64,000 bases of DNA. Source: Microbacterium esteraromaticum (GTDB taxonomy: Bacteria; Actinomycetota; Actinomycetes; Actinomycetales; Microbacteriaceae). Below are positions 1 to 64,000 of the stretch, one piece after another; positions within the stretch are counted from its first letter, which is position 1, and each line of letters opens with the position of its first letter. The stretch covers positions 1,798,001-1,862,000 of the forward strand of contig NZ_JAFBBS010000001.1 of assembly GCF_016907315.1 (NCBI RefSeq), in the 5' to 3' direction. A program made the position numbers and the translations under genes. Under the pieces are notes generated by a model. The model was not told the origin of the DNA. It saw only the letters and a program-made list of their open reading frames with translations, and searched no databases.

Positions 1-497
1 GATGCCACTCCGTAGGTGAACGGGGAGTTGGCGCTCAGCGCGAGCAGTACAGGCAGCCACGCACGCACGCGCCGCAGGGCGCGGACGCGCTCTTCATCGC
101 CGAATACCTCGACGTGCACATGCAGCCCGTTCACGGCGTGCTGCCTGGTGAGCTGACCGAGCAGCGTCTGCACGTCGTCGTAGTGCTTCGACGCGGAGAT
201 CAGCGGCGCACCCCACTGCGCGAGCGGGGCTCCCGTCGCCGCGACGATCGCGTTCTCGGGGGCGAGGCCCGCAAGCGTCCGGCGCATGCCGCCGAGCTGC
301 TGCCCCGCCTCGGCGAGGGTGCGGACCGGGTCGGTGGCGCACTCGAACTGGCAGGTGAGGTACTCCGACGTGATCATGCCGCCACCGGCGGCCGGACCCT
401 TCACACGCTCGACGATGCCGCTGCCGGACAGCGGCACGAGCGCCGACGCGTCGAGCAGCAGGAACTCCTCTTCCATACCGAACCGCGTGGCATCCAC
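1..497 (-). CDS. Carboxylate-amine ligase, YbdK/GCS2 family (C-terminus outside window)
   Basis: ATP-dependent ligase of the glutamate-cysteine ligase 2 family, which joins an amino acid carboxylate to an amine; the physiological substrate of this branch is usually unknown. The visible N-terminal 165 residues open with FGMEEEFLLLD, the family ATP/Mg-binding start. They also contain TSEYLTCQFE, LHVHVEV and ALSANSPF, all characteristic of the family. I chose the GTG start because a GAGGAG ribosome site lies about 8 nt upstream and the family motif begins 7 residues later. The gene runs off the left edge, so more than half is missing. Family assignment is firm, substrate unknown. Confidence 0.88.
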   Translation of the reverse strand, partial: MDATRFGMEEEFLLLDASALVPLSGSGIVERVKGPAAGGGMITSEYLTCQFECATDPVRTLAEAGQQLGGMRRTLAGLAPENAIVAATGAPLAQWGAPLISASKHYDDVQTLLGQLTRQHAVNGLHVHVEVFGDEERVRALRRVRAWLPVLLALSANSPFTYGVA

Positions 498-545
498 CGG
501 CGCCTCCTCTTGTCTCCAGGCCGCGTCGGGCCGCTGATACGACAA

Positions 546-573
546 GCGCCGCCGACCCGTGGGTCGACGGCGC
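546..573 (-). terminator. Putative terminator downstream of csbD
   Basis: A hairpin of arms GCGCCG-C-CGACCC and GGGTCG-A-CGGCGC (one mismatch, 2-nt loop) lies 27 nt after the CsbD stop codon. On the minus strand it is followed by TTGTCG, a weak T run, as often seen in high-GC actinobacteria. Confidence 0.5.
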
Positions 574-599
574 GCTGTCGGGCACGATGGCCGCGAAGA

Positions 600-773
600 T
601 TACTTGTCGAACGCGTCCTTGACGTCGTCGCCGATCTTCTTGGCGTCGGCCTTCACCTGGTCGCGCTTGCCTTCGGCTTCGAGGCGCTCGTTGTCGGTGG
701 CATCGCCGATGCCCTCCTTGGCCTTGCCCACAGCCTTCTCGGTGTTGTGCTTGGCGTCGTCCATGATTCCCAT
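600..773 (-). CDS. CsbD family stress protein
   Basis: A 57-residue, highly charged, Lys/Asp/Ala-rich hydrophilic protein of the CsbD family. These are small general-stress proteins whose molecular role is unsettled. The whole protein matches the family pattern: MGIMDDAKHNTEKAVGKAKEG at the start, then a second amphipathic stretch EAEGKRDQVKADAKKIGDD. The start is MGIMDD, with GGAGGG 7 nt upstream, not the longer upstream reading. It stands alone between two minus-strand genes with its own spacer on each side and a hairpin after the stop, so it is probably monocistronic. Confidence 0.9.
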   Translation of the reverse strand: MGIMDDAKHNTEKAVGKAKEGIGDATDNERLEAEGKRDQVKADAKKIGDDVKDAFDK

Positions 774-924
774 GTCGTTTCCCTCCGTTAGGGGCGGAAG
801 CACCGCCCTGGCTGACGTGGAGATGCCAGCGTGTCATCCGTGCACTGGTTCGTGCCAAGGGATTGACAGGCGCCCCGGCTCGCGTTAGCGGCCGATCCCC
901 AGGTGGATGGCCCGATTCCGGATG

Positions 925-2373
925 CTATTGCCGCGCCATCCAGTCCTTCCAGGCCTGCTCGCTGAAGCGGGGGTCGTCGACGATCTGGACCAGGTTCTCA
1001 TCGAGCGCCCGTGCGCCGGCAAGCGCGAGCTGCCACGGGTCGCCGCCGTTCTCGGCCAGGAACAGGTAGTACGACCCGGCCGCGACATACGACAGCCAGG
1101 CGTCCTCCTCAGAGAAGGTCTCGTCGTCGAGGGCCGCCGCCCCCTGCTCGGCGACGAGGTCCTGCACCTCCCAGTAACCCAGCCAGTCGCGCTCGGTGAG
1201 CCCTGTGCGCAGCTCGATATAGGTGGCGAAGCCCTCGTACACGGCGATGGGCGGCTCATCGGATGACGTGAGCGGGGCGGCCGCGTAGTGCAGCCCGTGC
1301 GCGAACTCGTGAGTGAACGTCGCCAGCCGGGTGTCGGCGCTGAGCGGGCCCATCACGACCTGCACGCCTGACGACGATCCGCCGATGGCGATGTCGGGCT
1401 CGAACAGATCCGATCGGGCGGCCGGCCGCTCGGTGGCCTGGGCGTAAGCGGCGACCTCGAGCTCGTCAGCCTTCCCCTCTCCCCCGTACCAGCGGTTCAT
1501 CCGGTCGGCCGACGCCGTGATCCCTGAGACGAAGCCCTTCATCGGCACCGCTCCTCCCAGGTCGGCGATGGCGTCGATCGCCTTGACCGCGGCCTTCTCG
1601 GCGGTGTCGGCCGTGGCATCCACGAGAGCTTTCTCGTCCTGCATCCCGTACAGCACGACATGGTCGCGCTTGACGACGTGGATCGGACCCTCGTCCCACG
1701 GCATCGACGTCCACGGCTCGAACGACGAGATGCGCAGATCCTCGCCCGAGCCGGTGGTGGTGATGTCGTAGCCGTAGCCCTGCGTGAGCCGGTAGCCGGC
1801 ATCGGCATCGCCGCTACCACGCACCGGCCTGGCCGAGAACGCGAGCTCGGCGCCGAGGAACGCGCCCTCTCCCCCGCTGCTGCCCAGGGCGGGCACGATG
1901 TACGCGGTCGTCCATCCGATCCTCGTGGTGTTGTCCCACCACAGCGCGAGCTGGTCGCGCGCGCCGTCGGTCGCGTACGAGAGGAAGCGCTCGCGGTCCT
2001 TCTCGCGCAGCGCCTCGTTCATCGAGACCCAGGCGTGCGGCAGACGCGCCGAGTCGGGAACGTAGTCGGGTAGCCACGGCGACTGCGCATCGGGTTCTGC
2101 GAAGTCCGCCGCGGCGCCGGATGCCGGTACCTCCGGCCACCGCGTGGCGGCCCACCCCGCGCTCGCCGCGACCACCATCGCAGTGGCGATGGCGATCGTC
2201 AGCCGTGCGCGACGCCGGGCACGCGCCGGCTCGTGTGCCGGTTGCGGTACCTGGGCCGGTTCGGGCGCTGGCGCCGGATCGGATGCCACGGTCGGTTCGG
2301 GCGCCGGCGCCGGATCGGATGCCACGGTCGGTTTGGGCGCCTGAACCGGATCGCGTGGGTGCTGATCGGTCAT
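925..2373 (-). CDS. Membrane-anchored HExxH metallopeptidase-like protein
   Basis: A 482-residue protein with a Pro/Ala-rich cytoplasmic N-terminus, one transmembrane segment (about 57-76) and an extracellular domain. The zincin motif HEFAH is at 355-359, and YEGFA with a candidate third ligand Glu380 lies 21 residues on. This is the HExxH...E arrangement of M1/MA-clan peptidases, so a zinc peptidase fold is likely, but no substrate can be named. The N-terminus holds two exact tandem copies of PTVASDPAPAPE (15-38), encoded by a 36-nt DNA repeat. It begins in an ATGA overlap with the stop of the upstream gene (2370-3329), so the two are translationally coupled. The middle region (about 100-330) resembles nothing I recognise. 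Confidence 0.7.
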   Translation of the reverse strand: MTDQHPRDPVQAPKPTVASDPAPAPEPTVASDPAPAPEPAQVPQPAHEPARARRRARLTIAIATAMVVAASAGWAATRWPEVPASGAAADFAEPDAQSPWLPDYVPDSARLPHAWVSMNEALREKDRERFLSYATDGARDQLALWWDNTTRIGWTTAYIVPALGSSGGEGAFLGAELAFSARPVRGSGDADAGYRLTQGYGYDITTTGSGEDLRISSFEPWTSMPWDEGPIHVVKRDHVVLYGMQDEKALVDATADTAEKAAVKAIDAIADLGGAVPMKGFVSGITASADRMNRWYGGEGKADELEVAAYAQATERPAARSDLFEPDIAIGGSSSGVQVVMGPLSADTRLATFTHEFAHGLHYAAAPLTSSDEPPIAVYEGFATYIELRTGLTERDWLGYWEVQDLVAEQGAAALDDETFSEEDAWLSYVAAGSYYLFLAENGGDPWQLALAGARALDENLVQIVDDPRFSEQAWKDWMARQ

Positions 2374-3329
2374 CCCTCACCTCGATCCTCGATGCGCACC
2401 AGGCGCGTCGCCGTCTCGTCGTCGTCGGTGGTCACCGCTGCGAAAGTCACGACGTAGCGGTCGGCGACCAGATACTGCGTGAACGGAGGGCGCAGGGCGC
2501 GCATCGCATCACCCTCGACCCTTGTGAGCTCCGCCGGGATGGACGAGGGGTCTGCGGCGTCGACAGCGGGGAACTCCGCGACCAGGGCATCCGGATCCAC
2601 GTCGTCGGCCAGCACCTCTGCTCCGTCGTCCCCGCCGAAGAAGCAGCTCGACGTCAGCGTTGCGTCGATGCGGGCCGCGTCGGCGAGCTGGGCGAGGGCG
2701 TTCGCCGGCGTCTCGCACGCGAAGTCGTCGGCGGAGCCGCGCGGGTCGGAGGCGAGGGTCGACTCGGCGCGCGCGGCGCGGTCGCCTGCGGCCGGAAGAG
2801 TGATCCCGGTGACTCGCCACGGCCCGACAGCCGTGGGCGCCTTCTTCGCGTCGGCCCGCTGCGGAACCGTCGACCCGTAATAGAAGGGCCTGGTGAGCCA
2901 GATCCTCTGCGGGATCGCGGCCGTGCCGCGCTTGCCGCCGATCCGGTGGCGATAGCGGATGGTCACGACCGCGCTCGCCGTATCGCTGCGCTCCAGAGAG
3001 GCGCCGTCGAACGTCAGGCCGCCTGCGGTGTACGAGGCGGTCAGGTGCAGCGCATCCGCCGTCTGCTCATCGCCTATGACCGGCGCTCCGACCGGCACCG
3101 CCTCCGCCAGCAGAGGGCTCGCAGCGTCTCGCCAGTCGGACTCGCCCTGCGTCGCGGCGTCGAGAAAGCTGCGCAGCGTCGCCTCGGCCTCGCGCCTCGT
3201 GCCGTCGCGGATGTAGTCCGGCAGCACGGCAGCTGCGGTGATCGCGAGACCGGCGACGATGATGCAGACGACCAGCAGCGCCATCGTGCCCCGCGTGCTG
3301 GCACGCGGGCGCGGGTGATCGGTGGGCAT
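2370..3329 (-). CDS. Single-pass membrane protein of unknown function, partner of the zincin gene
   Basis: A 319-residue protein with a short basic cytoplasmic N-terminus, one membrane helix (about 14-38) and a secreted domain with two cysteines (CETP, SSCFF). Not recognised. The start at MPTDHPRPR follows GAGGAG by 4-5 nt; a longer upstream frame has no such site. The region after the helix (EAEATLRSFLDAATQG) resembles the helical stalk of NTF2-like periplasmic domains, which would fit an accessory domain, but this is only an impression. It overlaps the metallopeptidase gene by ATGA, suggesting the pair forms a membrane complex. Confidence 0.6.
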   Translation of the reverse strand: MPTDHPRPRASTRGTMALLVVCIIVAGLAITAAAVLPDYIRDGTRREAEATLRSFLDAATQGESDWRDAASPLLAEAVPVGAPVIGDEQTADALHLTASYTAGGLTFDGASLERSDTASAVVTIRYRHRIGGKRGTAAIPQRIWLTRPFYYGSTVPQRADAKKAPTAVGPWRVTGITLPAAGDRAARAESTLASDPRGSADDFACETPANALAQLADAARIDATLTSSCFFGGDDGAEVLADDVDPDALVAEFPAVDAADPSSIPAELTRVEGDAMRALRPPFTQYLVADRYVVTFAAVTTDDDETATRLVRIEDRGEG

Positions 3330-3648
3330 CGCACTCCTCGGCCGAACGGGTGAAGTCAGCGTACTTCGCCCGTGGGCCGACGAGGACATATGCCGACATG
3401 ATGCGGCTCGGAGAGGGTGTCGGCCTCGCTGTGCTGACGAACCTCTCCGAGCCTGCTATCCCCATGAGGTCCTTCAGGACGTATCCTGAAGGAGCGTGCG
3501 GTGGGACCTGATCGCTTCTCCGAAATCCCCCTTCGGTGACGGCTACTCCCCAGTTTCCGACGATCTCCGCATGCAGCTGGCCACTTGCCTGTACCTCCCC
3601 AGAAGGTAAGGCGAGGGTGCCGGTATCATCATGACACTGTTTCGAGGT

Positions 3649-3672
3649 TTTGTCCCCCATATGGGGGACAAA
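3649..3672. promoter_or_regulatory. Perfect 24-nt palindrome, candidate operator
   Basis: TTTGTCCCCCAT is followed directly by its exact reverse complement. Drawn as RNA it gives a 10-bp stem with an ATAT loop followed by TTTTT, so it could also be a plus-strand terminator. However, no plus-strand gene lies upstream, and a promoter-like pair (GGGACA, 18 nt, TATGCT) begins inside its right arm. I therefore prefer an operator reading. Confidence 0.5.
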
Positions 3673-3694
3673 TTTTTAAAAAAGTGTGTATGCT
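3665..3694 (+). promoter_or_regulatory. Candidate promoter overlapping the palindrome
   Basis: GGGACA (3665-3670) and TATGCT (3689-3694) are separated by 18 nt of AT-rich sequence. Transcription would start near 3701 and give a leader of about 180 nt before cspA, a length typical of cold-shock mRNAs. Confidence 0.4.
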
Positions 3695-3722
3695 GAATCT
3701 GACGCACCCTCCGGTCGTCTTC

Positions 3723-3753
3723 GGCCCTCACCGCTCCCCCCGCGGTGGGGGCC
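3723..3753 (+). other. Strong GC hairpin in the cspA upstream region
   Basis: Arms GGCCCTCACCGC and GCGGTGGGGGCC pair over 12 positions with one G-T wobble around a 7-nt loop, followed by TTCC. It lies just after the candidate start near 3701, so it may end a short RNA, act as an attenuator, or form part of a structured leader. Confidence 0.5.
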
Positions 3754-3764
3754 TTCCACGTTTC

Positions 3765-3779
3765 ATGCAACATTTGCAT
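3765..3779. promoter_or_regulatory. Small palindrome ATGCAA-CAT-TTGCAT
   Basis: Perfect 6-bp arms around a 3-nt centre, 20 nt upstream of the cspA-proximal -35 element. It has the size and spacing of a dimeric repressor or activator site. The binding protein is unknown. Confidence 0.35.
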
Positions 3780-3798
3780 CACCTTCCGTTCGGACCTG

Positions 3799-3826
3799 TT
3801 GACGAACGGGTCGCCTGGGATAGCGT
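3799..3826 (+). promoter_or_regulatory. Candidate housekeeping promoter of the cold-shock gene
   Basis: TTGACG (3799-3804), 16-nt spacer, TAGCGT (3821-3826). It fits the actinobacterial SigA pattern and would give a leader of about 45 nt. Confidence 0.55.
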
Positions 3827-3879
3827 TAGCGCAGTCGGGGCGTCCTGCGTCGGCATAGCAATCAGCAGAACGGCAGTAA

Positions 3880-4086
3880 ATGAGCACCCAGGGCACGGTC
3901 AAGTGGTTCAACTCGGAGAAGGGCTTCGGCTTCATCTCCCCCGATGACGGAGGCGCCGACGTGTTCGCGCACTACTCCGCGATCCAGTCCAACGGTTACC
4001 GCTCGCTCGAGGAGAACCAGCGCGTCGAGTTCGATGTGGCGCAGGGTCCCAAGGGCCTGCAGGCCGAGAACATCCGCCCTCTCTGA
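3880..4086 (+). CDS. Cold-shock domain protein (CspA family)
   Basis: A 68-residue single cold-shock domain, an OB fold that binds single-stranded RNA or DNA and melts RNA structure. The RNP1 motif is KGFGFI (residues 14-19) and the RNP2-like motif is [15 protein letters not shown] at the N-terminus is the family hallmark, and the length is typical. The start has no clear Shine-Dalgarno site, unusual for an abundant protein, so leader structure may govern translation. The gene is monocistronic: long upstream region with two candidate promoters, and a near-perfect terminator 10 nt after the stop. Confidence 0.95.
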
Positions 4087-4096
4087 GGCGGGTTCC

Positions 4097-4130
4097 GAAC
4101 TCCCCGGTGCTGAACGGCACCGGGGAGTTC
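4097..4130 (+). terminator. Terminator of the cold-shock gene
   Basis: A perfect 14-bp stem, GAACTCCCCGGTGC and its complement, around a TGAACG loop, 10 nt after the stop. It lies between convergent genes, so it can serve both. Confidence 0.85.
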
Positions 4131-4146
4131 TGCGTCTCGAGGGCGT

Positions 4147-4815
4147 TCAGCCCAGCAGGAGCGCGTGCAGCTCGGCCGTGTCGGCCGCGCGGGCCTTCGC
4201 GCCCTCGGCCTCGGAAGGACGGCCGAAGCCCCACTCGGAGAAGATCACCGGGATGCCGTGCTCGGCCGCGCCGTCGACGTCGTGATGGCGGTCGCCGATG
4301 AGCACCGGGCGCGAGACGTCGACTCCGGCGGCCTTCAGGCGATCGAGCGCCTGGCCGACGACGAAGGCCTTGCCGTCATGGTTGCCGACCGTGCCGACGC
4401 GAGCACCCGAGACCGCGGTGAACAGCGGCGTCAGCTCGTAGTGGTCGAGGATCGCCCGCACCTGGTTCTCGGGCTTCGTGCTGGCGGTCGCCTGCGGGAT
4501 GCCGGCGGCGTGCACCGCGCGAAGCACGTCAGCGACGCCGGGGTAGAGGTCGACCGATGCCGCGTATCCGTCTGCGGCCGCCAGTGCGCGGTACCGCTGC
4601 ACGGCCTCCTCGGCCTGCACCGCGTTCATCCCCGCACGCAGCTGGAAGGACTCGAGCATGGGCGGCCCGATCCAGAGCGACAGGGCATCGGCATCGGGCT
4701 CGGGCAGACCGTACGAGGCGAACACCTGCTGCAGGCGGGGGAGGATGCCCGCAGACGCGTCGGCGATGGTGCCGTCGACGTCCCAGAGTATGCAGGTGTA
4801 GGTCGATTCGGGCAT
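4147..4815 (-). CDS. HAD-superfamily hydrolase, phosphoglycolate-phosphatase-like
   Basis: A 222-residue HAD phosphatase. Motif I is LWDVDGT, with nucleophile Asp12 and acid/base Asp14. A helical cap follows (about 20-85). Motif II is the serine/threonine of ATAST, motif III a basic residue in the NHDGK region, and motif IV GDRHHD in GDRHHDVDGA. The cap and length match the Gph/PGP subfamily, which removes phosphate from small molecules such as 2-phosphoglycolate; the substrate is not determined by sequence. It stands alone on the minus strand and its start lies 34 nt from repeat copy 1. Confidence 0.85.
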   Translation of the reverse strand: MPESTYTCILWDVDGTIADASAGILPRLQQVFASYGLPEPDADALSLWIGPPMLESFQLRAGMNAVQAEEAVQRYRALAAADGYAASVDLYPGVADVLRAVHAAGIPQATASTKPENQVRAILDHYELTPLFTAVSGARVGTVGNHDGKAFVVGQALDRLKAAGVDVSRPVLIGDRHHDVDGAAEHGIPVIFSEWGFGRPSEAEGAKARAADTAELHALLLG

Positions 4816-4848
4816 GCATCCAGCCTATGGTGCGGCCTGCCGGTGCTC

Positions 4849-4930
4849 GTAACTCAGGAGACATGCCATGGACCGGCTGCTGAGCCGTGGCGCGGGCGTC
4901 CTGCTCGGCTGTCCTTCCTGAGCTGTGAAC
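4849..4930. repeat. Dispersed inverted-end repeat, copy 1
   Basis: Begins GTAACTCAGGAG and ends TCCTGAGCTGTGAAC, a slightly degraded form of the GTTCACAACTCAGGA / TCCTGAGTTGTGAAC pair in four other places in the window. About 82 nt. The interior is not conserved. It starts 12 nt after the stop of the minus-strand lipoprotein gene. Confidence 0.8.
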
Positions 4931-4941
4931 AGCGCGGCGGC

Positions 4942-5388
4942 TCAGCTGCCAGGGGACTCGGCGGCCTCGTCGGGGGAGTTCGGCGTCCAGCCGAGCCAGC
5001 CGTCATCGGTGCGAGCGACCGACCACGATCCGCAGGCGAAGACCGTGTCGATCTTGTACACGTCCGGTGCACCCGAGACCACGTAGTTCGGCGGCGATCG
5101 GCGGGACGTCTCGGCGCACACCGCGGGATCGAGATCCTTCGAGCTGCGCAGCAGGAGCACGGTGTCCGATGCCGTGGTCGAGGCGGTGCCCTCGATCTCC
5201 GTCGCGTCGGCGGGTATCCAGTTCTGCTCGCCGTCCCAGCCTTCCTCCAAGGCTGCGCGGTCTGCGAACGAGAGGGACTTCTGGTGATGCGCCACCGCGT
5301 CGAACACCGAGCATCCGGTGGCGAGCAGAGCGACGGGCAGCAGGAGGGCACCGGCGAAGGCGGCGCGGAGAGCGGGACGGTTGGTCAT
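4942..5388 (-). CDS. Putative lipoprotein of unknown function
   Basis: 148 residues. An N-terminal signal sequence with basic head, hydrophobic core and lipobox LLATGC predicts lipid attachment at Cys26 and display on the outer membrane face. The mature part has three cysteines (DPAVCAET, TVFACGSW region) and shows no family I recognise. MTNRPALRAA is taken as the start because it gives a normal signal peptide; a longer frame would add 22 residues before it. Its promoter is separate from nucS, which lies upstream. The 3' end is followed at once by repeat copy 1. Confidence 0.7.
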   Translation of the reverse strand: MTNRPALRAAFAGALLLPVALLATGCSVFDAVAHHQKSLSFADRAALEEGWDGEQNWIPADATEIEGTASTTASDTVLLLRSSKDLDPAVCAETSRRSPPNYVVSGAPDVYKIDTVFACGSWSVARTDDGWLGWTPNSPDEAAESPGS

Positions 5389-5483
5389 GCTTCCAGCCTC
5401 GCGGCGCCCGACTCCTGGGTCATCGGTCCGCGGAGTGACCCGCATACACCGCACGGATGATCCCGGCGCGGCCCAGATGCGCG

Positions 5484-6179
5484 TCAGAACAGGCGGGGGA
5501 TGCCCGATTCGATGCCCTTCATGCCCTCGTAGTCGAGCACGACGCAGCGGATGCCGCGGTCTTCTGCGAGCACGCGGGCCTGCGGCTTGATCTCCTGCGC
5601 AGCGAACACGCCCGTGACGGGAGCGAGATGCGGGTCGCGCCCGAGCAGCTCGAGGTAGCGGGTGAGCTGCTCGACGCCGTCGATGTCTCCACGGCGCTTC
5701 ACCTCGACCGCGATCGCGGCGCCATGGGCATCCCGCACCATCAGGTCGACGGGACCGATCGCCGTCGGATACTCGCGGCGCACGAGGGTCGCGCCCTCGC
5801 TGATCAGATCGACCTGCTCGGCGAGCAGGCGCTGCAGGTCGGCCTCTACGCCGTCTTTCTGCAGGCCAGGGTCGATGCCCAGCTCATGGTTGGAGTCGTG
5901 GATGATCTCGTAGATCTGCACGCGCAGTGCGTCGCCGGTCTTCTTGTGGGTGACGCGCCAGACCTCGATCACGCCGGCACTGGCCTCTTCCTCGCCCGGG
6001 ATCTCGGGGGCGAGCGAGCACGGCGGGCTCATCCAGTTCAGCGGCTTGTAGCTGCCGCCGTCGGAGTGCACGAGCAGACTGCCGTCACCCTTGTGCACCA
6101 GCAGACGCGTGGCGAGGGGCAGATGGGCGTTGAGCCGGCCGGTGTAGTCGACCGAGCAGCGGGCGATGACGAGACGCAC
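5484..6179 (-). CDS. nucS: Endonuclease NucS (mismatch repair)
   Basis: A 231-residue actinobacterial NucS. It cuts both strands at G-T, G-G and T-T mismatches and replaces MutSL in most Actinobacteria (family knowledge). The N-terminal DNA-binding part has [19 protein letters not shown]. The C-terminal RecB-like nuclease core carries VDLMVRD (Asp145), EVKRRG (Glu159, Lys161) and QLTRYLELL (Gln171, Tyr175), the expected active-site set. The protein ends in IPRLF, resembling the C-terminal peptide by which NucS contacts the sliding clamp. Length is normal. It is followed by a minus-strand lipoprotein gene and preceded by the MFS gene 9 nt away. Confidence 0.95.
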
Positions 6180-6188
6180 CCGAAGAGC

Positions 6189-7412
6189 CTACTTCGTCGC
6201 AGCGGGCTCGATGGTCTTCAACGGCTTCGCAGCCGACGAGAACAGACCCGACATGACCACGAGCGCCACCAGGATGAAGAGGGTGTTGAGCAGGCCGAAG
6301 TGCTGGCTGATCACGCCCAGGACCGGCGGGCCGCCGAGGAACGCGACGTAGCCGATGGTGGCCGCGGCGCTCACGCGCGCTGCGGCCTTAGCCGGGTCGT
6401 CGGCGGCGGCCGACATGCCGAGCGGGAAGCCGAGCGAGGCGCCGATGCCCCAGAGCGCCGCCCCCAGCAGCACCAGCGGAAGGCTCGGGGCGAGGATGAA
6501 GAGCAGGATGCCGGATGCCGCCGTCACCGCCAGCACGCGCAGCACGCCGACCCGGCCGAAGCGGTCGACGAGCGGCCCGCCGAACAGCCGGACGACCGTC
6601 ATGCCGACGGAGAAGACGGTGAGCGCCAGGGCGCCCATGCCGACCTCCTGCTCGTGACCCTCGACGACGCCGAGGGTGATCCAGTCGTTGGCGCCGCCCT
6701 CCGCGAACGACATGCCGAGCATGACGACGCCCAGCGCGTAGGTCCGTGGTTCCCGCCACACCTCGAGCGCAGTGTGCATGCGCTGACGGAAAGGCGGCTT
6801 CTCGTCTGGTGCCGGATCGAGCGCCGCCTCGCGCGCGGGCACCTGGAAGAAGCAGACGACCGCGGCGGCGATGATGACCGCGCCGACGACGCCGGCGTGG
6901 GTCGCGACGTTCATCGAGAGCAGGGCCGCGCCTGCCCCCGCTCCGGCGCCGATGACGGTTCCGAAGCTGAAGAACGCGTGGAACACCGGCAGGATCGTCT
7001 TGCCCATCTGCTGCTCGATGGCCGTCGCCTCGACGTTCATCATCACGTCGACCGAGCCGTTGCCGAATCCGAAGAGGATCAGCCCGGCGATGACGACGGG
7101 AACCGATCCGAAGATGTCGGTGCCGAGCCCGATCAGGATCACTCCGGACCCGAACAGCGCCATGCCGATCAGCATCCCGAGCCGTGCGCCCGTTCGGGCC
7201 ATGACGATCGGGCCGGTCGAGATGCCGATGATCGACGAGATGCCCATGCCGAGCAGCAGCAGGCCGATCTGCGCCTTGTCGATCTGCAGTGCGGCGGCGA
7301 TGCTGGGCACGCGGGAGGCCCAGGTCGCGATCGACAGCCCGCTGGCGAGGAAGATCGCGAAGATCGCGATGCGCCAGCGGACGAACTGCGAGCGGGTGAG
7401 GGCTGTCTCCAT
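6189..7412 (-). CDS. MFS transporter
   Basis: A 407-residue major-facilitator permease with about twelve membrane helices and a central cytoplasmic loop (KPPFRQRMHTALEVWREPR). It resembles the YbjJ-like branch of putative exporters (SGLSIATWASRVPSIAAAL near the N-terminus); the substrate cannot be read from sequence. It is divergent from a LacI-family regulator, and an inverted repeat of LacI-type sequence lies 13 nt before its start, so it is very probably repressed by that regulator. Its stop lies 9 nt from nucS, so read-through into nucS is possible. Confidence 0.85.
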   Translation of the reverse strand: METALTRSQFVRWRIAIFAIFLASGLSIATWASRVPSIAAALQIDKAQIGLLLLGMGISSIIGISTGPIVMARTGARLGMLIGMALFGSGVILIGLGTDIFGSVPVVIAGLILFGFGNGSVDVMMNVEATAIEQQMGKTILPVFHAFFSFGTVIGAGAGAGAALLSMNVATHAGVVGAVIIAAAVVCFFQVPAREAALDPAPDEKPPFRQRMHTALEVWREPRTYALGVVMLGMSFAEGGANDWITLGVVEGHEQEVGMGALALTVFSVGMTVVRLFGGPLVDRFGRVGVLRVLAVTAASGILLFILAPSLPLVLLGAALWGIGASLGFPLGMSAAADDPAKAAARVSAAATIGYVAFLGGPPVLGVISQHFGLLNTLFILVALVVMSGLFSSAAKPLKTIEPAATK

Positions 7413-7424
7413 CCGCCCATCGTA

Positions 7425-7440
7425 ATCGAAACGATTCGAT
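7425..7440. promoter_or_regulatory. LacI-type operator between MFS gene and regulator
   Basis: ATCGAAACGATTCGAT has 6-bp inverted arms ATCGAA/TTCGAT around ACGA, close to the common LacI-family consensus with central CG. It lies 13 nt upstream of the MFS start and 43 nt upstream of the regulator start, placed to control both. Confidence 0.75.
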
Positions 7441-7470
7441 CCGCCAGAATCCGCCCGTGAGCGATCGGGT

Positions 7471-7476
7471 TATCCT
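7471..7476 (+). promoter_or_regulatory. -10 element giving a leaderless LacI-family mRNA
   Basis: TATCCT ends 6 nt before the ATG at 7483, so transcription should start at or next to the start codon. No ribosome-binding site precedes the gene. The same TATCCT-6 nt-ATG layout occurs before the TetR gene at 25280. Confidence 0.6.
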
Positions 7477-7482
7477 CGGATC

Positions 7483-8556
7483 ATGAGCACCGGAACGCGT
7501 CGAGCGACCATCGCCGATGTCGCGCGCGAGGCGGGGGTCTCGACCTCCACGGCTTCGGTCGTGTTCAGCGGCAAGGTGAACGTCGCCGATGCGACTCGCG
7601 AGAAGGTGCTCGCCGCGGCAGCGGCTCTGGGCTACACCGGACCCGATCCTCGCGCGGCCTCGCTTCGGACGGGCCGCAGCGGCATCGTCGGCGTCGTGCT
7701 GGGGGGAGAGCTGCGGCACGCGTTCCTCGACCCGGTGACGACCGTGATGATGGACGGCCTGACCGATGCGCTGGCCTCGATCAGTGCCGGCATCCTGCTG
7801 CTGCGCGACGACCCTCGCGACGACGAGCCGCCCCCCATCGCCGACGCTCCCGTCGACGCCGTCGTGCTGATCGGATGCTCGACGCGCACCCGCGAGGTGC
7901 TCGACGTCGTACGGCAGCGCGGCCTGCCCGTCGTGGTCATCGAGGGCGACGCGGGAGACGATGTGCCCGAGGTCTCTCTCGACAATCGACAGGCGAGCGC
8001 ACGCATCGCGCAGTACGTATTCCAGTTGGGGCATCGGCGGGTGGCGACGATCACTCTGCCGCTGGATCCCGCCCGCGAGCGCGCGCCGCTCACTGCGCAG
8101 CGCGTGACCGCGGCGACCGTTCCGGTGACGCTCGACAGGCTGAGCGGGTTCCGTGAGGCGTACCCAGACGCCCCCGGCATCTCTGCAGGCGGAAGCCTGG
8201 TCGACGAGGGCTACCTCGTTGCGCGCACGCTGCTCGCCAGCGATGACGGTGTGCTTCTCGACGACCGGCCCACGGCGATCGTCGCGCAGAGCGATCTGCT
8301 CGCGGTCGGCGCCATCCGGGCCGCCGAGGACCTGGGCCTGCGGGTGCCCCACGACCTCAGCGTGGTCGGATTCGACGGCATCGCCGCCGACGGCCTCGGC
8401 TCTCTCGTGCTGACGACCATGTCGCAGCCGGCGCTCGCGAAGGGCCGCGCGGCCGGTGAGCAGATCGCGCGCATGCTCAAAGGCGAGCGCGGCGAATCGG
8501 TGCACTTCACGTGCGAGTTCCGCGAAGGCGACACGGCGGCGCCGCCTGCCGCCTGA
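7483..8556 (+). CDS. LacI-family transcriptional regulator
   Basis: 357 residues. The N-terminal helix-turn-helix TIADVAREAGVSTSTASVVFSGK (about 9-31) is followed by the hinge helix (EKVLAAAAALGY) and a periplasmic-binding-protein-like effector domain to about residue 350. The lineage marker ASVVFSGK differs from the usual VSRVLNG, as in several actinobacterial members. The ligand is probably a sugar or small metabolite. It is divergent from the MFS exporter with a matching operator between them, so it most likely regulates the exporter and itself. The mRNA is probably leaderless. Confidence 0.9.
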   Translation: MSTGTRRATIADVAREAGVSTSTASVVFSGKVNVADATREKVLAAAAALGYTGPDPRAASLRTGRSGIVGVVLGGELRHAFLDPVTTVMMDGLTDALASISAGILLLRDDPRDDEPPPIADAPVDAVVLIGCSTRTREVLDVVRQRGLPVVVIEGDAGDDVPEVSLDNRQASARIAQYVFQLGHRRVATITLPLDPARERAPLTAQRVTAATVPVTLDRLSGFREAYPDAPGISAGGSLVDEGYLVARTLLASDDGVLLDDRPTAIVAQSDLLAVGAIRAAEDLGLRVPHDLSVVGFDGIAADGLGSLVLTTMSQPALAKGRAAGEQIARMLKGERGESVHFTCEFREGDTAAPPAA

Positions 8557-8574
8557 CCGCATCCGCCGTCGGGA

Positions 8575-9390
8575 TCAGAGCATCTCGAGCGGAACCGGAT
8601 GCCGGGGTGCGGGAAAGAGCCGGTCGATCTCGGCCTGCACGTCGGCGGACAGGGTGACGCCGAGCACGGCGGCGTTCTCACGAGCGTGCGCCACCGATCC
8701 GGCCTTCGGAATGGCCAGGACATCGCCCTCGCGGACGACCCAGGCCAGAACCAGCTGGGCGGGGGAGAGGCCGACGGATGCAGCGAGCTCTGCAAGCCGC
8801 GGATCGTCGAGCATCCGTGCCTGCTCGAGCGGGGAGTATGCCATGACCGGAATGCTCTGCGCCCGCAGCAGAGGGAAGAGATCGACCTCGGGTCCGCGGC
8901 GCGAAGGGTTGTAGAGCACCTGGTCGGTCGCGCATCCGGGCGGCAGCTCGGACATGTCGTCGAGATCGAGGTTGCTCACGCCCCACGCCAGGATGTCGCC
9001 GTCATCCATGAGGCGCTCGAAGGCAGCCACCGTCTCGCCGAACGGCACCGCACCCCGCCAGTGCAGCAGGTACAGGTCGAGACGGTCGGTGCCCAGGCGG
9101 CGGAGGCTGGCGTGAACCGCTCTGCGCACGCCGGCGGCCGAGGCGTTGTACGGCAGCACCTTGCTCACCAGGAACACGTCGTCGCGCCGTCCGCGGATCG
9201 CCTCCCCCACGAGATCCTCAGCGCGTCCGTCGCCGTACACCTCAGCGGTGTCGATGACGCGGAGACCGGCATCCAGCCCTGCCCGGATCGCGGCGATCTC
9301 GTCGTCTCGACGAGTCGGCTCGTCGCCGACGAACCACGTGCCGATGCCGATCTCGGGCACCGTGGGGCCATGCGGGAAACGGATGCTCAT
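8575..9390 (-). CDS. Aldo/keto reductase
   Basis: A 271-residue NADPH-dependent oxidoreductase with the (alpha/beta)8 AKR fold. The catalytic tetrad is visible: Asp47 and Tyr52 in IDTAEVYGDG, Lys77 in VSKVLP and His110 in YLLHW. The cofactor phosphate-binding segment near the C-terminus reads AIPKAGSVAHARENA. Length suits the shorter prokaryotic AKR5-like group. Substrate unknown; a small aldehyde or keto sugar is typical. It converges with the LacI gene and is divergent from the Mrp operon. Confidence 0.92.
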   Translation of the reverse strand: MSIRFPHGPTVPEIGIGTWFVGDEPTRRDDEIAAIRAGLDAGLRVIDTAEVYGDGRAEDLVGEAIRGRRDDVFLVSKVLPYNASAAGVRRAVHASLRRLGTDRLDLYLLHWRGAVPFGETVAAFERLMDDGDILAWGVSNLDLDDMSELPPGCATDQVLYNPSRRGPEVDLFPLLRAQSIPVMAYSPLEQARMLDDPRLAELAASVGLSPAQLVLAWVVREGDVLAIPKAGSVAHARENAAVLGVTLSADVQAEIDRLFPAPRHPVPLEML

Positions 9391-9497
9391 GCGCTCACAT
9401 TACGAGCCGGCGACGCCGCGGGCGCGGATGCACCCGTAGAATAGAGTCACATCGCCCGCCTGTGCCGGAAGGCCTCGACGAGCTTGAGGAGCCGCTT
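9391..9497. promoter_or_regulatory. Divergent promoter region, aldo/keto reductase and Mrp operon
   Basis: The 107-bp spacer contains TAGAAT (9436-9441) and TAGAGT close by, either of which fits a plus-strand -10 element for mrpA. No good -35 is evident. A small hairpin (GCCTGTGCCGGAAGGC) follows in the leader. Confidence 0.4.
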
Positions 9498-12416
9498 ATG
9501 CTGTTGCTCCTCGCCGTGTTCCTGGCAGGGTCTCTGGTTCTCCCCCTCCTGGTGCGCTGGCTCGGAGCACAGGCATTCGTGCTCGGCGCGCTCGTGCCCG
9601 CTGCAGCCTTCGTGCACGCGCTCACCCAGACGCCGCGCGTGCTGGATGCCGCGGATGCGCCCTTCGAGAACTACGCGTGGATCCCGCAGCTCGGGCTCAA
9701 CCTCTCGATGCGCATGGACGTTCTCGGCTGGGTGCTGACGCTCATCGTCACGGGCGTCGGCGCGCTCGTGCTGCTCTACTGCCGCTGGTACTTCTACGAC
9801 GACGGGCGCGAGGTCGCGCAGTTCGCCGGCGTGCTGCTGGGCTTCGCGGGCGCGATGTACGGACTGGTGCTCACCGATGACCTGGTCATGCTGGTCATGT
9901 TCTGGGAGCTCACGAGCATCCTGTCGTACCTGCTCATCGGTCATTACCGCCGCCGTGCAGCCAGTCGTCGTGCCGCCCTGCAGGCGCTTCTCGTGACGAC
10001 CCTCGGCGGACTGGTGATGTTCGTCGGGGTGGTCCTGCTCGTCGTCGACGCCGGCACCTCCAGCATCCGGGAGCTGCTGGCCCTCGCCCCGACTGGGCCC
10101 CTGGTCGACGCCGCGATCGTCATGCTGCTCATCGGCGCCATCTCGAAATCGGCGCTCTTCCCCTTCCACTTCTGGCTGCCAGGCGCCATGGCCGCGCCGA
10201 CCCCGGTCAGCGCCTACCTGCACGCCGCCGCGATGGTGAAGGCCGGTATCTACCTCATCGCGCGCTTCGCGCCGATCTTCGCGCTGTCGGCGCCCTGGCG
10301 CCCCATCGTCATCACGCTGGGCGTCTTCACCCTGCTGCTCGGCGGCATCCAGGCGCTGCGCGAGACCGACCTCAAGCGCATCCTCGCCTTCGGCACCGTG
10401 AGCCAGCTCGGCTTCTTCGCGGTCGTGGTCGGCTATGGAACGCCGGCTGCGGCTCTGGCCGGCCTCGCCCTCGTGATCGGTCACGCCCTGTTCAAGTCGG
10501 CCCTGTTCCTCATCGTCGGCGTGATCGACCGCCAGCTCTCCACGCGCGACATAGACGAGCTCTCGGGTGTGGGCCGCCAGGCGCCCGTGATGGCGACAGC
10601 GGCGTTCATCTCGGTCGCCTCGATGATGGGCATCGCGCCGACGATCGGCTACGTCGCGAAGGAGTCGACCCTCACCGCCCTGCTCGAAGACGCCCAGCAC
10701 GGCTCTGTCTGGGGATGGGTCGCGCTGGCCGGCGTGACACTGGGCGCGATCCTCACCGCGGCCTACGGATGCCGCTTCCTCTGGGGCGCGTTCTGGCGCA
10801 AGAAGGATGCCGCCGGCGTCTCCATGCCCGAGACGGCATGGCCGGATCCGCCCGTCGGCTTCCTGTCCGCCCCGATCGTCCTCGCCGGCCTCACCCTCGC
10901 CGCAGGCATCGGCGCACCGGCGGTCGACGTCGCCCTGCAGGGGTACGCGACCACGCTCGGCGACGAGGAGCCGGGTCACCTCGCCCTGTGGCACGGCATC
11001 GAACCAGCCCTTCTGCTGTCGATCGGCGCGATCATCGCAGGCATCGGGGTGTTCGTGCTCAGCATCCGCACCCGCTGGGACCGCAGGGCCCGCGTGCTGC
11101 GATTCACCGCAGCCGACGCGTACTACCTCGTCATGCGCGGTGTCGACCGCCTCTCAGTGCTGACGACGAGCCTCACCCAGCGCGGTTCGCTGCCGCTGTA
11201 CGTCGGCACGATCTTCGTGGTGCTGCTCGCCGCCGAGGCCACCGCTCTCGTCGCCGCCATGCCCGATCGGGTGGCGCTCTCGGCCTGGCACACGCCGGTG
11301 CAGATCGTCGTGGCGCCGGTGATGGCCGTCGCCGGCATCGTCGCCGTGCGTGCACGCAAGCGCTACACGGGCGTCGTGCTCGTCTCGGTCACCGGCCTCG
11401 GAATGGTCGTGCTGTTCGCGACGAGCGGCGCTCCCGACCTCGCCCTCACGCAGATCCTCGTCGAGACGGTCACGATGGTGACCTTCGCCCTCGTGCTGCG
11501 TCGTCTGCCGTCGCGCATGGGAGAGCACAACGCCTCGGTCGGTCGCATCCCGCGCGCCGTGCTCGCCGTGGGAGTGGGCGTCGTCATGGCCTTCGTCGCG
11601 ATCGTCGCGACACAGGCGCGCATGTTCGACCCGATCTCACTCGACTTCCCGCAGCTCGCATACGAGCTCGGCCACGGCAAGAACGTCGTCAATGTCGCCC
11701 TGGTCGACCTGCGCGGATGGGACACGATGGGCGAGCTGAGTGTGCTCGTGCTGGCCGCCACCGGTGTGGCGTCGCTGGTCTTCGTCACCCATCGCGCCGA
11801 CCTGCTCTCGGCCACCCGCGACCTGCCCGAGACCAAGCGCCGCTCCACGGCGCGGCGGCCCATGGTCGAGACCGACGAGGGCCTGCGCTTCCAGACCGCC
11901 GAGAACAGCGACGCCCCTCGTGCCTGGCTGGTGGGCGGACAGCAGGTGAAGGCCGAGAACCGCTCGATCCTGCTCGAGGTCATCGTGCGCGTGCTGTTCC
12001 ACACGATCATCCTCGTGTCGATCTACCTGCTCTTCGCGGGCCACAACGGGCCTGGCGGCGGCTTTGCCGGCGGGCTGGTCGCCGGCATGGCGCTCGTGAT
12101 GCGCTACATCGCCGGCGGACGCTGGGAACTGGGGGCCGCGGCTCCGACCGACGCCGGGCGCCTGCTGGGCGCCGGTCTCACCCTGGCCGTCGGCGCTGCT
12201 CTTCTGCCCCTGTTCTTCGGGATGGCTCCGCTGCAGAGCACCGTGTGGGAGGCCGAGGTACCGCTGCTCGGCCACCTCGAGTTCGTGAGCTCGACCGTCT
12301 TCGACGTCGGGGTCTACCTCGTGGTGATCGGTCTCGTGCTCGACGTGCTGCGCAGCCTGGGCGCCGAGGTCGATCGGCAGGCCCTCGAGATGCGCAGCAG
12401 GGGGGTGGTGATCTGA
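9498..12416 (+). CDS. mrpA: Mrp Na+/H+ antiporter subunit A fused to subunit B
   Basis: A 972-residue polytopic membrane protein. The first half is the NuoL/ND5-like proton-translocating module, with conserved FPFHFWLPGAMAAPTPVSAYLHAAAMV stretches carrying the essential Lys/His residues; MrpA-type helices follow. The last 150 residues form an MrpB domain (GHNGPGGGFAGGLVAG), a fusion common in actinobacteria. The start at MLLLLAVFLAG is set by GAGGAG 6 nt upstream. It is the first gene of a six-gene operon whose product exchanges cytoplasmic Na+ for protons, supporting salt and alkali tolerance and pH homeostasis. Its stop overlaps the mrpC start by one base. Confidence 0.95.
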   Translation: MLLLLAVFLAGSLVLPLLVRWLGAQAFVLGALVPAAAFVHALTQTPRVLDAADAPFENYAWIPQLGLNLSMRMDVLGWVLTLIVTGVGALVLLYCRWYFYDDGREVAQFAGVLLGFAGAMYGLVLTDDLVMLVMFWELTSILSYLLIGHYRRRAASRRAALQALLVTTLGGLVMFVGVVLLVVDAGTSSIRELLALAPTGPLVDAAIVMLLIGAISKSALFPFHFWLPGAMAAPTPVSAYLHAAAMVKAGIYLIARFAPIFALSAPWRPIVITLGVFTLLLGGIQALRETDLKRILAFGTVSQLGFFAVVVGYGTPAAALAGLALVIGHALFKSALFLIVGVIDRQLSTRDIDELSGVGRQAPVMATAAFISVASMMGIAPTIGYVAKESTLTALLEDAQHGSVWGWVALAGVTLGAILTAAYGCRFLWGAFWRKKDAAGVSMPETAWPDPPVGFLSAPIVLAGLTLAAGIGAPAVDVALQGYATTLGDEEPGHLALWHGIEPALLLSIGAIIAGIGVFVLSIRTRWDRRARVLRFTAADAYYLVMRGVDRLSVLTTSLTQRGSLPLYVGTIFVVLLAAEATALVAAMPDRVALSAWHTPVQIVVAPVMAVAGIVAVRARKRYTGVVLVSVTGLGMVVLFATSGAPDLALTQILVETVTMVTFALVLRRLPSRMGEHNASVGRIPRAVLAVGVGVVMAFVAIVATQARMFDPISLDFPQLAYELGHGKNVVNVALVDLRGWDTMGELSVLVLAATGVASLVFVTHRADLLSATRDLPETKRRSTARRPMVETDEGLRFQTAENSDAPRAWLVGGQQVKAENRSILLEVIVRVLFHTIILVSIYLLFAGHNGPGGGFAGGLVAGMALVMRYIAGGRWELGAAAPTDAGRLLGAGLTLAVGAALLPLFFGMAPLQSTVWEAEVPLLGHLEFVSSTVFDVGVYLVVIGLVLDVLRSLGAEVDRQALEMRSRGVVI

Positions 12417-13015
12417 TGGATGTCTCGCTGACCCTCATCGTGATCATGGCCGTGCTGTTCGCCTCCGGCGTCTACGCCATGATGGAGCGCAGCCTCACCC
12501 GCGTGCTCATCGGCTTCCTGCTGCTCGGCAACGCGACCAATCTGCTGCTGCTGATCGTGATGGGCGTGCCAGGTGCCGCGCCGTTCTACGGCGAGAAGGG
12601 CGCGGTCAGCGACCCGCTGCCTCAGGCCCTCACGCTCACCGCGATCGTGATCACCTTCGCTGTCTCGGCGTTCCTGCTCGCTCTCATCTACCGCTCATGG
12701 CAGCTCGGCCAGGCCGACACCGTCGAGGACGACCTCGGCGACATCGCGGTGCGCGAGCGCACCGATGCCGAGGAAGACCTCATCGACGACGAGTCGTCGC
12801 TCGAGGACGAGGAGGCCACCACCGACTTCGTCGGCGTCAGCACCGCCCCGATCACCGTGCTCAACATGCGCGATCATCCGTCGATCGTCGACGACGCACC
12901 GGTGGATGTTCCGGATGCCCGAGACGCGGCATCCCGGCATCCGGATGCCCGTGCCGCAGAGCCTGACGGCGGACCCGCTGATGAGAAGCCTGACGAGAAG
13001 GGGGAGCAGCCGTGA
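12416..13015 (+). CDS. mrpC: Mrp antiporter subunit C
   Basis: 199 residues. The first 100 are a NuoK-like subunit with three helices (MDVSLTLIVIMAVLFASGVYAM, IGFLLLGNATNLLLL, ALTLTAIVITFAVSAFLLAL). The remaining 95 residues form a long acidic, probably disordered cytoplasmic tail (EDDLGDIAVRERTDAEEDLIDDE onward). MrpC is normally 110-130 residues, so the tail is an addition. Its DNA carries a dense cluster of GGATGC/GCATCC. It starts in a TGATG junction with mrpA and ends in a GTGA overlap with mrpD. Confidence 0.93.
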   Translation: MDVSLTLIVIMAVLFASGVYAMMERSLTRVLIGFLLLGNATNLLLLIVMGVPGAAPFYGEKGAVSDPLPQALTLTAIVITFAVSAFLLALIYRSWQLGQADTVEDDLGDIAVRERTDAEEDLIDDESSLEDEEATTDFVGVSTAPITVLNMRDHPSIVDDAPVDVPDARDAASRHPDARAAEPDGGPADEKPDEKGEQP

Positions 13016-14565
13016 ACGCACTCGTTCCCCTGATCGTGATGCTGCCGCTGCTGGGGGCGGCCGTCACCCTGATCTTCGGCCGCAACCCGCGTCTGCAGGT
13101 CGTGGTCACGACCGGCACGCTCGTCGCGGTGTCGATCATCGCGGCCGTGCTGCTGGCGGCGGTGGATGCGGCGAACGAGCCTTTCGCCGTGTCGGTGGGC
13201 GGCTGGCCGGTTCCCTTCGGGATCATCCTCTACGTCGACCGCCTCGCCGCGCTGCTCGTGCTCATCTCGAGCATCGTGCTGCTCGCGGTGCTGCTGTTCT
13301 CGATCGGTCAGGGCGCCGCCGACGGCGCCGAGGAGACCCCGATCTCGATCTTCAACCCGACGTATCTGATCCTCGCCGCCGGCATCTTCGACGCGTTCAT
13401 CGCGGGCGACCTGTTCAACCTCTACGTCGGATTCGAGATCCTGCTGGTCGCGTCGTATGTGCTCATCACGCTCGGCAGCACCGAGTCGCGCATCCGCACG
13501 GGCGCGGTGTACATCGTCGTGTCGCTGGTCTCATCGATCCTGTTCCTCGCGGCGATCGCCATGATCTACGGCGCAGTCGGCACGGTGAACATGGCCCAGG
13601 TCGCCGAGCGCGTGGCGCAGCTGCCGCAGGAGACGCAGCTCGTGCTGCACCTCATGCTGCTGATCGCGTTCGGCATCAAGGCCGCCATCTTCCCCGTGTC
13701 GTTCTGGCTGCCCGACTCGTACCCGACCGCCCCCGCACCCGTCACGGCGGTCTTCGCCGGCCTGCTGACCAAGGTCGGCGTGTACGCGCTGATCCGCACC
13801 GAGACGCAGCTGTTCGCGAGCAACGACATCAACATGCTGCTGCAGATCGTGGCGCTCGCGACCATGGTGATCGGGGTGCTCGGCGCGGTGGCGCAGGCCG
13901 AGCTGAAGAGGATCCTGTCGTTCACCCTGGTGAGTCACGTCGGCTACATGATCTTCGGCCTGGCGATCGCGACCGAGGATGCCATCGGCGCCACCGTGTA
14001 CTACATCGTGCACCACATCGTCGTGCAGACCACCCTGTTCCTCGCCGTCGGACTCATCGAACGCAAAGCGGGCAGCACGTCGATCCTGCGGGTGAGCGGG
14101 CTGATGAAGGCCGCCCCTGTGCTGGCGGTGCTGTACTTCGTGCCCGCCATCAACCTCGGCGGCCTGCCGCCCTTCTCGGGGTTCATCGGCAAGGTCGCGC
14201 TGTTCGAGGCCGCCGCCGGCGTGGGCACGCCCATGATGATCGTGCTGATCTTCGGCGGCATCCTGACCTCGCTGCTCACGCTGTACGCGCTGATGCGCGC
14301 CTGGAACCTCGCCTTCTGGCGCGAAGACGACGGCGCCGCCGACAACGACGGCCGGATCGAGTACCTCGGCAACGCGCCCGCAGCCGACGAGCAGGGCGAG
14401 ACGCGTGAGATCCCCGCGATCATGACGTATGCCACCGCGGGCATGGTCGCGGTGACCGTGGCGCTCACCGTCTTCGCGGGCCCGCTCTACGCGCTCTGCG
14501 ACCGTATCGGCGCCGGACTGCTGACACCGGTGACCCTCGAGCAGATCGACGAGGGGGCCGGCTGA
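13012..14565 (+). CDS. mrpD: Mrp antiporter subunit D
   Basis: A 517-residue NuoM/N-like antiporter subunit with about fourteen helices. The conserved region FGIKAAIFPVSFWLPDSYPTAPAPVTAVFAGLLTKVG carries the lysines of the proton path. HVGYMIFGLAIA and INLGGLPPFSGFIGK are further signatures. A hydrophilic insertion near the C-terminus (EDDGAADNDGR) precedes the last helix. GTG start in a GTGA overlap with mrpC. It forms the ion-translocating core with MrpA. Confidence 0.95.
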   Translation: MNALVPLIVMLPLLGAAVTLIFGRNPRLQVVVTTGTLVAVSIIAAVLLAAVDAANEPFAVSVGGWPVPFGIILYVDRLAALLVLISSIVLLAVLLFSIGQGAADGAEETPISIFNPTYLILAAGIFDAFIAGDLFNLYVGFEILLVASYVLITLGSTESRIRTGAVYIVVSLVSSILFLAAIAMIYGAVGTVNMAQVAERVAQLPQETQLVLHLMLLIAFGIKAAIFPVSFWLPDSYPTAPAPVTAVFAGLLTKVGVYALIRTETQLFASNDINMLLQIVALATMVIGVLGAVAQAELKRILSFTLVSHVGYMIFGLAIATEDAIGATVYYIVHHIVVQTTLFLAVGLIERKAGSTSILRVSGLMKAAPVLAVLYFVPAINLGGLPPFSGFIGKVALFEAAAGVGTPMMIVLIFGGILTSLLTLYALMRAWNLAFWREDDGAADNDGRIEYLGNAPAADEQGETREIPAIMTYATAGMVAVTVALTVFAGPLYALCDRIGAGLLTPVTLEQIDEGAG

Positions 14566-15182
14566 TGCGCGAGACCCGGCGTCGCATCGTGCGCGACATC
14601 CTTCTGCAGCTGCCGTTCATGATCTGGCTGGTGCTGCTGTGGCTGCTGCTGTGGCACCAGTTCACGCCCCTGGCGGTGGTCACCGGCATCCTCGTGGCGG
14701 TCTTCGTCACGCGCGTCTTCCGCCTGCCGACGGTCGAGCTGGTCGGTCGTGTGAACCTCTGGCACTCGCTGGTCTTCATCGTGCGCTTCCTCGGTGCGGT
14801 GGTGATGGGCGCCGTGAGCGTCACGATCCAGGTGTTCGACTTCCGCCGCCAGCCGGGATCCGCGATCATCCAGGTGCCGCTGCGATACGCCGACGACATC
14901 GTCACCACGCACGTCGCCGTCACTGCATCCCTCATCCCCGGCTCGCTCGTGGTCGAGAGCGACCGCGACCGGCGCATCCTGTACCTGCACGTCATCGGCG
15001 TGCGCAACCGCGAAGAGGTCGAGGCGTTCCGTGCCGAGGTGCTGCGCTGGGAGCGACGCATCGTGCGCGCCGTCGGCACGCCCGAGCAGTACGAGGCGCT
15101 GAAGCGCGATCTCGCATCTGAGCGGTCGACGCAGTCGAGCCCGTCCAGCCCGTCGAACTCGCCGAAGGGGGGCATCAGGTGA
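14565..15182 (+). CDS. mrpE: Mrp antiporter subunit E
   Basis: A 205-residue MrpE (DUF68) protein with three N-terminal helices and a cytoplasmic domain containing TTHVAVTASLIPGSLVVE and RILYLHVIGV, typical of the family. The last 20 residues are a Ser/Pro-rich tail. It is needed for assembly of the Mrp complex. Start and mrpD stop share TGATG. Confidence 0.92.
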   Translation: MRETRRRIVRDILLQLPFMIWLVLLWLLLWHQFTPLAVVTGILVAVFVTRVFRLPTVELVGRVNLWHSLVFIVRFLGAVVMGAVSVTIQVFDFRRQPGSAIIQVPLRYADDIVTTHVAVTASLIPGSLVVESDRDRRILYLHVIGVRNREEVEAFRAEVLRWERRIVRAVGTPEQYEALKRDLASERSTQSSPSSPSNSPKGGIR

Positions 15183-15448
15183 ATCCGCTGCTCATCGCGA
15201 TCCTGGTCGTCTTCGGCCTCGCCGCCATCCTCTGCGTGATCCGCATCATACGAGGGCCGTCGATCCTCGACCGCACCGTCGCGTCGGACGTGCTGCTCAC
15301 CGAGGTGATGTGCGTGCTGGGCGCCGACATGGCGATCAACGGGCACACCAGGAACATCCCCGTGATGCTGATCATCGCGGCTGTCGGCGTCTTCGCATCG
15401 ATCTCGGTCGCCCGCTACGTCGCACGAAGGGACAACACGGCACCATGA
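15179..15448 (+). CDS. mrpF: Mrp antiporter subunit F
   Basis: 89 residues, three membrane helices, with the diagnostic RGPSILDRTVASDVL segment whose Asp is conserved in MrpF. GTG start overlaps the mrpE stop (GTGA), and its own stop overlaps the mrpG start (ATGA). Confidence 0.93.
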   Translation: MNPLLIAILVVFGLAAILCVIRIIRGPSILDRTVASDVLLTEVMCVLGADMAINGHTRNIPVMLIIAAVGVFASISVARYVARRDNTAP

Positions 15449-15843
15449 GCGTGACATCCTTCCTCGAGATCGCGGTTCCCGCGCCCGTCGCCGAGACCAT
15501 CGCGCTGGTGCTCGTGCTGCTCGGCGCGATCCTCTGCCTGTCGGCGGCCGTCGGACTGCTGCACTTCCGCGATGTGCCCAGCCGGCTGCACGCGGGAACC
15601 AAGCCGCAGGTGCTCGGCCTCGTGCTCATCTGCCTCGCGGTCGCGGTCGCGCAGCGCACGATCGGCGGCATGCTGCTCGGACTGGTGATCGTCATCCCCG
15701 TGATCCTGCTGCAGTTCGCGACTGCGCCGCTCTCGGCGCACATGGTCGGACGGCAGGCGTACCGCAACGGCACGATCCAGGCCCACAGCCTCGTCGTCGA
15801 CGAGTACGCCGAGTCGAAGCAGACCCCGCCTGCCGCCGGCTGA
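15445..15843 (+). CDS. mrpG: Mrp antiporter subunit G
   Basis: 132 residues with three helices and the MrpG signature FRDVPSRLHAGTKPQVLG followed by hydrophobic helices (LVLICLAVAVA, MLLGLVIVIPVILL). ATG in an ATGA overlap with mrpF sets the start. Last gene of the Mrp operon. Confidence 0.93.
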   Translation: MSVTSFLEIAVPAPVAETIALVLVLLGAILCLSAAVGLLHFRDVPSRLHAGTKPQVLGLVLICLAVAVAQRTIGGMLLGLVIVIPVILLQFATAPLSAHMVGRQAYRNGTIQAHSLVVDEYAESKQTPPAAG

Positions 15844-15869
15844 CGGGGGCGGGGCGCCGGGCCTCTGGG

Positions 15870-15899
15870 TCGGAGCGGTCTTCGTCGGAGCGGTCTTCG
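15870..15899. repeat. Two tandem copies of a 15-nt unit
   Basis: TCGGAGCGGTCTTCG occurs twice head to tail, with a third partial copy (TCGGA), in the short spacer between convergent mrpG and hydrolase genes. Probably slippage-derived; no function evident. Confidence 0.7.
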
Positions 15900-15906
15900 T
15901 CGGAAC

Positions 15907-16668
15907 TCAGAGGTCGCGGACGAAGTCCCTGATCGTGGCGGCAGCGCCGCCGGAGTCGCTGATCAGCGTGCCATGGCCGTGGTCGGGGATCTCGGCGAAA
16001 CGGGCATCGGGAACCATGTCGAGGATCTCACGGCACCACTTCATCGGCGCCAGCGGGTCGCGCTGCCCTCGTACGACGAGCACGGGAACACCCACGCGAG
16101 GGTAGGCGTTCTCGGGGCGGTGCACGATGGTCGCCTTCATCTTGCGCACGAGGTTCGGCCCGCCGCGCAGATACTCGCGCGCCCCTCGCCACAGCACGAC
16201 GGGCCGCTCGTGCAGCAGATCCCAGAGCAGGTAGCCGGCCTGGGCCCGGATGCTGCGCGACGCGCTGTTGACCGTCGGCCCGGCGAGCACGAGCGCCGAG
16301 ACGACGTCCGGATGCCGCACCGCGAGCTCCGCGGCGATCTGGCTGCCCATCGAGTGGCCGAGGATCACGGCGTCGTCGATGCCACGGCTTTGCAGGAACG
16401 CGGCGACGTGGTCGGCGAGCCGCTCCATCGTCGGCGTCTTCGGAGGCTCGGGCGCTTCACCGAAGCCTGGCAGATCGAGCCCGATGATCCGGCCGTCGAG
16501 GTGGGTCGTGAGGTCGAGGTAGACGCTGCGGCCCATCCCGATCCCGTGCAGCAGCAGGATCGGGCGAGGTCCGGTGCCGAAGTCCTCGTAGACGAGCGTG
16601 GCCCCGGCGTGCGTGAATTCGCCGATGTTGGCGGGCGTGCCCTCGGGTGCGAGCAGTCGTTCCGGCAT
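15907..16668 (-). CDS. Alpha/beta hydrolase
   Basis: A 253-residue alpha/beta-hydrolase fold enzyme. It shows the oxyanion HG motif (LLLHGIGMG), nucleophile elbow GHSMGS, acid region RGQRDPLAP and catalytic His in PDHGHG. No signal peptide, so cytoplasmic. The cap is short. It looks like a general esterase or C-C hydrolase; the substrate cannot be assigned. It lies 41 nt downstream of the penicillin-acylase gene on the same strand and may be co-transcribed with it. Confidence 0.85.
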   Translation of the reverse strand: MPERLLAPEGTPANIGEFTHAGATLVYEDFGTGPRPILLLHGIGMGRSVYLDLTTHLDGRIIGLDLPGFGEAPEPPKTPTMERLADHVAAFLQSRGIDDAVILGHSMGSQIAAELAVRHPDVVSALVLAGPTVNSASRSIRAQAGYLLWDLLHERPVVLWRGAREYLRGGPNLVRKMKATIVHRPENAYPRVGVPVLVVRGQRDPLAPMKWCREILDMVPDARFAEIPDHGHGTLISDSGGAAATIRDFVRDL

Positions 16669-16709
16669 CCCTCTACGCTACCTGGCCGGATGGGCTCGCC
16701 CGCCGCGGA

Positions 16710-19349
16710 CTACCCGGCGGGAGCGAGCACCAGCCGGTCGACCGTGGCCTTCGCGACGGCCTTCTTCGAGAACGCCCAGGGCTTCTGCACGCCCTTCGCC
16801 CAGTCGTCGGTCTGGTCGGTGTAGTGGGCGTTGAACGCGTGCCCGCTCGCGCCGGTGAGGTGGTTCCACGTCGAGGAGTCGAAGTCGTCGAGATCGATAA
16901 CCATCCGCATCGACGGCACAGTGACGGTCGCGTACGACTCGCCGAGGTGCCATCCGGTCGCGTTGACCACCGACGCGCCGCCGCCCACCGGATAGGGGCC
17001 GCGGTTGAACAGCATCTCGATCGGCGCGATGCCCGAGGTGCCGAGTGTGCCGTGGGTCAGGGTGAGTGCGTGCAGGTCGCCCCAGCGCCAGGCGGTGACA
17101 TCCTCGCCCTGCAGCCCGGCCAGCTCGTCGTAGGCCTGTTCAGCAGACAGAGCCAGCATCGACTTCATGTCGTCGACGCCGAGCTTCTCGTTCGCCCAGA
17201 GCGGGTCGTTCTCGTCTTCGAGCATCGCGCCGATGACCGTGAAGAGCCGGCCCTGGTCGCTCACGGGCATCGGAACCTCGCGGTCGACGAACACGTTGTG
17301 CGCGAGGTTCGACCAGAGCACGTTGGCGTAGGCGGCCGCCGCCGAGCCCGGCGTGTTCTGCGCGTCCCAGGTGCGCAGCAGATCGACGGCGGCACGGGGG
17401 CCGGTGCGGTCGACGGGCACGTCGGACATCGCCGCGGCCAGCTGCTTGCCGATCCACATCTCGTCGTCCATCTGGATCTCGCGCATGTCCTGCGCGGTCA
17501 GCGGCGCGGCGGCGGCGCGGCGTTCGATGAGGTGGGCGATGCGCGCCGCGCGGTAGCCGTAGTCCCAGTCCTTCGAGAGGAAGTACTTGTAGTCGTCGCC
17601 GACGATCGCGTTGTTCGCGGTGACGATGTAGCCCTCCGGCGGGTTGTACGACACGGGCAGCTCGTCGAAGGGGATATAGCCCTTCCAGTCGTAGGTGCTG
17701 TCCCAGCCGGGCTGGGGCAGGGTGCCGTCGCCGGCTCCGCGGATGGGCAGGCGACCGGGCGCCTGGTAGCCGATGTTGCCTTCGAGGTCGGCGTAGATCA
17801 GGTTCTGCGCCGGCACATCGAAGAGGGATGCCGCGCGGCGGAAGCCATCGAAGTCCTCCGCGAGATTCATGGCGAAAAGGGCGCTCGAGGTCGTGCCGGC
17901 ATCGAGCGCCGTCCACCGCAGGCTCAGGGCGGTGTCTCCCGCGGGGATCTCGGGCGCTCCCTCGAGCACGAGCGGCTGGTCGCCTGCGCTGACGACCGGG
18001 TCGTCGGCGATGGCGGTGAAGTCGTCGGTGAGACCGGAGATGATCGGGCCGTGGGCCGTGCGGCGGATCGTCAGCGGCACGTCCTTGCCGCCGGCGACCT
18101 TGATGACGTCCTCTTCGATCTCGAGCGGCTGCTTCTTGCCGTCGCGCCAGTACGCGTCGCCGTCGATCTTCTCGACGTAGAGGTCGGCCACGTCGGTGGT
18201 CAGGTTCGTGAAGCCCCATGCCATCTTCGCGTTGTGCCCGATCACGACACCGGGCATGCCCGAGAAGGTGAAGCCGCCGACGTCGAACGGGCAGGCCTCG
18301 GTCACCTCGCGGCAGGTCAGCTGCATCTGGTACCAGACCGAGGGCAGTGCTGCTCCGAGGTGGGGGTCGTTGGCGAGCAGGGGCTTCCCGCTCTCGGTGA
18401 GGTCGCCCGAGACGACCCACGAGTTCGATCCGATGCCCTCGCCGGCGCCCCCGAGAAGCATGCTCGCGGCTTCGATGACGCTGTCGGCCTCCTGCCATTC
18501 GACGGTGCGCAGCGCATCGGTCACCTCGGCGTCGCCCCCGGTGAAGGATGCGGGCGTCGCGTCGGTCGTGACGGGCTCGACCGCCGAGATCCTCGGCACG
18601 ATCACGGGGTTCTCGTCGAACGGGTAGTCGGGGTAGATCTTCTTCACGAGCGCGCCGGTCTGCTCGCTCGTCTCTCCGGCGGCGGCGAGGCGTGCGGCGA
18701 GCAACGCTCGATCGGTCTCGTCTTCGATGTTGGTGCGGAGGTCCCAGGCCATCGCCTTCAGCCAGGCCACCGAGTCGGCCGGCTGCCATGGTTCCGGCTC
18801 GTAGTCGGGGTTCTGCATGCCGAGAACGGCATACTCGAGCGAGAGCTCGGCCCCCGACCGCGACGACAGATATGCGTTCACACCGTCGGCATACGCCTGG
18901 TAGTAGCCGAGGGTGGTCTCATCGAGCGCCTCGACCTCCTTCTCGGCGGTCTTGCGCCAGCCGAGGGTGCGCAGGAACTTGTCGGTGTCGACCTGCGAAG
19001 CGCCGAACATCTCCGAAACCCTGCCCGAGGTGACGTGGCGGCGGAAGTCCATCTCGAAGAACCGGTCCTGGGCGTGCACGAAGCCCTGTGCGAAGAGCAG
19101 GTCCGACGCGGTGGAGGCGGTGATGGTCGGGATGCCGCGGTCGTCGCGCTGCACGATCACCGACTTCTCGAGGCCCTTCAGCGTCACCTCGCCCGAGGTC
19201 TGCGGGAAGGAGCGCTGGATGGTCCATGTCACGAAGAACGCGGCTGCGACGGCGACGACGACGAGGGCGGCCACGACGAGGAAGGCGATCCTGCCGATCC
19301 GGGCTGAGAGGCTGCGAGCGGGTACGGCGGTCGGAATATCGGTCGTCAT
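16710..19349 (-). CDS. Penicillin acylase family protein (Ntn hydrolase)
   Basis: 879 residues with an N-terminal membrane anchor or signal (about 20-48) and the penicillin-amidase alpha/beta architecture. The family's autocatalytic site appears as GSNSWVVSGDLTESGKPLLANDPHLG; the Ser near residue 308 would become the N-terminal nucleophile of the beta chain. FAQGFVHAQDRFFEMDFRRH marks the alpha chain. Members cleave amides such as beta-lactam side chains or acyl-homoserine lactones (family knowledge); which applies is undetermined. It probably acts on the outer face of the membrane. No beta-lactam genes are nearby. Confidence 0.9.
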   Translation of the reverse strand: MTTDIPTAVPARSLSARIGRIAFLVVAALVVVAVAAAFFVTWTIQRSFPQTSGEVTLKGLEKSVIVQRDDRGIPTITASTASDLLFAQGFVHAQDRFFEMDFRRHVTSGRVSEMFGASQVDTDKFLRTLGWRKTAEKEVEALDETTLGYYQAYADGVNAYLSSRSGAELSLEYAVLGMQNPDYEPEPWQPADSVAWLKAMAWDLRTNIEDETDRALLAARLAAAGETSEQTGALVKKIYPDYPFDENPVIVPRISAVEPVTTDATPASFTGGDAEVTDALRTVEWQEADSVIEAASMLLGGAGEGIGSNSWVVSGDLTESGKPLLANDPHLGAALPSVWYQMQLTCREVTEACPFDVGGFTFSGMPGVVIGHNAKMAWGFTNLTTDVADLYVEKIDGDAYWRDGKKQPLEIEEDVIKVAGGKDVPLTIRRTAHGPIISGLTDDFTAIADDPVVSAGDQPLVLEGAPEIPAGDTALSLRWTALDAGTTSSALFAMNLAEDFDGFRRAASLFDVPAQNLIYADLEGNIGYQAPGRLPIRGAGDGTLPQPGWDSTYDWKGYIPFDELPVSYNPPEGYIVTANNAIVGDDYKYFLSKDWDYGYRAARIAHLIERRAAAAPLTAQDMREIQMDDEMWIGKQLAAAMSDVPVDRTGPRAAVDLLRTWDAQNTPGSAAAAYANVLWSNLAHNVFVDREVPMPVSDQGRLFTVIGAMLEDENDPLWANEKLGVDDMKSMLALSAEQAYDELAGLQGEDVTAWRWGDLHALTLTHGTLGTSGIAPIEMLFNRGPYPVGGGASVVNATGWHLGESYATVTVPSMRMVIDLDDFDSSTWNHLTGASGHAFNAHYTDQTDDWAKGVQKPWAFSKKAVAKATVDRLVLAPAG

Positions 19350-19453
19350 CGGCGGAAAGTCCTCAAGGGTAGGTGGGACTGCGTGTCACGGAGTCCGGGT
19401 GCGCGTCTCGGGAAGGCGCGTGCCCTGGCATCCTACCCACTCGCCGAGCGACT

Positions 19454-21637
19454 TCACATGAGCTTCGTCGACTTCAGTGCGGCCAGCATCTTCTGGTTGC
19501 TGTGGATGAACGGCAGCCGCAGCACCAGCCCGAGCAGCAGCGCCGGGATCGCGAACGATGCCAGCCAGCCGAGCGACACCCAGTAGTCGTTCTGGTAGAT
19601 GCCGGCGATGGCCGACCTCATCGCCGCCACAGCGTGTGTCGCGGGCAGGAAGGGGCTGATGTTCTGGAACCACTGCGGTAGCACCTGAAGGGGGTAGGCG
19701 CCGCCCGACCCCGAGATCTGGATCACCAGCAGCAGCACCGCGAGCGCCTTGCCGGCGTTCCCGAAGGTGACCACGAGCGTGTAGATGATCAGGGTGAACA
19801 CCAGGCCGGCCACCCACCCGGCGAGGATGAGCAGGAACGGATGCTGGGGCTGCACCTGCGTGAAGAAGACGCTGCCGAGGCAGACGAGAGAGCTCTGCAG
19901 GAAGGCGACGAGCGCGAAGATTCCGAACCGTCCGAGATAGGTCTCGGTGGGGGAGAGGTCGGGAAGGCCGGTGGAGCCGTCGCGAGGAGGATCGACCCGG
20001 ATCGCGACCGAGGTGAGCAGGGCGCCGACCCAGAGGGCAAGCACGGTGTAGAGCGGCGTCATGGCGGCGCCGAAGCTGACGACCGAGTACACCGGCACGC
20101 GCGTCAGCTCGACCGGCTCGGCGAGATGCATCGCGAGGGCTCGCGGATCGGCGCCGATGGCCTTCGTCAGCTCGCTGAGGTCGCCGGTCTCGATCGCGGT
20201 CGACAGTGCTGCGCTCAGCTCGCTGAAGCGGTCGGCGGTGTCGGTGAGCGATTCGGAGATGCCGGTGGTCAGCTTCTGGGCATCCGCCAGTGCCGAACCG
20301 GTCGACGACGATCCGGTGAGCGACCCCGCGGCCGAAGACAGGTCGTCCGCGATCGAGTCGACGCCGGCGCTGATGCTGGACAGGGTAGACGCCAGCGAGT
20401 CGAGCTTGGGCTGCAGGCTGTCGGTGTACGAGCGTCGGGCGTCGTCGACGGCGGCCTTCGCCTGGGCGGTGAGCTTCTTGATCTCATCGCGGGTCGCCTG
20501 ACTCGACGCGTTCGAGTCGGTCACCTGCGACGCTGCCTCGTCCAGGCGGTCCTGCAGCGACTGCTGGCGCGCGATGGCGGCGTCGATGCGCGAGACCGTG
20601 GCGTCGAACGCATCGACGAGGTTCTCGGGAAGCACCGGACGCACGTCGTTCACGAGTCCGTCGCGCAGGTTCTGCTGCTGGTCGATCTGCACCTGCACCC
20701 GGTCGGCGAGGGCGCTGATCGTGCCGGCGGCGCTGGCCGACTGCGAGCCCATCGCGGCATACACGTCATCGATGCTGTCTGAGACCCCCTGGTAGCTCGC
20801 AGAGGTCTGCTTCAGGGCGTCGCCGAGCGCCGCAGTCGACGATGACAGCACCTTCTTCAGCGACGCCGCGGCGTCCTTTCCTCCGCCGAATGCTCCTCGG
20901 GCGTCGCGCAGTGCGTCGCCTGATCCGGCGATGAGCCCCGAGGCGCTGTCGACCAGCGGCCGGCTCGACGCGATCAGCGAGCTGAACATGTCGGCGGTCG
21001 ATGCGCCGGCGCGCAGCTGCGAGGCGACCGAGTCGACGCGGGCCTGCAGTTTCGAGAGCGCGGCCTGGGTGTCGGCATCGTCGAGGTAGTCCGAGAGCGA
21101 CGTGATGATGTTCATGCCCGCTTCGCCGAGCGTCTCGGTGAACACCTCGTTGATGCTCGTCGACACCTCGCTCGCGCCCTGACCCGTGATCTTCGGCGCG
21201 AGCGCGTTCTTCTTCTCGTTGAGGTAGTAGTCGATGCGGGTGCGGTCGGCTCCGCTGGTGTAGAAGGTCATCATGTCGGCGCTGAACGTGGGTGGCAGCA
21301 CGATCGCGGCGTAGTACTCGCCCGAGCGGGTGCCGTCGACGGCGTCGTCTTCAGAGGTGATGACCCAGTTGAGTTCGTCGTTGGCGCGCAGCGCCGATAC
21401 GACCTGCTCACCGACGTTGAGGCGGATGGGCACGAGGTCGCTCTGATACCCGTCGTCTGTGTTCGCGACGGCCACGGTCAGGTTGCGGGTGTTGTCGAAC
21501 GGGTTCCAGCTGGCGATGACGTTGAACCAGGTGAACAGCGAGGGGATGACGACGAGCCCGAACAGTACGATGACGGCCATGACGCTGCTGGTGGCACGGC
21601 GGATGTCGTGCCGCATGACGGCGAGGATGCTGCTCAC
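19454..21637 (-). CDS. YhgE/Pip family membrane protein 1
   Basis: A 727-residue large envelope protein. An N-terminal helix (IVLFGLVVIPSLFTWFNVIASWNPFDNT) is typical of the YhgE/Pip family. A long extracellular region rich in Ala/Ser/Asp with coiled-coil character follows (about 150-480), then a six-helix ABC-2-like membrane domain. GTG start in a GTGA overlap with the second family member upstream. Family members are called phage-infection or type VII-linked proteins in Firmicutes, but the biochemical role is unknown. Third gene of the TetR operon; tandem YhgE/Pip proteins behind a TetR gene suggest a paired efflux-like or envelope-stress system. Confidence 0.85.
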   Translation of the reverse strand: MSSILAVMRHDIRRATSSVMAVIVLFGLVVIPSLFTWFNVIASWNPFDNTRNLTVAVANTDDGYQSDLVPIRLNVGEQVVSALRANDELNWVITSEDDAVDGTRSGEYYAAIVLPPTFSADMMTFYTSGADRTRIDYYLNEKKNALAPKITGQGASEVSTSINEVFTETLGEAGMNIITSLSDYLDDADTQAALSKLQARVDSVASQLRAGASTADMFSSLIASSRPLVDSASGLIAGSGDALRDARGAFGGGKDAAASLKKVLSSSTAALGDALKQTSASYQGVSDSIDDVYAAMGSQSASAAGTISALADRVQVQIDQQQNLRDGLVNDVRPVLPENLVDAFDATVSRIDAAIARQQSLQDRLDEAASQVTDSNASSQATRDEIKKLTAQAKAAVDDARRSYTDSLQPKLDSLASTLSSISAGVDSIADDLSSAAGSLTGSSSTGSALADAQKLTTGISESLTDTADRFSELSAALSTAIETGDLSELTKAIGADPRALAMHLAEPVELTRVPVYSVVSFGAAMTPLYTVLALWVGALLTSVAIRVDPPRDGSTGLPDLSPTETYLGRFGIFALVAFLQSSLVCLGSVFFTQVQPQHPFLLILAGWVAGLVFTLIIYTLVVTFGNAGKALAVLLLVIQISGSGGAYPLQVLPQWFQNISPFLPATHAVAAMRSAIAGIYQNDYWVSLGWLASFAIPALLLGLVLRLPFIHSNQKMLAALKSTKLM

Positions 21638-24600
21638 TTGTCGCCCTCCTTCTCGTGCGTCGGGTCGGTGTCGGGGCCGGGGTCGTCGCTCGCGGCCGGG
21701 TCCCGGTCGGCGTTCGGGTCCGCGCCGGTGGCCGGGTCCGGATCGGGTTCCGGATGCCCGGAATCGGGGCCATCGGCGTCGGCGGCGGTCTCGGTGGCGG
21801 CATCCGCGGGCTGTGCCCCGGCGGGCGGTGTCGCGGGGGCGTCCGGCTCTGGCGCCTGCGCGATGTCGTCGGCGAACAGTTCGTCGAAGACGACGGTGTC
21901 GTCATCCGGCTCGGCCGTCGCACCGGCCGCTTCGGCCGCGCCGGCCGGATCCGCAGACCTGCCGTCCACGGCATCCGGATGATCCAGCACTGCGGTGCGG
22001 GCCGTGACCGGACCCGACGGGTCGGCCGCCGAGACGCCGGCTGCAGCGGCGGAGGCGGAGGCCGCGGCGCCGACCGGCGCGGCCTCACCGCCGTCGGCGA
22101 GCAGCTGGCCCCTTCCGGAGTTCTCGACAGACAGCGCGCGGCGCAGCTCGGCATCCGGCATCTCGCCGACCTCGGCGGCCTGCTCGATGCTCTGCCTGAT
22201 GTACTCCAGCGTGACGACGAAGCCGATGAGCAGCAGGCACCACAGCGCAGCCAGGCCGAGCACGACCGCCTTGGCGCCGGGGATCAGCCACCCGCACAGC
22301 GCCAGCACCACGAGACCTGCAGCGCCGACGAGCAGAGTGAGCCGAAGGCGGGTGGTGTAGCGCTCGGCGAAGCGCTGGGCACGCTGAGCGACATCGGCGC
22401 GGAACCCGTCGCCGTCGGTGAGCGCGCGGATGATCTCGGGGGTGCGCCTGCGACCGGTGATCTGCACCTCCTCGCTCACCATGAGCTGGGTGTCGGCGAG
22501 ACGGCGGTTGAACAGCAGGGCGAAGTTGCCGAGCCGGCCTCGCAGGAAGAGCCCGAGCACCCAGGCGAGGGCGACGAAGATCGCCAGCGTGCCCATGAAG
22601 CGCCACCAGTGCAGGCCGTAGAAGCCGCTGATGGTCTCGCGCATCGCGTCGATGCCGTACGTGAACGGCAGGAACGGATACAGCCCGCGGAAGAAGTCGG
22701 GCATCATCTCGATCGGGTACAGCCCGGAGGCGCCGGGGATCTGGAAGATCACCAGCAGGATGCACAGGCCCTTGCCCACGATGCCGAAGCACACCGACAG
22801 GGCGTAGATGATGCTGAGGTAGGCGAGGCCGATGAGTATGCCGGTGCCGACATACGCGAACGCATTCGCCGTCTGCACGCCGATCACGAGGTTGCCGATG
22901 GTGACGAGAGCCGCCTGGAACACGACGATCGTCGCGAACAGCAGCCAGCGGCCGATGTACGCCTGGCGCACGGTGATGCCCTCGACGCCCTCGGTGTCGA
23001 CCTCGACGCGCATGATCACCATGAGCACGAACGCGCCGATCCACAGCGAGAGGTTGGTGAACAGGGCAGCCATCGCAGAGCCGTAGGCGGCCGTCGGGAA
23101 CATCGCGTTCGTGCTCACCTCGACGGGCGACGCCATGAAGCGGGCGATCTCATCCGGTTCGAGGCCGGTGATGGTGCTGAGCTTGTTCCAGATCTCGGCC
23201 GAGCCGAGGGCGAGCACGTCGGTGCGCACCGTGCCGAGTCCGGTCTCTGCCGAGGCGAGGTTGCCGTCGAGGGCGGTGAGGGCGTCGGAGGTGCCGGCGA
23301 GCTGAGCCTTGAGGCCGGCGAGCAGGCTCTGCGCCTGGGCGACCTGGGTGCGCTGCGCGCCGAGGGCCGACGAGAAGGCGTCAGCGCTCGACGAGAGCTG
23401 CGACATCGCCCGGTTCAGCTGCGGCACGCTCTGGGTGAGCGCATCGCGGATGGCCGTCGCCGAGGTGGCCGCCTGACCGACGGCGCCGTTCACGCTGTCT
23501 GCAGCCTTCGTGACCGAGGCGATGGTGCTCGACACGTCTTTGTTCAGCTGCTCGAGCTGGCTGAGCACCTGCCGGTCGGCGGCGTTGCGCTCTTTGAGTG
23601 CGTCGATCGCGGCGCTCAGCCGCTCTGCGGCCGGCGAGCCGGGGTCGGTGCCGTCGAGCACGGCCTGCAGCTCGTCGAGAGCCGTGGCGTTGCTGTCGAT
23701 CACGGCGGTCAGGTCGTCGACGGTCGTGCCGACGGCGACGTTCGCCTGCTGCAGACCGGCTGCGAGGGTCGCGATCGACCCGTTCATCTTCGCGGCGGCA
23801 TCGGCGATCAGCGTCGAGCCCGAGACGTAGGCCGAGGTGACGCTGTCGGTGACCGCCAGCAGCTCCTGCTGTGCCTCGGCGGCGATCGTCTTCGCCTGGC
23901 CGACGGCGGTCTGCACCTCCCCGAGAGTGCGATCGACCTTGCCGAGGGTTCCGGATGCCCGGTCTATGCCGCGTGCGGCATCGTCCAGGCCGGTCTGCAG
24001 CGTGGCGAGCCGATCGCGCGCCGACGACACCTTGCCCGTCGCATCGTCGAGCGCGCTGACCGTCGAGTCGCGGGCGTCGCTGAGGCGGTCCTCTGCACTG
24101 AGGCCGGCGTCTTTGAGCTGCTCGCTGATGGCCTCGGCGACCGTCGAGACGAACGTGCTGTTGATCTGGTTGTCGAGCGTCGAGGCGCCGACGTCGGTGA
24201 TCTTCGGCGCGATCGCGTTCGCCTTCTCGTTGACGAAGTACTTCAGCTCGGGGCGCGTGAATTCGCCTGTGGTGACGCTGAGGAAATCGTGGCTGAAGTC
24301 GGGCGGGATGATGATCGCCGCGTAGCTGCGGCCGCTGCGCACGGCATCCATCGCGTCGTCCTCATCCACGAACTGCCAGCCGAGCTTGTCGTTCTTCTTC
24401 AGCTGGTCGACGAGCTCGCCGCCGACGTCGATGTGACCCGTGAGATCTGACGACGCCCCGGCGTCCTGGTTGACGATGGCGACGCTGACCTGCTGGGTGT
24501 TCGAGTACGGATCCCAGAAGGCGACGATGTTGAACCACGCGTACAGAGACGGCGTGACGATGACGCCGATGATGATGATCCACGCCTTGCTGACGCGGGC

Positions 24601-24669
24601 CAGCCGGCCGAGGTCGCGACGGTAGACGCTCCAGGCGTTGGGGCGGCCGGCGGTCTGGGTGTCGCTCAC
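21634..24669 (-). CDS. YhgE/Pip family membrane protein 2, with long acidic tail
   Basis: A 1011-residue relative of the downstream gene. It has the same N-terminal helix (IIIIGVIVTPSLYAWFNIVAFWDPYSNT), a long coiled-coil-like extracellular part, and a C-terminal six-helix domain. A cytoplasmic region with two more helices follows. It then ends in roughly 190 residues of Ala/Asp/Pro-rich low-complexity sequence rich in acidic repeats (PDPDPATGADPNADRD and similar), absent from the shorter paralogue. GTG start overlaps the TetR stop (GTGA). The pair probably forms a hetero-oligomer; I infer this from adjacency and paralogy. Confidence 0.85.
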   Translation of the reverse strand: MSDTQTAGRPNAWSVYRRDLGRLARVSKAWIIIIGVIVTPSLYAWFNIVAFWDPYSNTQQVSVAIVNQDAGASSDLTGHIDVGGELVDQLKKNDKLGWQFVDEDDAMDAVRSGRSYAAIIIPPDFSHDFLSVTTGEFTRPELKYFVNEKANAIAPKITDVGASTLDNQINSTFVSTVAEAISEQLKDAGLSAEDRLSDARDSTVSALDDATGKVSSARDRLATLQTGLDDAARGIDRASGTLGKVDRTLGEVQTAVGQAKTIAAEAQQELLAVTDSVTSAYVSGSTLIADAAAKMNGSIATLAAGLQQANVAVGTTVDDLTAVIDSNATALDELQAVLDGTDPGSPAAERLSAAIDALKERNAADRQVLSQLEQLNKDVSSTIASVTKAADSVNGAVGQAATSATAIRDALTQSVPQLNRAMSQLSSSADAFSSALGAQRTQVAQAQSLLAGLKAQLAGTSDALTALDGNLASAETGLGTVRTDVLALGSAEIWNKLSTITGLEPDEIARFMASPVEVSTNAMFPTAAYGSAMAALFTNLSLWIGAFVLMVIMRVEVDTEGVEGITVRQAYIGRWLLFATIVVFQAALVTIGNLVIGVQTANAFAYVGTGILIGLAYLSIIYALSVCFGIVGKGLCILLVIFQIPGASGLYPIEMMPDFFRGLYPFLPFTYGIDAMRETISGFYGLHWWRFMGTLAIFVALAWVLGLFLRGRLGNFALLFNRRLADTQLMVSEEVQITGRRRTPEIIRALTDGDGFRADVAQRAQRFAERYTTRLRLTLLVGAAGLVVLALCGWLIPGAKAVVLGLAALWCLLLIGFVVTLEYIRQSIEQAAEVGEMPDAELRRALSVENSGRGQLLADGGEAAPVGAAASASAAAAGVSAADPSGPVTARTAVLDHPDAVDGRSADPAGAAEAAGATAEPDDDTVVFDELFADDIAQAPEPDAPATPPAGAQPADAATETAADADGPDSGHPEPDPDPATGADPNADRDPAASDDPGPDTDPTHEKEGDK

Positions 24670-25280
24670 GCGGTGATCTCCGTGATGTCGGGGTGGGCGG
24701 CCAGCAGCTCGTCGGTCTCGCGCCACGAGAGTCCGGCGATGCTGAGCACGGTGCGCACGGCGAGATCGGCGGCGCCGCTGCTCGACGCGTCGGTTCTGGA
24801 GACGACGGTGCGCGCGACCTCTTCGATCAGGCGGGCGAGGGTGGGAGCGGCGACATCGGTGCGGAATCCGCCGTCTTCCTGACCTCGCTGCACGAGGTTC
24901 GCGACGGCACGGCGCAGGGGTGCGAGGGCTGCGGCGGTGTGCTCGACATGCGCCTCGTCGAGTGCGAGCGCGGCGGCGAACTGCACGTGCGCGGCCTCCT
25001 GCCACAGCCGCGCGGCGAGCCGGGCGAGAGCGATGCGCGAGTCGGCGTCGGTGATCGACTCGGCGATCGCGTTGAAGCGCTGCGCCCCGGTGACGATGAT
25101 CTCGCGGATCAGGGCGTCGCGGTCGTCGAAGTGACCGTACAGCGTGCGGCGGCTGAGGCCCGCGCTGCGTGCGATGACGTCGACGCTCGCATGCGGATCG
25201 TGCGCGAGCGTGCTGCGCGCGGCGTCGAGGATGCCGGCGCGGTTGGCGCGCGCGTCGGAGCGGGCGGGGCGGGTGGTCAT
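24666..25280 (-). CDS. TetR-family regulator of the YhgE/Pip operon
   Basis: 204 residues. N-terminal helix-turn-helix ASVDVIARSAGLSRRTLYGHF (about 32-52) with RRTLYGHF as the recognition helix; the rest is a ligand-binding helical domain. First gene of a three-gene operon with overlapping junctions. A 32-nt palindrome covers the region between its -35 and -10 elements, so it should repress its own operon until a ligand binds. TATCCT lies 6 nt before the ATG, which predicts a leaderless message. Confidence 0.92.
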   Translation of the reverse strand: MTTRPARSDARANRAGILDAARSTLAHDPHASVDVIARSAGLSRRTLYGHFDDRDALIREIIVTGAQRFNAIAESITDADSRIALARLAARLWQEAAHVQFAAALALDEAHVEHTAAALAPLRRAVANLVQRGQEDGGFRTDVAAPTLARLIEEVARTVVSRTDASSSGAADLAVRTVLSIAGLSWRETDELLAAHPDITEITA

Positions 25281-25286
25281 GCCTCA

Positions 25287-25316
25287 AGGATAACTATGTT
25301 GCACATGCGTGTGCAA
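25287..25316 (-). promoter_or_regulatory. Promoter of the TetR-YhgE/Pip operon
   Basis: On the minus strand TTGCAC (25316-25311), 18-nt spacer, TATCCT (25292-25287). The start codon follows 6 nt after the -10, so the transcript is probably leaderless. Confidence 0.65.
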
Positions 25317-25323
25317 CATAGTT
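25292..25323. promoter_or_regulatory. 32-nt palindromic TetR operator
   Basis: AACTATGTTGCACA and its exact reverse complement flank a 4-nt centre. The 14-bp perfect arms lie across the spacer and -35 of the operon promoter, directly upstream of the tetR-type gene. The length allows two overlapping dimers. Confidence 0.85.
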
Positions 25324-25353
25324 CGGTGAACTCCCAGGTCGCTCGGCCGGGGC

Positions 25354-25439
25354 GTTCACAGTTCAGGAACATTGCCCCGCATGGGGCCCGATCCTGCCGT
25401 TCTCGGGGCGGCACAGCGGGCTGCTCCTGAGTTGTGAAC
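25354..25439. repeat. Dispersed inverted-end repeat, copy 2
   Basis: Begins GTTCACAGTTCAGGA and ends TCCTGAGTTGTGAAC, 86 nt. Located 71 nt after the argG stop and upstream of the TetR operator. The interior contains a GCCCCGCATGGGGC hairpin not shared with other copies. Confidence 0.85.
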
Positions 25440-25510
25440 GCCGAAGCGGGCTGACGGCACACAGAAGGAGGGCGGGTGCCGAAGCATCCGCCCTCCTGGA
25501 GACGTGGGTA

Positions 25511-27037
<1,527 letters not shown>

Positions 27038-27083
27038 TCACGCGATTCGAAGGCGGGGAGGCAGGCGGCGTAGCCTGGGCCGC

Positions 27084-27797
27084 ATGGCTGAAGCGGTGCT
27101 GTGGGGTGCGGTGGCGGCGTCGCCGCTGCTGGTCGGGGCACTGCTGGCGCTCGTGCGCAGGTGGCCGGCTCGGCTTCTCGGCATCATCCTCGGCTTCGGC
27201 GCGGGTGCGCTGATGGCATCGATCGCGTTCGAGCTGTGGGAGCAGGGGGTCGAGCTCGCCGGTCACGGTCCGCTTATCGCCGGCGTCGCCGCCGGTGCGC
27301 TCTGCTACTACATCGCCGCGCGCATCCTCGATGCACGTCAGGCGAAGAAGAAGAAGAAGCAGGATGCCGGTGGCGGATCGCTCGCGGTCGGGGCGCTGCT
27401 CGACGGCATCCCGGAGCAGCTCGTGCTCGGCATCGGGCTCGCCTCGGGTGAGGGCGTGGGAGTCGCGCTGATCGTCGCCATCATCGTGTCGAACCTGCCC
27501 GAGTCGATCGGGTCGGCCTCCGACCTGCTCGAAGGTGGCATGCGCAAGGGACGCGTCGTGCTGCTGTGGGCGGGCGTCGCGGTGCTCTGCGCGCTCGCGA
27601 CCGTGGCCGGGTTCGCCCTGGCATCCGTGGTCGGCGACGGCTTCCGCGCCGCGGCGAACGGCTTTGCGGCAGGAGCCCTGCTGGTGATGCTCGTCGACTC
27701 GATGGTTCCCGAGGCCCAGCAGAAGGCGAAGGAGTCGACGGGACTCGCGACGGTCATCGGCTTCGCGTTCGCCGCCTGGCTCGCGCTCGCCGCCTGA
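27084..27797 (+). CDS. ZIP-family metal transporter
   Basis: 237 residues, about eight helices. The ZIP signature helices are IVSNLPESIGSASDLL, with the conserved NxPE motif, and LLDGIPEQLVLGIGLASGE, with D-G-x-P-E. A Lys-rich loop (AKKKKKQ) lies between helices 3 and 4. The family moves Zn, Fe or Mn into the cytoplasm. A His is missing from the first metal helix (DGIPEQ instead of HNIPEG), as in the GufA-like branch, so cation preference is uncertain. Divergent from argG; converges with the esterase gene. Confidence 0.85.
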   Translation: MAEAVLWGAVAASPLLVGALLALVRRWPARLLGIILGFGAGALMASIAFELWEQGVELAGHGPLIAGVAAGALCYYIAARILDARQAKKKKKQDAGGGSLAVGALLDGIPEQLVLGIGLASGEGVGVALIVAIIVSNLPESIGSASDLLEGGMRKGRVVLLWAGVAVLCALATVAGFALASVVGDGFRAAANGFAAGALLVMLVDSMVPEAQQKAKESTGLATVIGFAFAAWLALAA

Positions 27798-27819
27798 TTC
27801 GGACGCCGAGGCGGGCCGC

Positions 27820-28788
27820 TCAGGCGAGGCGGGCCGCCATCCAGGCGGCCTGGCGCTGCCAGTGGATGCCCAGACCGCCCTCGTGCTGGTTGAACGGGTA
27901 CTCCATGACCTCCGCGCCGCCGCGGTGGTGGTTGGCCGCAGCGTAGACGGTCGACGGCGGGCAGACCGGGTCCATCAGGGCGACCGAGTAGAACGCGGGC
28001 GCATCGGCGCGGGCTGCGAAGTTCGCCCCGTCGAAGTACGACAGGGTCGTGAAGGTCTGCTCGACGGCATCCCGATGCACCGAGAGGTACCGCACGATCT
28101 CCTGATACGGATCGGAGTCGGTCAGTCCGACAGCCCGCTCGAAATGGCACAGGAAGGGCACGTCGGGCATCACGCCGACCAGCCCGGAAGTGAGGCCGGC
28201 CGCGGCGATCGCGAGCCCGCCGCCCTGGCTGGTACCGGTCACGGCGATGCGATCGGAATCGACCTCGGGGAACGAGCGCACGGCATCGATCAGCAGCGCC
28301 GCGTCGGTGAAGACGCGCCGGTAGTAGTACTGCTCGGGGTCGTGGATACCTCGGGTCATGAACCCGGCGACCGACGGGCCGGTGCCGTGCGGGTCGGGTG
28401 TCGCCCCGCCCGTGCCCCAGCCGCTGCCCTGTGCGCGGGTGTCCATGAACGCCCAGGCGTAGCCGGATGCCACCCACGCGAGCCTCTCGTGCGGCAGGCC
28501 GCGCCCGCCGTTGTAGCCGTTGTACTCGACGATCGTGGGCAGCGGCCCGGTGGTTCCGGCCGGCACGACGAACCACGCACGCACCCGGTCGCCGCCGAAT
28601 CCGCTGAAGGAGAGGTCGTAGACGTCGACCAGGGTCAGCGGCGTCTCGATGCGCGTGCGCTCGGCGGGCTGTGCGACGGCGCGCGACTCGGCGAGGGTGC
28701 GCTGCCAGAACTCGTCGAAGTCGGCCGGTTCGGCGATCGTGGGGCGGTAGTCGTGCAGCTCGGCGGGGGAGAGGTCGAAGCGGGGCAT
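27820..28788 (-). CDS. Acetyl xylan esterase / cephalosporin-C deacetylase family (CE7)
   Basis: 322 residues, alpha/beta fold. The CE7 hallmarks are MDTRAQGSGWG (the RGQ-like motif), nucleophile GTSQGG and a C-terminal HEGG (catalytic His), with PVCPPST near the catalytic Asp. No signal peptide, so it acts inside the cell on acetylated sugars or oligosaccharides. It lies 19 nt after a BadF-type sugar kinase, suggesting a two-gene operon in which acetylated sugars are deacetylated and phosphorylated. Confidence 0.9.
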   Translation of the reverse strand: MPRFDLSPAELHDYRPTIAEPADFDEFWQRTLAESRAVAQPAERTRIETPLTLVDVYDLSFSGFGGDRVRAWFVVPAGTTGPLPTIVEYNGYNGGRGLPHERLAWVASGYAWAFMDTRAQGSGWGTGGATPDPHGTGPSVAGFMTRGIHDPEQYYYRRVFTDAALLIDAVRSFPEVDSDRIAVTGTSQGGGLAIAAAGLTSGLVGVMPDVPFLCHFERAVGLTDSDPYQEIVRYLSVHRDAVEQTFTTLSYFDGANFAARADAPAFYSVALMDPVCPPSTVYAAANHHRGGAEVMEYPFNQHEGGLGIHWQRQAAWMAARLA

Positions 28789-28807
28789 GAGGTTCCAGTT
28801 CTATGGG

Positions 28808-29731
28808 TCAGCGGGTGCGCTCGGCGAAGCGCTCGTGCAGCGGATGCCCTGAGCCGAGCCCCGCGAGGGCCACAGCTCCGTCGAGCCCTGATCCTGCGGG
28901 CGGCACGAAACGGGCATCCGGACGCTCTGCCCGCACGGCGCCCTCGAAGGCCGAGCGGATGACGTCCGACCCGAAGACCCCGCCGATGGCGCCGACGGCG
29001 GCGTCGGCAGGCGCGTCGGTGACCCGCAGCGCGGCGAGGATCGCGGTCGCGAGCTCTGCCGCGGCGCCGTGGCAGATGCGGATCGCGACGGCGTCTCCGG
29101 ATGCCGCGTGCGCGGCCGTCGGCGCGGCGAAGGAGGCCACGGTGCGCACGCGATCCTCAGAGGACTGCAGCGCGACGTACGCGGTCTCGAGGTCCGGCCA
29201 GCGCACCTGCACGTCGGCGGTCAGGGCGGTCGCGGGGCCGCGGCCGTCGTGCGCGCGCATCACGGCATCCAGCGCCGCACGGCCGATCCAGTAGCCGCTT
29301 CCGGCATCGCCCATGATGTAGCCCCAGCCGTCGACGCGGGTCGAGTGCTCGGGGCCGACGCCGAGCGTCACGACGCCGGTGCCGGCGGCGACGACGGCAC
29401 CCTGCTGATCGCCGAGCACTCCGAGGAACGACGTGACCGAGTCGTGCGTCACGACGATGCGATGCACGTCGGCGAGATCGGGATGCTGCATCAGGGCATC
29501 CGCCTCATCGTCGGCAGACGTGAGACCAGAGACGCCGAACGTGACCGTGTGCGGCGCGTGCCCCGTCACGCGGGCGACCTCGGCGACGACAGCCGCGAGC
29601 TGCGGTAGCAGCGGGCGATCGGTGAGCACCCCGGGGAACAGCCACTCCTGGGCCGATCCGTCGACCTCGACGAGGCGGGTCTTGATGCCCGTCTGGCCGG
29701 CATCGATGGCGAGAAGCGTGTGCTCGGGCAA
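28808..29731 (-). CDS. BadF/BadG-type ATPase, probable N-acetylglucosamine kinase
   Basis: 307 residues of the ASKHA superfamily. Phosphate 1 motif AIDAGQTGIKTRL (near 8-20), VSGLTS, and GDAGSGYWIGR, which is typical of the GlcNAc-kinase-like branch (GDEGSGYWIG in relatives). TTG is chosen as the start because GAGGGGA lies 7 nt upstream and the fold begins at once after it. It is followed by the CE7 esterase in the same operon. Substrate is inferred from similarity to bacterial and eukaryotic GlcNAc kinases; other amino sugars are possible. Confidence 0.8.
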   Translation of the reverse strand: MPEHTLLAIDAGQTGIKTRLVEVDGSAQEWLFPGVLTDRPLLPQLAAVVAEVARVTGHAPHTVTFGVSGLTSADDEADALMQHPDLADVHRIVVTHDSVTSFLGVLGDQQGAVVAAGTGVVTLGVGPEHSTRVDGWGYIMGDAGSGYWIGRAALDAVMRAHDGRGPATALTADVQVRWPDLETAYVALQSSEDRVRTVASFAAPTAAHAASGDAVAIRICHGAAAELATAILAALRVTDAPADAAVGAIGGVFGSDVIRSAFEGAVRAERPDARFVPPAGSGLDGAVALAGLGSGHPLHERFAERTR

Positions 29732-29902
29732 GAGAGAGTCCCCTCGGTCGCGGGCCGCCGCGCGCGGCCAGATGCCAGCGTAGGACACCAGCGCCCGCCC
29801 GGGTGGCGAAGATGTCAAGCCCCCTTCGCCGCCCGCACGATCACGATGTACTGGTGAGCCACTCCGCCCCCGCGGCACCCGCCTCCAGCGAAGGAGAACA
29901 TC

Positions 29903-31432
29903 GTGACCTCCCTGTGGCTCGACGACCAGCGTGAGCGCATCACGTCAGACACCTTCGAATCCGGCGCGCATTACGACGCGGTCATCGCCGGAGCCGGCAT
30001 CACCGGCCTCACCACCGCTCTGCTGCTGGCCCGCGCCGGACTCTCGGTCGCGGTGCTCGAGGCCAGGTTCGTGGGAGCCGTGTCGACGGGGCACACGACT
30101 GCGAAGCTGAGCCTGCTGCAGGGCAGCGTGCTCTCGGGCATCCTGTCGCGCGGATCGAGCCACGTTCTCAAGGCCTATGTCGAGGGCAACCGCGAGGGCC
30201 AGGCGTGGCTGCTGCGCTACCTCGAAGAGCACGGCGTCGCGGTTCAGCACCGCGACGCGTTCACCTACGCCTCGACCCCGGACGGCGTGAAGAAGCTGGA
30301 TGCCGAGTACGAGGCGTGTCGCAAAGCCGGCCTCGAGGTCGAGAGACTGCACACCCTCGACCTACCCTTCGAGACGCACGGCGGCCTGCGCCTGCGCGAC
30401 CAGGCCCAGTTCGATCCCATGGACGTGCTGCGTGCGCTCGCCGCGGATCTGCGCGAGCGCGGTGGTGTGATCATCGAGGGTGCCAGGGTGAAAGACGTCG
30501 AGACCGGCGAGCCGAGCAAAGTCACGACCTCGCTCGGTGAGGTGTGGGCGGGCACGGTGGTGCTGGCCACGGGCATCCCGATCCTCGATCGCGGCCTGTA
30601 CTTCGCCAAGGTGAAGCCGATGCGCTCGTACGCTCAGGCGTACCGGGTGCCGGGGGAGCTGCCGCAGGGCATGTATCTCTCGATCGACTCGCCAGGGCGG
30701 TCGCTGCGCACGGCACCGGTGGGCGGAGAGAACCGCCTGCTGGTGGGCGGCAACGGCCACGTCGTCGGACGGGAAGACGACACGCAGCGACTCGTTGACG
30801 ACCTCGAGCAGTGGACCCAGCAGCACTTCCCCGGTGCGGTGCGTACCCACGCCTGGTCGGCGCAGGACTACCAGTCGATGAACCTGGTTCCCTTCGTCGG
30901 CTGGATGCCGCGCACCGGCAAGCACGTCGCGCTCGCCACCGGCTACAACAAGTGGGGCATGACCAACGGGGTCGCCGCGGCGCTGAGCATGACCGCCGAC
31001 ATCCTCGACGGGAACATCTCGTGGGCGCAGACCCTGCACCACCGGATCACCCTGCCGAAGGACGTCGCGAACAGCGTCGTCGCGAATGTACAGGTGGCGG
31101 GCGAACTGGCATCCGGATGGGCGGGAAGCCTGCGCCCGCTGCCCGACGAGCCGCCCGCCGAGGGCGAAGGCGTCGTCGGTGCGGAGGACAAGGAGCCGGC
31201 CGCGGTCTCGACCGTCGACGGCGTGACGTGCAGGATGTCGGCCGTCTGCACGCACCTGGGTGGCATCGTCTCGTGGAACAGTGCCGAGCGTTCGTGGGAC
31301 TGCCCGCTGCACGGCTCTCGCTTCGCCGCCGACGGCACGCTGCTGGAGGGCCCGGCGGTCGAAGACCTCAAGCCGATCGACGAGCCGGAGCTGCCCGGGG
31401 ACGAGCACGTTCCGGTGGAGGACCTGCCGTAA
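29903..31432 (+). CDS. FAD-dependent oxidoreductase with C-terminal Rieske domain
   Basis: 509 residues: an N-terminal DAO-type FAD domain (GAGITGLTTALLLARAG near 30) followed by a Rieske [2Fe-2S] domain. The Rieske ligands are Cys/His in CTHLGG and CPLHGSRF, close to the C-terminus. This is the YhfW-like architecture of many Gram-positives and actinobacteria; its physiological substrate is unknown. GTG start with GAAGGAG 6 nt upstream. The gene is alone on the plus strand, divergent from the kinase/esterase operon and followed by two large hairpins. Confidence 0.88.
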   Translation: MTSLWLDDQRERITSDTFESGAHYDAVIAGAGITGLTTALLLARAGLSVAVLEARFVGAVSTGHTTAKLSLLQGSVLSGILSRGSSHVLKAYVEGNREGQAWLLRYLEEHGVAVQHRDAFTYASTPDGVKKLDAEYEACRKAGLEVERLHTLDLPFETHGGLRLRDQAQFDPMDVLRALAADLRERGGVIIEGARVKDVETGEPSKVTTSLGEVWAGTVVLATGIPILDRGLYFAKVKPMRSYAQAYRVPGELPQGMYLSIDSPGRSLRTAPVGGENRLLVGGNGHVVGREDDTQRLVDDLEQWTQQHFPGAVRTHAWSAQDYQSMNLVPFVGWMPRTGKHVALATGYNKWGMTNGVAAALSMTADILDGNISWAQTLHHRITLPKDVANSVVANVQVAGELASGWAGSLRPLPDEPPAEGEGVVGAEDKEPAAVSTVDGVTCRMSAVCTHLGGIVSWNSAERSWDCPLHGSRFAADGTLLEGPAVEDLKPIDEPELPGDEHVPVEDLP

Positions 31433-31529
31433 GAATCTGGGTCGGGCGGGCCGAGGTGCGCGCTACCACCTGACGTCGTCGGCGGCCACTTTCGATCAGC
31501 CGCGACAGAGGTGCGCGTCAGCGACGGCA

Positions 31530-31565
31530 GGGCTTGCGACGTGGGCGAGACCTCGCCGCAAGCCC
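31530..31565. terminator. Terminator-like nested hairpin after the FAD/Rieske gene
   Basis: GGGCTTGCG and CGCAAGCCC enclose a second stem GCGAG/CTCGC. It lies about 98 nt after the stop, between converging genes. Confidence 0.55.
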
Positions 31566-31586
31566 TCGGGATCGGTCTATGGGCCA

Positions 31587-31623
31587 GATCGGTCGACCAT
31601 CCGTTCCGGACGGTCGACCGATC
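31587..31623. terminator. Second inverted repeat between converging genes
   Basis: 12-bp arms GATCGGTCGACC/GGTCGACCGATC, with an inner TCCG/CGGA pair. It ends 10 nt before the stop of the mini-anchor gene, so it is the likely terminator for the minus-strand cassette. Confidence 0.55.
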
Positions 31624-31633
31624 GAGGTCGATG

Positions 31634-31819
31634 TCACACAGTGACACCAGCCGCCTGCGCACGCTTCTTGGGAAGGATGCGCTTGACCGCAAGGGCGGCG
31701 CCGATCAAGGTGAAGACAGCGAGCCCGACGAAGATCGGGTTATCTGCACCGAAGATTGCGGCTCCGCCGGCGCTGGCTGCACCGAGTCCGGTTGCTGCTG
31801 AGGGTCCGTAGATGTTCAT
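31634..31819 (-). CDS. 61-residue mini sorting-signal-like membrane protein
   Basis: No signal peptide. A flexible Gly/Ala/Ser-rich head (2-21) is followed by AIFGADNP (21-28), one hydrophobic helix (29-45) and a basic tail (KRILPKKR, 46-53). This is the layout of a sortase sorting signal with almost nothing else. The positive C-terminal side predicts an outside N-terminus. A canonical LPxTG is missing; AIFGA or FGADN may replace it. AAAGGGA lies 5 nt before the ATG. Third gene of a cassette with a sortase-like lipoprotein and a processive GT2 enzyme. Substrate role is inferred from context. Confidence 0.6.
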   Translation of the reverse strand: MNIYGPSAATGLGAASAGGAAIFGADNPIFVGLAVFTLIGAALAVKRILPKKRAQAAGVTV

Positions 31820-31844
31820 ATTTCCCTTTCGATGTGATGGTCGG

Positions 31845-32990
31845 TTACCATGTCGCGCGCGTTCGTAGCACGGAGGCCGAGAGCGCCCACAAATGGATTA
31901 GCTGCAGGTACAGGTCGTAGGGCATCTCGATGATGAGTACGCCAGCGAGCAGTACCTGTTTCCACCCCCGGCGGGAAACCGTGATGGCCCGCTCGAAGAC
32001 GAAGATGAGAGTGACGGCCATCCAGATCCAGTGCAGATAGACAGCACCTGTCACGAACGCAGCCACCAGGGTTGAGAGATAGATCGCCGTTGCGAGGATG
32101 CCGATGAGTCCCCAGATCTGGAGGAACCAGTGCTTGGCCGTATAGCGGGTGAGGCCGTAGTGCCAGTTGTTCTCGATGGCGCCGCGCTTCCAGCGGTAGC
32201 GCTGACGCCATAGGTCTCCCCACGATTCCATGACCTCGGTCTTGAGAGCACACGACGGCGGGGCGATGATCTTGTACCCGATGTGCTGGATTGCGAAAGT
32301 GAGCTCGTTGTCTTCAGTGAGCGCTTTCGTGTCGTAGACGTGCGAGATCTCGCCAGTGCCGGGGATACGGCCGGATTCCCTGGCGGCGATGACGTCTTTG
32401 AGGCAGATTGCGGAGAAGAGAGTTGCTGTCCCCGTGAGGACGAGTGTTTGGCCCTGCTTGCGCTCCACGTCGCGGGCGTAACGGGCGTATTCATTGCGCT
32501 GAAGCATCCCTACGAAGCCGCCGCCGTCTTTGCCGAGGAACACTCCGCCGACGGCGTGGTATCCCTGGGCTCGGTGTCGGAGGGCGTTGGCGATGAAGTC
32601 CGGGGCGAGAGTTGAGTCGGCGTCCATGACGAGGACGTGATCGATGTAGTCAAGATCGGGAAGGTTCGCGTCGAGCCATTGGTTCAAGGCTCCAGCCTTC
32701 TTGTGGGAGTTGTCGGAGGTCGTGAAAACGTCGGCGCCGTGAGCGCGAGCGAGTGTTGCCGTGTCATCGGTGCAGTTGTCGGCGATGACAACGATCCGGT
32801 CGGGTAGGCGTGACTGCCGACGCAGGCTTTCGAGCGTCTCGACGATGGGCGCCAATGGCTCTTCTGCTCCGCGGCCGTTCCCGTGATGTTCGGAACGTTG
32901 TCTTCTGCCTTCGTTGTGTGCGGGGATCAGTACGGTTACCCGGGTGGGCTGAGCTCCCACCGCGATCCACGTGCTGCGAACCCGCCTCAT
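31845..32990 (-). CDS. Processive GT2 glycosyltransferase (BcsA/hyaluronan-synthase-like)
   Basis: 381 residues. The catalytic GT2 core has VTVLIPAHNEG (18-28), ADNCTDDT (70-77), VMDADS (metal/UDP site, 122-127), TED (catalytic base, about 225-227) and QRYRW (263-267). The last is diagnostic of processive polymer-making enzymes. Three or four C-terminal helices follow (290-335 and 345-375), but no N-terminal helices precede the core, unlike most synthases. A basic/hydrophilic insertion (29-47) follows the first motif. The start is MRRVRSTW, in an ATGA overlap with the sortase stop, not the longer upstream frame. It probably makes a surface polysaccharide from a UDP-sugar. Confidence 0.85.
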   Translation of the reverse strand: MRRVRSTWIAVGAQPTRVTVLIPAHNEGRRQRSEHHGNGRGAEEPLAPIVETLESLRRQSRLPDRIVVIADNCTDDTATLARAHGADVFTTSDNSHKKAGALNQWLDANLPDLDYIDHVLVMDADSTLAPDFIANALRHRAQGYHAVGGVFLGKDGGGFVGMLQRNEYARYARDVERKQGQTLVLTGTATLFSAICLKDVIAARESGRIPGTGEISHVYDTKALTEDNELTFAIQHIGYKIIAPPSCALKTEVMESWGDLWRQRYRWKRGAIENNWHYGLTRYTAKHWFLQIWGLIGILATAIYLSTLVAAFVTGAVYLHWIWMAVTLIFVFERAITVSRRGWKQVLLAGVLIIEMPYDLYLQLIHLWALSASVLRTRATW

Positions 32991-33652
32991 GACCGCACCT
33001 CCACGAATTGAGCAACGGCAATGAAGTTGTGCGTCGACGGACTCCGGTCGGCGTTCTGCAGGCAGGTGACGAGGATGAGCCGACCGGCCGTCGACGTGGA
33101 ACCGTCGCCCCAGATATCTGCGCGATACGGCAGTTCGGTCTTCAGCGGAGTGTCGACGGATTGGATCCGGTAGACCAGCCAATGAGAACCACTGGTCTGC
33201 GTGCGGAGCAGCACCTCACGACCGACGAGCTTCTTCCCTTGGGGATACAGGCGGTTGAAGACGGTCTCGAATGATGGCGCGGAGTGCCCGGCGATGATCG
33301 TCAGACTTGAGCTGTCAGTGCTGGGCAGTGCAAAGTCCATGCACTGGAAGACACCGCCTCGATTCGGACCGCTAAGCGGCGGCTCGATGGTGGCTCGGCA
33401 ATCCCGTGGCATAGGGCCGACGGCTGCATCGATGGCAAGACCAGGGTCAGAGGAGAGAATGGCGATCTGCTCCGCGGGTCCTTCCGGGATCGCCGGTCGC
33501 GACGGTGTGGCCGCTGTTGTCGGCAGCGGCTCGCCCGGCGCAGAAGCGGGAGGCACAGGCTTCAGATGCGTCGATCCCGTACACGCCGCCACGCCAAAGG
33601 CGACGGCGGCGAGCAGCACGATGAGGGCCGGTATGCGGCCGCGATGAGACAC
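32987..33652 (-). CDS. Lipid-anchored sortase-like transpeptidase (class E/F type)
   Basis: 221 residues. GTG start with GGAGGG 7 nt upstream gives a signal peptide ending in VAAC, so Cys24 is the likely lipidated residue. A Pro/Ala/Ser linker (30-58) leads to a sortase barrel: IIAGHS with His123, VTCLQ with Cys197, and Arg203 in NADRS. VGREVLLRTQTSGSHWLVYRIQSVDTP is the family's central sheet. The triad is complete. Most sortases are anchored by a helix; a lipobox is unusual. First gene of the cassette, followed by a GT2 and a 61-residue sorting-signal-like protein. Confidence 0.75.
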   Translation of the reverse strand: MSHRGRIPALIVLLAAVAFGVAACTGSTHLKPVPPASAPGEPLPTTAATPSRPAIPEGPAEQIAILSSDPGLAIDAAVGPMPRDCRATIEPPLSGPNRGGVFQCMDFALPSTDSSSLTIIAGHSAPSFETVFNRLYPQGKKLVGREVLLRTQTSGSHWLVYRIQSVDTPLKTELPYRADIWGDGSTSTAGRLILVTCLQNADRSPSTHNFIAVAQFVEVRS

Positions 33653-33836
33653 GATGTCGCCCTCCATGTACGAACTGAGCTTTGGGGAGGGGGGCGATGT
33701 GTGATTGTGCGGCTGCATCCGATTCCGGAACGAGATGCAGTGCTCTCCGATCTTGACGTGCCTCAGGGAAGGGCGAAGGGCCTTTTCGCCCTTCGTGAGG
33801 GGTCTATCCCCGCTGATTCACCCCGGGTGAGTTCGT
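33653..33836. promoter_or_regulatory. Divergent intergenic region of the sortase and LuxR genes
   Basis: 184 bp holding the divergent control region. A stem-loop (33761-33800) has inner arms AAGGGCGAA/TTCGCCCTT and outer CCTCA/TGAGG. TTGACG occurs at 33753-33758 but without a matching -10 at 16-18 nt. The position suggests a site for the LuxR-type protein or a shared leader structure. Confidence 0.45.
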
Positions 33837-35399
33837 ATGCTCATCCCCATGGGCAACGATTTGGGGATCGGCTCAGCGGGGGACTTTGGGCTGGGGAACG
33901 CGCTGTACGCGGAAAAATGGAATGAGGCTGCGGTCATCATCGAGCGGCATTTCGTCACTCTGGTGACTTTCACCGACCAGTTGCCGCTGCTTGTTAGCGC
34001 GCTCGAGCTACTCCCCGAGCCAGTTCGTGACGCCCACCCGGCACTGAAGCCGGCCTACGAATTCGTGGGCGTCAGGTCGCTGCACGGTCAACTCGTGTCG
34101 CTCGACCTCGAGCGAATCCGGGCAGGCGGTGAAGCAGCGCGCCTCGAGATGCATAGGCTCGCTGTGGCATTCATCGCACGGCGTCTCCGGGGGGCTGCGG
34201 CAGACGCGTGCGCCATCGTCGATGACGCAGAATCTGCCGTACTCGAAGCAGTCCACCAGATCGGTTCGCCGGCAGAGTCGTTCGCCTCGTTGTATTTCCT
34301 CCATGCGGGAATCAGCCACCACGTCGCCGGCGATCTCAGCGGCGCAAAGGACCTGTATCTCCTGGCATGGCAGTGGCGTCAACCGAATGCCCCAGGCACG
34401 GAGCGCCTCGTCGGTAGACACCTTGCCCTACTGGCCGCGTTGAGCGGCGAGACCGTGGCCGCTGAGCATTGGCTCGCCATGACCGACCCGCAGCTAGAGC
34501 ACAAAACAGCGGCCAGGTTCCGGGTCGTGAGCGACGGGGTGCGGATCCTGGCCCAGTTCATCATCGCGCTGGACCGACTCGACCTCGAGGCAGCTGGCAG
34601 ACTTGTGGCTCGTCTGCCCAGCACAACTCGATACTTCGAGTTCGGTCACTACTCGGAGTGGGCGTACAGCCGATGGCTAATGTTGACGGGACACCCTCGT
34701 CAGGCGAATCACCACATCGACGCACTGAGTCGCCTGCCAATACCTGCGGAGAGTTACATTAGTCACCTGCTGCGCAATGCGCGCGCCGACGCCATGCTCG
34801 CGGAAGGGGACGTGGACGGTGCAATCGCCCTTTTGCCCACGTCAGGGGACAGTGCTTGGACACACCTGCTCCGTGCGCGAGCCGCAGCGATACGCAGTGA
34901 GTTCCGGATGGCGATAGGCGAACTCGACGCAATACCCTCCGTTCACAGTCGATATGTGGACGACGATGCCCTCGTGTTGCGGGCGGCGTCCTGGTATCGG
35001 CTGGGGGAACATGAGAAGGCGCGTGAAGCGTCGGCCAACCTGGTTAGAAAATTCGATGGCCGGCTGTACCCGCTCGCCACGGTACCTCGGTCCGTGGTCA
35101 CTGCCCTTATCGACCTAGTCGACGGCGAGCCGGGTCGAGGCAGGATTCGCGATGCCTGGGGTGAACGTGATTTGCCGGAGATATACCCATTCCGACTTAT
35201 AGCGGCCCTAACCCTTACTGACCGCGAACGAGTGATCATCAACCACCTAAAGGCGGGTGCTTCACGTCGCGAGATCGCAACCGTTGAAATTGTCAGCCTC
35301 AACACTGTCAAGTCACAGATCAGTACGCTCTATCGCAAACTGGGAGCCCGAAGCGGAGATGAGGCGATCGCGAACGCCCAGGGCCTGGGGCTGATCTGA
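33837..35399 (+). CDS. LuxR-type transcriptional regulator with helical-repeat domain
   Basis: 520 residues. The C-terminal 65 residues are a LuxR/GerE helix-turn-helix (TLTDRERVIINHLKAG, NTVKSQISTLYRKLGA). The N-terminal 450 residues are alpha-helical, with repeating patterns such as ALLAALSGETVAAEHWLAM, like TPR/MalT sensor arms, but without an N-terminal ATPase P-loop. Codon use is markedly less GC-biased than in neighbours (gttaga, aataccc, taacccttact). The start is ATG at 33837 or 33849. Divergent from the sortase cassette, so it probably controls it; a peptide or sugar signal is plausible. Confidence 0.8.
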   Translation: MLIPMGNDLGIGSAGDFGLGNALYAEKWNEAAVIIERHFVTLVTFTDQLPLLVSALELLPEPVRDAHPALKPAYEFVGVRSLHGQLVSLDLERIRAGGEAARLEMHRLAVAFIARRLRGAAADACAIVDDAESAVLEAVHQIGSPAESFASLYFLHAGISHHVAGDLSGAKDLYLLAWQWRQPNAPGTERLVGRHLALLAALSGETVAAEHWLAMTDPQLEHKTAARFRVVSDGVRILAQFIIALDRLDLEAAGRLVARLPSTTRYFEFGHYSEWAYSRWLMLTGHPRQANHHIDALSRLPIPAESYISHLLRNARADAMLAEGDVDGAIALLPTSGDSAWTHLLRARAAAIRSEFRMAIGELDAIPSVHSRYVDDDALVLRAASWYRLGEHEKAREASANLVRKFDGRLYPLATVPRSVVTALIDLVDGEPGRGRIRDAWGERDLPEIYPFRLIAALTLTDRERVIINHLKAGASRREIATVEIVSLNTVKSQISTLYRKLGARSGDEAIANAQGLGLI

Positions 35400-35675
35400 G
35401 TGTCTCGCGGCTGCCGCGGCTGAGAAGCTAGTGTCCAACCGCCGTCCCCTCATCTCGTGAGCGGAATTCGGCAGATGAGGAGCAAGAATCCACCCTATGC
35501 TCCCCGGAAGTGCATGTTCCAAGAGCTGGTCCCATATACGGCTCCCCGTGGATTCATGTATAGCGATGGTTAGGGTGACATCGTCATCACGGACCTCCTG
35601 ATGTGAGCGCAGAGGTGACCGCTGCGCCTACTCAGCGGTGAAGAAGTCGCAGCAGCGCGCGAGGAGCGGTGGTCG
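35400..35675. other. Spacer after the LuxR gene, possible gene relic
   Basis: 276 bp, lower GC than its surroundings. On the minus strand AGGAGG stands 6 nt before an ATG (35587), but the frame ends after five codons (stop at 35570-35572), like the head of a decayed gene. An imperfect hairpin ACCGCTG/CAGCGGT (35618-35639) lies 37 nt beyond the TetR stop and may terminate that operon. A 69-codon minus-strand frame (35313-35522) overlaps the LuxR 3' end and matches nothing I recognise. Confidence 0.4.
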
Positions 35676-36269
35676 TCAGGTTCGCGGGTCCGCCAGCTCA
35701 TCGAGGTGACGCCCGAGGGTGTCCAGCATCTGCGTCGCGGCCTGCGGATGCCCCCTCCAAAGGCCATGCATCGCGATCCCGTCGATGAGTGCACGCAGTC
35801 GCCGCGCCTCATACTCCGGGTCGCGCCCGCGACCGAGCTGCCCCGCGTCGGAGAGTATGTCGACGGCGGACGCACATGCCCGGTCGACGGCGGCGCTCAG
35901 CGCGATGGCGGCTGGCTGCAGACCATCGTCGGTCAGGGCGAGGACGCCGAGTTGAACCTGCGCGAGCAGTTCGGTGCGTCGATCGGCGTCAAGGGGAAGA
36001 AGCTGGGCGAGCAGTGCATCGACGAGCGGCCGGCCGCTGAGATCGAGCGCCAGGATCCTGCTCGCGGCCCGCTGCTCGACGAGCTGCAGGCAGTACACGC
36101 GCAGCGCCTGCTGCGTGGGAAACGCGCGTCGCAGCGATGCTGCGGCGATACCCGCCTCTGCGGCGACGCCCCGCACAGAGAGCCCGGCAAGGCCGTCGCG
36201 CTCGAGCACGCGCAGGGCCGCGGCCGCGATCTGCTCTGTGCGCTCTTCGGCGTCGATTCTCCGGGGCAC
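35676..36269 (-). CDS. TetR-family regulator
   Basis: 197 residues. Helix-turn-helix GLSVRGVAAEAGIAAASLRRAFPTQ near 25-50. GTG start (PRRIDAEERTEQI) is preferred because it sits 2 nt after the stop of the upstream membrane-protein gene and matches typical TetR N-termini. Second gene of a two-gene operon. A 14-nt palindrome in the operon's promoter region is the probable operator, indicating autoregulation. Confidence 0.85.
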   Translation of the reverse strand: MPRRIDAEERTEQIAAAALRVLERDGLAGLSVRGVAAEAGIAAASLRRAFPTQQALRVYCLQLVEQRAASRILALDLSGRPLVDALLAQLLPLDADRRTELLAQVQLGVLALTDDGLQPAAIALSAAVDRACASAVDILSDAGQLGRGRDPEYEARRLRALIDGIAMHGLWRGHPQAATQMLDTLGRHLDELADPRT

Positions 36270-36271
36270 GG

Positions 36272-36829
36272 TCAGGCTCCGGGAACGGTGGTCGGCCGGG
36301 CGGCGGATGCCTGCTTCGGCCACACCGTGTAGCTCAGTGCCCAGATGAGGTCGATCGCGAGGACGATGCCGAGGATGCCGAAGTAGCTCGACAGTGCGGC
36401 GGTGCGCTCAGCGTCGTCCACGAGCAGGATGATGGCGCCGAGGATGGCGGCGGCGATGCCCATGGCGACCGCGGTGAGCAGCGCGTCGCGCCAGCATTTC
36501 GCCGTGTAGCGGGCGCCGGTGAGCCGCTCGGGCGGCGGCCCGTCGGCGAACCGGTGCCGGAAGCGGACGTCGGCCCAGGCGACCATGCGCTTGCCGTAAG
36601 CGACGGATACGCCGATGTAGATCGCGGCCAGCCCGTGCTGCCAGGAGGCCGTCCCGCCGCCGAGCAGATCGATCGCGACGAGCCCGAGCAGGATCACGTC
36701 GATCAGTGGCGCGAGCACGAGAAGAGCGGCGCCGAGTCGGGATCGGCGCAGGACGTAGCGCGCGGCGAGTCCGGTAAGGATTGCCACCCAGAATGCGACC
36801 TCGCAGATCACGATCGCTGTCAGGATCAC
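36272..36829 (-). CDS. Four- to six-helix membrane protein of unknown function
   Basis: 185 residues, nearly all hydrophobic: VILTAIVICEVAFWVAILTGLAARYVLRR, then three to four further helices (LAPLIDVILLGLVAIDLL, LLTAVAMGIAAAILGAIILLV, YFGILGIVLAIDLIWALSYTVW). GTG start with GGGGAGG 5 nt upstream. No recognised family. Co-transcribed with the TetR gene that follows 2 nt later, so it is probably a transporter-like or membrane-property protein controlled by that TetR regulator. Confidence 0.75.
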   Translation of the reverse strand: MILTAIVICEVAFWVAILTGLAARYVLRRSRLGAALLVLAPLIDVILLGLVAIDLLGGGTASWQHGLAAIYIGVSVAYGKRMVAWADVRFRHRFADGPPPERLTGARYTAKCWRDALLTAVAMGIAAAILGAIILLVDDAERTAALSSYFGILGIVLAIDLIWALSYTVWPKQASAARPTTVPGA

Positions 36830-36850
36830 GACGCCTCCCCTCGTTTTGTT

Positions 36851-36864
36851 AGTACAAGTGTACT
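36851..36864. promoter_or_regulatory. Palindromic operator of the membrane protein-TetR operon
   Basis: AGTACAAGTGTACT, 6-bp arms AGTACA/TGTACT around AG, 22 nt before the membrane-protein start. It overlaps a TACTAA -10-like element on the minus strand. Size and place fit a TetR operator. Confidence 0.7.
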
Positions 36865-36954
36865 CGAATAACGGGCGGATCAATGCATGCGGCTCGCTTG
36901 CTCGCTCGCTGAACGGCCGCGGGAGAGAGCGACCACCGTGGCAGCGCACGCGCG

Positions 36955-38064
36955 TCAGAACCCCGGATACTCCTGCAGTCGCTTCTCGAACTCGGCACGG
37001 TCGCCCTCGGGCAGCACGCGGCGGGCGAAGACGACGAGCTGGATGCCCTCGAGCGGCTCGCCGGTCTGCTTCGCGATCGCCTCGCGCTGGGTGCGGAACT
37101 CGCCGGTCGGATCGTTCGACAGGTCGTAGGCGTACGCGTAGAAGTACAGCGGGTCGGGGAAGGTGTCGCTGTAGTACTCCCAGGTGTGCTGCCGCGCGGG
37201 CTCGGTCGAGCCGTACAGCTTCGCCACCATGTCGGGCGAGATGCCGGTGTCGATCTCGTTCAGCGGGTACAGGTCGCTCATGCCGCGCTCGACGAGCACC
37301 TCGCTGATCGTCTGCATGACCTCGCGCTTGCGCGTGTCGTCCTGCACCGGCTGCTCGGTCGTCCATACGGCCGACGTGTACCTGCGCAGCATCGACTCGC
37401 CGCCGTAGCCGTTGCGCTCGGGGCTGACGTCGTCTTTGCCGTTCTGCACCCACGTGTAGCCGAAGCGGTCTGAGACCCGCTCGCGGATCGCGGCCATGAG
37501 GGCATCGCCCTCGGCCTGCACCTCTTCCAGCGACGGGGCGGCGAGGGCATCCTGCGGCGAGTGGTCCTTCACGCCCGGATACGCCTCTTCATGCCGCTGC
37601 CGCTCGGACTTGGTGCCGTCGTACGCCTGGTTCACCGCGGACTGCAGCGCTCCCATCGCGCCCACCGTCGCGACGTTGAAGACGAGCGAGACGGCGAGGG
37701 CGATCGCGCCCAGCATCCGGCCCCTCACGGTCAGCATGGCCGCCACGATCACCCCGACGATCGCCAGCTGCAGCACGAGCAGCGTCACGCCGTAGAGCGC
37801 GTCGGTGCCGCCGGCCAGCATGAGCAGCAGCAGGATCACCGTGAAGATCGCCGTCACCGAGATGGCCGCGAGGCCGAGCGCGTTGACGCCGGCCTTCCGG
37901 TCGCTCGTCGGGTCGGTGTAGGTGATTCCGGATGCCGGGGGCAGGCCGGCCGCGGCATCCAGCCCTCCCCGTGCACGGGCCGCGCCCGCGTACCCGCCGG
38001 GCGGCGGAAGGGGCGGTGCGCCCTCGGCCCCGCCGACGTATCTGCTGCGCTGACGATCTACCAC
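36955..38064 (-). CDS. Membrane protein of the MoxR/VWA operon
   Basis: 369 residues. A Pro/Gly/Ala-rich cytoplasmic N-terminus (1-55) is followed by three helices (about 66-88, 92-112, 118-138) and a large extracellular domain of mixed character. It has no family signature I recognise. Start and the stop of the TPR gene overlap by 7 nt. Seventh and last gene of the MoxR operon. The extracellular part contains a Tyr-rich stretch (YYSDTFPDPLYFYAYAYDLS) and reads like a globular domain. Confidence 0.65.
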   Translation of the reverse strand: MVDRQRSRYVGGAEGAPPLPPPGGYAGAARARGGLDAAAGLPPASGITYTDPTSDRKAGVNALGLAAISVTAIFTVILLLLMLAGGTDALYGVTLLVLQLAIVGVIVAAMLTVRGRMLGAIALAVSLVFNVATVGAMGALQSAVNQAYDGTKSERQRHEEAYPGVKDHSPQDALAAPSLEEVQAEGDALMAAIRERVSDRFGYTWVQNGKDDVSPERNGYGGESMLRRYTSAVWTTEQPVQDDTRKREVMQTISEVLVERGMSDLYPLNEIDTGISPDMVAKLYGSTEPARQHTWEYYSDTFPDPLYFYAYAYDLSNDPTGEFRTQREAIAKQTGEPLEGIQLVVFARRVLPEGDRAEFEKRLQEYPGF

Positions 38065-38837
38065 GGCCTGTCCGTTCCTCCGCCGCCTTCGCCGTCGTCA
38101 CCCTGGCCGTCGCCGAGCTGATCCTCGCGCTCCTGCGCACCCTGGTTCAGCCGGTCTTCGATGTCGTCGAGCTTGTCCTGCGGGGTCTCGGTCTGCTCGC
38201 CCTCGCCCTGCTCGGGCTGCTCCGGCTGCTCGGGCGGGGGCTGCTGGCTCTGCCGCTGCTTCTCCTGCTGACGCTGCTGATTCTCGTCGAGCGTGTCGCT
38301 CATGTCGCGATCCGGCTGCGGCGACTGCCGCTGCGCCTCGTCGCTGCTGCACTCCTCCGGCGTCTCGACGGTGATCTCGAGCGCCTGGCCGTACAGCTCG
38401 GCCGCCTGGGCAGGGTCGCCGCCGGCCTGCGCCGCGTCGCCCTGACGCTCGACGACGAGCGACAGGTTGATCAGCACGGGGCACACCTCGAGGCCCTGCG
38501 CGAGCGGCAGCGCGCGCTCGAGCTCGGCACGCGCGGCGGCCAGCTCTTCGGCGCCGGCGAGAGCGGTGCCGATGTTGTACGGCGCCCTCACCGGCTCGAA
38601 CCAGTTGAGCACGTCCTGGCCCCGCGCGGCCGACTCCGACTTGGCGTACTCCCCCGAGACGAACGAGCTGATCGACGTATGCGCGAATGCGTACATGCTG
38701 AGCAGCTTCACGACGAGCAGCAGTGCGGCGAGAGTGAGAGGCAGGGTCGCGATCGCGATCCAGCGCCGGATACTGCGGCGCCGGCGATTCACGGCGAGCA
38801 GGGCCGCCGCGGCGTCGGCGTGCGTGGGGGACGTCAT
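38058..38837 (-). CDS. TPR-like membrane protein, BatC-type partner
   Basis: 259 residues. One N-terminal helix (about 25-49) precedes an extracytoplasmic part with TPR-like helical pairs (APYNIGTALAGAEELAAARAELERALPLAQG). It ends in a long Gln/Pro/Glu-rich tail of low complexity. TPR proteins with such tails (BatC) accompany VWA proteins in MoxR operons. ATGA overlaps on both sides confirm the operon. Confidence 0.75.
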   Translation of the reverse strand: MTSPTHADAAAALLAVNRRRRSIRRWIAIATLPLTLAALLLVVKLLSMYAFAHTSISSFVSGEYAKSESAARGQDVLNWFEPVRAPYNIGTALAGAEELAAARAELERALPLAQGLEVCPVLINLSLVVERQGDAAQAGGDPAQAAELYGQALEITVETPEECSSDEAQRQSPQPDRDMSDTLDENQQRQQEKQRQSQQPPPEQPEQPEQGEGEQTETPQDKLDDIEDRLNQGAQEREDQLGDGQGDDGEGGGGTDRPW

Positions 38838-39832
38838 GAGCTCGCCTCCTTCACGCGCCTGGTCGAGGTCGAGAGGCCGCGCAGCCTCACGATCGACATC
38901 GTCGCGATGGCCACCTCCACGGCCAGCAGGGCGATCAGAGCGAGAGCCGCGATCCAGTACAGCTCGATGACGTTGCCGACCTCTCCCGAGGCCGCGTAAT
39001 CGGTGGTGCTCGTCGGTGCCTCCGGCAGCTCGATCTCGGCATCCGCAGCCCGCTGCTGATACTCGATGCCGAGCTGCTCAGACACCTGGCGCAGATTGTC
39101 CTCGTCGATCACCGACATCGCGGGCTCGCCCTGGTATTCGATGTACTCGCCGGCTGCGGCGCCGGCGCCGGTCGTCTTCTTCATCGGGCCGCCGTCCGTC
39201 GTGCCGTAGCCGAGCACGGCGCCGCCGTCGACGTACTTCGCGCTCGACGCGAACGACTCCGGCTCGCTCGAGGCCGTCTGCTCGCCGTCACCGAGGTAGA
39301 ACACCATGCGCGCCCGTTCGGGCGACGCCTTGGCCGCCGCCGAGAGGGTGTCGGCCAGCATCCGGTTCGCGATGCCGATCGACGAACCGCGCGACTGATC
39401 CGTCACCTCGGGGCGCATCACGTCGAGCGACGACATGAGCGCCGTGGCATCGGTCGTCAGCGGCAGGCGCAGCTGCGCCGCCGCGTCGAAGCTGATCAGC
39501 GCGAAACGAGCGCCGGGGTACTCGTTGACGATCGCCTGCACGTCGGCGCGCACGCCGTCGATGCGCGGCCGGTCGCCGGCCCAGTCCTCGGCGACGATGC
39601 TCGCGGTCGTGTCGACGACGATCACGACATCGGTGTCGGTCGCGAGCGTCTGAGAGGTGCCTCCGGGAATTCCAGGGCGCAGCAGCATCGCGAAGACGAC
39701 GACGATCATGCCGAGGCGAAGCGCCCAGAGACCGCGCGAGGGGCCCTTCACGAGAGCGCGGATCACGAAGAACGCCGGCACTGCGCAGAGCAGCGCGAGC
39801 AGGATCGGATGCAGAACGGGCTGGAAGATCAC
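38834..39832 (-). CDS. VWA-domain membrane protein 2 (BatB-like)
   Basis: 332 residues. Two N-terminal helices (about 8-28, 38-52) flank the start of a von Willebrand A domain (70-250), followed by a C-terminal helix (about 300-322). The metal-ion-dependent adhesion site reads DTTAS (Asp74, Thr76, Ser78), so Thr replaces the usual first Ser. GTG start in a GTGA overlap with VWA 1. It probably forms a membrane complex with VWA 1 and the MoxR ATPase. Confidence 0.85.
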   Translation of the reverse strand: MIFQPVLHPILLALLCAVPAFFVIRALVKGPSRGLWALRLGMIVVVFAMLLRPGIPGGTSQTLATDTDVVIVVDTTASIVAEDWAGDRPRIDGVRADVQAIVNEYPGARFALISFDAAAQLRLPLTTDATALMSSLDVMRPEVTDQSRGSSIGIANRMLADTLSAAAKASPERARMVFYLGDGEQTASSEPESFASSAKYVDGGAVLGYGTTDGGPMKKTTGAGAAAGEYIEYQGEPAMSVIDEDNLRQVSEQLGIEYQQRAADAEIELPEAPTSTTDYAASGEVGNVIELYWIAALALIALLAVEVAIATMSIVRLRGLSTSTRRVKEASS

Positions 39833-40869
39833 GCGCGCCCCCTTCCGGCATCCGGGGCGCTTCGGGTGTCGCGCACCCGTCCGGCGTCTCGCACGAAGAC
39901 CAGCAGGACGATGAACCCGAGCACGGTGACGAGCATCAGGGCGATCCACAGGTTCGGGCTGTCGACGAGCACCACCTGCGCCTGCCCCTTGAGAGCCGTC
40001 GCCTCCTGCTTCTGGATCTCGGAGATGATGTCGCCGACGGTCGTCGTGTCGCGCAGGGCGTACGACTGCCCTCCCGTGAGCGCGGCCGCATCCGAGAGCT
40101 GAGCGCTGACCTGCGCGTCCTTGCCCTGCACGGGGTTGAGCGCGAAGACCCGCACCCTCTTCGACTTCGCATACTGGGCGGCCTCTTCGATCGTGAGGAT
40201 CGAGGCGCCGGCGAGCTCGTTGTCGGTCGCGAGGATCACCGACCGGCTGCGCTCGTCGTCCTGATGGTCGAAGCGCATGGTGCACGCGGCGAGGCCGTCG
40301 CCGATCAGCGAGGCACCAGGTCCGTTGAGCGTGCCGACCCAGTGCTCCGGCGTCTCGTCGCCGTAGTCGAAGCTGCCGCGCACGTTCTGCAGCTGCTCAC
40401 GCACGAAGGTGTAGTCGTCGGTGAGCGGGAAGACCTGCACGGGCGAGCTGTTGAAGATCGTGAGCCCGATCCGCTCGCCCTCGAAGCCCTTCAGCAGCTC
40501 TTCGAAGACGCTCAGCACCTCGACGTCGACCTCCGACATCGATCCGGACACGTCGAGGCAGAGCATGATGTCGCGGCTCGTGTTGACCGGCTGCACGGTC
40601 TTCGGCGCCATCGGGCGCGCAGCCACCACGCCGCCGAGCAGCACTGCGACGGCACCGAGGGCGACGATGGCAGACAGCAGCGTCATCCGTCGCCGCACCG
40701 CAGTGCGGAATGACGGCAGCGCCCGCAGCCGCTCGGCTCGTGAGACGAGAGCTGCCGGTCGGTCGTCGCGCCGATCGCGAGAGCGGATGCCGAGCAGCAC
40801 CCCGATCACGATCGCCGCGACGAGCGCGCCGAGGGCGACCAGCAGCATCCACCACATGCTCAGTGCCAT
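39829..40869 (-). CDS. VWA-domain membrane protein 1 (BatA-like)
   Basis: 346 residues. N-terminal helices (5-27, 63-84), an intact MIDAS DVSGSMS (Asp106-Ser112), and a second region ATDNELAGASIL that corresponds to the later MIDAS strand. A C-terminal helix (about 310-328) closes the protein. It overlaps the preceding DUF gene by 10 nt. Together with the next VWA protein it matches the BatA/BatB pair. Confidence 0.88.
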   Translation of the reverse strand: MALSMWWMLLVALGALVAAIVIGVLLGIRSRDRRDDRPAALVSRAERLRALPSFRTAVRRRMTLLSAIVALGAVAVLLGGVVAARPMAPKTVQPVNTSRDIMLCLDVSGSMSEVDVEVLSVFEELLKGFEGERIGLTIFNSSPVQVFPLTDDYTFVREQLQNVRGSFDYGDETPEHWVGTLNGPGASLIGDGLAACTMRFDHQDDERSRSVILATDNELAGASILTIEEAAQYAKSKRVRVFALNPVQGKDAQVSAQLSDAAALTGGQSYALRDTTTVGDIISEIQKQEATALKGQAQVVLVDSPNLWIALMLVTVLGFIVLLVFVRDAGRVRDTRSAPDAGRGRA

Positions 40870-41348
40870 GTCGTGACCACCTTTCGGGCGGCCTCGGCAC
40901 CGTAGATCGGATCGATCGCCGGGCCGCGCTGGAAGATGCTCGGATAGTAGTGCCGGCGGATCGCGTCGATGAGTGCCGGGTCGACACCGCGGGCGACGAG
41001 ATCGTCGAGCGAGAGCACCGGCGCCTCGAGCCCCGAATACTCGTTGACGAACGCGCGCACCACGCGGCTGAGCTCGAGGTTGGCCTGCCGAGGAGGAATA
41101 TTCCCCGAACGGTATGCATCTTCGATGCGCTGCACATCAGCGAGATACTCGCCGCGCAGCTGGTCGAGCACCGCCGCGGTCGGCGGGGTGAACGTCGTCT
41201 CCCCTGCGAGATGGATGCTCCGCTTCGGCCGCGTGAGGAAGATCAGCAGCCAGGCCGCGGCGGCGAGCAGCAGCAGGATGCCGATGGCCAGCACCAGCCA
41301 TCCCCAGCCGTACTGCGCGGGCGGATAGAGCTCGTCAGGAGCGGGCAT
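40860..41348 (-). CDS. DUF4381-like small membrane protein of the MoxR operon
   Basis: 162 residues. One N-terminal helix (about 15-38) and a cytoplasmic helical domain. The start MPAPDELYPP lies 5 nt from AGGAGG and overlaps the DUF58 stop. Proteins of this size between DUF58 and VWA genes are often DUF4381 members; the match is by position and shape only. Confidence 0.6.
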   Translation of the reverse strand: MPAPDELYPPAQYGWGWLVLAIGILLLLAAAAWLLIFLTRPKRSIHLAGETTFTPPTAAVLDQLRGEYLADVQRIEDAYRSGNIPPRQANLELSRVVRAFVNEYSGLEAPVLSLDDLVARGVDPALIDAIRRHYYPSIFQRGPAIDPIYGAEAARKVVTTWH

Positions 41349-42225
41349 GCGACCTCCTGTTGAGCATCGCGAGCAGCGCCGGAACCCCCGACACCTGGCC
41401 ACCGAACTCGGCGTGCGTGATCTCGAGCCGGCGCAGCGCCGCGTCGCGCCGGGCGGTGTGCGCCGCTTCGTCGGCGGCGAGCTCGGCCATCACGTCGACG
41501 TCGCCGTGCACGAAGTCGGGGATCAGCCAGTCGCTGTCGATGTCGCGCCGGTGCGTGCCGCCCGAGCCCGGGCGGATCACGGGGTCGGCGTCGCGGACGG
41601 TCAGCCACAGCACATCGTGCTGCACCTTGAGCCGTCGCAGCAGCCCCTCGGTCTCGCCGGTCATCGGAGCCTCGTCGGTGATGAGCACCACGATCATGCG
41701 GCGCGAGATGTTGCGCGCGGCGTAGCGCAGCAGGGCGTCACGGTCGCCCATCGCGGTCGCCTCGTCGATCGCCGAGCTGATCGTGCGCAGCGCGTGCTCG
41801 AGCGCGCCCTCGCTGCTGCCGGTCGCCAGCCGTCGTACGCGGGCGCTGTCGCCGTAGACCACCGAGAAGTCGTCGCCGTGCCGCACGGTGAGGAAGCCGA
41901 GGGCGCCGGTCAGCAGCACGACGAGATCTCGTTTGCTCTGCTCGTCTTCGGCAAGGGCCTTCATGCCGCGACCGGAATCGACGAGGAAGAGCACCGTGTG
42001 CTTGCGTGTCGCCTTGGTCCGCTTGATGAGCGGTTCGCCGTGCCGCGCCGTCGCCCGCCAGTCGATGTCGCGCACCTGATCGCCGAACTCGTAGGGGCGC
42101 AGATCCTCGAAGTCGAGGCTGCGCCCGCGCAGCAGCGATGCGTACGCGCCGTCCAGCGCGTGCATCGACTTCTGCGACGAGCGGATGAAGAGCTTGCTCT
42201 TCACCTGGGTGATCAGGCTGGGCAT
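41335..42225 (-). CDS. DUF58 protein (VWA-fold, MoxR partner)
   Basis: 296 residues. The DUF58 signature FEDLRPYEFGDQVRDIDWRATARHGEPLIKR (40-70 region) is followed by a VWA-like fold (FLVDSGRGM, LITDEAPM). DUF58 proteins accompany MoxR AAA+ ATPases and are thought to be substrates or adaptors. Nine nt separate it from the MoxR stop. Confidence 0.92.
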   Translation of the reverse strand: MPSLITQVKSKLFIRSSQKSMHALDGAYASLLRGRSLDFEDLRPYEFGDQVRDIDWRATARHGEPLIKRTKATRKHTVLFLVDSGRGMKALAEDEQSKRDLVVLLTGALGFLTVRHGDDFSVVYGDSARVRRLATGSSEGALEHALRTISSAIDEATAMGDRDALLRYAARNISRRMIVVLITDEAPMTGETEGLLRRLKVQHDVLWLTVRDADPVIRPGSGGTHRRDIDSDWLIPDFVHGDVDVMAELAADEAAHTARRDAALRRLEITHAEFGGQVSGVPALLAMLNRRSHARS

Positions 42226-42233
42226 GGCGCAGG

Positions 42234-43298
42234 TTACGGCGTGGGGACCGACGCGAAGATCTCGTCGATGATGTCTTCGCTGCGCACGCCCTCGGCATCG
42301 GCCTCGAACGTCAGCAGCACGCGGTGACGCAGCACGAGGTGGCGGAGCGACCGCACGTCCTCGGGCAGCACGTGCGTGCGCCCGTTGAGCAGAGCAAGGG
42401 CCCGCGACGCCTGCAGGAACGCGATGCTCGCGCGTGGGCTCGCTCCGTACTTGATGAACCGGGCGCGCTCCTCGCCGATGTACGGCGCCGGGTTGCGGGT
42501 CACGTAGGCCAGCTGAACGATGTAGTTGCGGATCGCGGGGTCGATGTACACGCGCGACGCGATGTCCTGCAGGTCGTGCACGTCATCGAGGCTGATCGCG
42601 CCGGGCACGTGCCGGTCGGGGTCGAGCGCGCCGGAGTCGATGCGGTTGAGGATCTCGAACTCCTCGGCGGGGCTCGGATACTCGACGATCGCCTTCAGAA
42701 GGAAGCGGTCCATCTGCGCCTCGGGCAGCTCGTACGTGCCCTCCTGCTCGATCGGGTTCTGCGTCGCGATGACCAGGAACGGCCGGGGAAGCGGATGCAC
42801 CTCGCCGCCGATCGTCGTCTGGCGCTCCTGCATCGCCTCGAGCATCGCCGACTGGGTCTTGGCGCTCGAGCGGTTGATCTCGTCGAGCAGCACGAAGTTC
42901 GCGTGCACAGGGCCGAGCACCGTGCGGAAGCTGCCCGTCGCGGCGTCGTAGATCTGGCTGCCGGTGATGTCGCTCGGCAGCAGGTCGGGAGTGCACTGGA
43001 TGCGCTTGAAGCTCGCCTTCACCGTGTCGGCGAGGGTGCTCGCGGCGGTCGTCTTCGCGAGCCCGGGCACCGATTCGAGCAGGATGTGCCCGCCCGCGAT
43101 CAGCGCGACCAGCAGGCTCATCCGCAGGCGATCCTGCCCGACCATCTTCGTCGCGTACGAGTCGGAGATGACGGTGAGGATGCGCTGTGCGCGGGCGAGG
43201 TCGTCGTTCGAGAGCGGCGCTGCGCCGGCGGGCGCAGCGGGCAGGGGCGGCGGGGGCGGCGCCGATGAGGTCGACTCGGAAATCGGGAACTCAGACAT
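42234..43298 (-). CDS. MoxR-family AAA+ ATPase
   Basis: 354 residues with a Pro-rich N-terminus and the AAA+ core: Walker A VPGLAKTT (77-84), Walker [10 protein letters not shown] near 131-139, sensor region [24 protein letters not shown]. First gene of the seven-gene operon. GAGGAG lies 6 nt upstream of the ATG. MoxR proteins act as chaperone-like ATPases that mature metal- or VWA-containing partners; the VWA proteins downstream are probable clients. Confidence 0.95.
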
Positions 43299-43390
43299 CT
43301 CTCACTCCTCGTGCGCCTCAGGGATGCGTCGACGACCGAAGACCCCCGGTCAAGGGTAACCGCCCAGCTCCTGCGCGAGAGGATGGAGGG

Positions 43391-43714
43391 ATGCCCCGCC
43401 TCACCCCTGCTCTCGCCCTTACTGCCCTTCTGACTCTCGGACTCGTCGGCTGCGCGGCACCGGCCGCCGATGAGACGGCACCGGATGCCTCGCCTTCGGC
43501 ATCCGCTCCCGACCTCACGGTGGATGCGCACGGCGGCGCCGTCGTCACGCTCTCGACGATCGGCGGCACCCTGAACATCGCCGGCGTCCGCAGCGCGACG
43601 CTGGTGAAGAACTCCGTCGGCGGCGACCTGCTCTGCGCCGACGGCGTGCAGGCGAACGGCGACGGCAACTCGGTCGCCGGTGACGTGACGGGCACCTGCT
43701 CCCGGGTGGCCTAG
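43391..43714 (+). CDS. Small secreted lipoprotein of unknown function
   Basis: 107 residues. A signal peptide ending in LVGC gives lipid attachment at Cys21; a Ser/Ala/Asp linker follows and then a beta-rich stretch (GGAVVTLSTIGGTLNIAGVRSATLVKNSV). Two cysteines near the C-terminus (LLCADG, GTCSRVA) may form a disulfide. The repeat-like GG/TL pattern hints at a small beta-helix, similar to DUF3060 domains, but this is a guess. Start supported by GGAGGG just before the ATG. Confidence 0.7.
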   Translation: MPRLTPALALTALLTLGLVGCAAPAADETAPDASPSASAPDLTVDAHGGAVVTLSTIGGTLNIAGVRSATLVKNSVGGDLLCADGVQANGDGNSVAGDVTGTCSRVA

Positions 43715-43867
43715 CGTCTCGCAGGGCCTGACGCTTCCCGAGTGGGCCGGCTCCGCCGGGTTGCGCGGCCGAGAGGTCGAAAAGGCACCGCTACGGCGCG
43801 CTTCCGGTGCTTTTGTGACCTCTCGGGCGGGCCGGCGCAACCCGCGAAGCCTGGCGTCAGCGAGACG
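43715..43867. repeat. 153-nt imperfect inverted repeat
   Basis: Matching segments in order on both arms: CGTCTCGC, TGACGC, GGGTTGCGC, CCGAGAGGTC, AAAAG, CACCG, around a 14-nt centre. The left arm begins right after the lipoprotein stop, and the right arm contains the stop codon of the converging Pr6Pr gene. It folds into a long stem with interior bulges and can terminate both genes. Its length and modular match also fit a MITE-like element. Confidence 0.75.
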
Positions 43868-44558
43868 CGCGGGCCTCGGCGCGGCGGCGAGACCACCAGA
43901 TCACCCCGGCGCCGACGGCGATGATCGCCACGGCGATGCCGACGATGTAGCCGGCGACCCCGAGGTAGCCGCCGGGAGTGAGGTGCGGGTCGAGGAACGG
44001 ATACGGATACCAGTACGGGGCGCCGCTGCCCGGTGAGGTCACGAGGTTCGCGCGCATCAGGGTGTAGATCGCCCAGGCGATCGGGAACGCCGCGATGACC
44101 CCGAGGGCGGGCCAGCTCAGCATCCGGCGCTTCGGCGCGAGCAGCACATCAACCAGCAGGAACAGCGGGATGACGACGTGCAGCACCTCGTTCGACCACG
44201 GCACCGTCGAACCCTGCGGCAGCTCGATGCCCCTCAGCAGCACGTTGTACACGATGCCGGTCGTGATCATGTACGTCGCGACGCAGGCGAGCATGACGGC
44301 GAGCCAGCGGGGCTCGCGAGTGACCTCCCGGCCCGAGGTCCACGCCCAGACGGCGGCGACGAGCAGCATGATCGCGGCCGCGAGATTCGAGAGCACGGTG
44401 AAGAAGCTGAAGAAGTTCACCGCGACGGTGGGCAGGTGCGACCCCCATTCCGTCGTCGACTGCGCGGCGTTGGTCAGGGTGCGAGTCAGCTGGGCGATGA
44501 TCGCGGCGAATCCGAGGAGGGATGCTGTGAGCCGAGCCCACGGCCACCAGGTCGTCAT
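43857..44558 (-). CDS. Pr6Pr family membrane protein
   Basis: 233 residues, six helices. PTVAVNFFSFFTVLSNLAAA and the GIVYNVLLRG segment are characteristic of the Pr6Pr (FAR-17a/AIG1-related) family, whose function is unknown. A C-terminal Arg/Ala-rich tail follows the last helix. Its last codons lie inside the right arm of the long inverted repeat. It is preceded on the same strand by the EamA gene with 33 nt between. Confidence 0.85.
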   Translation of the reverse strand: MTTWWPWARLTASLLGFAAIIAQLTRTLTNAAQSTTEWGSHLPTVAVNFFSFFTVLSNLAAAIMLLVAAVWAWTSGREVTREPRWLAVMLACVATYMITTGIVYNVLLRGIELPQGSTVPWSNEVLHVVIPLFLLVDVLLAPKRRMLSWPALGVIAAFPIAWAIYTLMRANLVTSPGSGAPYWYPYPFLDPHLTPGGYLGVAGYIVGIAVAIIAVGAGVIWWSRRRAEARASR

Positions 44559-44591
44559 GCTCGAACTCTAGCGACCAGCAGCCGCGAGCGG

Positions 44592-45521
44592 TCAGGTGCG
44601 CCGACGCCAGCGGGTGCGGGTCACGAGCACTCCCAGCAGGCACAGCGCACCGCCGAGCAGCATCAGCGGGGTAGGCACCTCGCCGAGGATCATCCACGAC
44701 AGCAGGATCGCGATCGCCGGCACGACGTAGGTCGTCGCCGAAGTCTGGCCGGCAGAGCTGCGCTGCAGCACGTACGCCCAGGTGGTGAAGGCGATGGCGG
44801 TGGGGAAGATGCCGAGGTAGACCACCCACAGCGTCGCGTCGACCGGTGCGGTGTGCAGCGCCACGACGAGGCGCCCCGTCCACGGCAGCAGCGCGACGGT
44901 TCCCGCGGCGGCGCCGAGCCAGGTGAGCGTGGTCGAGTCGGCGCCCGAGGTGAGCAGGTGCTTCTGCAGCAGCGTGCACCCCGCGTACATGACCGCCGCG
45001 AGCAGCGCCAGCAGCAGCCCGGTGACGTCGACCCCGGCATCCGTCCGCGAGTTCATCCCGATCAGCACGACGCCGACGAAGGCGATCGGCGCACCGATGA
45101 TCAGCGGACGGGGGAAGCCTTCGCGAAGGAACAGGCCGCTGAACACGACCACCATGAGAGGCGCGAGGTTGACGACCATCGCGGCCGTTCCCGCATCGAG
45201 CGTGAGCTCGGCGGCGTTGAGCGCGAGGTTGTAGACGCAGAACCAGCCGACCCCCCAGACCGCCACCAGCCACCAGTGCCGTCGCTCGGGAAGCCGGATG
45301 CCGCGGCGCAGCGCGATGAGCGTGAGCACGGCCGTGCCGACCGCCATTCTCAGCAGCGCGAGCGCACCCGGCTCGTAATGCGGACCGGCGCCGCGGATGC
45401 CGATGAACGCGGATGCCCAGAGAACGACCGTCACGAGCGCGGCGAGCAGCACGAGCGGTCCGCTCGACCGTGGCGCCCCGGAGGGCGCGACGCGGGTGAC
45501 GGGGTCGGTGGATGCGGGCAT
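44592..45521 (-). CDS. EamA/DMT superfamily transporter
   Basis: 309 residues with ten helices as two EamA repeats (VLWASAFIGIRGAG in the first, LAALLAAVMYAGCTLLQKHLL beginning the second). This family exports amino acids, purines or other metabolites; the substrate is unknown. It ends in RTRWRRRT. Divergent from purA. Confidence 0.88.
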   Translation of the reverse strand: MPASTDPVTRVAPSGAPRSSGPLVLLAALVTVVLWASAFIGIRGAGPHYEPGALALLRMAVGTAVLTLIALRRGIRLPERRHWWLVAVWGVGWFCVYNLALNAAELTLDAGTAAMVVNLAPLMVVVFSGLFLREGFPRPLIIGAPIAFVGVVLIGMNSRTDAGVDVTGLLLALLAAVMYAGCTLLQKHLLTSGADSTTLTWLGAAAGTVALLPWTGRLVVALHTAPVDATLWVVYLGIFPTAIAFTTWAYVLQRSSAGQTSATTYVVPAIAILLSWMILGEVPTPLMLLGGALCLLGVLVTRTRWRRRT

Positions 45522-45743
45522 GCTCCGATCGTCGCAGGTGCCGCCGACATCGGGCGAGCACGCTCAGCGACAGCATCCGTCGCATTCCTGCCACCCGGCC
45601 GCGGCGGACGCGGCGGCGCGTCACGCGCAGACCCGCCCGGATGCCCTGAAAGGGCTCTCCGATAGGATGGTCTCGCCCGATCAGGGCCAGCTCATCTGCC
45701 GGTGCAAACCCGGCGAAAGCGTGCAGCACCAGGGGGTACACGC

Positions 45744-47030
45744 ATGCCAGGAATCGTGATCGTCGGCGTCCAGTGGGGCGACGAGGGCAAGGGCAAGGCC
45801 ACCGACCTTCTCGGTGAGCGCACCGACTGGGTGGTCAAGTTCAACGGCGGCAACAACGCCGGCCACACCGTCGTCATCGGCGACGAGAAGTACGCGCTGC
45901 ACCTGCTGCCGTCCGGCATCCTGAGCCCCGGCGTCAACGCCGTGATCGGCAACGGCGTCGTGGTCGACCTGGCCGTGCTCTTCCAGGAGCTCGACGCGCT
46001 CGACGCGCGCGGCGTCGACACGTCGCGTCTGAAGATCAGCGCCAACGCGCACATCATCACCGCGTACCACCGCACGCTCGACAAGGTCACCGAGCGCTTC
46101 CTCGGCAACCGCCGCATCGGCACCACCGGCCGCGGCATCGGCCCGGCCTACGCCGACAAGATCAACCGCGTCGGCATCCGCGTGCAGGACCTGTTCGACG
46201 AGAACATCCTGCGCCAGAAGGTCGAAGGCGCCCTCGACCAGAAGAACCACCTGCTGGTCAAGGTCTTCAACCGCCGCTCGATCACCGTCGACGAGATCGT
46301 CGACGACCTGCTCGGGTACACCGAGCGGCTGCGCCCGATGGTCGCCGACACCGGCCACCTGGTCGACGAGGCGCTCAACCGCGGCGAGGTCGTCGTGTTC
46401 GAGGCCGGTCAGGCGACCATGCTCGACGTCGACCACGGCACCTATCCCTTCGTGACCTCGTCGACCGCGACGGCCGCGGGCGCGGCATCCGGATCCGGCG
46501 TCGGACCCAACCGCCTCGACCGCATCGTCGGCATCGTGAAGGCCTACACCACCCGCGTCGGATCGGGTCCGTTCCCGACCGAGCTCGACGACGAGGTCGG
46601 CGAGTGGCTGCGCAAGACCGGCGGCGAGTACGGCACCACCACCGGGCGCGAGCGCCGCACGGGCTGGTACGACGCCCCCATCACCCGCTACGCGACCCGC
46701 GTCAACGGCATCACCGACATCGTGCTCACCAAGCTCGACGTGCTCACCGGCCTCGAGCAGATCCCGGTGTGCGTGGCCTACGACGTCGACGGCACCCGCT
46801 TCGACGAGGTGCCCGTCAACCAGACCGACTTCCACCACGCCAAGCCGATCTACGAATCGTTCCCCGGCTGGAGCGAAGACATCTCGAAGGCGCGCACGTT
46901 CGACGAGCTGCCGCAGAACGCGCGAGACTACGTGCTGACGCTGGAGAAGATGAGCAACACCCGCATCTCGGTGATCGGCGTGGGTCCGGCCCGTGACCAG
47001 GTCATCGTGCGCCACGACCTGATCGACTGA
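45744..47030 (+). CDS. purA: Adenylosuccinate synthetase
   Basis: 428 residues. It converts IMP, aspartate and GTP to adenylosuccinate on the way to AMP. GDEGKGK (near 12-18) is the P-loop-like GTP motif, [10 protein letters not shown] the catalytic region, [17 protein letters not shown] the IMP site, and VLTKLDVL with RFDEVPVNQ the GTP base-recognition end. Length is standard. The start is MPGIVIVG, with AGGGGG 7 nt upstream. TAGGAT at 45663-45668 is the only reasonable -10 element in the preceding spacer. Confidence 0.96.
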
Positions 47031-47048
47031 GCGGGCTCGGTTCGCGGA

Positions 47049-47117
47049 ATGCACCACTTGCCGTCGAGCGCACCACCTGCCGATGTCGGGAAGTGGTGCA
47101 TCCGACGCGAAGTGGTG
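47049..47117. repeat. Fourfold CACCACTT element
   Basis: Two direct units (CACCACTTGCCG, CACCACCTGCCG) are followed by two inverted units (GGGAAGTGGTG, GCGAAGTGGTG). The outermost arms ATGCACCACTT/AAGTGGTGCAT are perfect over 11 bp. It fills the spacer between purA and the lactonase gene. Confidence 0.75.
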
Positions 47118-47143
47118 AGCTCGGCGAGCGGAGAGGACGACGC

Positions 47144-48250
47144 ATGACGCGCTTCTGGGTCGGCGGGTACGGTGCCGACATGGACGGGGATGCCGAGGGC
47201 ATCGGCCTCCTGTCGGTCGATGACGGCCGCGGACCGTCGACGCTCAGGTACCGCGGGGTCGCGGCAGGCGTGGCATCCGCCTCGTGGCTCGCAGCGCACC
47301 CCACGCTCGACGTCGTCTACGCCGCACTCGAGGGCGAGGGCACTGTGCAGGCGTTCGCGCGCTCGGGCGAAAGCGAGCTGCGCCCACTCGGCCGGCCTCT
47401 GCGTGCCGGCGACGGGGTCTGTCACCTCTCGGTCTCGCCCGGAGGACGGATGCTCGTCGCCAGCTGCTACGGCGACGGGCGAGTCGTGCGCTTCGGCATC
47501 GCCGACGACGGCGCGCTGGTTCCCGCCGGGGTCGACAAGGCGGCGGCTCTGCGCGCCGCGCTCTTCGGGGAGACGGATGCGGCGGACGGTGCGGATGCCG
47601 ATCCGCAGCGCGCCCGCGACCCGCACCCCACGCCCACGGGCGATGAACCGCGCCAGTCGCACGCGCACGCCGCCGTGTTCCTGCGCGACGGGCGCATCGC
47701 CACAACCGACCTCGGGTTCGATCTGGTGCGCATCTGGCGCGCGTCGGGGCAGGCGCTCGCACTCGACCACGAGGTCGTGCTGCCACGGGGAACGGGCCCC
47801 AGGCACATGGTGCTGCACCCCAGTGGCCACCTGCACGTGGTGACCGAGTACTCGTGCGAGGTGTTCACCCTGGCATCCGCCCGAGACGGCAGCTGGGGGC
47901 TCGTCTCGGCTACCCCCGCATCGCCGATCGCGCAGGTCGGCGTCGACTTCCCGGCCGAGCTCGCCGTGTCGCGCGACGGCGACACCCTGTACACCGCGCT
48001 GCGCGGCAGCAACACCCTCGCGGCTCTGCGCGTGCGCGGCGGAGGAGAGGTGCTCGAGCCGCTCGCGCTCGCCGATGCGGGCGTCGACTGGCCGCGCCAT
48101 CACCTCGTCTACGACGGCACCCTGCTGGTGTCGGGGCAGCGGTCGGGCACGGTCAGCGTGGTCGACCTCGACGAGCGCACCGGCGCTCCGCGCGATGTGC
48201 GCCACGTCACCCAGGCGCCCACGCCGACCGTGATCATCCCGGCGCGCTGA
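47144..48250 (+). CDS. Lactonase family (7-bladed beta-propeller) protein
   Basis: 368 residues of repeating WD-like blades (VCHLSVSPGGRMLVASCYGDGRVVRF, PRHMVLHPSGHLHVVTEYSCEVFTL, PAELAVSRDGDTLYTALRGSNTLAAL). The family includes 6-phosphogluconolactonase YkgB/Pgl, and the blade patterns match it. A Lys-free acidic loop (TDAADGADADPQRARD) is inserted near residue 145. Cytoplasmic. Preceded by the CACCACTT element and followed 38 nt later by repeat copy 3. Confidence 0.85.
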   Translation: MTRFWVGGYGADMDGDAEGIGLLSVDDGRGPSTLRYRGVAAGVASASWLAAHPTLDVVYAALEGEGTVQAFARSGESELRPLGRPLRAGDGVCHLSVSPGGRMLVASCYGDGRVVRFGIADDGALVPAGVDKAAALRAALFGETDAADGADADPQRARDPHPTPTGDEPRQSHAHAAVFLRDGRIATTDLGFDLVRIWRASGQALALDHEVVLPRGTGPRHMVLHPSGHLHVVTEYSCEVFTLASARDGSWGLVSATPASPIAQVGVDFPAELAVSRDGDTLYTALRGSNTLAALRVRGGGEVLEPLALADAGVDWPRHHLVYDGTLLVSGQRSGTVSVVDLDERTGAPRDVRHVTQAPTPTVIIPAR

Positions 48251-48287
48251 GGCGCGGGTGACTGGCTGAGGTGCGCGCGGCCTGTCG

Positions 48288-48372
48288 GTCACAACTCAGG
48301 AGATCTGCGGCCCGAAGGGCTGATTCCGACCGGAAGCGGCGCCGACCGCCGTGTTCTTCCTGAGTTGCGAAC
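48288..48372. repeat. Dispersed inverted-end repeat, copy 3
   Basis: Begins GTCACAACTCAGGAG and ends TCCTGAGTTGCGAAC, 85 nt, beginning 38 nt after the lactonase stop. A GGCCCGAAGGGC hairpin lies inside. Confidence 0.85.
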
Positions 48373-48429
48373 CCGCGAATCGCGTGTCAAGCCCCGGCGG
48401 AGATCCGCTCCGTCGGCGAGACTGGCGGA

Positions 48430-49839
48430 ATGAGCGACGAATACGACCTCATCGTCCTGGGCGCAGGCCCCGTCGGCGAGAACGTGGCAGATCGAGCAGT
48501 GCAGGGCGGGCTGACCGTCGTGATCGTCGAGAGCGAGCTCGTCGGCGGCGAGTGCTCGTACTGGGCCTGCACCCCGTCGAAGGCGCTGCTGCGGCCGATG
48601 CAGGCGCTGCGTGCTGCGCAGCACGTGCGCGGCGTCGACGGCGGTACCATCACGCCCGCCGAGGTGCTGGCACGACGCGATGACTTCGTCTCGAACTGGT
48701 CTGACGACGGCCAGGTGACCTGGCTGCGAGACGCGGGCATCGACCTCGTACGGGGCCACGGGCGGCTCACCGCCGAACGCGAGGTCACCGTGACGACGGC
48801 GGACGGCGAGCGGGTGCTGCGGGCCAGGCACGCTGTGGCCATCGCGACGGGGTCGGATGCGGTGATCCCGGGCATCCCGGGTCTTGCCGAGGCCTCTCCG
48901 TGGACGAGCCGCGAGGCGACAGGCGCGGACCACGTGCCCGAATCGCTCGCGGTCATCGGCGGCGGAGTGGTCGGCGTCGAGATGGCTACGGTCTACGCGG
49001 GGCTCGGTTCGGCGGTGACGCTGATCGCCAGGCACGGACTGCTCGAGCGCATGGAGCCGTTCGCCGGAGAGCGGGTCGTCGAGGGGCTTCGCGGCCTGGG
49101 CGTCGACGTGCGGCTGAACAGCAGCACGTCCTCCGTGCGGCGCGAAGGCGACCGGGTCACGCTGACTCTCGACGGCGGCGACGAGATCACGGCGGCGGAG
49201 GTGCTGGTGGCGACGGGGCGCCGTCCGCGCAGCGCCGACATCGGGCTCGAGGTCGCGGGGCTCGAGCCTGGCCGGTCGATCGAGGTCGACGACACGATGC
49301 GCGTGCCGGGCAGCGACTGGCTGTACGCGGTCGGCGACGTCAACGGCCGGGCACTGCTCACGCACCAGGGCAAGTACCAGGCGCGTGCCGCCGGCGATGT
49401 GATCGCGGCCCGCTCGCGCGGCGAGGTCGTCGCAGACGGCCCGTGGGGCCGTCATGTCGCGACGGCCGATCACGCCGCAGTGCCGCAGGTCGTGTTCAGC
49501 GAGCCCGAGGTCGCCTCGGTCGGGCTGACGGCGGATGCCGCGCGCGAGTCCGGCCGTGAGGTCGAGGTGGTCGACTACGACCTCGGCTGGGTCTCGGGCG
49601 CCGGGCTGCATGCCGACGGCTACCAGGGGCAGGCGCGGATGGTGGTCGACACCGAGCGCGAGGTGGTCGTCGGCGCGACCTTCGTAGGTGCCGACGTCGC
49701 CGAGATGCTGCAGGCGGCGACGATCGCCGTCGCGGGCGAGGTGCCGATCAGCCGGCTCTGGCACGCCGTGCCGGCGTATCCGACGATGAGCGAGATCTGG
49801 CTGCGGCTGCTCGAGGAGTTCGGCAGGCAGTCGGCGTGA
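48430..49839 (+). CDS. Pyridine nucleotide-disulfide oxidoreductase
   Basis: 469 residues of the dihydrolipoamide dehydrogenase/mercuric reductase family. FAD site GAGPVGENVA (11-20), redox disulfide GGECSYWACTPSK (Cys42, Cys47), NAD site VIGGGVVGVEMATVYAGLG, and C-terminal dimer helix with HAVPAYPTMSEIW in place of the usual HPHPTLSE. The catalytic His is thus shifted, a variant seen in several actinobacterial paralogues. Substrate unknown. It stands alone and ends with a terminator hairpin. Confidence 0.9.
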   Translation: MSDEYDLIVLGAGPVGENVADRAVQGGLTVVIVESELVGGECSYWACTPSKALLRPMQALRAAQHVRGVDGGTITPAEVLARRDDFVSNWSDDGQVTWLRDAGIDLVRGHGRLTAEREVTVTTADGERVLRARHAVAIATGSDAVIPGIPGLAEASPWTSREATGADHVPESLAVIGGGVVGVEMATVYAGLGSAVTLIARHGLLERMEPFAGERVVEGLRGLGVDVRLNSSTSSVRREGDRVTLTLDGGDEITAAEVLVATGRRPRSADIGLEVAGLEPGRSIEVDDTMRVPGSDWLYAVGDVNGRALLTHQGKYQARAAGDVIAARSRGEVVADGPWGRHVATADHAAVPQVVFSEPEVASVGLTADAARESGREVEVVDYDLGWVSGAGLHADGYQGQARMVVDTEREVVVGATFVGADVAEMLQAATIAVAGEVPISRLWHAVPAYPTMSEIWLRLLEEFGRQSA

Positions 49840-49849
49840 TCGCGAACCA

Positions 49850-49868
49850 GGCTGCGCGCCGCGCAGCC
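49850..49868 (+). terminator. Terminator of the disulfide oxidoreductase gene
   Basis: GGCTGCGC-GCC-GCGCAGCC, a perfect 8-bp stem with a 3-nt loop, 11 nt after the stop codon. No T run, as usual in high-GC DNA. Confidence 0.65.
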
Positions 49869-49982
49869 AATCCGCTGCGCGGGCGGCTCCGAACCGGAGT
49901 CGTGGACCGGGAATCTCTGTGCGAGCCAGCCGGAATGTCCGACCCGTCGCCTACGCTCGAAGGGATGCCAGGAGGTACGTGC

Positions 49983-50018
49983 ATGAGAGCTGTCCCCGCA
50001 GGAGTCGCGAGCCGATGA
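49983..50018 (+). CDS. 11-codon leader peptide before the osmoprotectant ABC operon
   Basis: An ATG 7 nt after a full GGAGG starts the peptide MRAVPAGVASR; its stop TGA overlaps the ATG of the ATPase gene (ATGA). A second site, AGGAG, lies inside the leader and can serve the ATPase. The layout would couple ATPase translation to the leader. The same frame stays open further upstream, so a longer protein is not excluded, but this start has by far the best ribosome site. Confidence 0.5.
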   Translation: MRAVPAGVASR

Positions 50019-50836
50019 TCGAGTTCCGATCGGTCACCAAGACGTTCCCCGATGGCACGCGCGCCGTCGACGACTTCAGTCTTGTCATCCCGTCGCACAA
50101 GACGACCGTGTTCGTCGGGTCGTCCGGATGCGGCAAGACCACGCTGCTGCGCATGATCAACCGCATGGTCGAGCCGACCTCGGGCGAGGTCGAGATCGAC
50201 GGGGAGAGCGTGCTCGGCGGCGATCCGGTCGCGCTGCGCCGGCGCATCGGCTACGTCATGCAGAACTCCGGTCTCATGCCGCACTTCACCGTGCTCGACA
50301 ACGTCGCCACGGTGCTGCGGCTCACGGGCGTCTCGCGGCGCGACGCCCACGCGCGTGCGCGCGAGATGCTCGACACGGTCGGCCTCGATCGGTCGCTCGC
50401 CGATCGCTATCCGAGCCAGCTCTCGGGCGGTCAGCAGCAGCGCGTCGGCGTCGCCAGAGGGCTCGCCGCCGATCCGAACATCCTGCTGATGGATGAGCCG
50501 TTCGGCGCGGTCGACCCCATCGTCCGGGCCGATCTGCAGCAGGAGCTGGTCCGCCTGCAGGTCGAAATCGACAAGACCGTCGTCTTCGTCACCCACGACA
50601 TCGACGAGGCCTTCCTGCTCGGCGATCAGGTCGTGATCCTCGACCGCGGGGCGCGGATCGTGCAGGTGGGCAGCCCCAGCGAGATCATCGAGAACCCGGC
50701 GGATGCCTTCGTCGAGGCGTTCATCGGCGCCGAACGAGGCCGCCGTGCACTGACGGTCAAGCAGACGCCGAACGGCGCGGTCGTCGTCGACTCGGAGGGG
50801 CGCACGCAGGGGCGCCTGGTGGAGGACCCGGAATGA
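50015..50836 (+). CDS. Osmoprotectant (glycine betaine/choline-type) ABC transporter ATPase
   Basis: 273 residues. Walker A GSSGCGKT (35-42), signature LSGGQQQR, Walker B LLMDEPFGAVDP and an H-loop HDIDEA. QNSGLMPHFTVLDNVA is typical of the OpuC/ProV group. The C-terminal domain is short and lacks the full CBS pair of ProV/OpuCA. First enzyme gene of a four-gene operon (ATPase, permease, permease, binding protein) for osmolyte uptake. The order and the OpuAC-like binding protein support the class; the exact substrate is unknown. Confidence 0.88.
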   Translation: MIEFRSVTKTFPDGTRAVDDFSLVIPSHKTTVFVGSSGCGKTTLLRMINRMVEPTSGEVEIDGESVLGGDPVALRRRIGYVMQNSGLMPHFTVLDNVATVLRLTGVSRRDAHARAREMLDTVGLDRSLADRYPSQLSGGQQQRVGVARGLAADPNILLMDEPFGAVDPIVRADLQQELVRLQVEIDKTVVFVTHDIDEAFLLGDQVVILDRGARIVQVGSPSEIIENPADAFVEAFIGAERGRRALTVKQTPNGAVVVDSEGRTQGRLVEDPE

Positions 50837-51510
50837 GCTGGGTGGTGGACAACCTGGGGCTCATCGTCGAGCTCACGGTGATCCACCTGCGCCAGAGCCT
50901 GATCCCCATCCTGCTGGGCCTGCTGCTGTCAGTCCCGCTCGGCTGGGTCGCGTGGCGCTACCGTCTGGTGCGTGGCCCGGTCATCGTGCTGACCGGGCTG
51001 CTGTACACGATCCCCTCGCTCGCCCTGCTGATCCTCATGCCGGCGGCGCTCGGGTACTCGGTGATCAGCGAGAAGAACCTCATCGCCGCACTGACCATCT
51101 ACGCCGTGGCGATCCTCGTGCGCGCGGTCGCCGACGGTCTCGAGTCGGTCGATGCCGACGTGCTGCAGGCGTCGACGGCGATGGGCTACGCCGCGCCGCG
51201 GCGCTTCTTCGCCGTCGAGCTGCCGCTCGCGGGCCCCGTGATCCTCGCCGGGCTGCGGGTGACGGCCGTGTCGACGATCTCGCTCGCGACCGTCGGCATC
51301 CTCATCGGCGTCACGAATCTCGGCTACCTGTTCACCAACGGGCAGCAGCGAAGGCTCATCCCCGAGGTGCTCGCCGGTGTCGTCGCGGTGGTCGTCATCG
51401 CCCTGGTCGTCGATCTCGTCCTCGTGCTCGCGGGGCGCATGCTCATGCCGTGGACGCGCGCGGCGACCATCCGGACCCGCGGAGCCCGGCTGAAGGCGGT
51501 GGGCGCATGA
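50833..51510 (+). CDS. Osmoprotectant ABC transporter permease 1 (OpuCB/OpuCD-like)
   Basis: 225 residues, about six helices, with the ABC permease EAA-loop ADVLQASTAMGYAAPRRFFAVELPLAGPVI, which contacts the ATPase. ATGA overlap with the ATPase stop. Confidence 0.9.
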   Translation: MSWVVDNLGLIVELTVIHLRQSLIPILLGLLLSVPLGWVAWRYRLVRGPVIVLTGLLYTIPSLALLILMPAALGYSVISEKNLIAALTIYAVAILVRAVADGLESVDADVLQASTAMGYAAPRRFFAVELPLAGPVILAGLRVTAVSTISLATVGILIGVTNLGYLFTNGQQRRLIPEVLAGVVAVVVIALVVDLVLVLAGRMLMPWTRAATIRTRGARLKAVGA

Positions 51511-52235
51511 ACCTCTTCGCCGACGCGTTCGCCTGGCTGTTCTCGCCCGACCGGCTCGAGGGCACGTACGCGCTGCCGACCCTGCTCGGCCAGCACCTTC
51601 TGTACACGATCGTCTCGGTGGTGGTCGCCGCCGCAATCGCCCTGCCTGCCGGGTGGCTCATCGGGCACACCGGCCGAGGCCGCGAGATCGCCGTCGCCAT
51701 CTCGGGTGCCGCGCGCGCCATCCCGTCGTTCGGTCTGCTGGTGCTGCTGGTGCTCGTGCTCGGCATCCTGCAGACACCGCTCGCCGCTGTCATCACCTTC
51801 GTGCTGCTCGCCATCCCGTCCCTGCTCGCCGGCGCGTACACCGGGCTCGAGGCGATCGACCGCCGAGTGATCGACGCCGCGCGGGCGATGGGCATGACCG
51901 AGTGGCAGATCTTCACCAAGGTCGAACTGCGCCTCGGCCTCCCGCTGCTGATCGGGGGCCTGCGCTCTGCGCTGCTGCAGGTGATCGCCACCGTCACCAT
52001 CGCCGCGTACGTCAACCTCGGCGGACTCGGGTGGCCCATCATCCAGGGCATCCCCCTCAGCCGATTCGACCAGGTGCTCGGCGGGGCGATCCTCGTGGCC
52101 GCTCTCGCCCTCATCGTCGACCTTCTCATGGCGCTCGCGCAGCGAGCTGCCGTGCCCAGGGGTCTGCGCGCCCCGGCATCCCGAACCCCTTCCTCCAGGT
52201 CACGCGCTCGCCGCGTGGCATCCGCTCCCGCCTGA
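51507..52235 (+). CDS. Osmoprotectant ABC transporter permease 2
   Basis: 242 residues with about six helices and EAA-loop DRRVIDAARAMGMTEWQIFTKVELRLGLPLL. ATGA overlap with permease 1. The last 25 residues form an Arg/Ser/Ala-rich tail beyond the family end. Operons with two permeases of this kind and a single OpuAC-like binding protein are standard for OpuB/OpuC. Confidence 0.9.
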   Translation: MNLFADAFAWLFSPDRLEGTYALPTLLGQHLLYTIVSVVVAAAIALPAGWLIGHTGRGREIAVAISGAARAIPSFGLLVLLVLVLGILQTPLAAVITFVLLAIPSLLAGAYTGLEAIDRRVIDAARAMGMTEWQIFTKVELRLGLPLLIGGLRSALLQVIATVTIAAYVNLGGLGWPIIQGIPLSRFDQVLGGAILVAALALIVDLLMALAQRAAVPRGLRAPASRTPSSRSRARRVASAPA

Positions 52236-52255
52236 TCCCCACCGAAAGGCACGTC

Positions 52256-53179
52256 ATGTCCACCCACAGCAAGACCCGCACCGCTCTCACCGCCGGTGTC
52301 GCCGTCATCGCCGCTCTCGCGCTCGCCGGGTGCGGATCGAACGCCAACCCGCTCGACAAGCCGACCGGCGACACGGGCGGCGACAAGGGCGGCGACACGA
52401 TCGTCGTCGGCTCGCAGGCGTACTACTCGAACGAGATCATCGCCGAGATCTACGCCCAGGGGCTCGAAGACGCCGGCTTCACGGTCGAGCGCAAGTTCAA
52501 CATCGGCCAGCGCGACGCGTACATGCCCGAGGTCGAGTCGGGCAACATCGACGTCTTCCCCGAGTACACCGGCAACCTGCTCGAGTTCCTCGACAAGGAG
52601 GCGACGGCCACCAGCCCCGACGACGTCTTCGCCGCCCTCAAGGACGCACTGCCCGACGAGCTCACCGCGCTGCAGTTCGCCGACGCCAGCGATCAGGACA
52701 CCTACACGGTGCTGAAGTCGTTCGCCGACGAGAACGAGCTCACCACGATCGCCGACCTGTCGAAGCTCAAGGAGCCGGCCACGATCGGCGCCGCCCCCGA
52801 GTTCGAGCAGCGGCCCTACGGTCCGGCCGGCGCGAAAGACGCGTACGGCATCGACCTGAAGTTCTCGGCGACCGGTCAGGGCACGCTCGACGCGCTGCTC
52901 GCCGGCACCGTGCAGGTCGCCGACATCTACACCGCAGACCCGGCCTTCAAGACCCAGGACATCGTCGCTCTCGAAGACCCCGAGAACATGATCCTCGCGT
53001 CGAACGTCGTGCCGATCGTCTCGAGCGACATCGCAGACAAGGTTGGCGATGTGCTCGACGGCATCAGCGCCGAGCTGAGCGCCGAAGACCTCGTCGACAT
53101 GAACGTGCAGAGCACGGTCGACGAGAAGTCGGCGCCGGAGATCGCCAAGGCCTGGCTGAAGGACAAGGGCCTCATCTGA
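52256..53179 (+). CDS. Osmoprotectant ABC transporter substrate-binding lipoprotein
   Basis: 307 residues. Signal peptide ending in LALAGC (lipidated Cys26), then an OpuAC-type domain with VGSQAYYSNEIIAEIYAQGLEDAGFTVE and GNIDVFPEYTGNLLEFL. The EYTGNL segment belongs to the ligand-binding hinge of the choline/betaine/carnitine family. GAAAGG lies 7 nt before the ATG. Last gene of the operon, followed by a perfect terminator. Confidence 0.92.
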   Translation: MSTHSKTRTALTAGVAVIAALALAGCGSNANPLDKPTGDTGGDKGGDTIVVGSQAYYSNEIIAEIYAQGLEDAGFTVERKFNIGQRDAYMPEVESGNIDVFPEYTGNLLEFLDKEATATSPDDVFAALKDALPDELTALQFADASDQDTYTVLKSFADENELTTIADLSKLKEPATIGAAPEFEQRPYGPAGAKDAYGIDLKFSATGQGTLDALLAGTVQVADIYTADPAFKTQDIVALEDPENMILASNVVPIVSSDIADKVGDVLDGISAELSAEDLVDMNVQSTVDEKSAPEIAKAWLKDKGLI

Positions 53180-53194
53180 TCTTCAGCTGAGACC

Positions 53195-53232
53195 GGAAGA
53201 GGCCGGGTGGGTTCGCCCACCCGGCCTCTTCC
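53195..53232. terminator. Bidirectional terminator
   Basis: Perfect 17-bp stem GGAAGAGGCCGGGTGGG with a TTCG tetraloop, 16 nt after the binding-protein stop and 7 nt from the stop of the converging AI-2E gene. Confidence 0.9.
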
Positions 53233-53238
53233 GTGCTT

Positions 53239-54549
53239 TCAGACCCGCTCGTCCTGTCGGGGGATGAAGATCTGGTTCAGGACGATGAGGATGGATGCCG
53301 TGGCCGGCACCGCGACGAGGGCTCCGAGCAGGCCCAGTAGGGTGCCGCCGACCAGCGCGCCGATCACGACGAGCAGGCCCGGCACCGAGACCGTGCGGTT
53401 CATCACCTTCGGGGTCAGCACGTATGCCTCGATCTGGATGTAGATCAGGTACACGACGCCGAAGATGAGCGCGTTGACGGGGTTGGCGAGCACCGCGACG
53501 ACGGTGCCGATGGCGAGGAAGAGAAGCGGACCGACCAGGGGGATCAGCGTCACGAGGAATGCGACGACCGCCATCAGCGGCGGGAACGGAAGCCCCAGGA
53601 TCAGGTACAGCACCAGGGCCATCATCGAGTTCGCGAACGCCAGGATGACCATGCCCTGCACGTACCCGCCCACCGACTCGGTGATCTGATCGACGATGTC
53701 GCGAGCCTGCTGGCGCTTGCGTGCCGGGGCCAGTCGCAGCGTCGCGGTGATGATGCCGGGAAGGCCGGCGACGAAGTACAGCGTCAGCACGAAGACGATC
53801 ACGAAGGCCGAGATGCCTTCCGCGATCGATGTGCCGACCTTCAGGGCGCCGCCGCCCAGAGCCGTCAGCGTCTTGCCGTCGGTGAGCAGCTTCTCGCCAT
53901 CGGAGAGCAGCTTGCCGATCTGGTCTCCGAACTGCTTCTCGAGCAGCAGGTACAGGTCGGTGTGCATGAACTGGTCGACGACCTCTGGCACCGACTTCAC
54001 GAACGACGCGACCTGTTCGACGACGATCGGCACGATCATGACGAGCACGAGACCCACGGCCACGACCAGCGCGACGATCACAGTCGCGACGCTGAGGCCG
54101 CGGGAGAGGCCGCGTCGCTCGAGCAGGCGCACGGCCGGGTTCAGACCCAGAGCGGCGAACAGGGCGAACGCGACGTACACGAGCACCGTCGAGAGGTTGG
54201 TGAGCGCGATCGCCAGCAGGAAGGCCGACAGCCCGCCGAGCGTCAGCAGGAAGCCGAGGCGGAACGGCCTGTCCATGCGTGTCCAGGTCGAACGGCGCGG
54301 GGTGGGCGCATCGGCAGGAGACGGATGCGCAGCGGCTTCCGCCGCCTCCGCCGCCTTGATGGCGCCGGTCGTCGCCCCGGTCTCGGCAGCCGCCGCCGCG
54401 TCAGCCGAGGTCGCCGCGGCGTCGGCCTGCGCGGCCGCCCCGACCTCGGCGGCCTGAGCGGCGTCGGCCGCCCGAGCTGCTCGGGAGGAGGCGCGCGACT
54501 CGGCGCTGTCGCCGCGGCCGGTGGGCGACGACGGATCTTCGATGCTCAT
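53239..54549 (-). CDS. AI-2E family transporter-like membrane protein
   Basis: 436 residues. The C-terminal 340 are the eight-helix TqsA/YdbM-like domain (LTNLSTVLVYVAFALFAALGLNPAVRLLERRGLSRGLSV, and MALVLYLILGLPFPPLMAVVAFLVTLIPLVGPLL). The N-terminal 95 residues are a highly Ala-rich low-complexity region (AADAAQAAEVGAAAQADAAATSADAAAAA) absent from usual members. The start is MSIEDPSSP. Members export AI-2 or other small molecules; substrate not known here. Confidence 0.9.
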   Translation of the reverse strand: MSIEDPSSPTGRGDSAESRASSRAARAADAAQAAEVGAAAQADAAATSADAAAAAETGATTGAIKAAEAAEAAAHPSPADAPTPRRSTWTRMDRPFRLGFLLTLGGLSAFLLAIALTNLSTVLVYVAFALFAALGLNPAVRLLERRGLSRGLSVATVIVALVVAVGLVLVMIVPIVVEQVASFVKSVPEVVDQFMHTDLYLLLEKQFGDQIGKLLSDGEKLLTDGKTLTALGGGALKVGTSIAEGISAFVIVFVLTLYFVAGLPGIITATLRLAPARKRQQARDIVDQITESVGGYVQGMVILAFANSMMALVLYLILGLPFPPLMAVVAFLVTLIPLVGPLLFLAIGTVVAVLANPVNALIFGVVYLIYIQIEAYVLTPKVMNRTVSVPGLLVVIGALVGGTLLGLLGALVAVPATASILIVLNQIFIPRQDERV

Positions 54550-54643
54550 GGCGAATACTCTAGGGCGGCCGCCCATCGCGCCCTGTCATACCCACGCGGG
54601 GTTGACTATCGTGAGAAGTGCGACCGAGTATCTGGAGGATCTC

Positions 54644-54991
54644 ATGTCCGACGAACACGCACACGACGCATCCGAACCCGTCGAGGGCTCGTACACCGAC
54701 GCCGATCACGCCGACGGAACGGCGGTCGCGCATCACGCCGACACGCGCCCCGGTCAGGTCGACGGCGAGTACACCGATGGCGTCTACTCGGCCGATGGTC
54801 GCGAGGTGCACCACCCCCACCACGGCGAGGGACAGTACACCGACGCCGACCTGACTGAGAGCGGCAGGCCGGATGCCTCGGCAGAGCACCGCGCCAGCCG
54901 CCTGGTCGAAGAGGACGAAGGCGAGTACACCGACGGCACGTACCCCGGTGACGACACCCACACCGGTCGCACCGACGCCGGGCACAGCTGA
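54644..54991 (+). CDS. YTD-repeat acidic small protein
   Basis: 115 residues, highly acidic and His-rich, made of four imperfect copies of a unit containing EG/DG-x-YTD: EGSYTDADHADG, DGEYTDGVYSADG, EGQYTDADLTES, EGEYTDGTYPGD. No signal peptide or helix; likely intrinsically disordered. AGGAGG lies 5 nt before the ATG. It is followed 4 nt later by chorismate mutase. Function unknown; metal (His/Asp) or protein binding is conceivable. Confidence 0.75.
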   Translation: MSDEHAHDASEPVEGSYTDADHADGTAVAHHADTRPGQVDGEYTDGVYSADGREVHHPHHGEGQYTDADLTESGRPDASAEHRASRLVEEDEGEYTDGTYPGDDTHTGRTDAGHS

Positions 54992-54995
54992 CGCT

Positions 54996-55301
54996 GTGGG
55001 AACGGACGACGCGCAGGCGGCGCGCGCAGAACTGCTGCGCCTGCGAGCCAGCATCGACAACATCGACGCCGCACTGATCTTCATGCTCGCCGAGCGGTTC
55101 CGCTGCACGCAGCAGGTCGGCAGGCTCAAGGCCGAGCACGAGATGCCCGCATCCGACCCCGGCCGCGAAGAGCAGCAGACCGCTCGGCTGCGCGCGCTCG
55201 CCGAAGAGGCGCACCTCGATCCGGAGTTCGCCGAGAAGTGGTTCAACTTCGTGGTGGCCGAGGTCATCCGGCACCACACTGAGGCGGCCGAGAACCGCTG
55301 A
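54996..55301 (+). CDS. Chorismate mutase, AroQ class
   Basis: 101 residues in three helices, AroQ fold: LRASIDNIDAALIFMLAERFRCTQQVGRLKAEHEMPASDPGREEQQ. Arg, Lys and Asp residues in these segments match the active site for the chorismate to prephenate rearrangement in aromatic amino acid synthesis. GTG start 5 nt after the YTD protein stop, so translation is coupled; an upstream in-frame ATG would overlap that gene. Single-domain, as in many actinobacteria. Confidence 0.9.
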   Translation: MGTDDAQAARAELLRLRASIDNIDAALIFMLAERFRCTQQVGRLKAEHEMPASDPGREEQQTARLRALAEEAHLDPEFAEKWFNFVVAEVIRHHTEAAENR

Positions 55302-55327
55302 TTCGCGGCGTCCTGCAGAGGCTGGGC

Positions 55328-55412
55328 GTTCACAACTCAGGAAACCCGGGCCACCTCTGCCCGTCGCGGCGTGCCCGCCGCCAGTTCCGGCCGGATTCTC
55401 CTGAGTTGTGAT
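55328..55412. repeat. Dispersed inverted-end repeat, copy 4
   Basis: Begins GTTCACAACTCAGGA and ends TCCTGAGTTGTGATT (last two bases deviating), 85 nt, beginning 27 nt after the chorismate mutase stop. Confidence 0.85.
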
Positions 55413-55482
55413 TGCTTGATCGCCGTGATCCGAGAGCCGGTGACCCGGGGCGGCAGGGAGGCCCATACCCGCGGCGCTTCAG

Positions 55483-55511
55483 TGGACGCACTTTCCATGG
55501 CACAATATGAT
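55483..55511 (+). promoter_or_regulatory. Promoter of the amino-sugar operon
   Basis: TGGACG (55483-55488), 17-nt spacer, TATGAT (55506-55511), a near-consensus -10. Transcription would begin near 55518. Confidence 0.7.
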
Positions 55512-55522
55512 CGTTAGAACGA
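55511..55522. promoter_or_regulatory. Operator-like palindrome at the start site
   Basis: TCGTT-AG-AACGA overlaps the end of the -10 element and the predicted start. The DeoR repressor encoded last in the operon is the probable ligand, which would give feedback control. Confidence 0.55.
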
Positions 55523-55555
55523 ATAAGCGTCACAATCTTGCATCCAGGAGTTGCC

Positions 55556-56449
55556 ATGACCACCACCGCCGGCGCGCACATGCGCGCGGAGCTCACCTCG
55601 CAGCCTGAGACCTGGGCGCGCGCCGCCGCGATGCGCGACGAGCAGGCTCTGCTTCCGGCATCCGGCGCCCGCATCGCCGTCGTCGGCTGCGGCACCTCGT
55701 GGTTCATGGCCCAGTCCTACGCCGCGCTGCGCGAGACCGCCGGTCACGGCGAGACCGACGCTTTCACGGCCTCCGAGTTCCCGTTCGGGCGCAGCTACGA
55801 CGCGATCGTCGCGCTCACCCGCTCCGGTACGACGACCGAGGTGCTCGAGCTGACCGAGCGCGTCACGGGCGCCACTCCTGTCATCGCCGTCGTCGGCGAC
55901 ACCACCTCGCCGCTGGTCGACCTGGCCGACACCGTGATCGGGCTGCCCTTCGCCGACGAGCAGTCAGTCGTGCAGACCCGCTTCGCCACCACCGCGCTCG
56001 CGCTGTTCCGCGCCTCGCTCGGTGAGGACCTCGACGGCGCGATCGCCGACGCACAGGCCGTGCTCGAGGGCACGGACGATGCGGCGCTCGCCGAGGCCGA
56101 GCAGTACAGCTTCCTCGGCATGGGCTGGGCCATGGGGCTCGCACATGAGGCCGCCCTGAAGATGCGCGAGTCGTCGCAGTCGTGGACCGAGTCGTACAGC
56201 TCGATGGAGTACCGCCACGGCCCGATCGCGATCGCCGCCCCCGGCCGCATCACCTGGCAGCTGGGTGCCGCGCCCGACGGCCTGCAGGCGCAGGTCGAGG
56301 CGACGGGAGCACGTTTCGTGCAGCACGCGATCGACCCGATGGCCGACCTCGTCCGGCTGCACCGCGTCGCTCTCGACCGGGCCGTCGCGAAGGGCCTCGA
56401 CCCCGATCAGCCGCGCAACCTCACCCGCTCGGTGATCCTCGACGACTGA
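55556..56449 (+). CDS. SIS-domain sugar isomerase/deaminase (AgaS-like)
   Basis: 297 residues, two SIS domains as in the isomerase half of GlmS. VGCGTSWFMAQSY is the phosphosugar-binding P-loop-like segment and ALTRSGTTTEVLELTE the second; EYRHGPIAI is the conserved EKHGP-like site. It has no glutaminase domain. In the Aga/Nag context it would convert a hexosamine 6-phosphate to a ketose 6-phosphate and ammonia. AGGAG lies 5 nt before the ATG. First gene of a five-gene operon. Confidence 0.85.
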   Translation: MTTTAGAHMRAELTSQPETWARAAAMRDEQALLPASGARIAVVGCGTSWFMAQSYAALRETAGHGETDAFTASEFPFGRSYDAIVALTRSGTTTEVLELTERVTGATPVIAVVGDTTSPLVDLADTVIGLPFADEQSVVQTRFATTALALFRASLGEDLDGAIADAQAVLEGTDDAALAEAEQYSFLGMGWAMGLAHEAALKMRESSQSWTESYSSMEYRHGPIAIAAPGRITWQLGAAPDGLQAQVEATGARFVQHAIDPMADLVRLHRVALDRAVAKGLDPDQPRNLTRSVILDD

Positions 56450-56480
56450 CCCCGGCCCGAACCGACGACGGAGCACGCGC

Positions 56481-57467
56481 ATGTCCGATGAGAGCGGCAT
56501 CCCCGAGGTGATCAGCGACGAATCAGGCGAGCGGCTCGCGCGCGCCGTGACGATCGGCGCTGGCGTGCCCGTGCTCGCCTTCGACGTCGGCGGCACCGAC
56601 ATCAAGTCGGCGCTGTTCGACGCCGACGGCACGGCTCTCGGGCTGCGCCGCACGCCCACTCCGGCCGGCGGCGACGACAGCCCCGCGCGCCTGATCGACC
56701 GGCTCGCTGAACTGTCGGATGAGCTGCGTGCACAGCATCCGGACGTCGTGCCAGAGGCGATCGGCCTCGTCGTACCGGGCATCGTCGACCCCGAGCGCGG
56801 GATCGGCGTGTTCAGCAGCAACCTCGGCTGGCGCGACGCGCCGATGCGCGACCTGATGGCCGCCCGATTCGGGATGCCCGTGGCCTTCGACCACGACGTG
56901 CGGATGGCGAGCTGGGCCGAGCACGTGCTCGGCGGCGCTCGCGACTACGCGAACGCGGTCGTGCTGATCATCGGCACCGGCATCGCCGGGGCGCTGCTCA
57001 TCGACGGACGCCCGTACACCGCCGGCGGCTACGCGGGCGAGATCGGTCACTCGCCCATCGGGGAATGGCCCTGCCCGTGCGGCGCACGCGGATGCCTCGA
57101 AGCCGTCGCCTCGGCCGGTGCGATCTCGCGCCGCTATACCGATGCCACCGGCGAGGTCGTCGACGGGGCGCGCGAGGTCATCGCCCGTGCCGCCGCCGGA
57201 GACGAGACGGCAGCGGGCATCTGGAACGACGCACTCGACGCGCTCACCATGTCGATCGCGCAGCTGACTGCGGTGATCGCGCCGCAGGCCGTGGTGATCG
57301 GCGGCGGGCTGTCGCGCGCCGGCGGCGCGCTGTTCGACGAGCTGCGCGCCCGTCTCTCCGATCGCCTGAGCTTCCACCGCATCCCCGAGCTGGTGCCGGC
57401 CGAGCTGTCGGGCAACGCAGGGATCCTCGGATCGGCGCTGCGCGCCAGGCAGGCGGCTCGCGCATGA
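56481..57467 (+). CDS. ROK-family sugar kinase
   Basis: 328 residues. An extra 30-residue N-terminus precedes the ATP site FDVGGTDIKSALF (34-46). ROK zinc-binding segment CPCGARGCLEA is intact, with GYAGEIGHSPIGEWPC immediately before. The family phosphorylates hexoses or hexosamines at C6. In this operon, it probably makes the substrate of the SIS protein. Overlaps the PfkB gene by ATGA. Confidence 0.9.
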   Translation: MSDESGIPEVISDESGERLARAVTIGAGVPVLAFDVGGTDIKSALFDADGTALGLRRTPTPAGGDDSPARLIDRLAELSDELRAQHPDVVPEAIGLVVPGIVDPERGIGVFSSNLGWRDAPMRDLMAARFGMPVAFDHDVRMASWAEHVLGGARDYANAVVLIIGTGIAGALLIDGRPYTAGGYAGEIGHSPIGEWPCPCGARGCLEAVASAGAISRRYTDATGEVVDGAREVIARAAAGDETAAGIWNDALDALTMSIAQLTAVIAPQAVVIGGGLSRAGGALFDELRARLSDRLSFHRIPELVPAELSGNAGILGSALRARQAARA

Positions 57468-58432
57468 TCATCACCGTCACGCCGAATCCGGCGCTCGATC
57501 TCACCTGGCACGTCGCGTCGCTCGCCGTCGGCGGCACGCACCGGGCCGATGCCGGGCAGGTGCGTGCCGGAGGCAAGGGCCTCAACGTCGCACGGGTCGC
57601 GCACGCGCAGGGTGCGCCGGTGGTCGCGGTGACGACCGCAGGCGGAGCGACCGGCGCGGAGTTCGCGTCTGAGCTCGGGTCGTCGGGCGTGCCGCGCGTG
57701 CTCGTTCCGGTCGAGGCGGCGACGCGCCGCAGCGTCGCCCTGGTCGATGAGTCCCTCGGCGACACGACGGTCGTCAACGAGCGGGGCGTCGCTCCTTCCG
57801 CGTCCGAGTGGCAGGCGCTTCGGGATGCCGTCGCCGCTGCCCTCGCCGGCCCGCATCCCGCCGGCCCCGCGCGGGTGCTGGTGATCTCGGGGAGCCTGCC
57901 TCCCGGCATCCCGGACGACGCGCTGCCCGGCCTGATCCGCCTCGGCCGCGCCGCCGGCGTGACGGTGATCGCCGACACGTCGGGACCTGCGCTGCTCGCG
58001 GCGGCGGATGCCGGGGCATCCGTTCTCAAGCCCAACGAGCACGAGCTGCGCGACGCGACCGGTCTCGACGACCCGATCGACGGCGCACGCGAGCTGATCC
58101 GCCGCGGCGCCGAGCTCGTGCTTCTCTCGCTCGGGGCTGAGGGGATGCTGGCCGTCTCGCCCACGGCATCCGGCGGCCTCTCGGTGCTGCACGCCCGCCT
58201 CGGCGAGCCGCTTGCCGGCAACCCGACGGGGGCGGGGGATGCCGGCGTCGCGGCGTGCGCCGTGCTGATGGACGCCGGCGTTCAAGACCCGGCGCAGATC
58301 CTGCGCCGCGCGACCGCCTGGTCGGCCGCGGCGGTGCTCATGCCGCTCGCCGGCTCGATCCACCCGTCCTGGCCCGACCTCGAGGCCGCCCTCACGCTCA
58401 CCGACCGCAACAACCCGAAGGAGATCCGATGA
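57464..58432 (+). CDS. PfkB-family kinase (1-phosphofructokinase/tagatose-6-phosphate kinase type)
   Basis: 322 residues. GGKGLNVARVAHAQG is the first PfkB signature and NPTGAGDAGVAA the second, with catalytic Asp in GAGDA. ITVTPNPALDLTW at the start is characteristic of the FruK/LacC branch. It likely phosphorylates ketose 6-phosphate (fructose- or tagatose-6-P) to the bisphosphate for the next enzyme. ATGA overlaps with both neighbours. Confidence 0.92.
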   Translation: MIITVTPNPALDLTWHVASLAVGGTHRADAGQVRAGGKGLNVARVAHAQGAPVVAVTTAGGATGAEFASELGSSGVPRVLVPVEAATRRSVALVDESLGDTTVVNERGVAPSASEWQALRDAVAAALAGPHPAGPARVLVISGSLPPGIPDDALPGLIRLGRAAGVTVIADTSGPALLAAADAGASVLKPNEHELRDATGLDDPIDGARELIRRGAELVLLSLGAEGMLAVSPTASGGLSVLHARLGEPLAGNPTGAGDAGVAACAVLMDAGVQDPAQILRRATAWSAAAVLMPLAGSIHPSWPDLEAALTLTDRNNPKEIR

Positions 58433-59295
58433 CCCTCGCATCCGCACGCGAACTGATGCGGTCGGCCGCATCAGCCGGCACCGGCATCGGCGCGTTCAAC
58501 GTGATCCACCTCGAGACGGCAGAGGCGCTCGTCTCGGCGTCCGAGCGCGCCGGCCTGCCGGTCATCCTGCAGATCTCGCAGAACTGCGCCGACTACCACG
58601 GCGGCCTCGAGCCGATCGGCTGGGCCACGCTCGCCATCGCCCGCCGCGCCAAGACACCCGTCGCCGTGCACCTCGATCACGCCGAGCGCCCCGAGCTCGT
58701 CGATGAGGCCATCGAGCTCGGCTTCGGGTCGGTCATGTTCGACGGCGGCAAGCTCGAGTACGAGCAGAACGTCGAGATCACCGCAGCCGTGGCATCGCGC
58801 GCCCGCGCCGCCGGCGTCTACATCGAGGCCGAGCTGGGCGAGGTGGGCGGCAAGGACGGCGCTCACGCCCCTGGAGTGCGCACCGACCCCGACGAGGCCC
58901 GCGCGTTCGTCGAGGCCACCGGCGTCGACTCGCTCGCGGTCGCGGTGGGCTCGTCGCACGCCATGCTCGATCGCTCGGCATCGCTCGACATCGACCTGAT
59001 CGCACGCCTCAAGAGCGCCCTCCACGGCATCGGCCGCACCGGCTGCGACATCCCGCTCGTGCTGCACGGCTCGTCCGGTGTCTCAGACGACGTGATCGTG
59101 CAGGCCGTGCGCGCCGGAATGACGAAGATCAACGTCTCGACCCACCTGAACGGCTTCTTCACGCGGGCGATCCGCGAGACGCTCGCCGCCGATGAGAAGC
59201 TCGTCGACTCGCGCAAGTACCTGACGCCGGCGCGTGAGGCGGTCGCCGAGGAAGCGGCCCGCATGCTGCGCCTGTTCGCCCTCGTGGCGGACTGA
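58429..59295 (+). CDS. Class II fructose/tagatose-bisphosphate aldolase (KbaY/GatY-like)
   Basis: 288 residues, zinc-dependent TIM barrel. VHLDHAERPELVDEAIELGFGSVMFDGG has the Asp/His of the active site; IEAELGEVGGKDG, SLAVAVGSSHAM and VLHGSSGV complete the zinc and phosphate sites. Members cleave tagatose- or fructose-1,6-bisphosphate to DHAP and glyceraldehyde 3-phosphate. Stereospecificity cannot be read from sequence. Fourth gene of the operon. Confidence 0.92.
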   Translation: MTLASARELMRSAASAGTGIGAFNVIHLETAEALVSASERAGLPVILQISQNCADYHGGLEPIGWATLAIARRAKTPVAVHLDHAERPELVDEAIELGFGSVMFDGGKLEYEQNVEITAAVASRARAAGVYIEAELGEVGGKDGAHAPGVRTDPDEARAFVEATGVDSLAVAVGSSHAMLDRSASLDIDLIARLKSALHGIGRTGCDIPLVLHGSSGVSDDVIVQAVRAGMTKINVSTHLNGFFTRAIRETLAADEKLVDSRKYLTPAREAVAEEAARMLRLFALVAD

Positions 59296-59314
59296 GTGTC
59301 AGACTGAGCCCGAC

Positions 59315-60088
59315 ATGAAGCGCGCCGCCCGACTCACCGCCATCCTCGATCTGCTCGCCGCCCAAGGTGAGGTGAGCGTCGACGAGCTCGTCGAGCGCTT
59401 CGGCGCGTCGGCAGCCACCACCCGCCGCGACCTCGACAGCCTCGCCGAGCGCCGGCTGCTGACGCGCACGCACGGCGGGGCGGTGGCCCAGTCGGTCGCG
59501 TACGAGCTGCCCATCCGGTACCGCAGCCACCACGGCACGGGAGCGAAGGAGCAGATCGCGGCGGTCGCCGCTGCACTCGTCGAGCCCGGCCAGGTCGTCG
59601 GGCTCTCGGGCGGCACGACCACCAACGCGATCGCCACCGCGCTCGCCGCCCGCGACGACCTCGCAGACCACGGCCTCACGGTCGTCACGAACGCCGTCAA
59701 CATCGCCGCCCAGTTGGCGATGCGCCCCGAGTTCAAGGTCGTCGTCACCGGCGGCGTGATCCACCGCCGCAGCTTCGAGCTCGTCGGCCCCTTCGTCGAG
59801 CAGCTGCTCGGGGGCATCCGGCTCGACATCGCCTTCATCGGCGTCAATGGCCTGTCGGCAGAAGCCGGCGGCAGCACGCACGACGAGGCCGAGGCCGCCG
59901 TCAACCGCCTGATGGCCGCGCGCGCCGCCCGCGCCGTGATCGTCGCCGACGCCTCGAAGATCGGACGCACGGCTTTCGCGCACGTCGGCGGCGCCGAGCT
60001 GTTCCCGCTCGTGATCACCGACCCCGCCGCGACCGGCGATCAGCGCGCGACGCTCGAAGGTGCCGGCTTCGAGGTGCGGACCGGCTGA
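59315..60088 (+). CDS. DeoR-family repressor of the amino-sugar operon
   Basis: 257 residues. DeoR helix-turn-helix VSVDELVERFGASAATTRRDLDSL (18-42) and C-terminal sugar-phosphate sensor domain (GLSGGTTTNAIATAL, VVVTGGVIHRRSFELVGP, IGVNGLSAEAG). The effector is probably a phosphorylated intermediate such as a hexosamine 6-phosphate or ketose 6-phosphate. Start at MKRAARLTAIL; 19 nt after the aldolase stop. It is the last gene of the operon it probably regulates via the palindrome at 55511-55522. Confidence 0.92.
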   Translation: MKRAARLTAILDLLAAQGEVSVDELVERFGASAATTRRDLDSLAERRLLTRTHGGAVAQSVAYELPIRYRSHHGTGAKEQIAAVAAALVEPGQVVGLSGGTTTNAIATALAARDDLADHGLTVVTNAVNIAAQLAMRPEFKVVVTGGVIHRRSFELVGPFVEQLLGGIRLDIAFIGVNGLSAEAGGSTHDEAEAAVNRLMAARAARAVIVADASKIGRTAFAHVGGAELFPLVITDPAATGDQRATLEGAGFEVRTG

Positions 60089-60134
60089 CCCGGCCGGTCG
60101 CGCATCGTCACGACGGTCGGCGCCCGGTCCGCGC

Positions 60135-60220
60135 GTTCACAACTCAGGAGAACCTGGCCGGATCCTGCCTTCCAGCGACCGATGAGGGCCAGATCCGCAC
60201 ATGCGACCTGAACTGCGAAC
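60135..60220. repeat. Dispersed inverted-end repeat, copy 5
   Basis: Begins GTTCACAACTCAGGA and ends CGACCTGAACTGCGAAC, a degraded form of the right end, 86 nt. It fills the spacer between two converging genes, 47 nt after the DeoR stop and 19 nt from the phosphotransferase stop. Confidence 0.8.
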
Positions 60221-60238
60221 GTGCCGCCATCCGCACGC

Positions 60239-60952
60239 TCACCCCGCCCACCGCCTGAGCTGAGCGGTGAGCCGCTCGAAGTACTCCGGCGGGCCCGCCT
60301 GCCGGAACCACAGCCACAGCTCGGCGGCGTGGATCGGCGCCCACGCGCGGGCCTCGGCGGGGTCGGCGCCGTACCCCTCGACCAGTGCGTCGAACGAACG
60401 AGGGTCCTTCTGCGCGGCGCCCCACGCCGCACGAGAAAGCTCGCGCATCGGGTCGCCCGCATGCGCGGCCTCCCAATCGACGATCGCCGTGATCTCTCCG
60501 TCGACCGCGAGCACGTTCGCATCGGTCCAGTCACCGTGGCAGAAGACCTCCGGATGCCGCTCCGGAATCGCCAGAGGCAGAGGCGGACCGCCGGCGTCGC
60601 GATAGCGCCGGACGATCAGCGCATCGTCCGGCGCACCAGGCAGCCCCGGCGGAACAGGAAGCGCGTGCAGGCGGCGCAGGAGTGAAGCCGAGGTGCGAAG
60701 CGCCGCGACCCGTGCATCCGGTGTGCCGGCGTCGAGACGCTCGCCTGGCAGCAGAGTCATCAGGATCGCCCCCGGCTCGACCGAGACGATCTCGGGCACC
60801 GGAAGGCCGCTGCCCTGCAGCGCGCGAAGCGCCGTCACCTCGGTGTCGTGACGCGTGCGGTCGCGCATCCGCTTCTCGACGAGCAGCCGCCCGTCGCGTC
60901 GAAGCACCCGCACGCTGCCGACCGCGCCCTGCAGCACGAGGTGAGTCGACAC
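60239..60952 (-). CDS. Aminoglycoside phosphotransferase-family kinase
   Basis: 237 residues. Protein-kinase-like fold with catalytic HGDWTDANVL (Asp/Asn) and metal-binding VDWEAAHAGD. APH-family enzymes phosphorylate antibiotics or metabolites such as choline, fructosamine or methylthioribose; this one has no feature to tell which. GTG start gives STHLVLQGAVGSVRVL with the nucleotide-binding strand; a longer frame has no support. Converges with the amino-sugar operon, divergent from the sugar ABC operon. Confidence 0.85.
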   Translation of the reverse strand: MSTHLVLQGAVGSVRVLRRDGRLLVEKRMRDRTRHDTEVTALRALQGSGLPVPEIVSVEPGAILMTLLPGERLDAGTPDARVAALRTSASLLRRLHALPVPPGLPGAPDDALIVRRYRDAGGPPLPLAIPERHPEVFCHGDWTDANVLAVDGEITAIVDWEAAHAGDPMRELSRAAWGAAQKDPRSFDALVEGYGADPAEARAWAPIHAAELWLWFRQAGPPEYFERLTAQLRRWAG

Positions 60953-61229
60953 GGGCCCGCCTTCACGGTCAGGAGATCGGCACCCGTCGGCGGTCGTCGT
61001 GCGGTAATCCCGTCTGACCAGCCCCGAGAACAACCCCTGCGGGCGCCATTCCGCTAATGATGCACGTCTGTGAGCCGCCTGGCAAGGGCCGTCCTGAAAG
61101 CGCAACGCGACAGTAGCGTCTGGTCATGCACACGTGCCAGTCGTCCCCCGTCGCGCTCTGTCGTGCGCGCGCCGGCGCAGCGGATGCCCTCGTCGTGGCG
61201 CGTGGGTGCGAATACGGCGGGAGCGGCAG
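60953..61229. other. Divergent spacer before the carbohydrate ABC operon
   Basis: 277 bp. TAGCGT near 61113 and TAATGA near 61055 are possible -10 elements, but neither has a good -35 at the right distance. No sugar-regulator palindrome is seen. Short frames here have no ribosome sites. Confidence 0.4.
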
Positions 61230-62222
61230 ATGAGCATAACGACGACGCCGGAGGCACTCGTCCCGGCAGAGCAGCAGGCCCAGAAGAAGCGGCGATGGTT
61301 CCGGCGCGGTCCGAAACCGGCGCGCGACCGCTACAACAAGCGCGAGGCGATCGCCGGGTACCTCTTCATCACGCCGTGGATCATCGGGTTCCTGGTGTTC
61401 ACCGCAGGCGCGATGATCTACAGCCTGTACATCTCGTTCAGCAACTACAACCTCGCCACCAACACCGCCCGCCCGGTCGGCATCGACAACTACGCCGAGC
61501 TGTTCGACGACCCGCGCGTGATGGTGTCGCTCGGCAACACCCTGTTCTACGTTGTGATGGCGGTGCCTCTGGAAATCATCTTCGCGCTCGTGCTGGCCAT
61601 GCTGCTCAATCGGGTTGGTCGCGGTGCCGGTGTCTTCCGCACCCTGTACTACCTGCCCAAGATGACCCCCGCGGTCGCGACGGCCGCGGTGTTCTTCCTG
61701 CTGCTGAACGGCAACACCGGCGTGATCAACGAGTTCCTGCGCCTCTTCGGCATCGAAGGGCCCCAGTGGCTGGTCGACCCGGCATGGGTCAAGCCCAGCA
61801 TCGTGATCATGACGCTGTGGACGGTCGCCGGGACCATGGTGATCTTCCTCGCGGCGCTGAAGAACGTGCCGACCGAGCTGTACGAGGTGGCGTCGCTCGA
61901 CGGCGCCGGCAGTGTGCGCAAGTTCTTCTCGATCACCCTGCCGATGATCTCGGGCGCCATGTTCTTCAACGTCATCGTGCTGTCGATCGCGGCGTTCCAG
62001 ATCTTCGACCAGGCGTACCTGCTGTTCTGGCGTGACCAGAGCAACTCATCGCCCGAGGCGTCGCTGTTCTACGCGATCTACCTGTTCCAGCAGGCTTTCC
62101 GGCAGTTCAACTTCGGGTTCGCCGCGGCCATGGCCTGGCTGCTTTTCGTGATCATCATGGTCATCACGGTCATCCAGGTGAAGTTCGGCAACCGCTTCGT
62201 CTACTACGAGGGAGACCGCTGA
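61230..62222 (+). CDS. Carbohydrate ABC transporter permease 1 (MalF/UgpA type)
   Basis: 330 residues. A basic N-terminus (AQKKRRWFRRGPKPARDRYNKRE) and six helices starting IAGYLFITPWIIGFLVFTAGAM. The EAA loop VPTELYEVASLDGAGSVRKFFSITLPMI is intact. Preceded by a weak ribosome site, GGGAG, about 7 nt upstream. First gene of a permease-permease-binding protein set; an ATPase (MsiK-like) is usually encoded elsewhere in such genomes. Confidence 0.93.
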   Translation: MSITTTPEALVPAEQQAQKKRRWFRRGPKPARDRYNKREAIAGYLFITPWIIGFLVFTAGAMIYSLYISFSNYNLATNTARPVGIDNYAELFDDPRVMVSLGNTLFYVVMAVPLEIIFALVLAMLLNRVGRGAGVFRTLYYLPKMTPAVATAAVFFLLLNGNTGVINEFLRLFGIEGPQWLVDPAWVKPSIVIMTLWTVAGTMVIFLAALKNVPTELYEVASLDGAGSVRKFFSITLPMISGAMFFNVIVLSIAAFQIFDQAYLLFWRDQSNSSPEASLFYAIYLFQQAFRQFNFGFAAAMAWLLFVIIMVITVIQVKFGNRFVYYEGDR

Positions 62223-63178
62223 TGGCGACGCCGCTTCAGAATCTGCCCCGCCGGAGCGACGGCGAGAGGCCAGACCCGTCGACGGTCGTGAACACGGTGC
62301 CGAAGCGCTCGAAGTGGCGCCGCAGCATGAGCCAGCCGCGCAGCTTCGCCGCGCGGATCGTGCTGACGATCATCCTCGTCGGCTTCGGGCTGCTGTTCCT
62401 CTACCCGTTCGCGTGGCTGCTCGCGGCGAGCTTCAAGCCCCGCGGCGAGGTGTTCGACAACTCGCTGATCCCGAAGACGTTCGTTCCCGAGAACTACATC
62501 GAGGTGTGGAACCAGCTGCCGCTGATGAGCTGGCTCTGGAACAGCGTCGCGATCGCCCTGCTCGCCGCCACCGCGGTGGCCGTGTCGAGCTCGATCGTCG
62601 CCTTCGGCTTCGCGTACTTCAAGTTCCCCGGGCGGGGGCTGCTGTTCGGCCTGGTGCTCGCGACCATGATGCTGCCCGGCGCCGTGACCATGATCCCGAT
62701 CTACCTGATCTGGAAGGAGACTGGGCTGCTGGGCACCTGGGTGCCGCTGTGGGGCATGAACCTGTTCGGCTCGGCCTTCTACATCTTCCTGCAGCGCCAG
62801 TTCTATCTCGGGCTGCCTCGCGAGCTGTTCGAGGCCGCGCGCCTCGACGGCGCGAGCTACTGGGGCCTGTTCTGGCGCATCGCGATGCCGCTGTCGGTGC
62901 CGTCGTTCGTGATCGTGTTCCTGTTCGAGTTCCAGGCGAGCTGGAACAACCTGTACTCGGCGCTGATCTACCTGAACGCCGGCTCTGTCGACGAGTTCAC
63001 CGCGCCGCTCGGCATCGCCTACGCCATGACCAAGTACAGCCCGACGGCCGGCGGCCACGGCGACTACCAGTACGTGATGGTCGCTTCACTCATCGTCACG
63101 GTGCCGATGCTCATCCTGTTCGCGTTCGGGCAGCGGTACTTCATCGAAGGCGTCGCGACGCAGGGGCGCAAGGGCTGA
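62222..63178 (+). CDS. Carbohydrate ABC transporter permease 2 (MalG/UgpE type)
   Basis: 318 residues, six helices, N-terminal 50-residue hydrophilic stretch. EAA loop LPRELFEAARLDGASYWGLFWRIAMPLSVP. Shares one base (TGATG) with permease 1, so tightly coupled. Confidence 0.93.
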   Translation: MATPLQNLPRRSDGERPDPSTVVNTVPKRSKWRRSMSQPRSFAARIVLTIILVGFGLLFLYPFAWLLAASFKPRGEVFDNSLIPKTFVPENYIEVWNQLPLMSWLWNSVAIALLAATAVAVSSSIVAFGFAYFKFPGRGLLFGLVLATMMLPGAVTMIPIYLIWKETGLLGTWVPLWGMNLFGSAFYIFLQRQFYLGLPRELFEAARLDGASYWGLFWRIAMPLSVPSFVIVFLFEFQASWNNLYSALIYLNAGSVDEFTAPLGIAYAMTKYSPTAGGHGDYQYVMVASLIVTVPMLILFAFGQRYFIEGVATQGRKG

Positions 63179-63275
63179 ACAGGGCCGGCGTATCACAGCA
63201 TCCGGATGGGGAATCCGGGACGGGAGAGAACCGCGGCGGAGCACAGCGACCGCCGCCAGACCGAGAGGGAAGAAG

Positions 63276-64000
63276 ATGCACAAGCGCATTCTGGGAATCG
63301 CGGCGATCGTCGCGGCATCCGCTGTCGTGCTCACCGGCTGCGGAGGGGGTGGGGATGCCTCTGACATGGCCGACGAGGTCGACTGGGGCGCCAAGGCCAC
63401 CGGCGACCTGAAGGCCTGGGGATTCGAGAACGCCGACGATGTCGGACAGTCGCGTCTCGACTACGCTGCAGAGCAGCTGAAGGACGTCAAGGTCGACCTC
63501 GACGCGACGGCCTTCGACGCGCAGAAGTTCACCACGCGCCTCGCGGGCGGCAACGTGCCCGACGTCGTGCAGATGGACCGCCGGTACGTCACCACCTATG
63601 CGGCGCAGGGCCTCATCATGCCGCTCGACGAATGCCTCGACGAGCAGGACGTGAAGCCGCGCGAGCACTGGTACCCGTTCGTCGTCGACGACGTGACCTA
63701 CGACGACGAGATCTGGGCGGTGCCGCAGTTCTACCAGCCGCCGGCGATCATGCTGAACAAGAAGGTGCTCGACGAGGCGGGGGTGAAGGCCGAGGACTTC
63801 GACACCTCCAAGCCCGACGTGCTGCTCGAGGCGATCGGCAAGATCTATCAGGAAGAGGGCGGGGTGCCCAAGCGGCTCGGCTTCGATCCGCAGGCCACCG
63901 GCCAGAGCGGACTGTGGATCCTCGGGATGGGCGGGCAGCTCAACGACGAGAAGGGCGCCCCGACGCTCGACGACGAGAGCAACATCGCGGGCATCGAGAT
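63276..64000 (+). CDS. Carbohydrate ABC transporter substrate-binding lipoprotein (C-terminus outside window)
   Basis: The first 241 residues of a family-1 extracellular binding protein. Signal peptide ends in VLTGC (lipid Cys22), followed by a Gly linker. Typical segments are DAQKFTTRLAGGNVPDVVQMDRRYVTTYAAQGLIMPLDEC and IWAVPQFYQPPAIMLNKKVLDEAG. GAGAGGGAAG precedes the ATG. It captures the sugar for the two permeases; the specificity is unknown but the neighbouring amino-sugar operon makes an aminosugar or disaccharide plausible. Cut by the window end. Confidence 0.92.
   Translation, partial: MHKRILGIAAIVAASAVVLTGCGGGGDASDMADEVDWGAKATGDLKAWGFENADDVGQSRLDYAAEQLKDVKVDLDATAFDAQKFTTRLAGGNVPDVVQMDRRYVTTYAAQGLIMPLDECLDEQDVKPREHWYPFVVDDVTYDDEIWAVPQFYQPPAIMLNKKVLDEAGVKAEDFDTSKPDVLLEAIGKIYQEEGGVPKRLGFDPQATGQSGLWILGMGGQLNDEKGAPTLDDESNIAGIE

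Follow-up and report, generated by a model that had tools for sequence, protein, structure and literature searches.

Poly-GlcNAc synthases combine a GT2 enzyme with a small membrane partner (PgaC with PgaD, IcaA with IcaD), and in Actinomyces oris the sortase SrtA anchors the protein GspA. The GspA/LcpA/SrtA system yields a glycosylated wall-anchored protein, in which an LCP enzyme glycosylates the surface protein (PMC6381275). Class E sortases are described as recognising the motif LAXTG (PMC5148588), and exosortase systems (PEP-CTERM/EpsH, and XrtG with a TIGR03111 GT2) connect a sorting enzyme to polysaccharide synthesis (PMC1569441). The locus described here lies in a 64,000-nucleotide stretch of Microbacterium esteraromaticum DNA (hereafter the window) and has features of all four. 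As in LPXTG or LAXTG anchoring, a sortase gene adjoins the gene of a protein with a motif, a transmembrane (TM) helix and a basic tail; unlike there, the putative substrate is about 55 residues long in the family, reveals no signal peptide on inspection and stands one-to-one with a glycan synthase, and both the sortase and the motif of the window are non-canonical. Where A. oris uses an LCP enzyme, the present loci encode a GT2 synthase together with a microprotein. The microprotein differs from PgaD and IcaD in having one TM helix, a sorting motif and a conserved Tyr, and the window's GT2, although its best NCBIfam match is PgaC_IcaA (TIGR03937), scores 45.6 bits against an equivalog cut-off of 422.3. 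Unlike exosortase systems, these loci encode PF04203 sortases, and TIGR03111 gives the GT2 29.7 against a cut-off of 363.95. Among the matches listed in the open-access PMC literature there was no paper on a GT2-microprotein-sortase module, and the main text of a Sporangium EPS paper (PMC13390465) contains neither 'LPXTG' nor 'small protein'. Judged from sequence, a family of synthase-microprotein pairs, about a third of them with a sortase gene, hints at a way of fastening a surface sugar chain to the wall.

Three genes of the window run closely together on the minus strand: a membrane-attached sortase-like protein (32987..33718; PF04203 and predicted fold), a GT2 synthase-like enzyme with a GT-A domain and C-terminal membrane helices (31845..32990; Pfam, motifs and model), and a 61-residue microprotein (31634..31819). 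These coordinates, and those of a divergent LuxR-type regulator on the plus strand (33837..35399), agree with the original prediction, as do the ATGA overlap of sortase stop and GT2 start and the 25 nt between GT2 and microprotein. The microprotein carries Tyr4, the sequence PSAATG (residues 6-11; 31787..31804, minus strand), one TM helix (about residues 27-46; 31682-31741) and a basic tail; PSAATG is a putative sorting motif of the window type, with the cut presumed between T10 and G11. The cassette sits within an islet of low GC that one close relative lacks: its four genes have a GC content of 61-64%, compared with 69% across the window, and in the same-genus genome G713 the flanks of the missing stretch (31432..36954, no strand) are only about 50 bp apart by blastn and tblastn against locus L219.

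The GT2 passes the cut-offs of three GT2 Pfam models, and DAD, TED and QxxRW are invariant in all 23 aligned GT2s of type A (types A and B were assigned by me from microprotein and GT2 similarity). QxxRW is also found in non-processive glycosyltransferases. The best match of the predicted structure is to hyaluronan synthases (E 8.9e-13). Could the enzyme instead be a non-polymerase, transferring a single sugar or a few onto the microprotein or a lipid, with the sortase then displaying a glycopeptide? A weak GT21 match (21.1 bits, under the cut-off of 21.7), the near-invariant Tyr of the microproteins and the Tyr-linked glycans described in bacterial S-layers (PMC2943079) would suit such an enzyme, but hyaluronan, cellulose and chitin synthases are the top structural matches of the model, though a mannosyltransferase ranks high too, and the neighbouring genes suit a polymer, so that I regard this explanation as very improbable. 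CE4 deacetylase genes neighbour 5 of 54 type-A loci and GH26-like genes 7 of 54; in a survey of 75 ORFs from 37 type-A loci, hand-picked from a GC3-scored list of 193, GH26 came first with five among the best 25 of 95 neighbour families. Both kinds of neighbour fit an extracellular glycan.

A short single-TM ORF lies directly downstream of the GT2 gene in 65 of 69 distinct loci, namely 54 of type A, part of which came from the microprotein search itself, and 11 motif-less ones of type B. I give the pairing in this form because 54/54 would be circular under types that I set myself. The 69 loci are 72 minus three copies (L164-L166 equal L020, L017 and L019), with L032-L035 and L037-L081 omitted (GT2 similarity mostly 25-37%, or partial); the microprotein was not found at L023, L194, L200 and L191, its place being masked at L191. 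Approached from the other side, a search of 394 genomes gave 21 microprotein matches at E <= 1e-8, the window's own included, and 20 of these adjoin a GT2 relative; matches of the microprotein model without a GT2 alongside are G536:C4 and G334:C77. A later search of 396 genomes with the microprotein model added three new genomes, and all three repeat the GT2 and a microprotein with an MY start and LAYTG, LPETG or LPDTG. The family brought together here (147 unique sequences) goes in the sources under hypothetical protein or, for several members, LPXTG cell wall anchor protein; the window's member matched no Pfam family, and its single NCBIfam match (E 0.36) is meaningless. The latter source name, like the sortase-anchored chaplins described in Streptomyces (PMC5148588), would suit an ordinary wall-anchored surface peptide, an adhesive or hydrophobic coat merely co-expressed with an exopolysaccharide synthase. 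Yet co-expression does not call for a one-to-one position directly downstream, nor for a TM part that is kept in type B, and this explanation seems to me improbable.

The original prediction saw in the microprotein little more than a sorting signal, a description that is too narrow. Its most conserved column is an N-terminal Tyr, present in 34 of 36 clusters (under 60% identity), and the TM columns (F, T/A, A) and the R/K and P that follow are highly conserved. By inspection the translations have a single hydrophobic segment on the C-terminal side and no classical signal peptide was seen; lysines and arginines average 3.97 per protein after the TM segment and 0.42 before it. The sorting motif itself, L[AP]x[TS]G, occurs in 25 of the 36 clusters, while none of 500 shuffles gave more than 4, a comparison to be read with the fact that 101 database members were collected, from 8000 scored candidates, by a model containing the motif; chance occurrence in Ala/Gly-rich sequence is unlikely by this measure. 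The motif was counted by eye in 38 of the 54 type-A loci, and L[PA]xTG in 126 of the 147 unique sequences, from which the window's copy departs.

The conserved TM/basic segment is also kept in a related set of proteins that have no sorting motif. Beside type-B GT2s there is still a related microprotein with one TM segment, whose conserved tail differs and reads RRxETRSIYPD, and hydropathy gives at least two N-terminal TM segments in all five type-B GT2s tested but in none of 23 of type A. These observations, together with the conserved TM columns, are what one would expect if the microprotein were a structural subunit of the synthase, either like PgaD/IcaD or as a stand-in for the TM segments, and if the sortase cut served to mature, switch or release the synthase and not to make a peptide-glycan anchor. 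I consider this explanation unlikely, though it is the strongest of the competitors: it leaves unexplained why 25 of 36 clusters carry the motif, why motif and sortase pair, and why the linkage to sortase genes is repeated.

That linkage is found at 19 of 54 type-A pairs, where the adjacent sortase is of class E, class F-like or of the window's divergent type. The original prediction depended on co-conservation of GT2, sortase and small protein, and the three do recur together, in several arrangements; by my reading of the GT2 tree the sortase-linked pairs fall in six groups. A whole-genome search of 27 type-A genomes found a sortase within 1 kb at 7 of 31 loci where 0.097 would be expected, whereas 0 of 38 type-B loci had one within 2 kb (these GT2 loci were taken by exclusion, and of the 25 of 38 inspected 20 had a motif-less microprotein and five had none). 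Chance linkage is therefore unlikely. No linked sortase was detected at the other 35 of the 54 pairs, nor at any of three replicate loci, and thus the linkage is not obligatory; searching the fetched loci with a general model of the 19 linked sortases brought up nothing new.

The type of motif tracks the type of sortase. L[AP]xTG accompanies class E-like sortases in 6 of 6 loci; four of these six were scanned against NCBIfam, with class E the best match in all four and above cut-off in one. [TSA]xP[FW]xG accompanies the main class F-like group (7 of 7 loci) and PxAATG the window-type sortase (4 of 4 loci, and also present in P0053 and P0086), both patterns having been formulated after the sequences were seen.

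The window's sortase-like protein passes the curated PF04203 cut-off (29.2 bits against 26.6), and its predicted fold corresponds to the beta-barrel of solved sortases. At the sequence level the sortase profile found no match among solved structures at E <= 1, whereas the fold comparison did. No NCBIfam family matched at E <= 1, and the class_F_sortase cut-off was not reached; the protein resembles the linked class F-like enzymes by profile similarity only, and a relationship to class E (profile probability 2.3) was rejected. Its catalytic residues had been predicted as His123, Cys197 and Arg203, which, counted from a possible alternative GTG start at codon 23 (33652), are H145, C219 and R225 of the longest ORF. 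The His (codon 33284-33286) and Cys (codon 33062-33064) are invariant in nine of nine aligned sequences, but the Arg belongs to the window's copy alone (1/9); position 230 is Arg in two others, and all nine share N231. Judged by conservation, this is not a standard His-Cys-Arg enzyme. The linked class F-like enzymes keep their Arg in 3 of 9, and transpeptidation is uncertain because the Arg is unconserved in both types. A lipid anchor had also been proposed: the window's copy does have a lipobox (VAAC), but, compared by eye, the other eight aligned sequences, one of them cut short N-terminally, are without that Cys.

The reading that I favour, at somewhat under an even chance, is that the cassette produces a surface glycan together with which the microprotein is fixed to the wall, the cut peptide acting as anchor. 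The GT2 would polymerise a sugar and move the product across the membrane. Inserted in the membrane, the microprotein would have its short and almost charge-free N-terminus facing outwards and its basic tail facing inwards, and its TM/basic segment may serve as a small subunit alongside the GT2. The sortase would then cut the microprotein and attach the Tyr-bearing peptide to the wall, where it could anchor the GT2 product, the Tyr being the likely point of attachment or contact. Counting against this reading are the type-A pairs with no sortase detected nearby, the non-canonical motif of the window, the unconserved Arg, the apparent lack of a classical signal peptide, the occurrence of QxxRW in non-processive enzymes and the missing N-terminal TM segments of type-A GT2s. 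In a more specific version, which I think doubtful, the GT2 chain would be joined to the near-invariant Tyr, as protein primer or linker, before the cognate sortase moves the glycopeptide to the wall. What the sequences show are the genes, their linkage, the conserved motif and Tyr, the recurring sortase neighbours and the predicted folds; topology, cleavage, transfer to the wall, the subunit role and any covalent bond from glycan to peptide are inferred.

If the glycan is indeed fastened in this way, a polysaccharide made by a synthase would be attached to the wall of a Gram-positive cell by an LCP-independent route, and glycosylation of the Tyr would make it a wall glycan that is protein-primed and sortase-fixed. 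For some sortases, among them class F-like enzymes, the pairing predicts what their natural substrates are. A 2026 study terms the physiological roles of class F sortases unknown and reports that a quadruple class F mutant of Actinoplanes missouriensis had no phenotype that was seen (PMC13251363). The cassette also offers a small, defined genetic unit for asking whether sortases can anchor polysaccharide.

Finally, the original prediction that the LuxR-type protein is part of the unit is not supported: it is not co-conserved with the GT2-sortase-microprotein core. Among the 8000 best candidates scored in a protein search, the matches at E <= 1e-15 were the protein itself and two 28% relatives, blastp against the ORFs of 31 loci gave matches confined to the HTH region in two loci, and one more such match came from tblastn of three additional loci. 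It had been described as LuxR-type with helical repeats and no ATPase; PF00196 (29.6 bits against a cut-off of 23.5) bears out the first, and no ATPase family was listed, but TPR models matched below cut-off only. Its gene, with a GC content of 61.9%, shares the low GC of the islet, and the intergenic region between it and the sortase gene contains a 10-bp perfect inverted repeat (33768..33794, no strand), a putative operator.

I kept the best 80 of 284 relatives of the GT2 found by scanning genome contigs and, adding stretches from further genomes, read 69 distinct loci. A short single-TM ORF directly follows the GT2 gene in 65 of them; it starts no earlier than 8 nt ahead of the GT2 end and no later than about 110 nt past it. 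Of the 65 loci, 54 are of type A, with a microprotein of the Tyr/sorting-motif kind, and 11 of type B, with a related GT2 and a motif-less microprotein. No microprotein ORF was found after the GT2 in the other four loci, one of which is masked. Another of these four, L023, comes from a MAG titled Bifidobacterium breve, a name possibly due to misbinning, and its GT2 groups with that of L194 on the tree.

Approached from the microprotein side, 26 of 394 class-level genomes contain a match to the microprotein model at E <= 0.001, and at E <= 1e-8 there are 21 matches, with that of the window counted, 20 of which adjoin a GT2 relative. Two matches to the model, G536:C4:293775-293921 and G334:C77:5481-5609, have no adjoining GT2 relative. 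Of 396 phylum-level genomes drawn later, seven had a match at E <= 1e-7, and three of these were new and from outside the window's class. All three contain the GT2 (47, 44 and 37% identity), and their microproteins start with MYQ, MYG and MYG and carry the motifs LAYTG, LPETG and LPDTG, the model used in this draw having already contained motifs of this kind.

Clustered at under 60% identity, the 147 unique microprotein sequences form 36 groups. No column carries more information than that of the N-terminal Tyr, a residue present in 34 clusters; since it is retained although loci differ in how far the ORF is offset from the GT2, it does not simply result from overlap with the GT2 gene. The motif L[AP]x[TS]G is present in 25 clusters (against a mean of 0.65 and a maximum of 4 in 500 shuffles), and among the other 11, [TSA]xP[FWY]xG occurs in four, PxAATG in five and neither in two, these two patterns having been devised after the sequences had been seen. 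The TM positions F, T/A and an invariant A, followed by R/K and P, are also strongly conserved. Lys and Arg average 0.42 before the TM segment versus 3.97 after it, so the N-terminus is predicted to lie outside.

Type B offers a comparison. Its GT2 (40-46% identity by the family search) is found in the same taxonomic family, including the window's own genome (G000:C1:2023596). In the cases seen, the next gene encodes a single-TM microprotein with only a weak match to the type-A model, no sorting motif and a conserved tail near RRxETRSIYPD. Two or more N-terminal hydrophobic segments are present in 5/5 type-B GT2s tested and in 0/23 type-A GT2s. From this contrast and the motif-less type-B microprotein, the synthase is probably what the TM part serves, and the exposed sorting motif is a feature of type A. 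The type-B copy of the window's genome (G000:C1:2023596-2024600; L104, L203), whose microprotein ends in ETRSIYPDAPL, has a LuxR-type gene (PF00196) immediately upstream and, judged by eye only, an EAL-like ORF downstream on the opposite strand; it is possibly a second-messenger-controlled synthase.

A sortase gene adjoins 19 of the 54 type-A pairs at 0.63 kb or less, upstream on the same strand, upstream and divergent, or downstream: four are window-type, nine class F-like and six class E-like. Nine pass the PF04203 cut-off directly (window, L005, L014, L018, L022, L173, L174, L178, L180) and five more in a whole-genome search (L167, L168, L170, L177 and L179, in genomes G314, G586, G385, G398 and G665, respectively); the calls at L002, L003, L009, L012 and L015 depend on local models. 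By whole-genome search of 27 genomes, a PF04203 match lies within 1 kb of 7/31 type-A loci against 0.097 expected; within 2 kb of the 38 type-B loci (37 genomes) there is none, the nearest being 4.9 kb off. Fisher's test gives p = 0.0024 for this difference, a rough value because the loci are kin. A direct scan added three linked loci (the window, one in G361 and one in G665); the resulting 10/31 gives p = 0.00013, equally rough, and includes the window and one-sided extra scanning.

Against the sortase reading, no linked sortase was detected at 35 of the 54 type-A loci, a number of which lie close to the end of a contig, or at any of the three replicate loci of the later draw. A sortase is found somewhere in the genome for 27/27 type A, 3/3 replicates and 33/37 type B. 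On the 67-row GT2 tree, I read the sortase-linked loci as six groups (L018/L174/L179; L022; L177/L180; L173/L178; the main class F-like group; the window type), L179 being labelled class F in that run despite a far better class E score. The linkage may have had a single origin followed by losses.

Where a sortase is linked, the microprotein motif tends to follow its type: L[AP]xTG in 6/6 class E-linked loci, [TSA]xP[FW]xG in 7/7 of the main class F-like group, PxAATG in 4/4 window-type loci, and LALTG and LAMSG in the other class F-like pair. L016 has a class F-type motif and no linked sortase, whereas L015, from the same strain, does have a linked sortase; L004, L021, L182 and L183 lack a linked sortase, and none of these motifs is complete in them. 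This pairing is suggestive only, since the independent events are few.

The window-type sortase profile aligns with the class F-like one (probability 93.9, E 1.6e-7) and not with the class E-like one (probability 2.3). An Arg is retained in 6/6 linked class E-like sortases. Among nine window-type sortases, one has R225 (longest-ORF numbering of the window's sortase) and two have Arg at position 230, while one Asn is invariant. The corresponding Arg is present in three of the nine linked class F-like sortases (L167, L168, L170) and absent from L009, L012, L014, L015, L173 and L178; all nine share an invariant Asn, as in the window's sortase. Two MAGs titled Saccharibacteria and Patescibacteria (L002, L005; GC 46-47%) carry a CE4 gene together with the GT2, the microprotein and a sortase of the window's type, possibly because the genes were exchanged with actinobacteria or because of a binning error.

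Taken with predicted folds, gene linkage and conservation are best read as a synthase small subunit that is also a sortase substrate. The microprotein would be the small subunit of the GT2 synthase; cut by sortase, it would leave its Tyr-bearing N-terminal peptide on the wall, where this peptide would retain the glycan. Genes for CE4 deacetylases beside five of the 54 type-A loci (L002, L005, L006, L007, L008; L005 and L006 Pfam-checked) and GH26-like genes beside seven (L018, L021, L174, L179, L181, L182, L183, by blastp; L174, L179 and L182 Pfam-checked) suit an extracellular polymer. Precedents are LAXTG sorting by class E sortases (PMC5148588), the glycosylated wall-anchored protein GspA (PMC6381275), Tyr-linked glycans in S-layers (PMC2943079) and exosortases adjoining exopolysaccharide loci (PMC1569441).

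The window copy lies in a stretch (31432-36954) that is absent from a same-genus relative, G713, in which the flanks are about 50 bp apart and aligned flanking pieces have 81-93% nucleotide identity to the window. With one relative aligned, the islet was more likely gained in the window's genome than lost in G713. GC is 61-64% in the four cassette genes versus 69% for the whole window; a TetR-type gene within the absent stretch reaches 71.5%, which makes the low-GC part shorter than the absent one. At 31570-31623, between the microprotein gene and a FAD-dependent oxidoreductase-like gene, inverted repeats (23 nt, 74%; 17 nt, 94%) are possibly a terminator or the islet's edge, and a perfect 10-bp inverted repeat lies in the divergent promoter region (33768-33794). 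A second stretch, 43380-45652, likewise has aligned flanks and no blastn match in G713.
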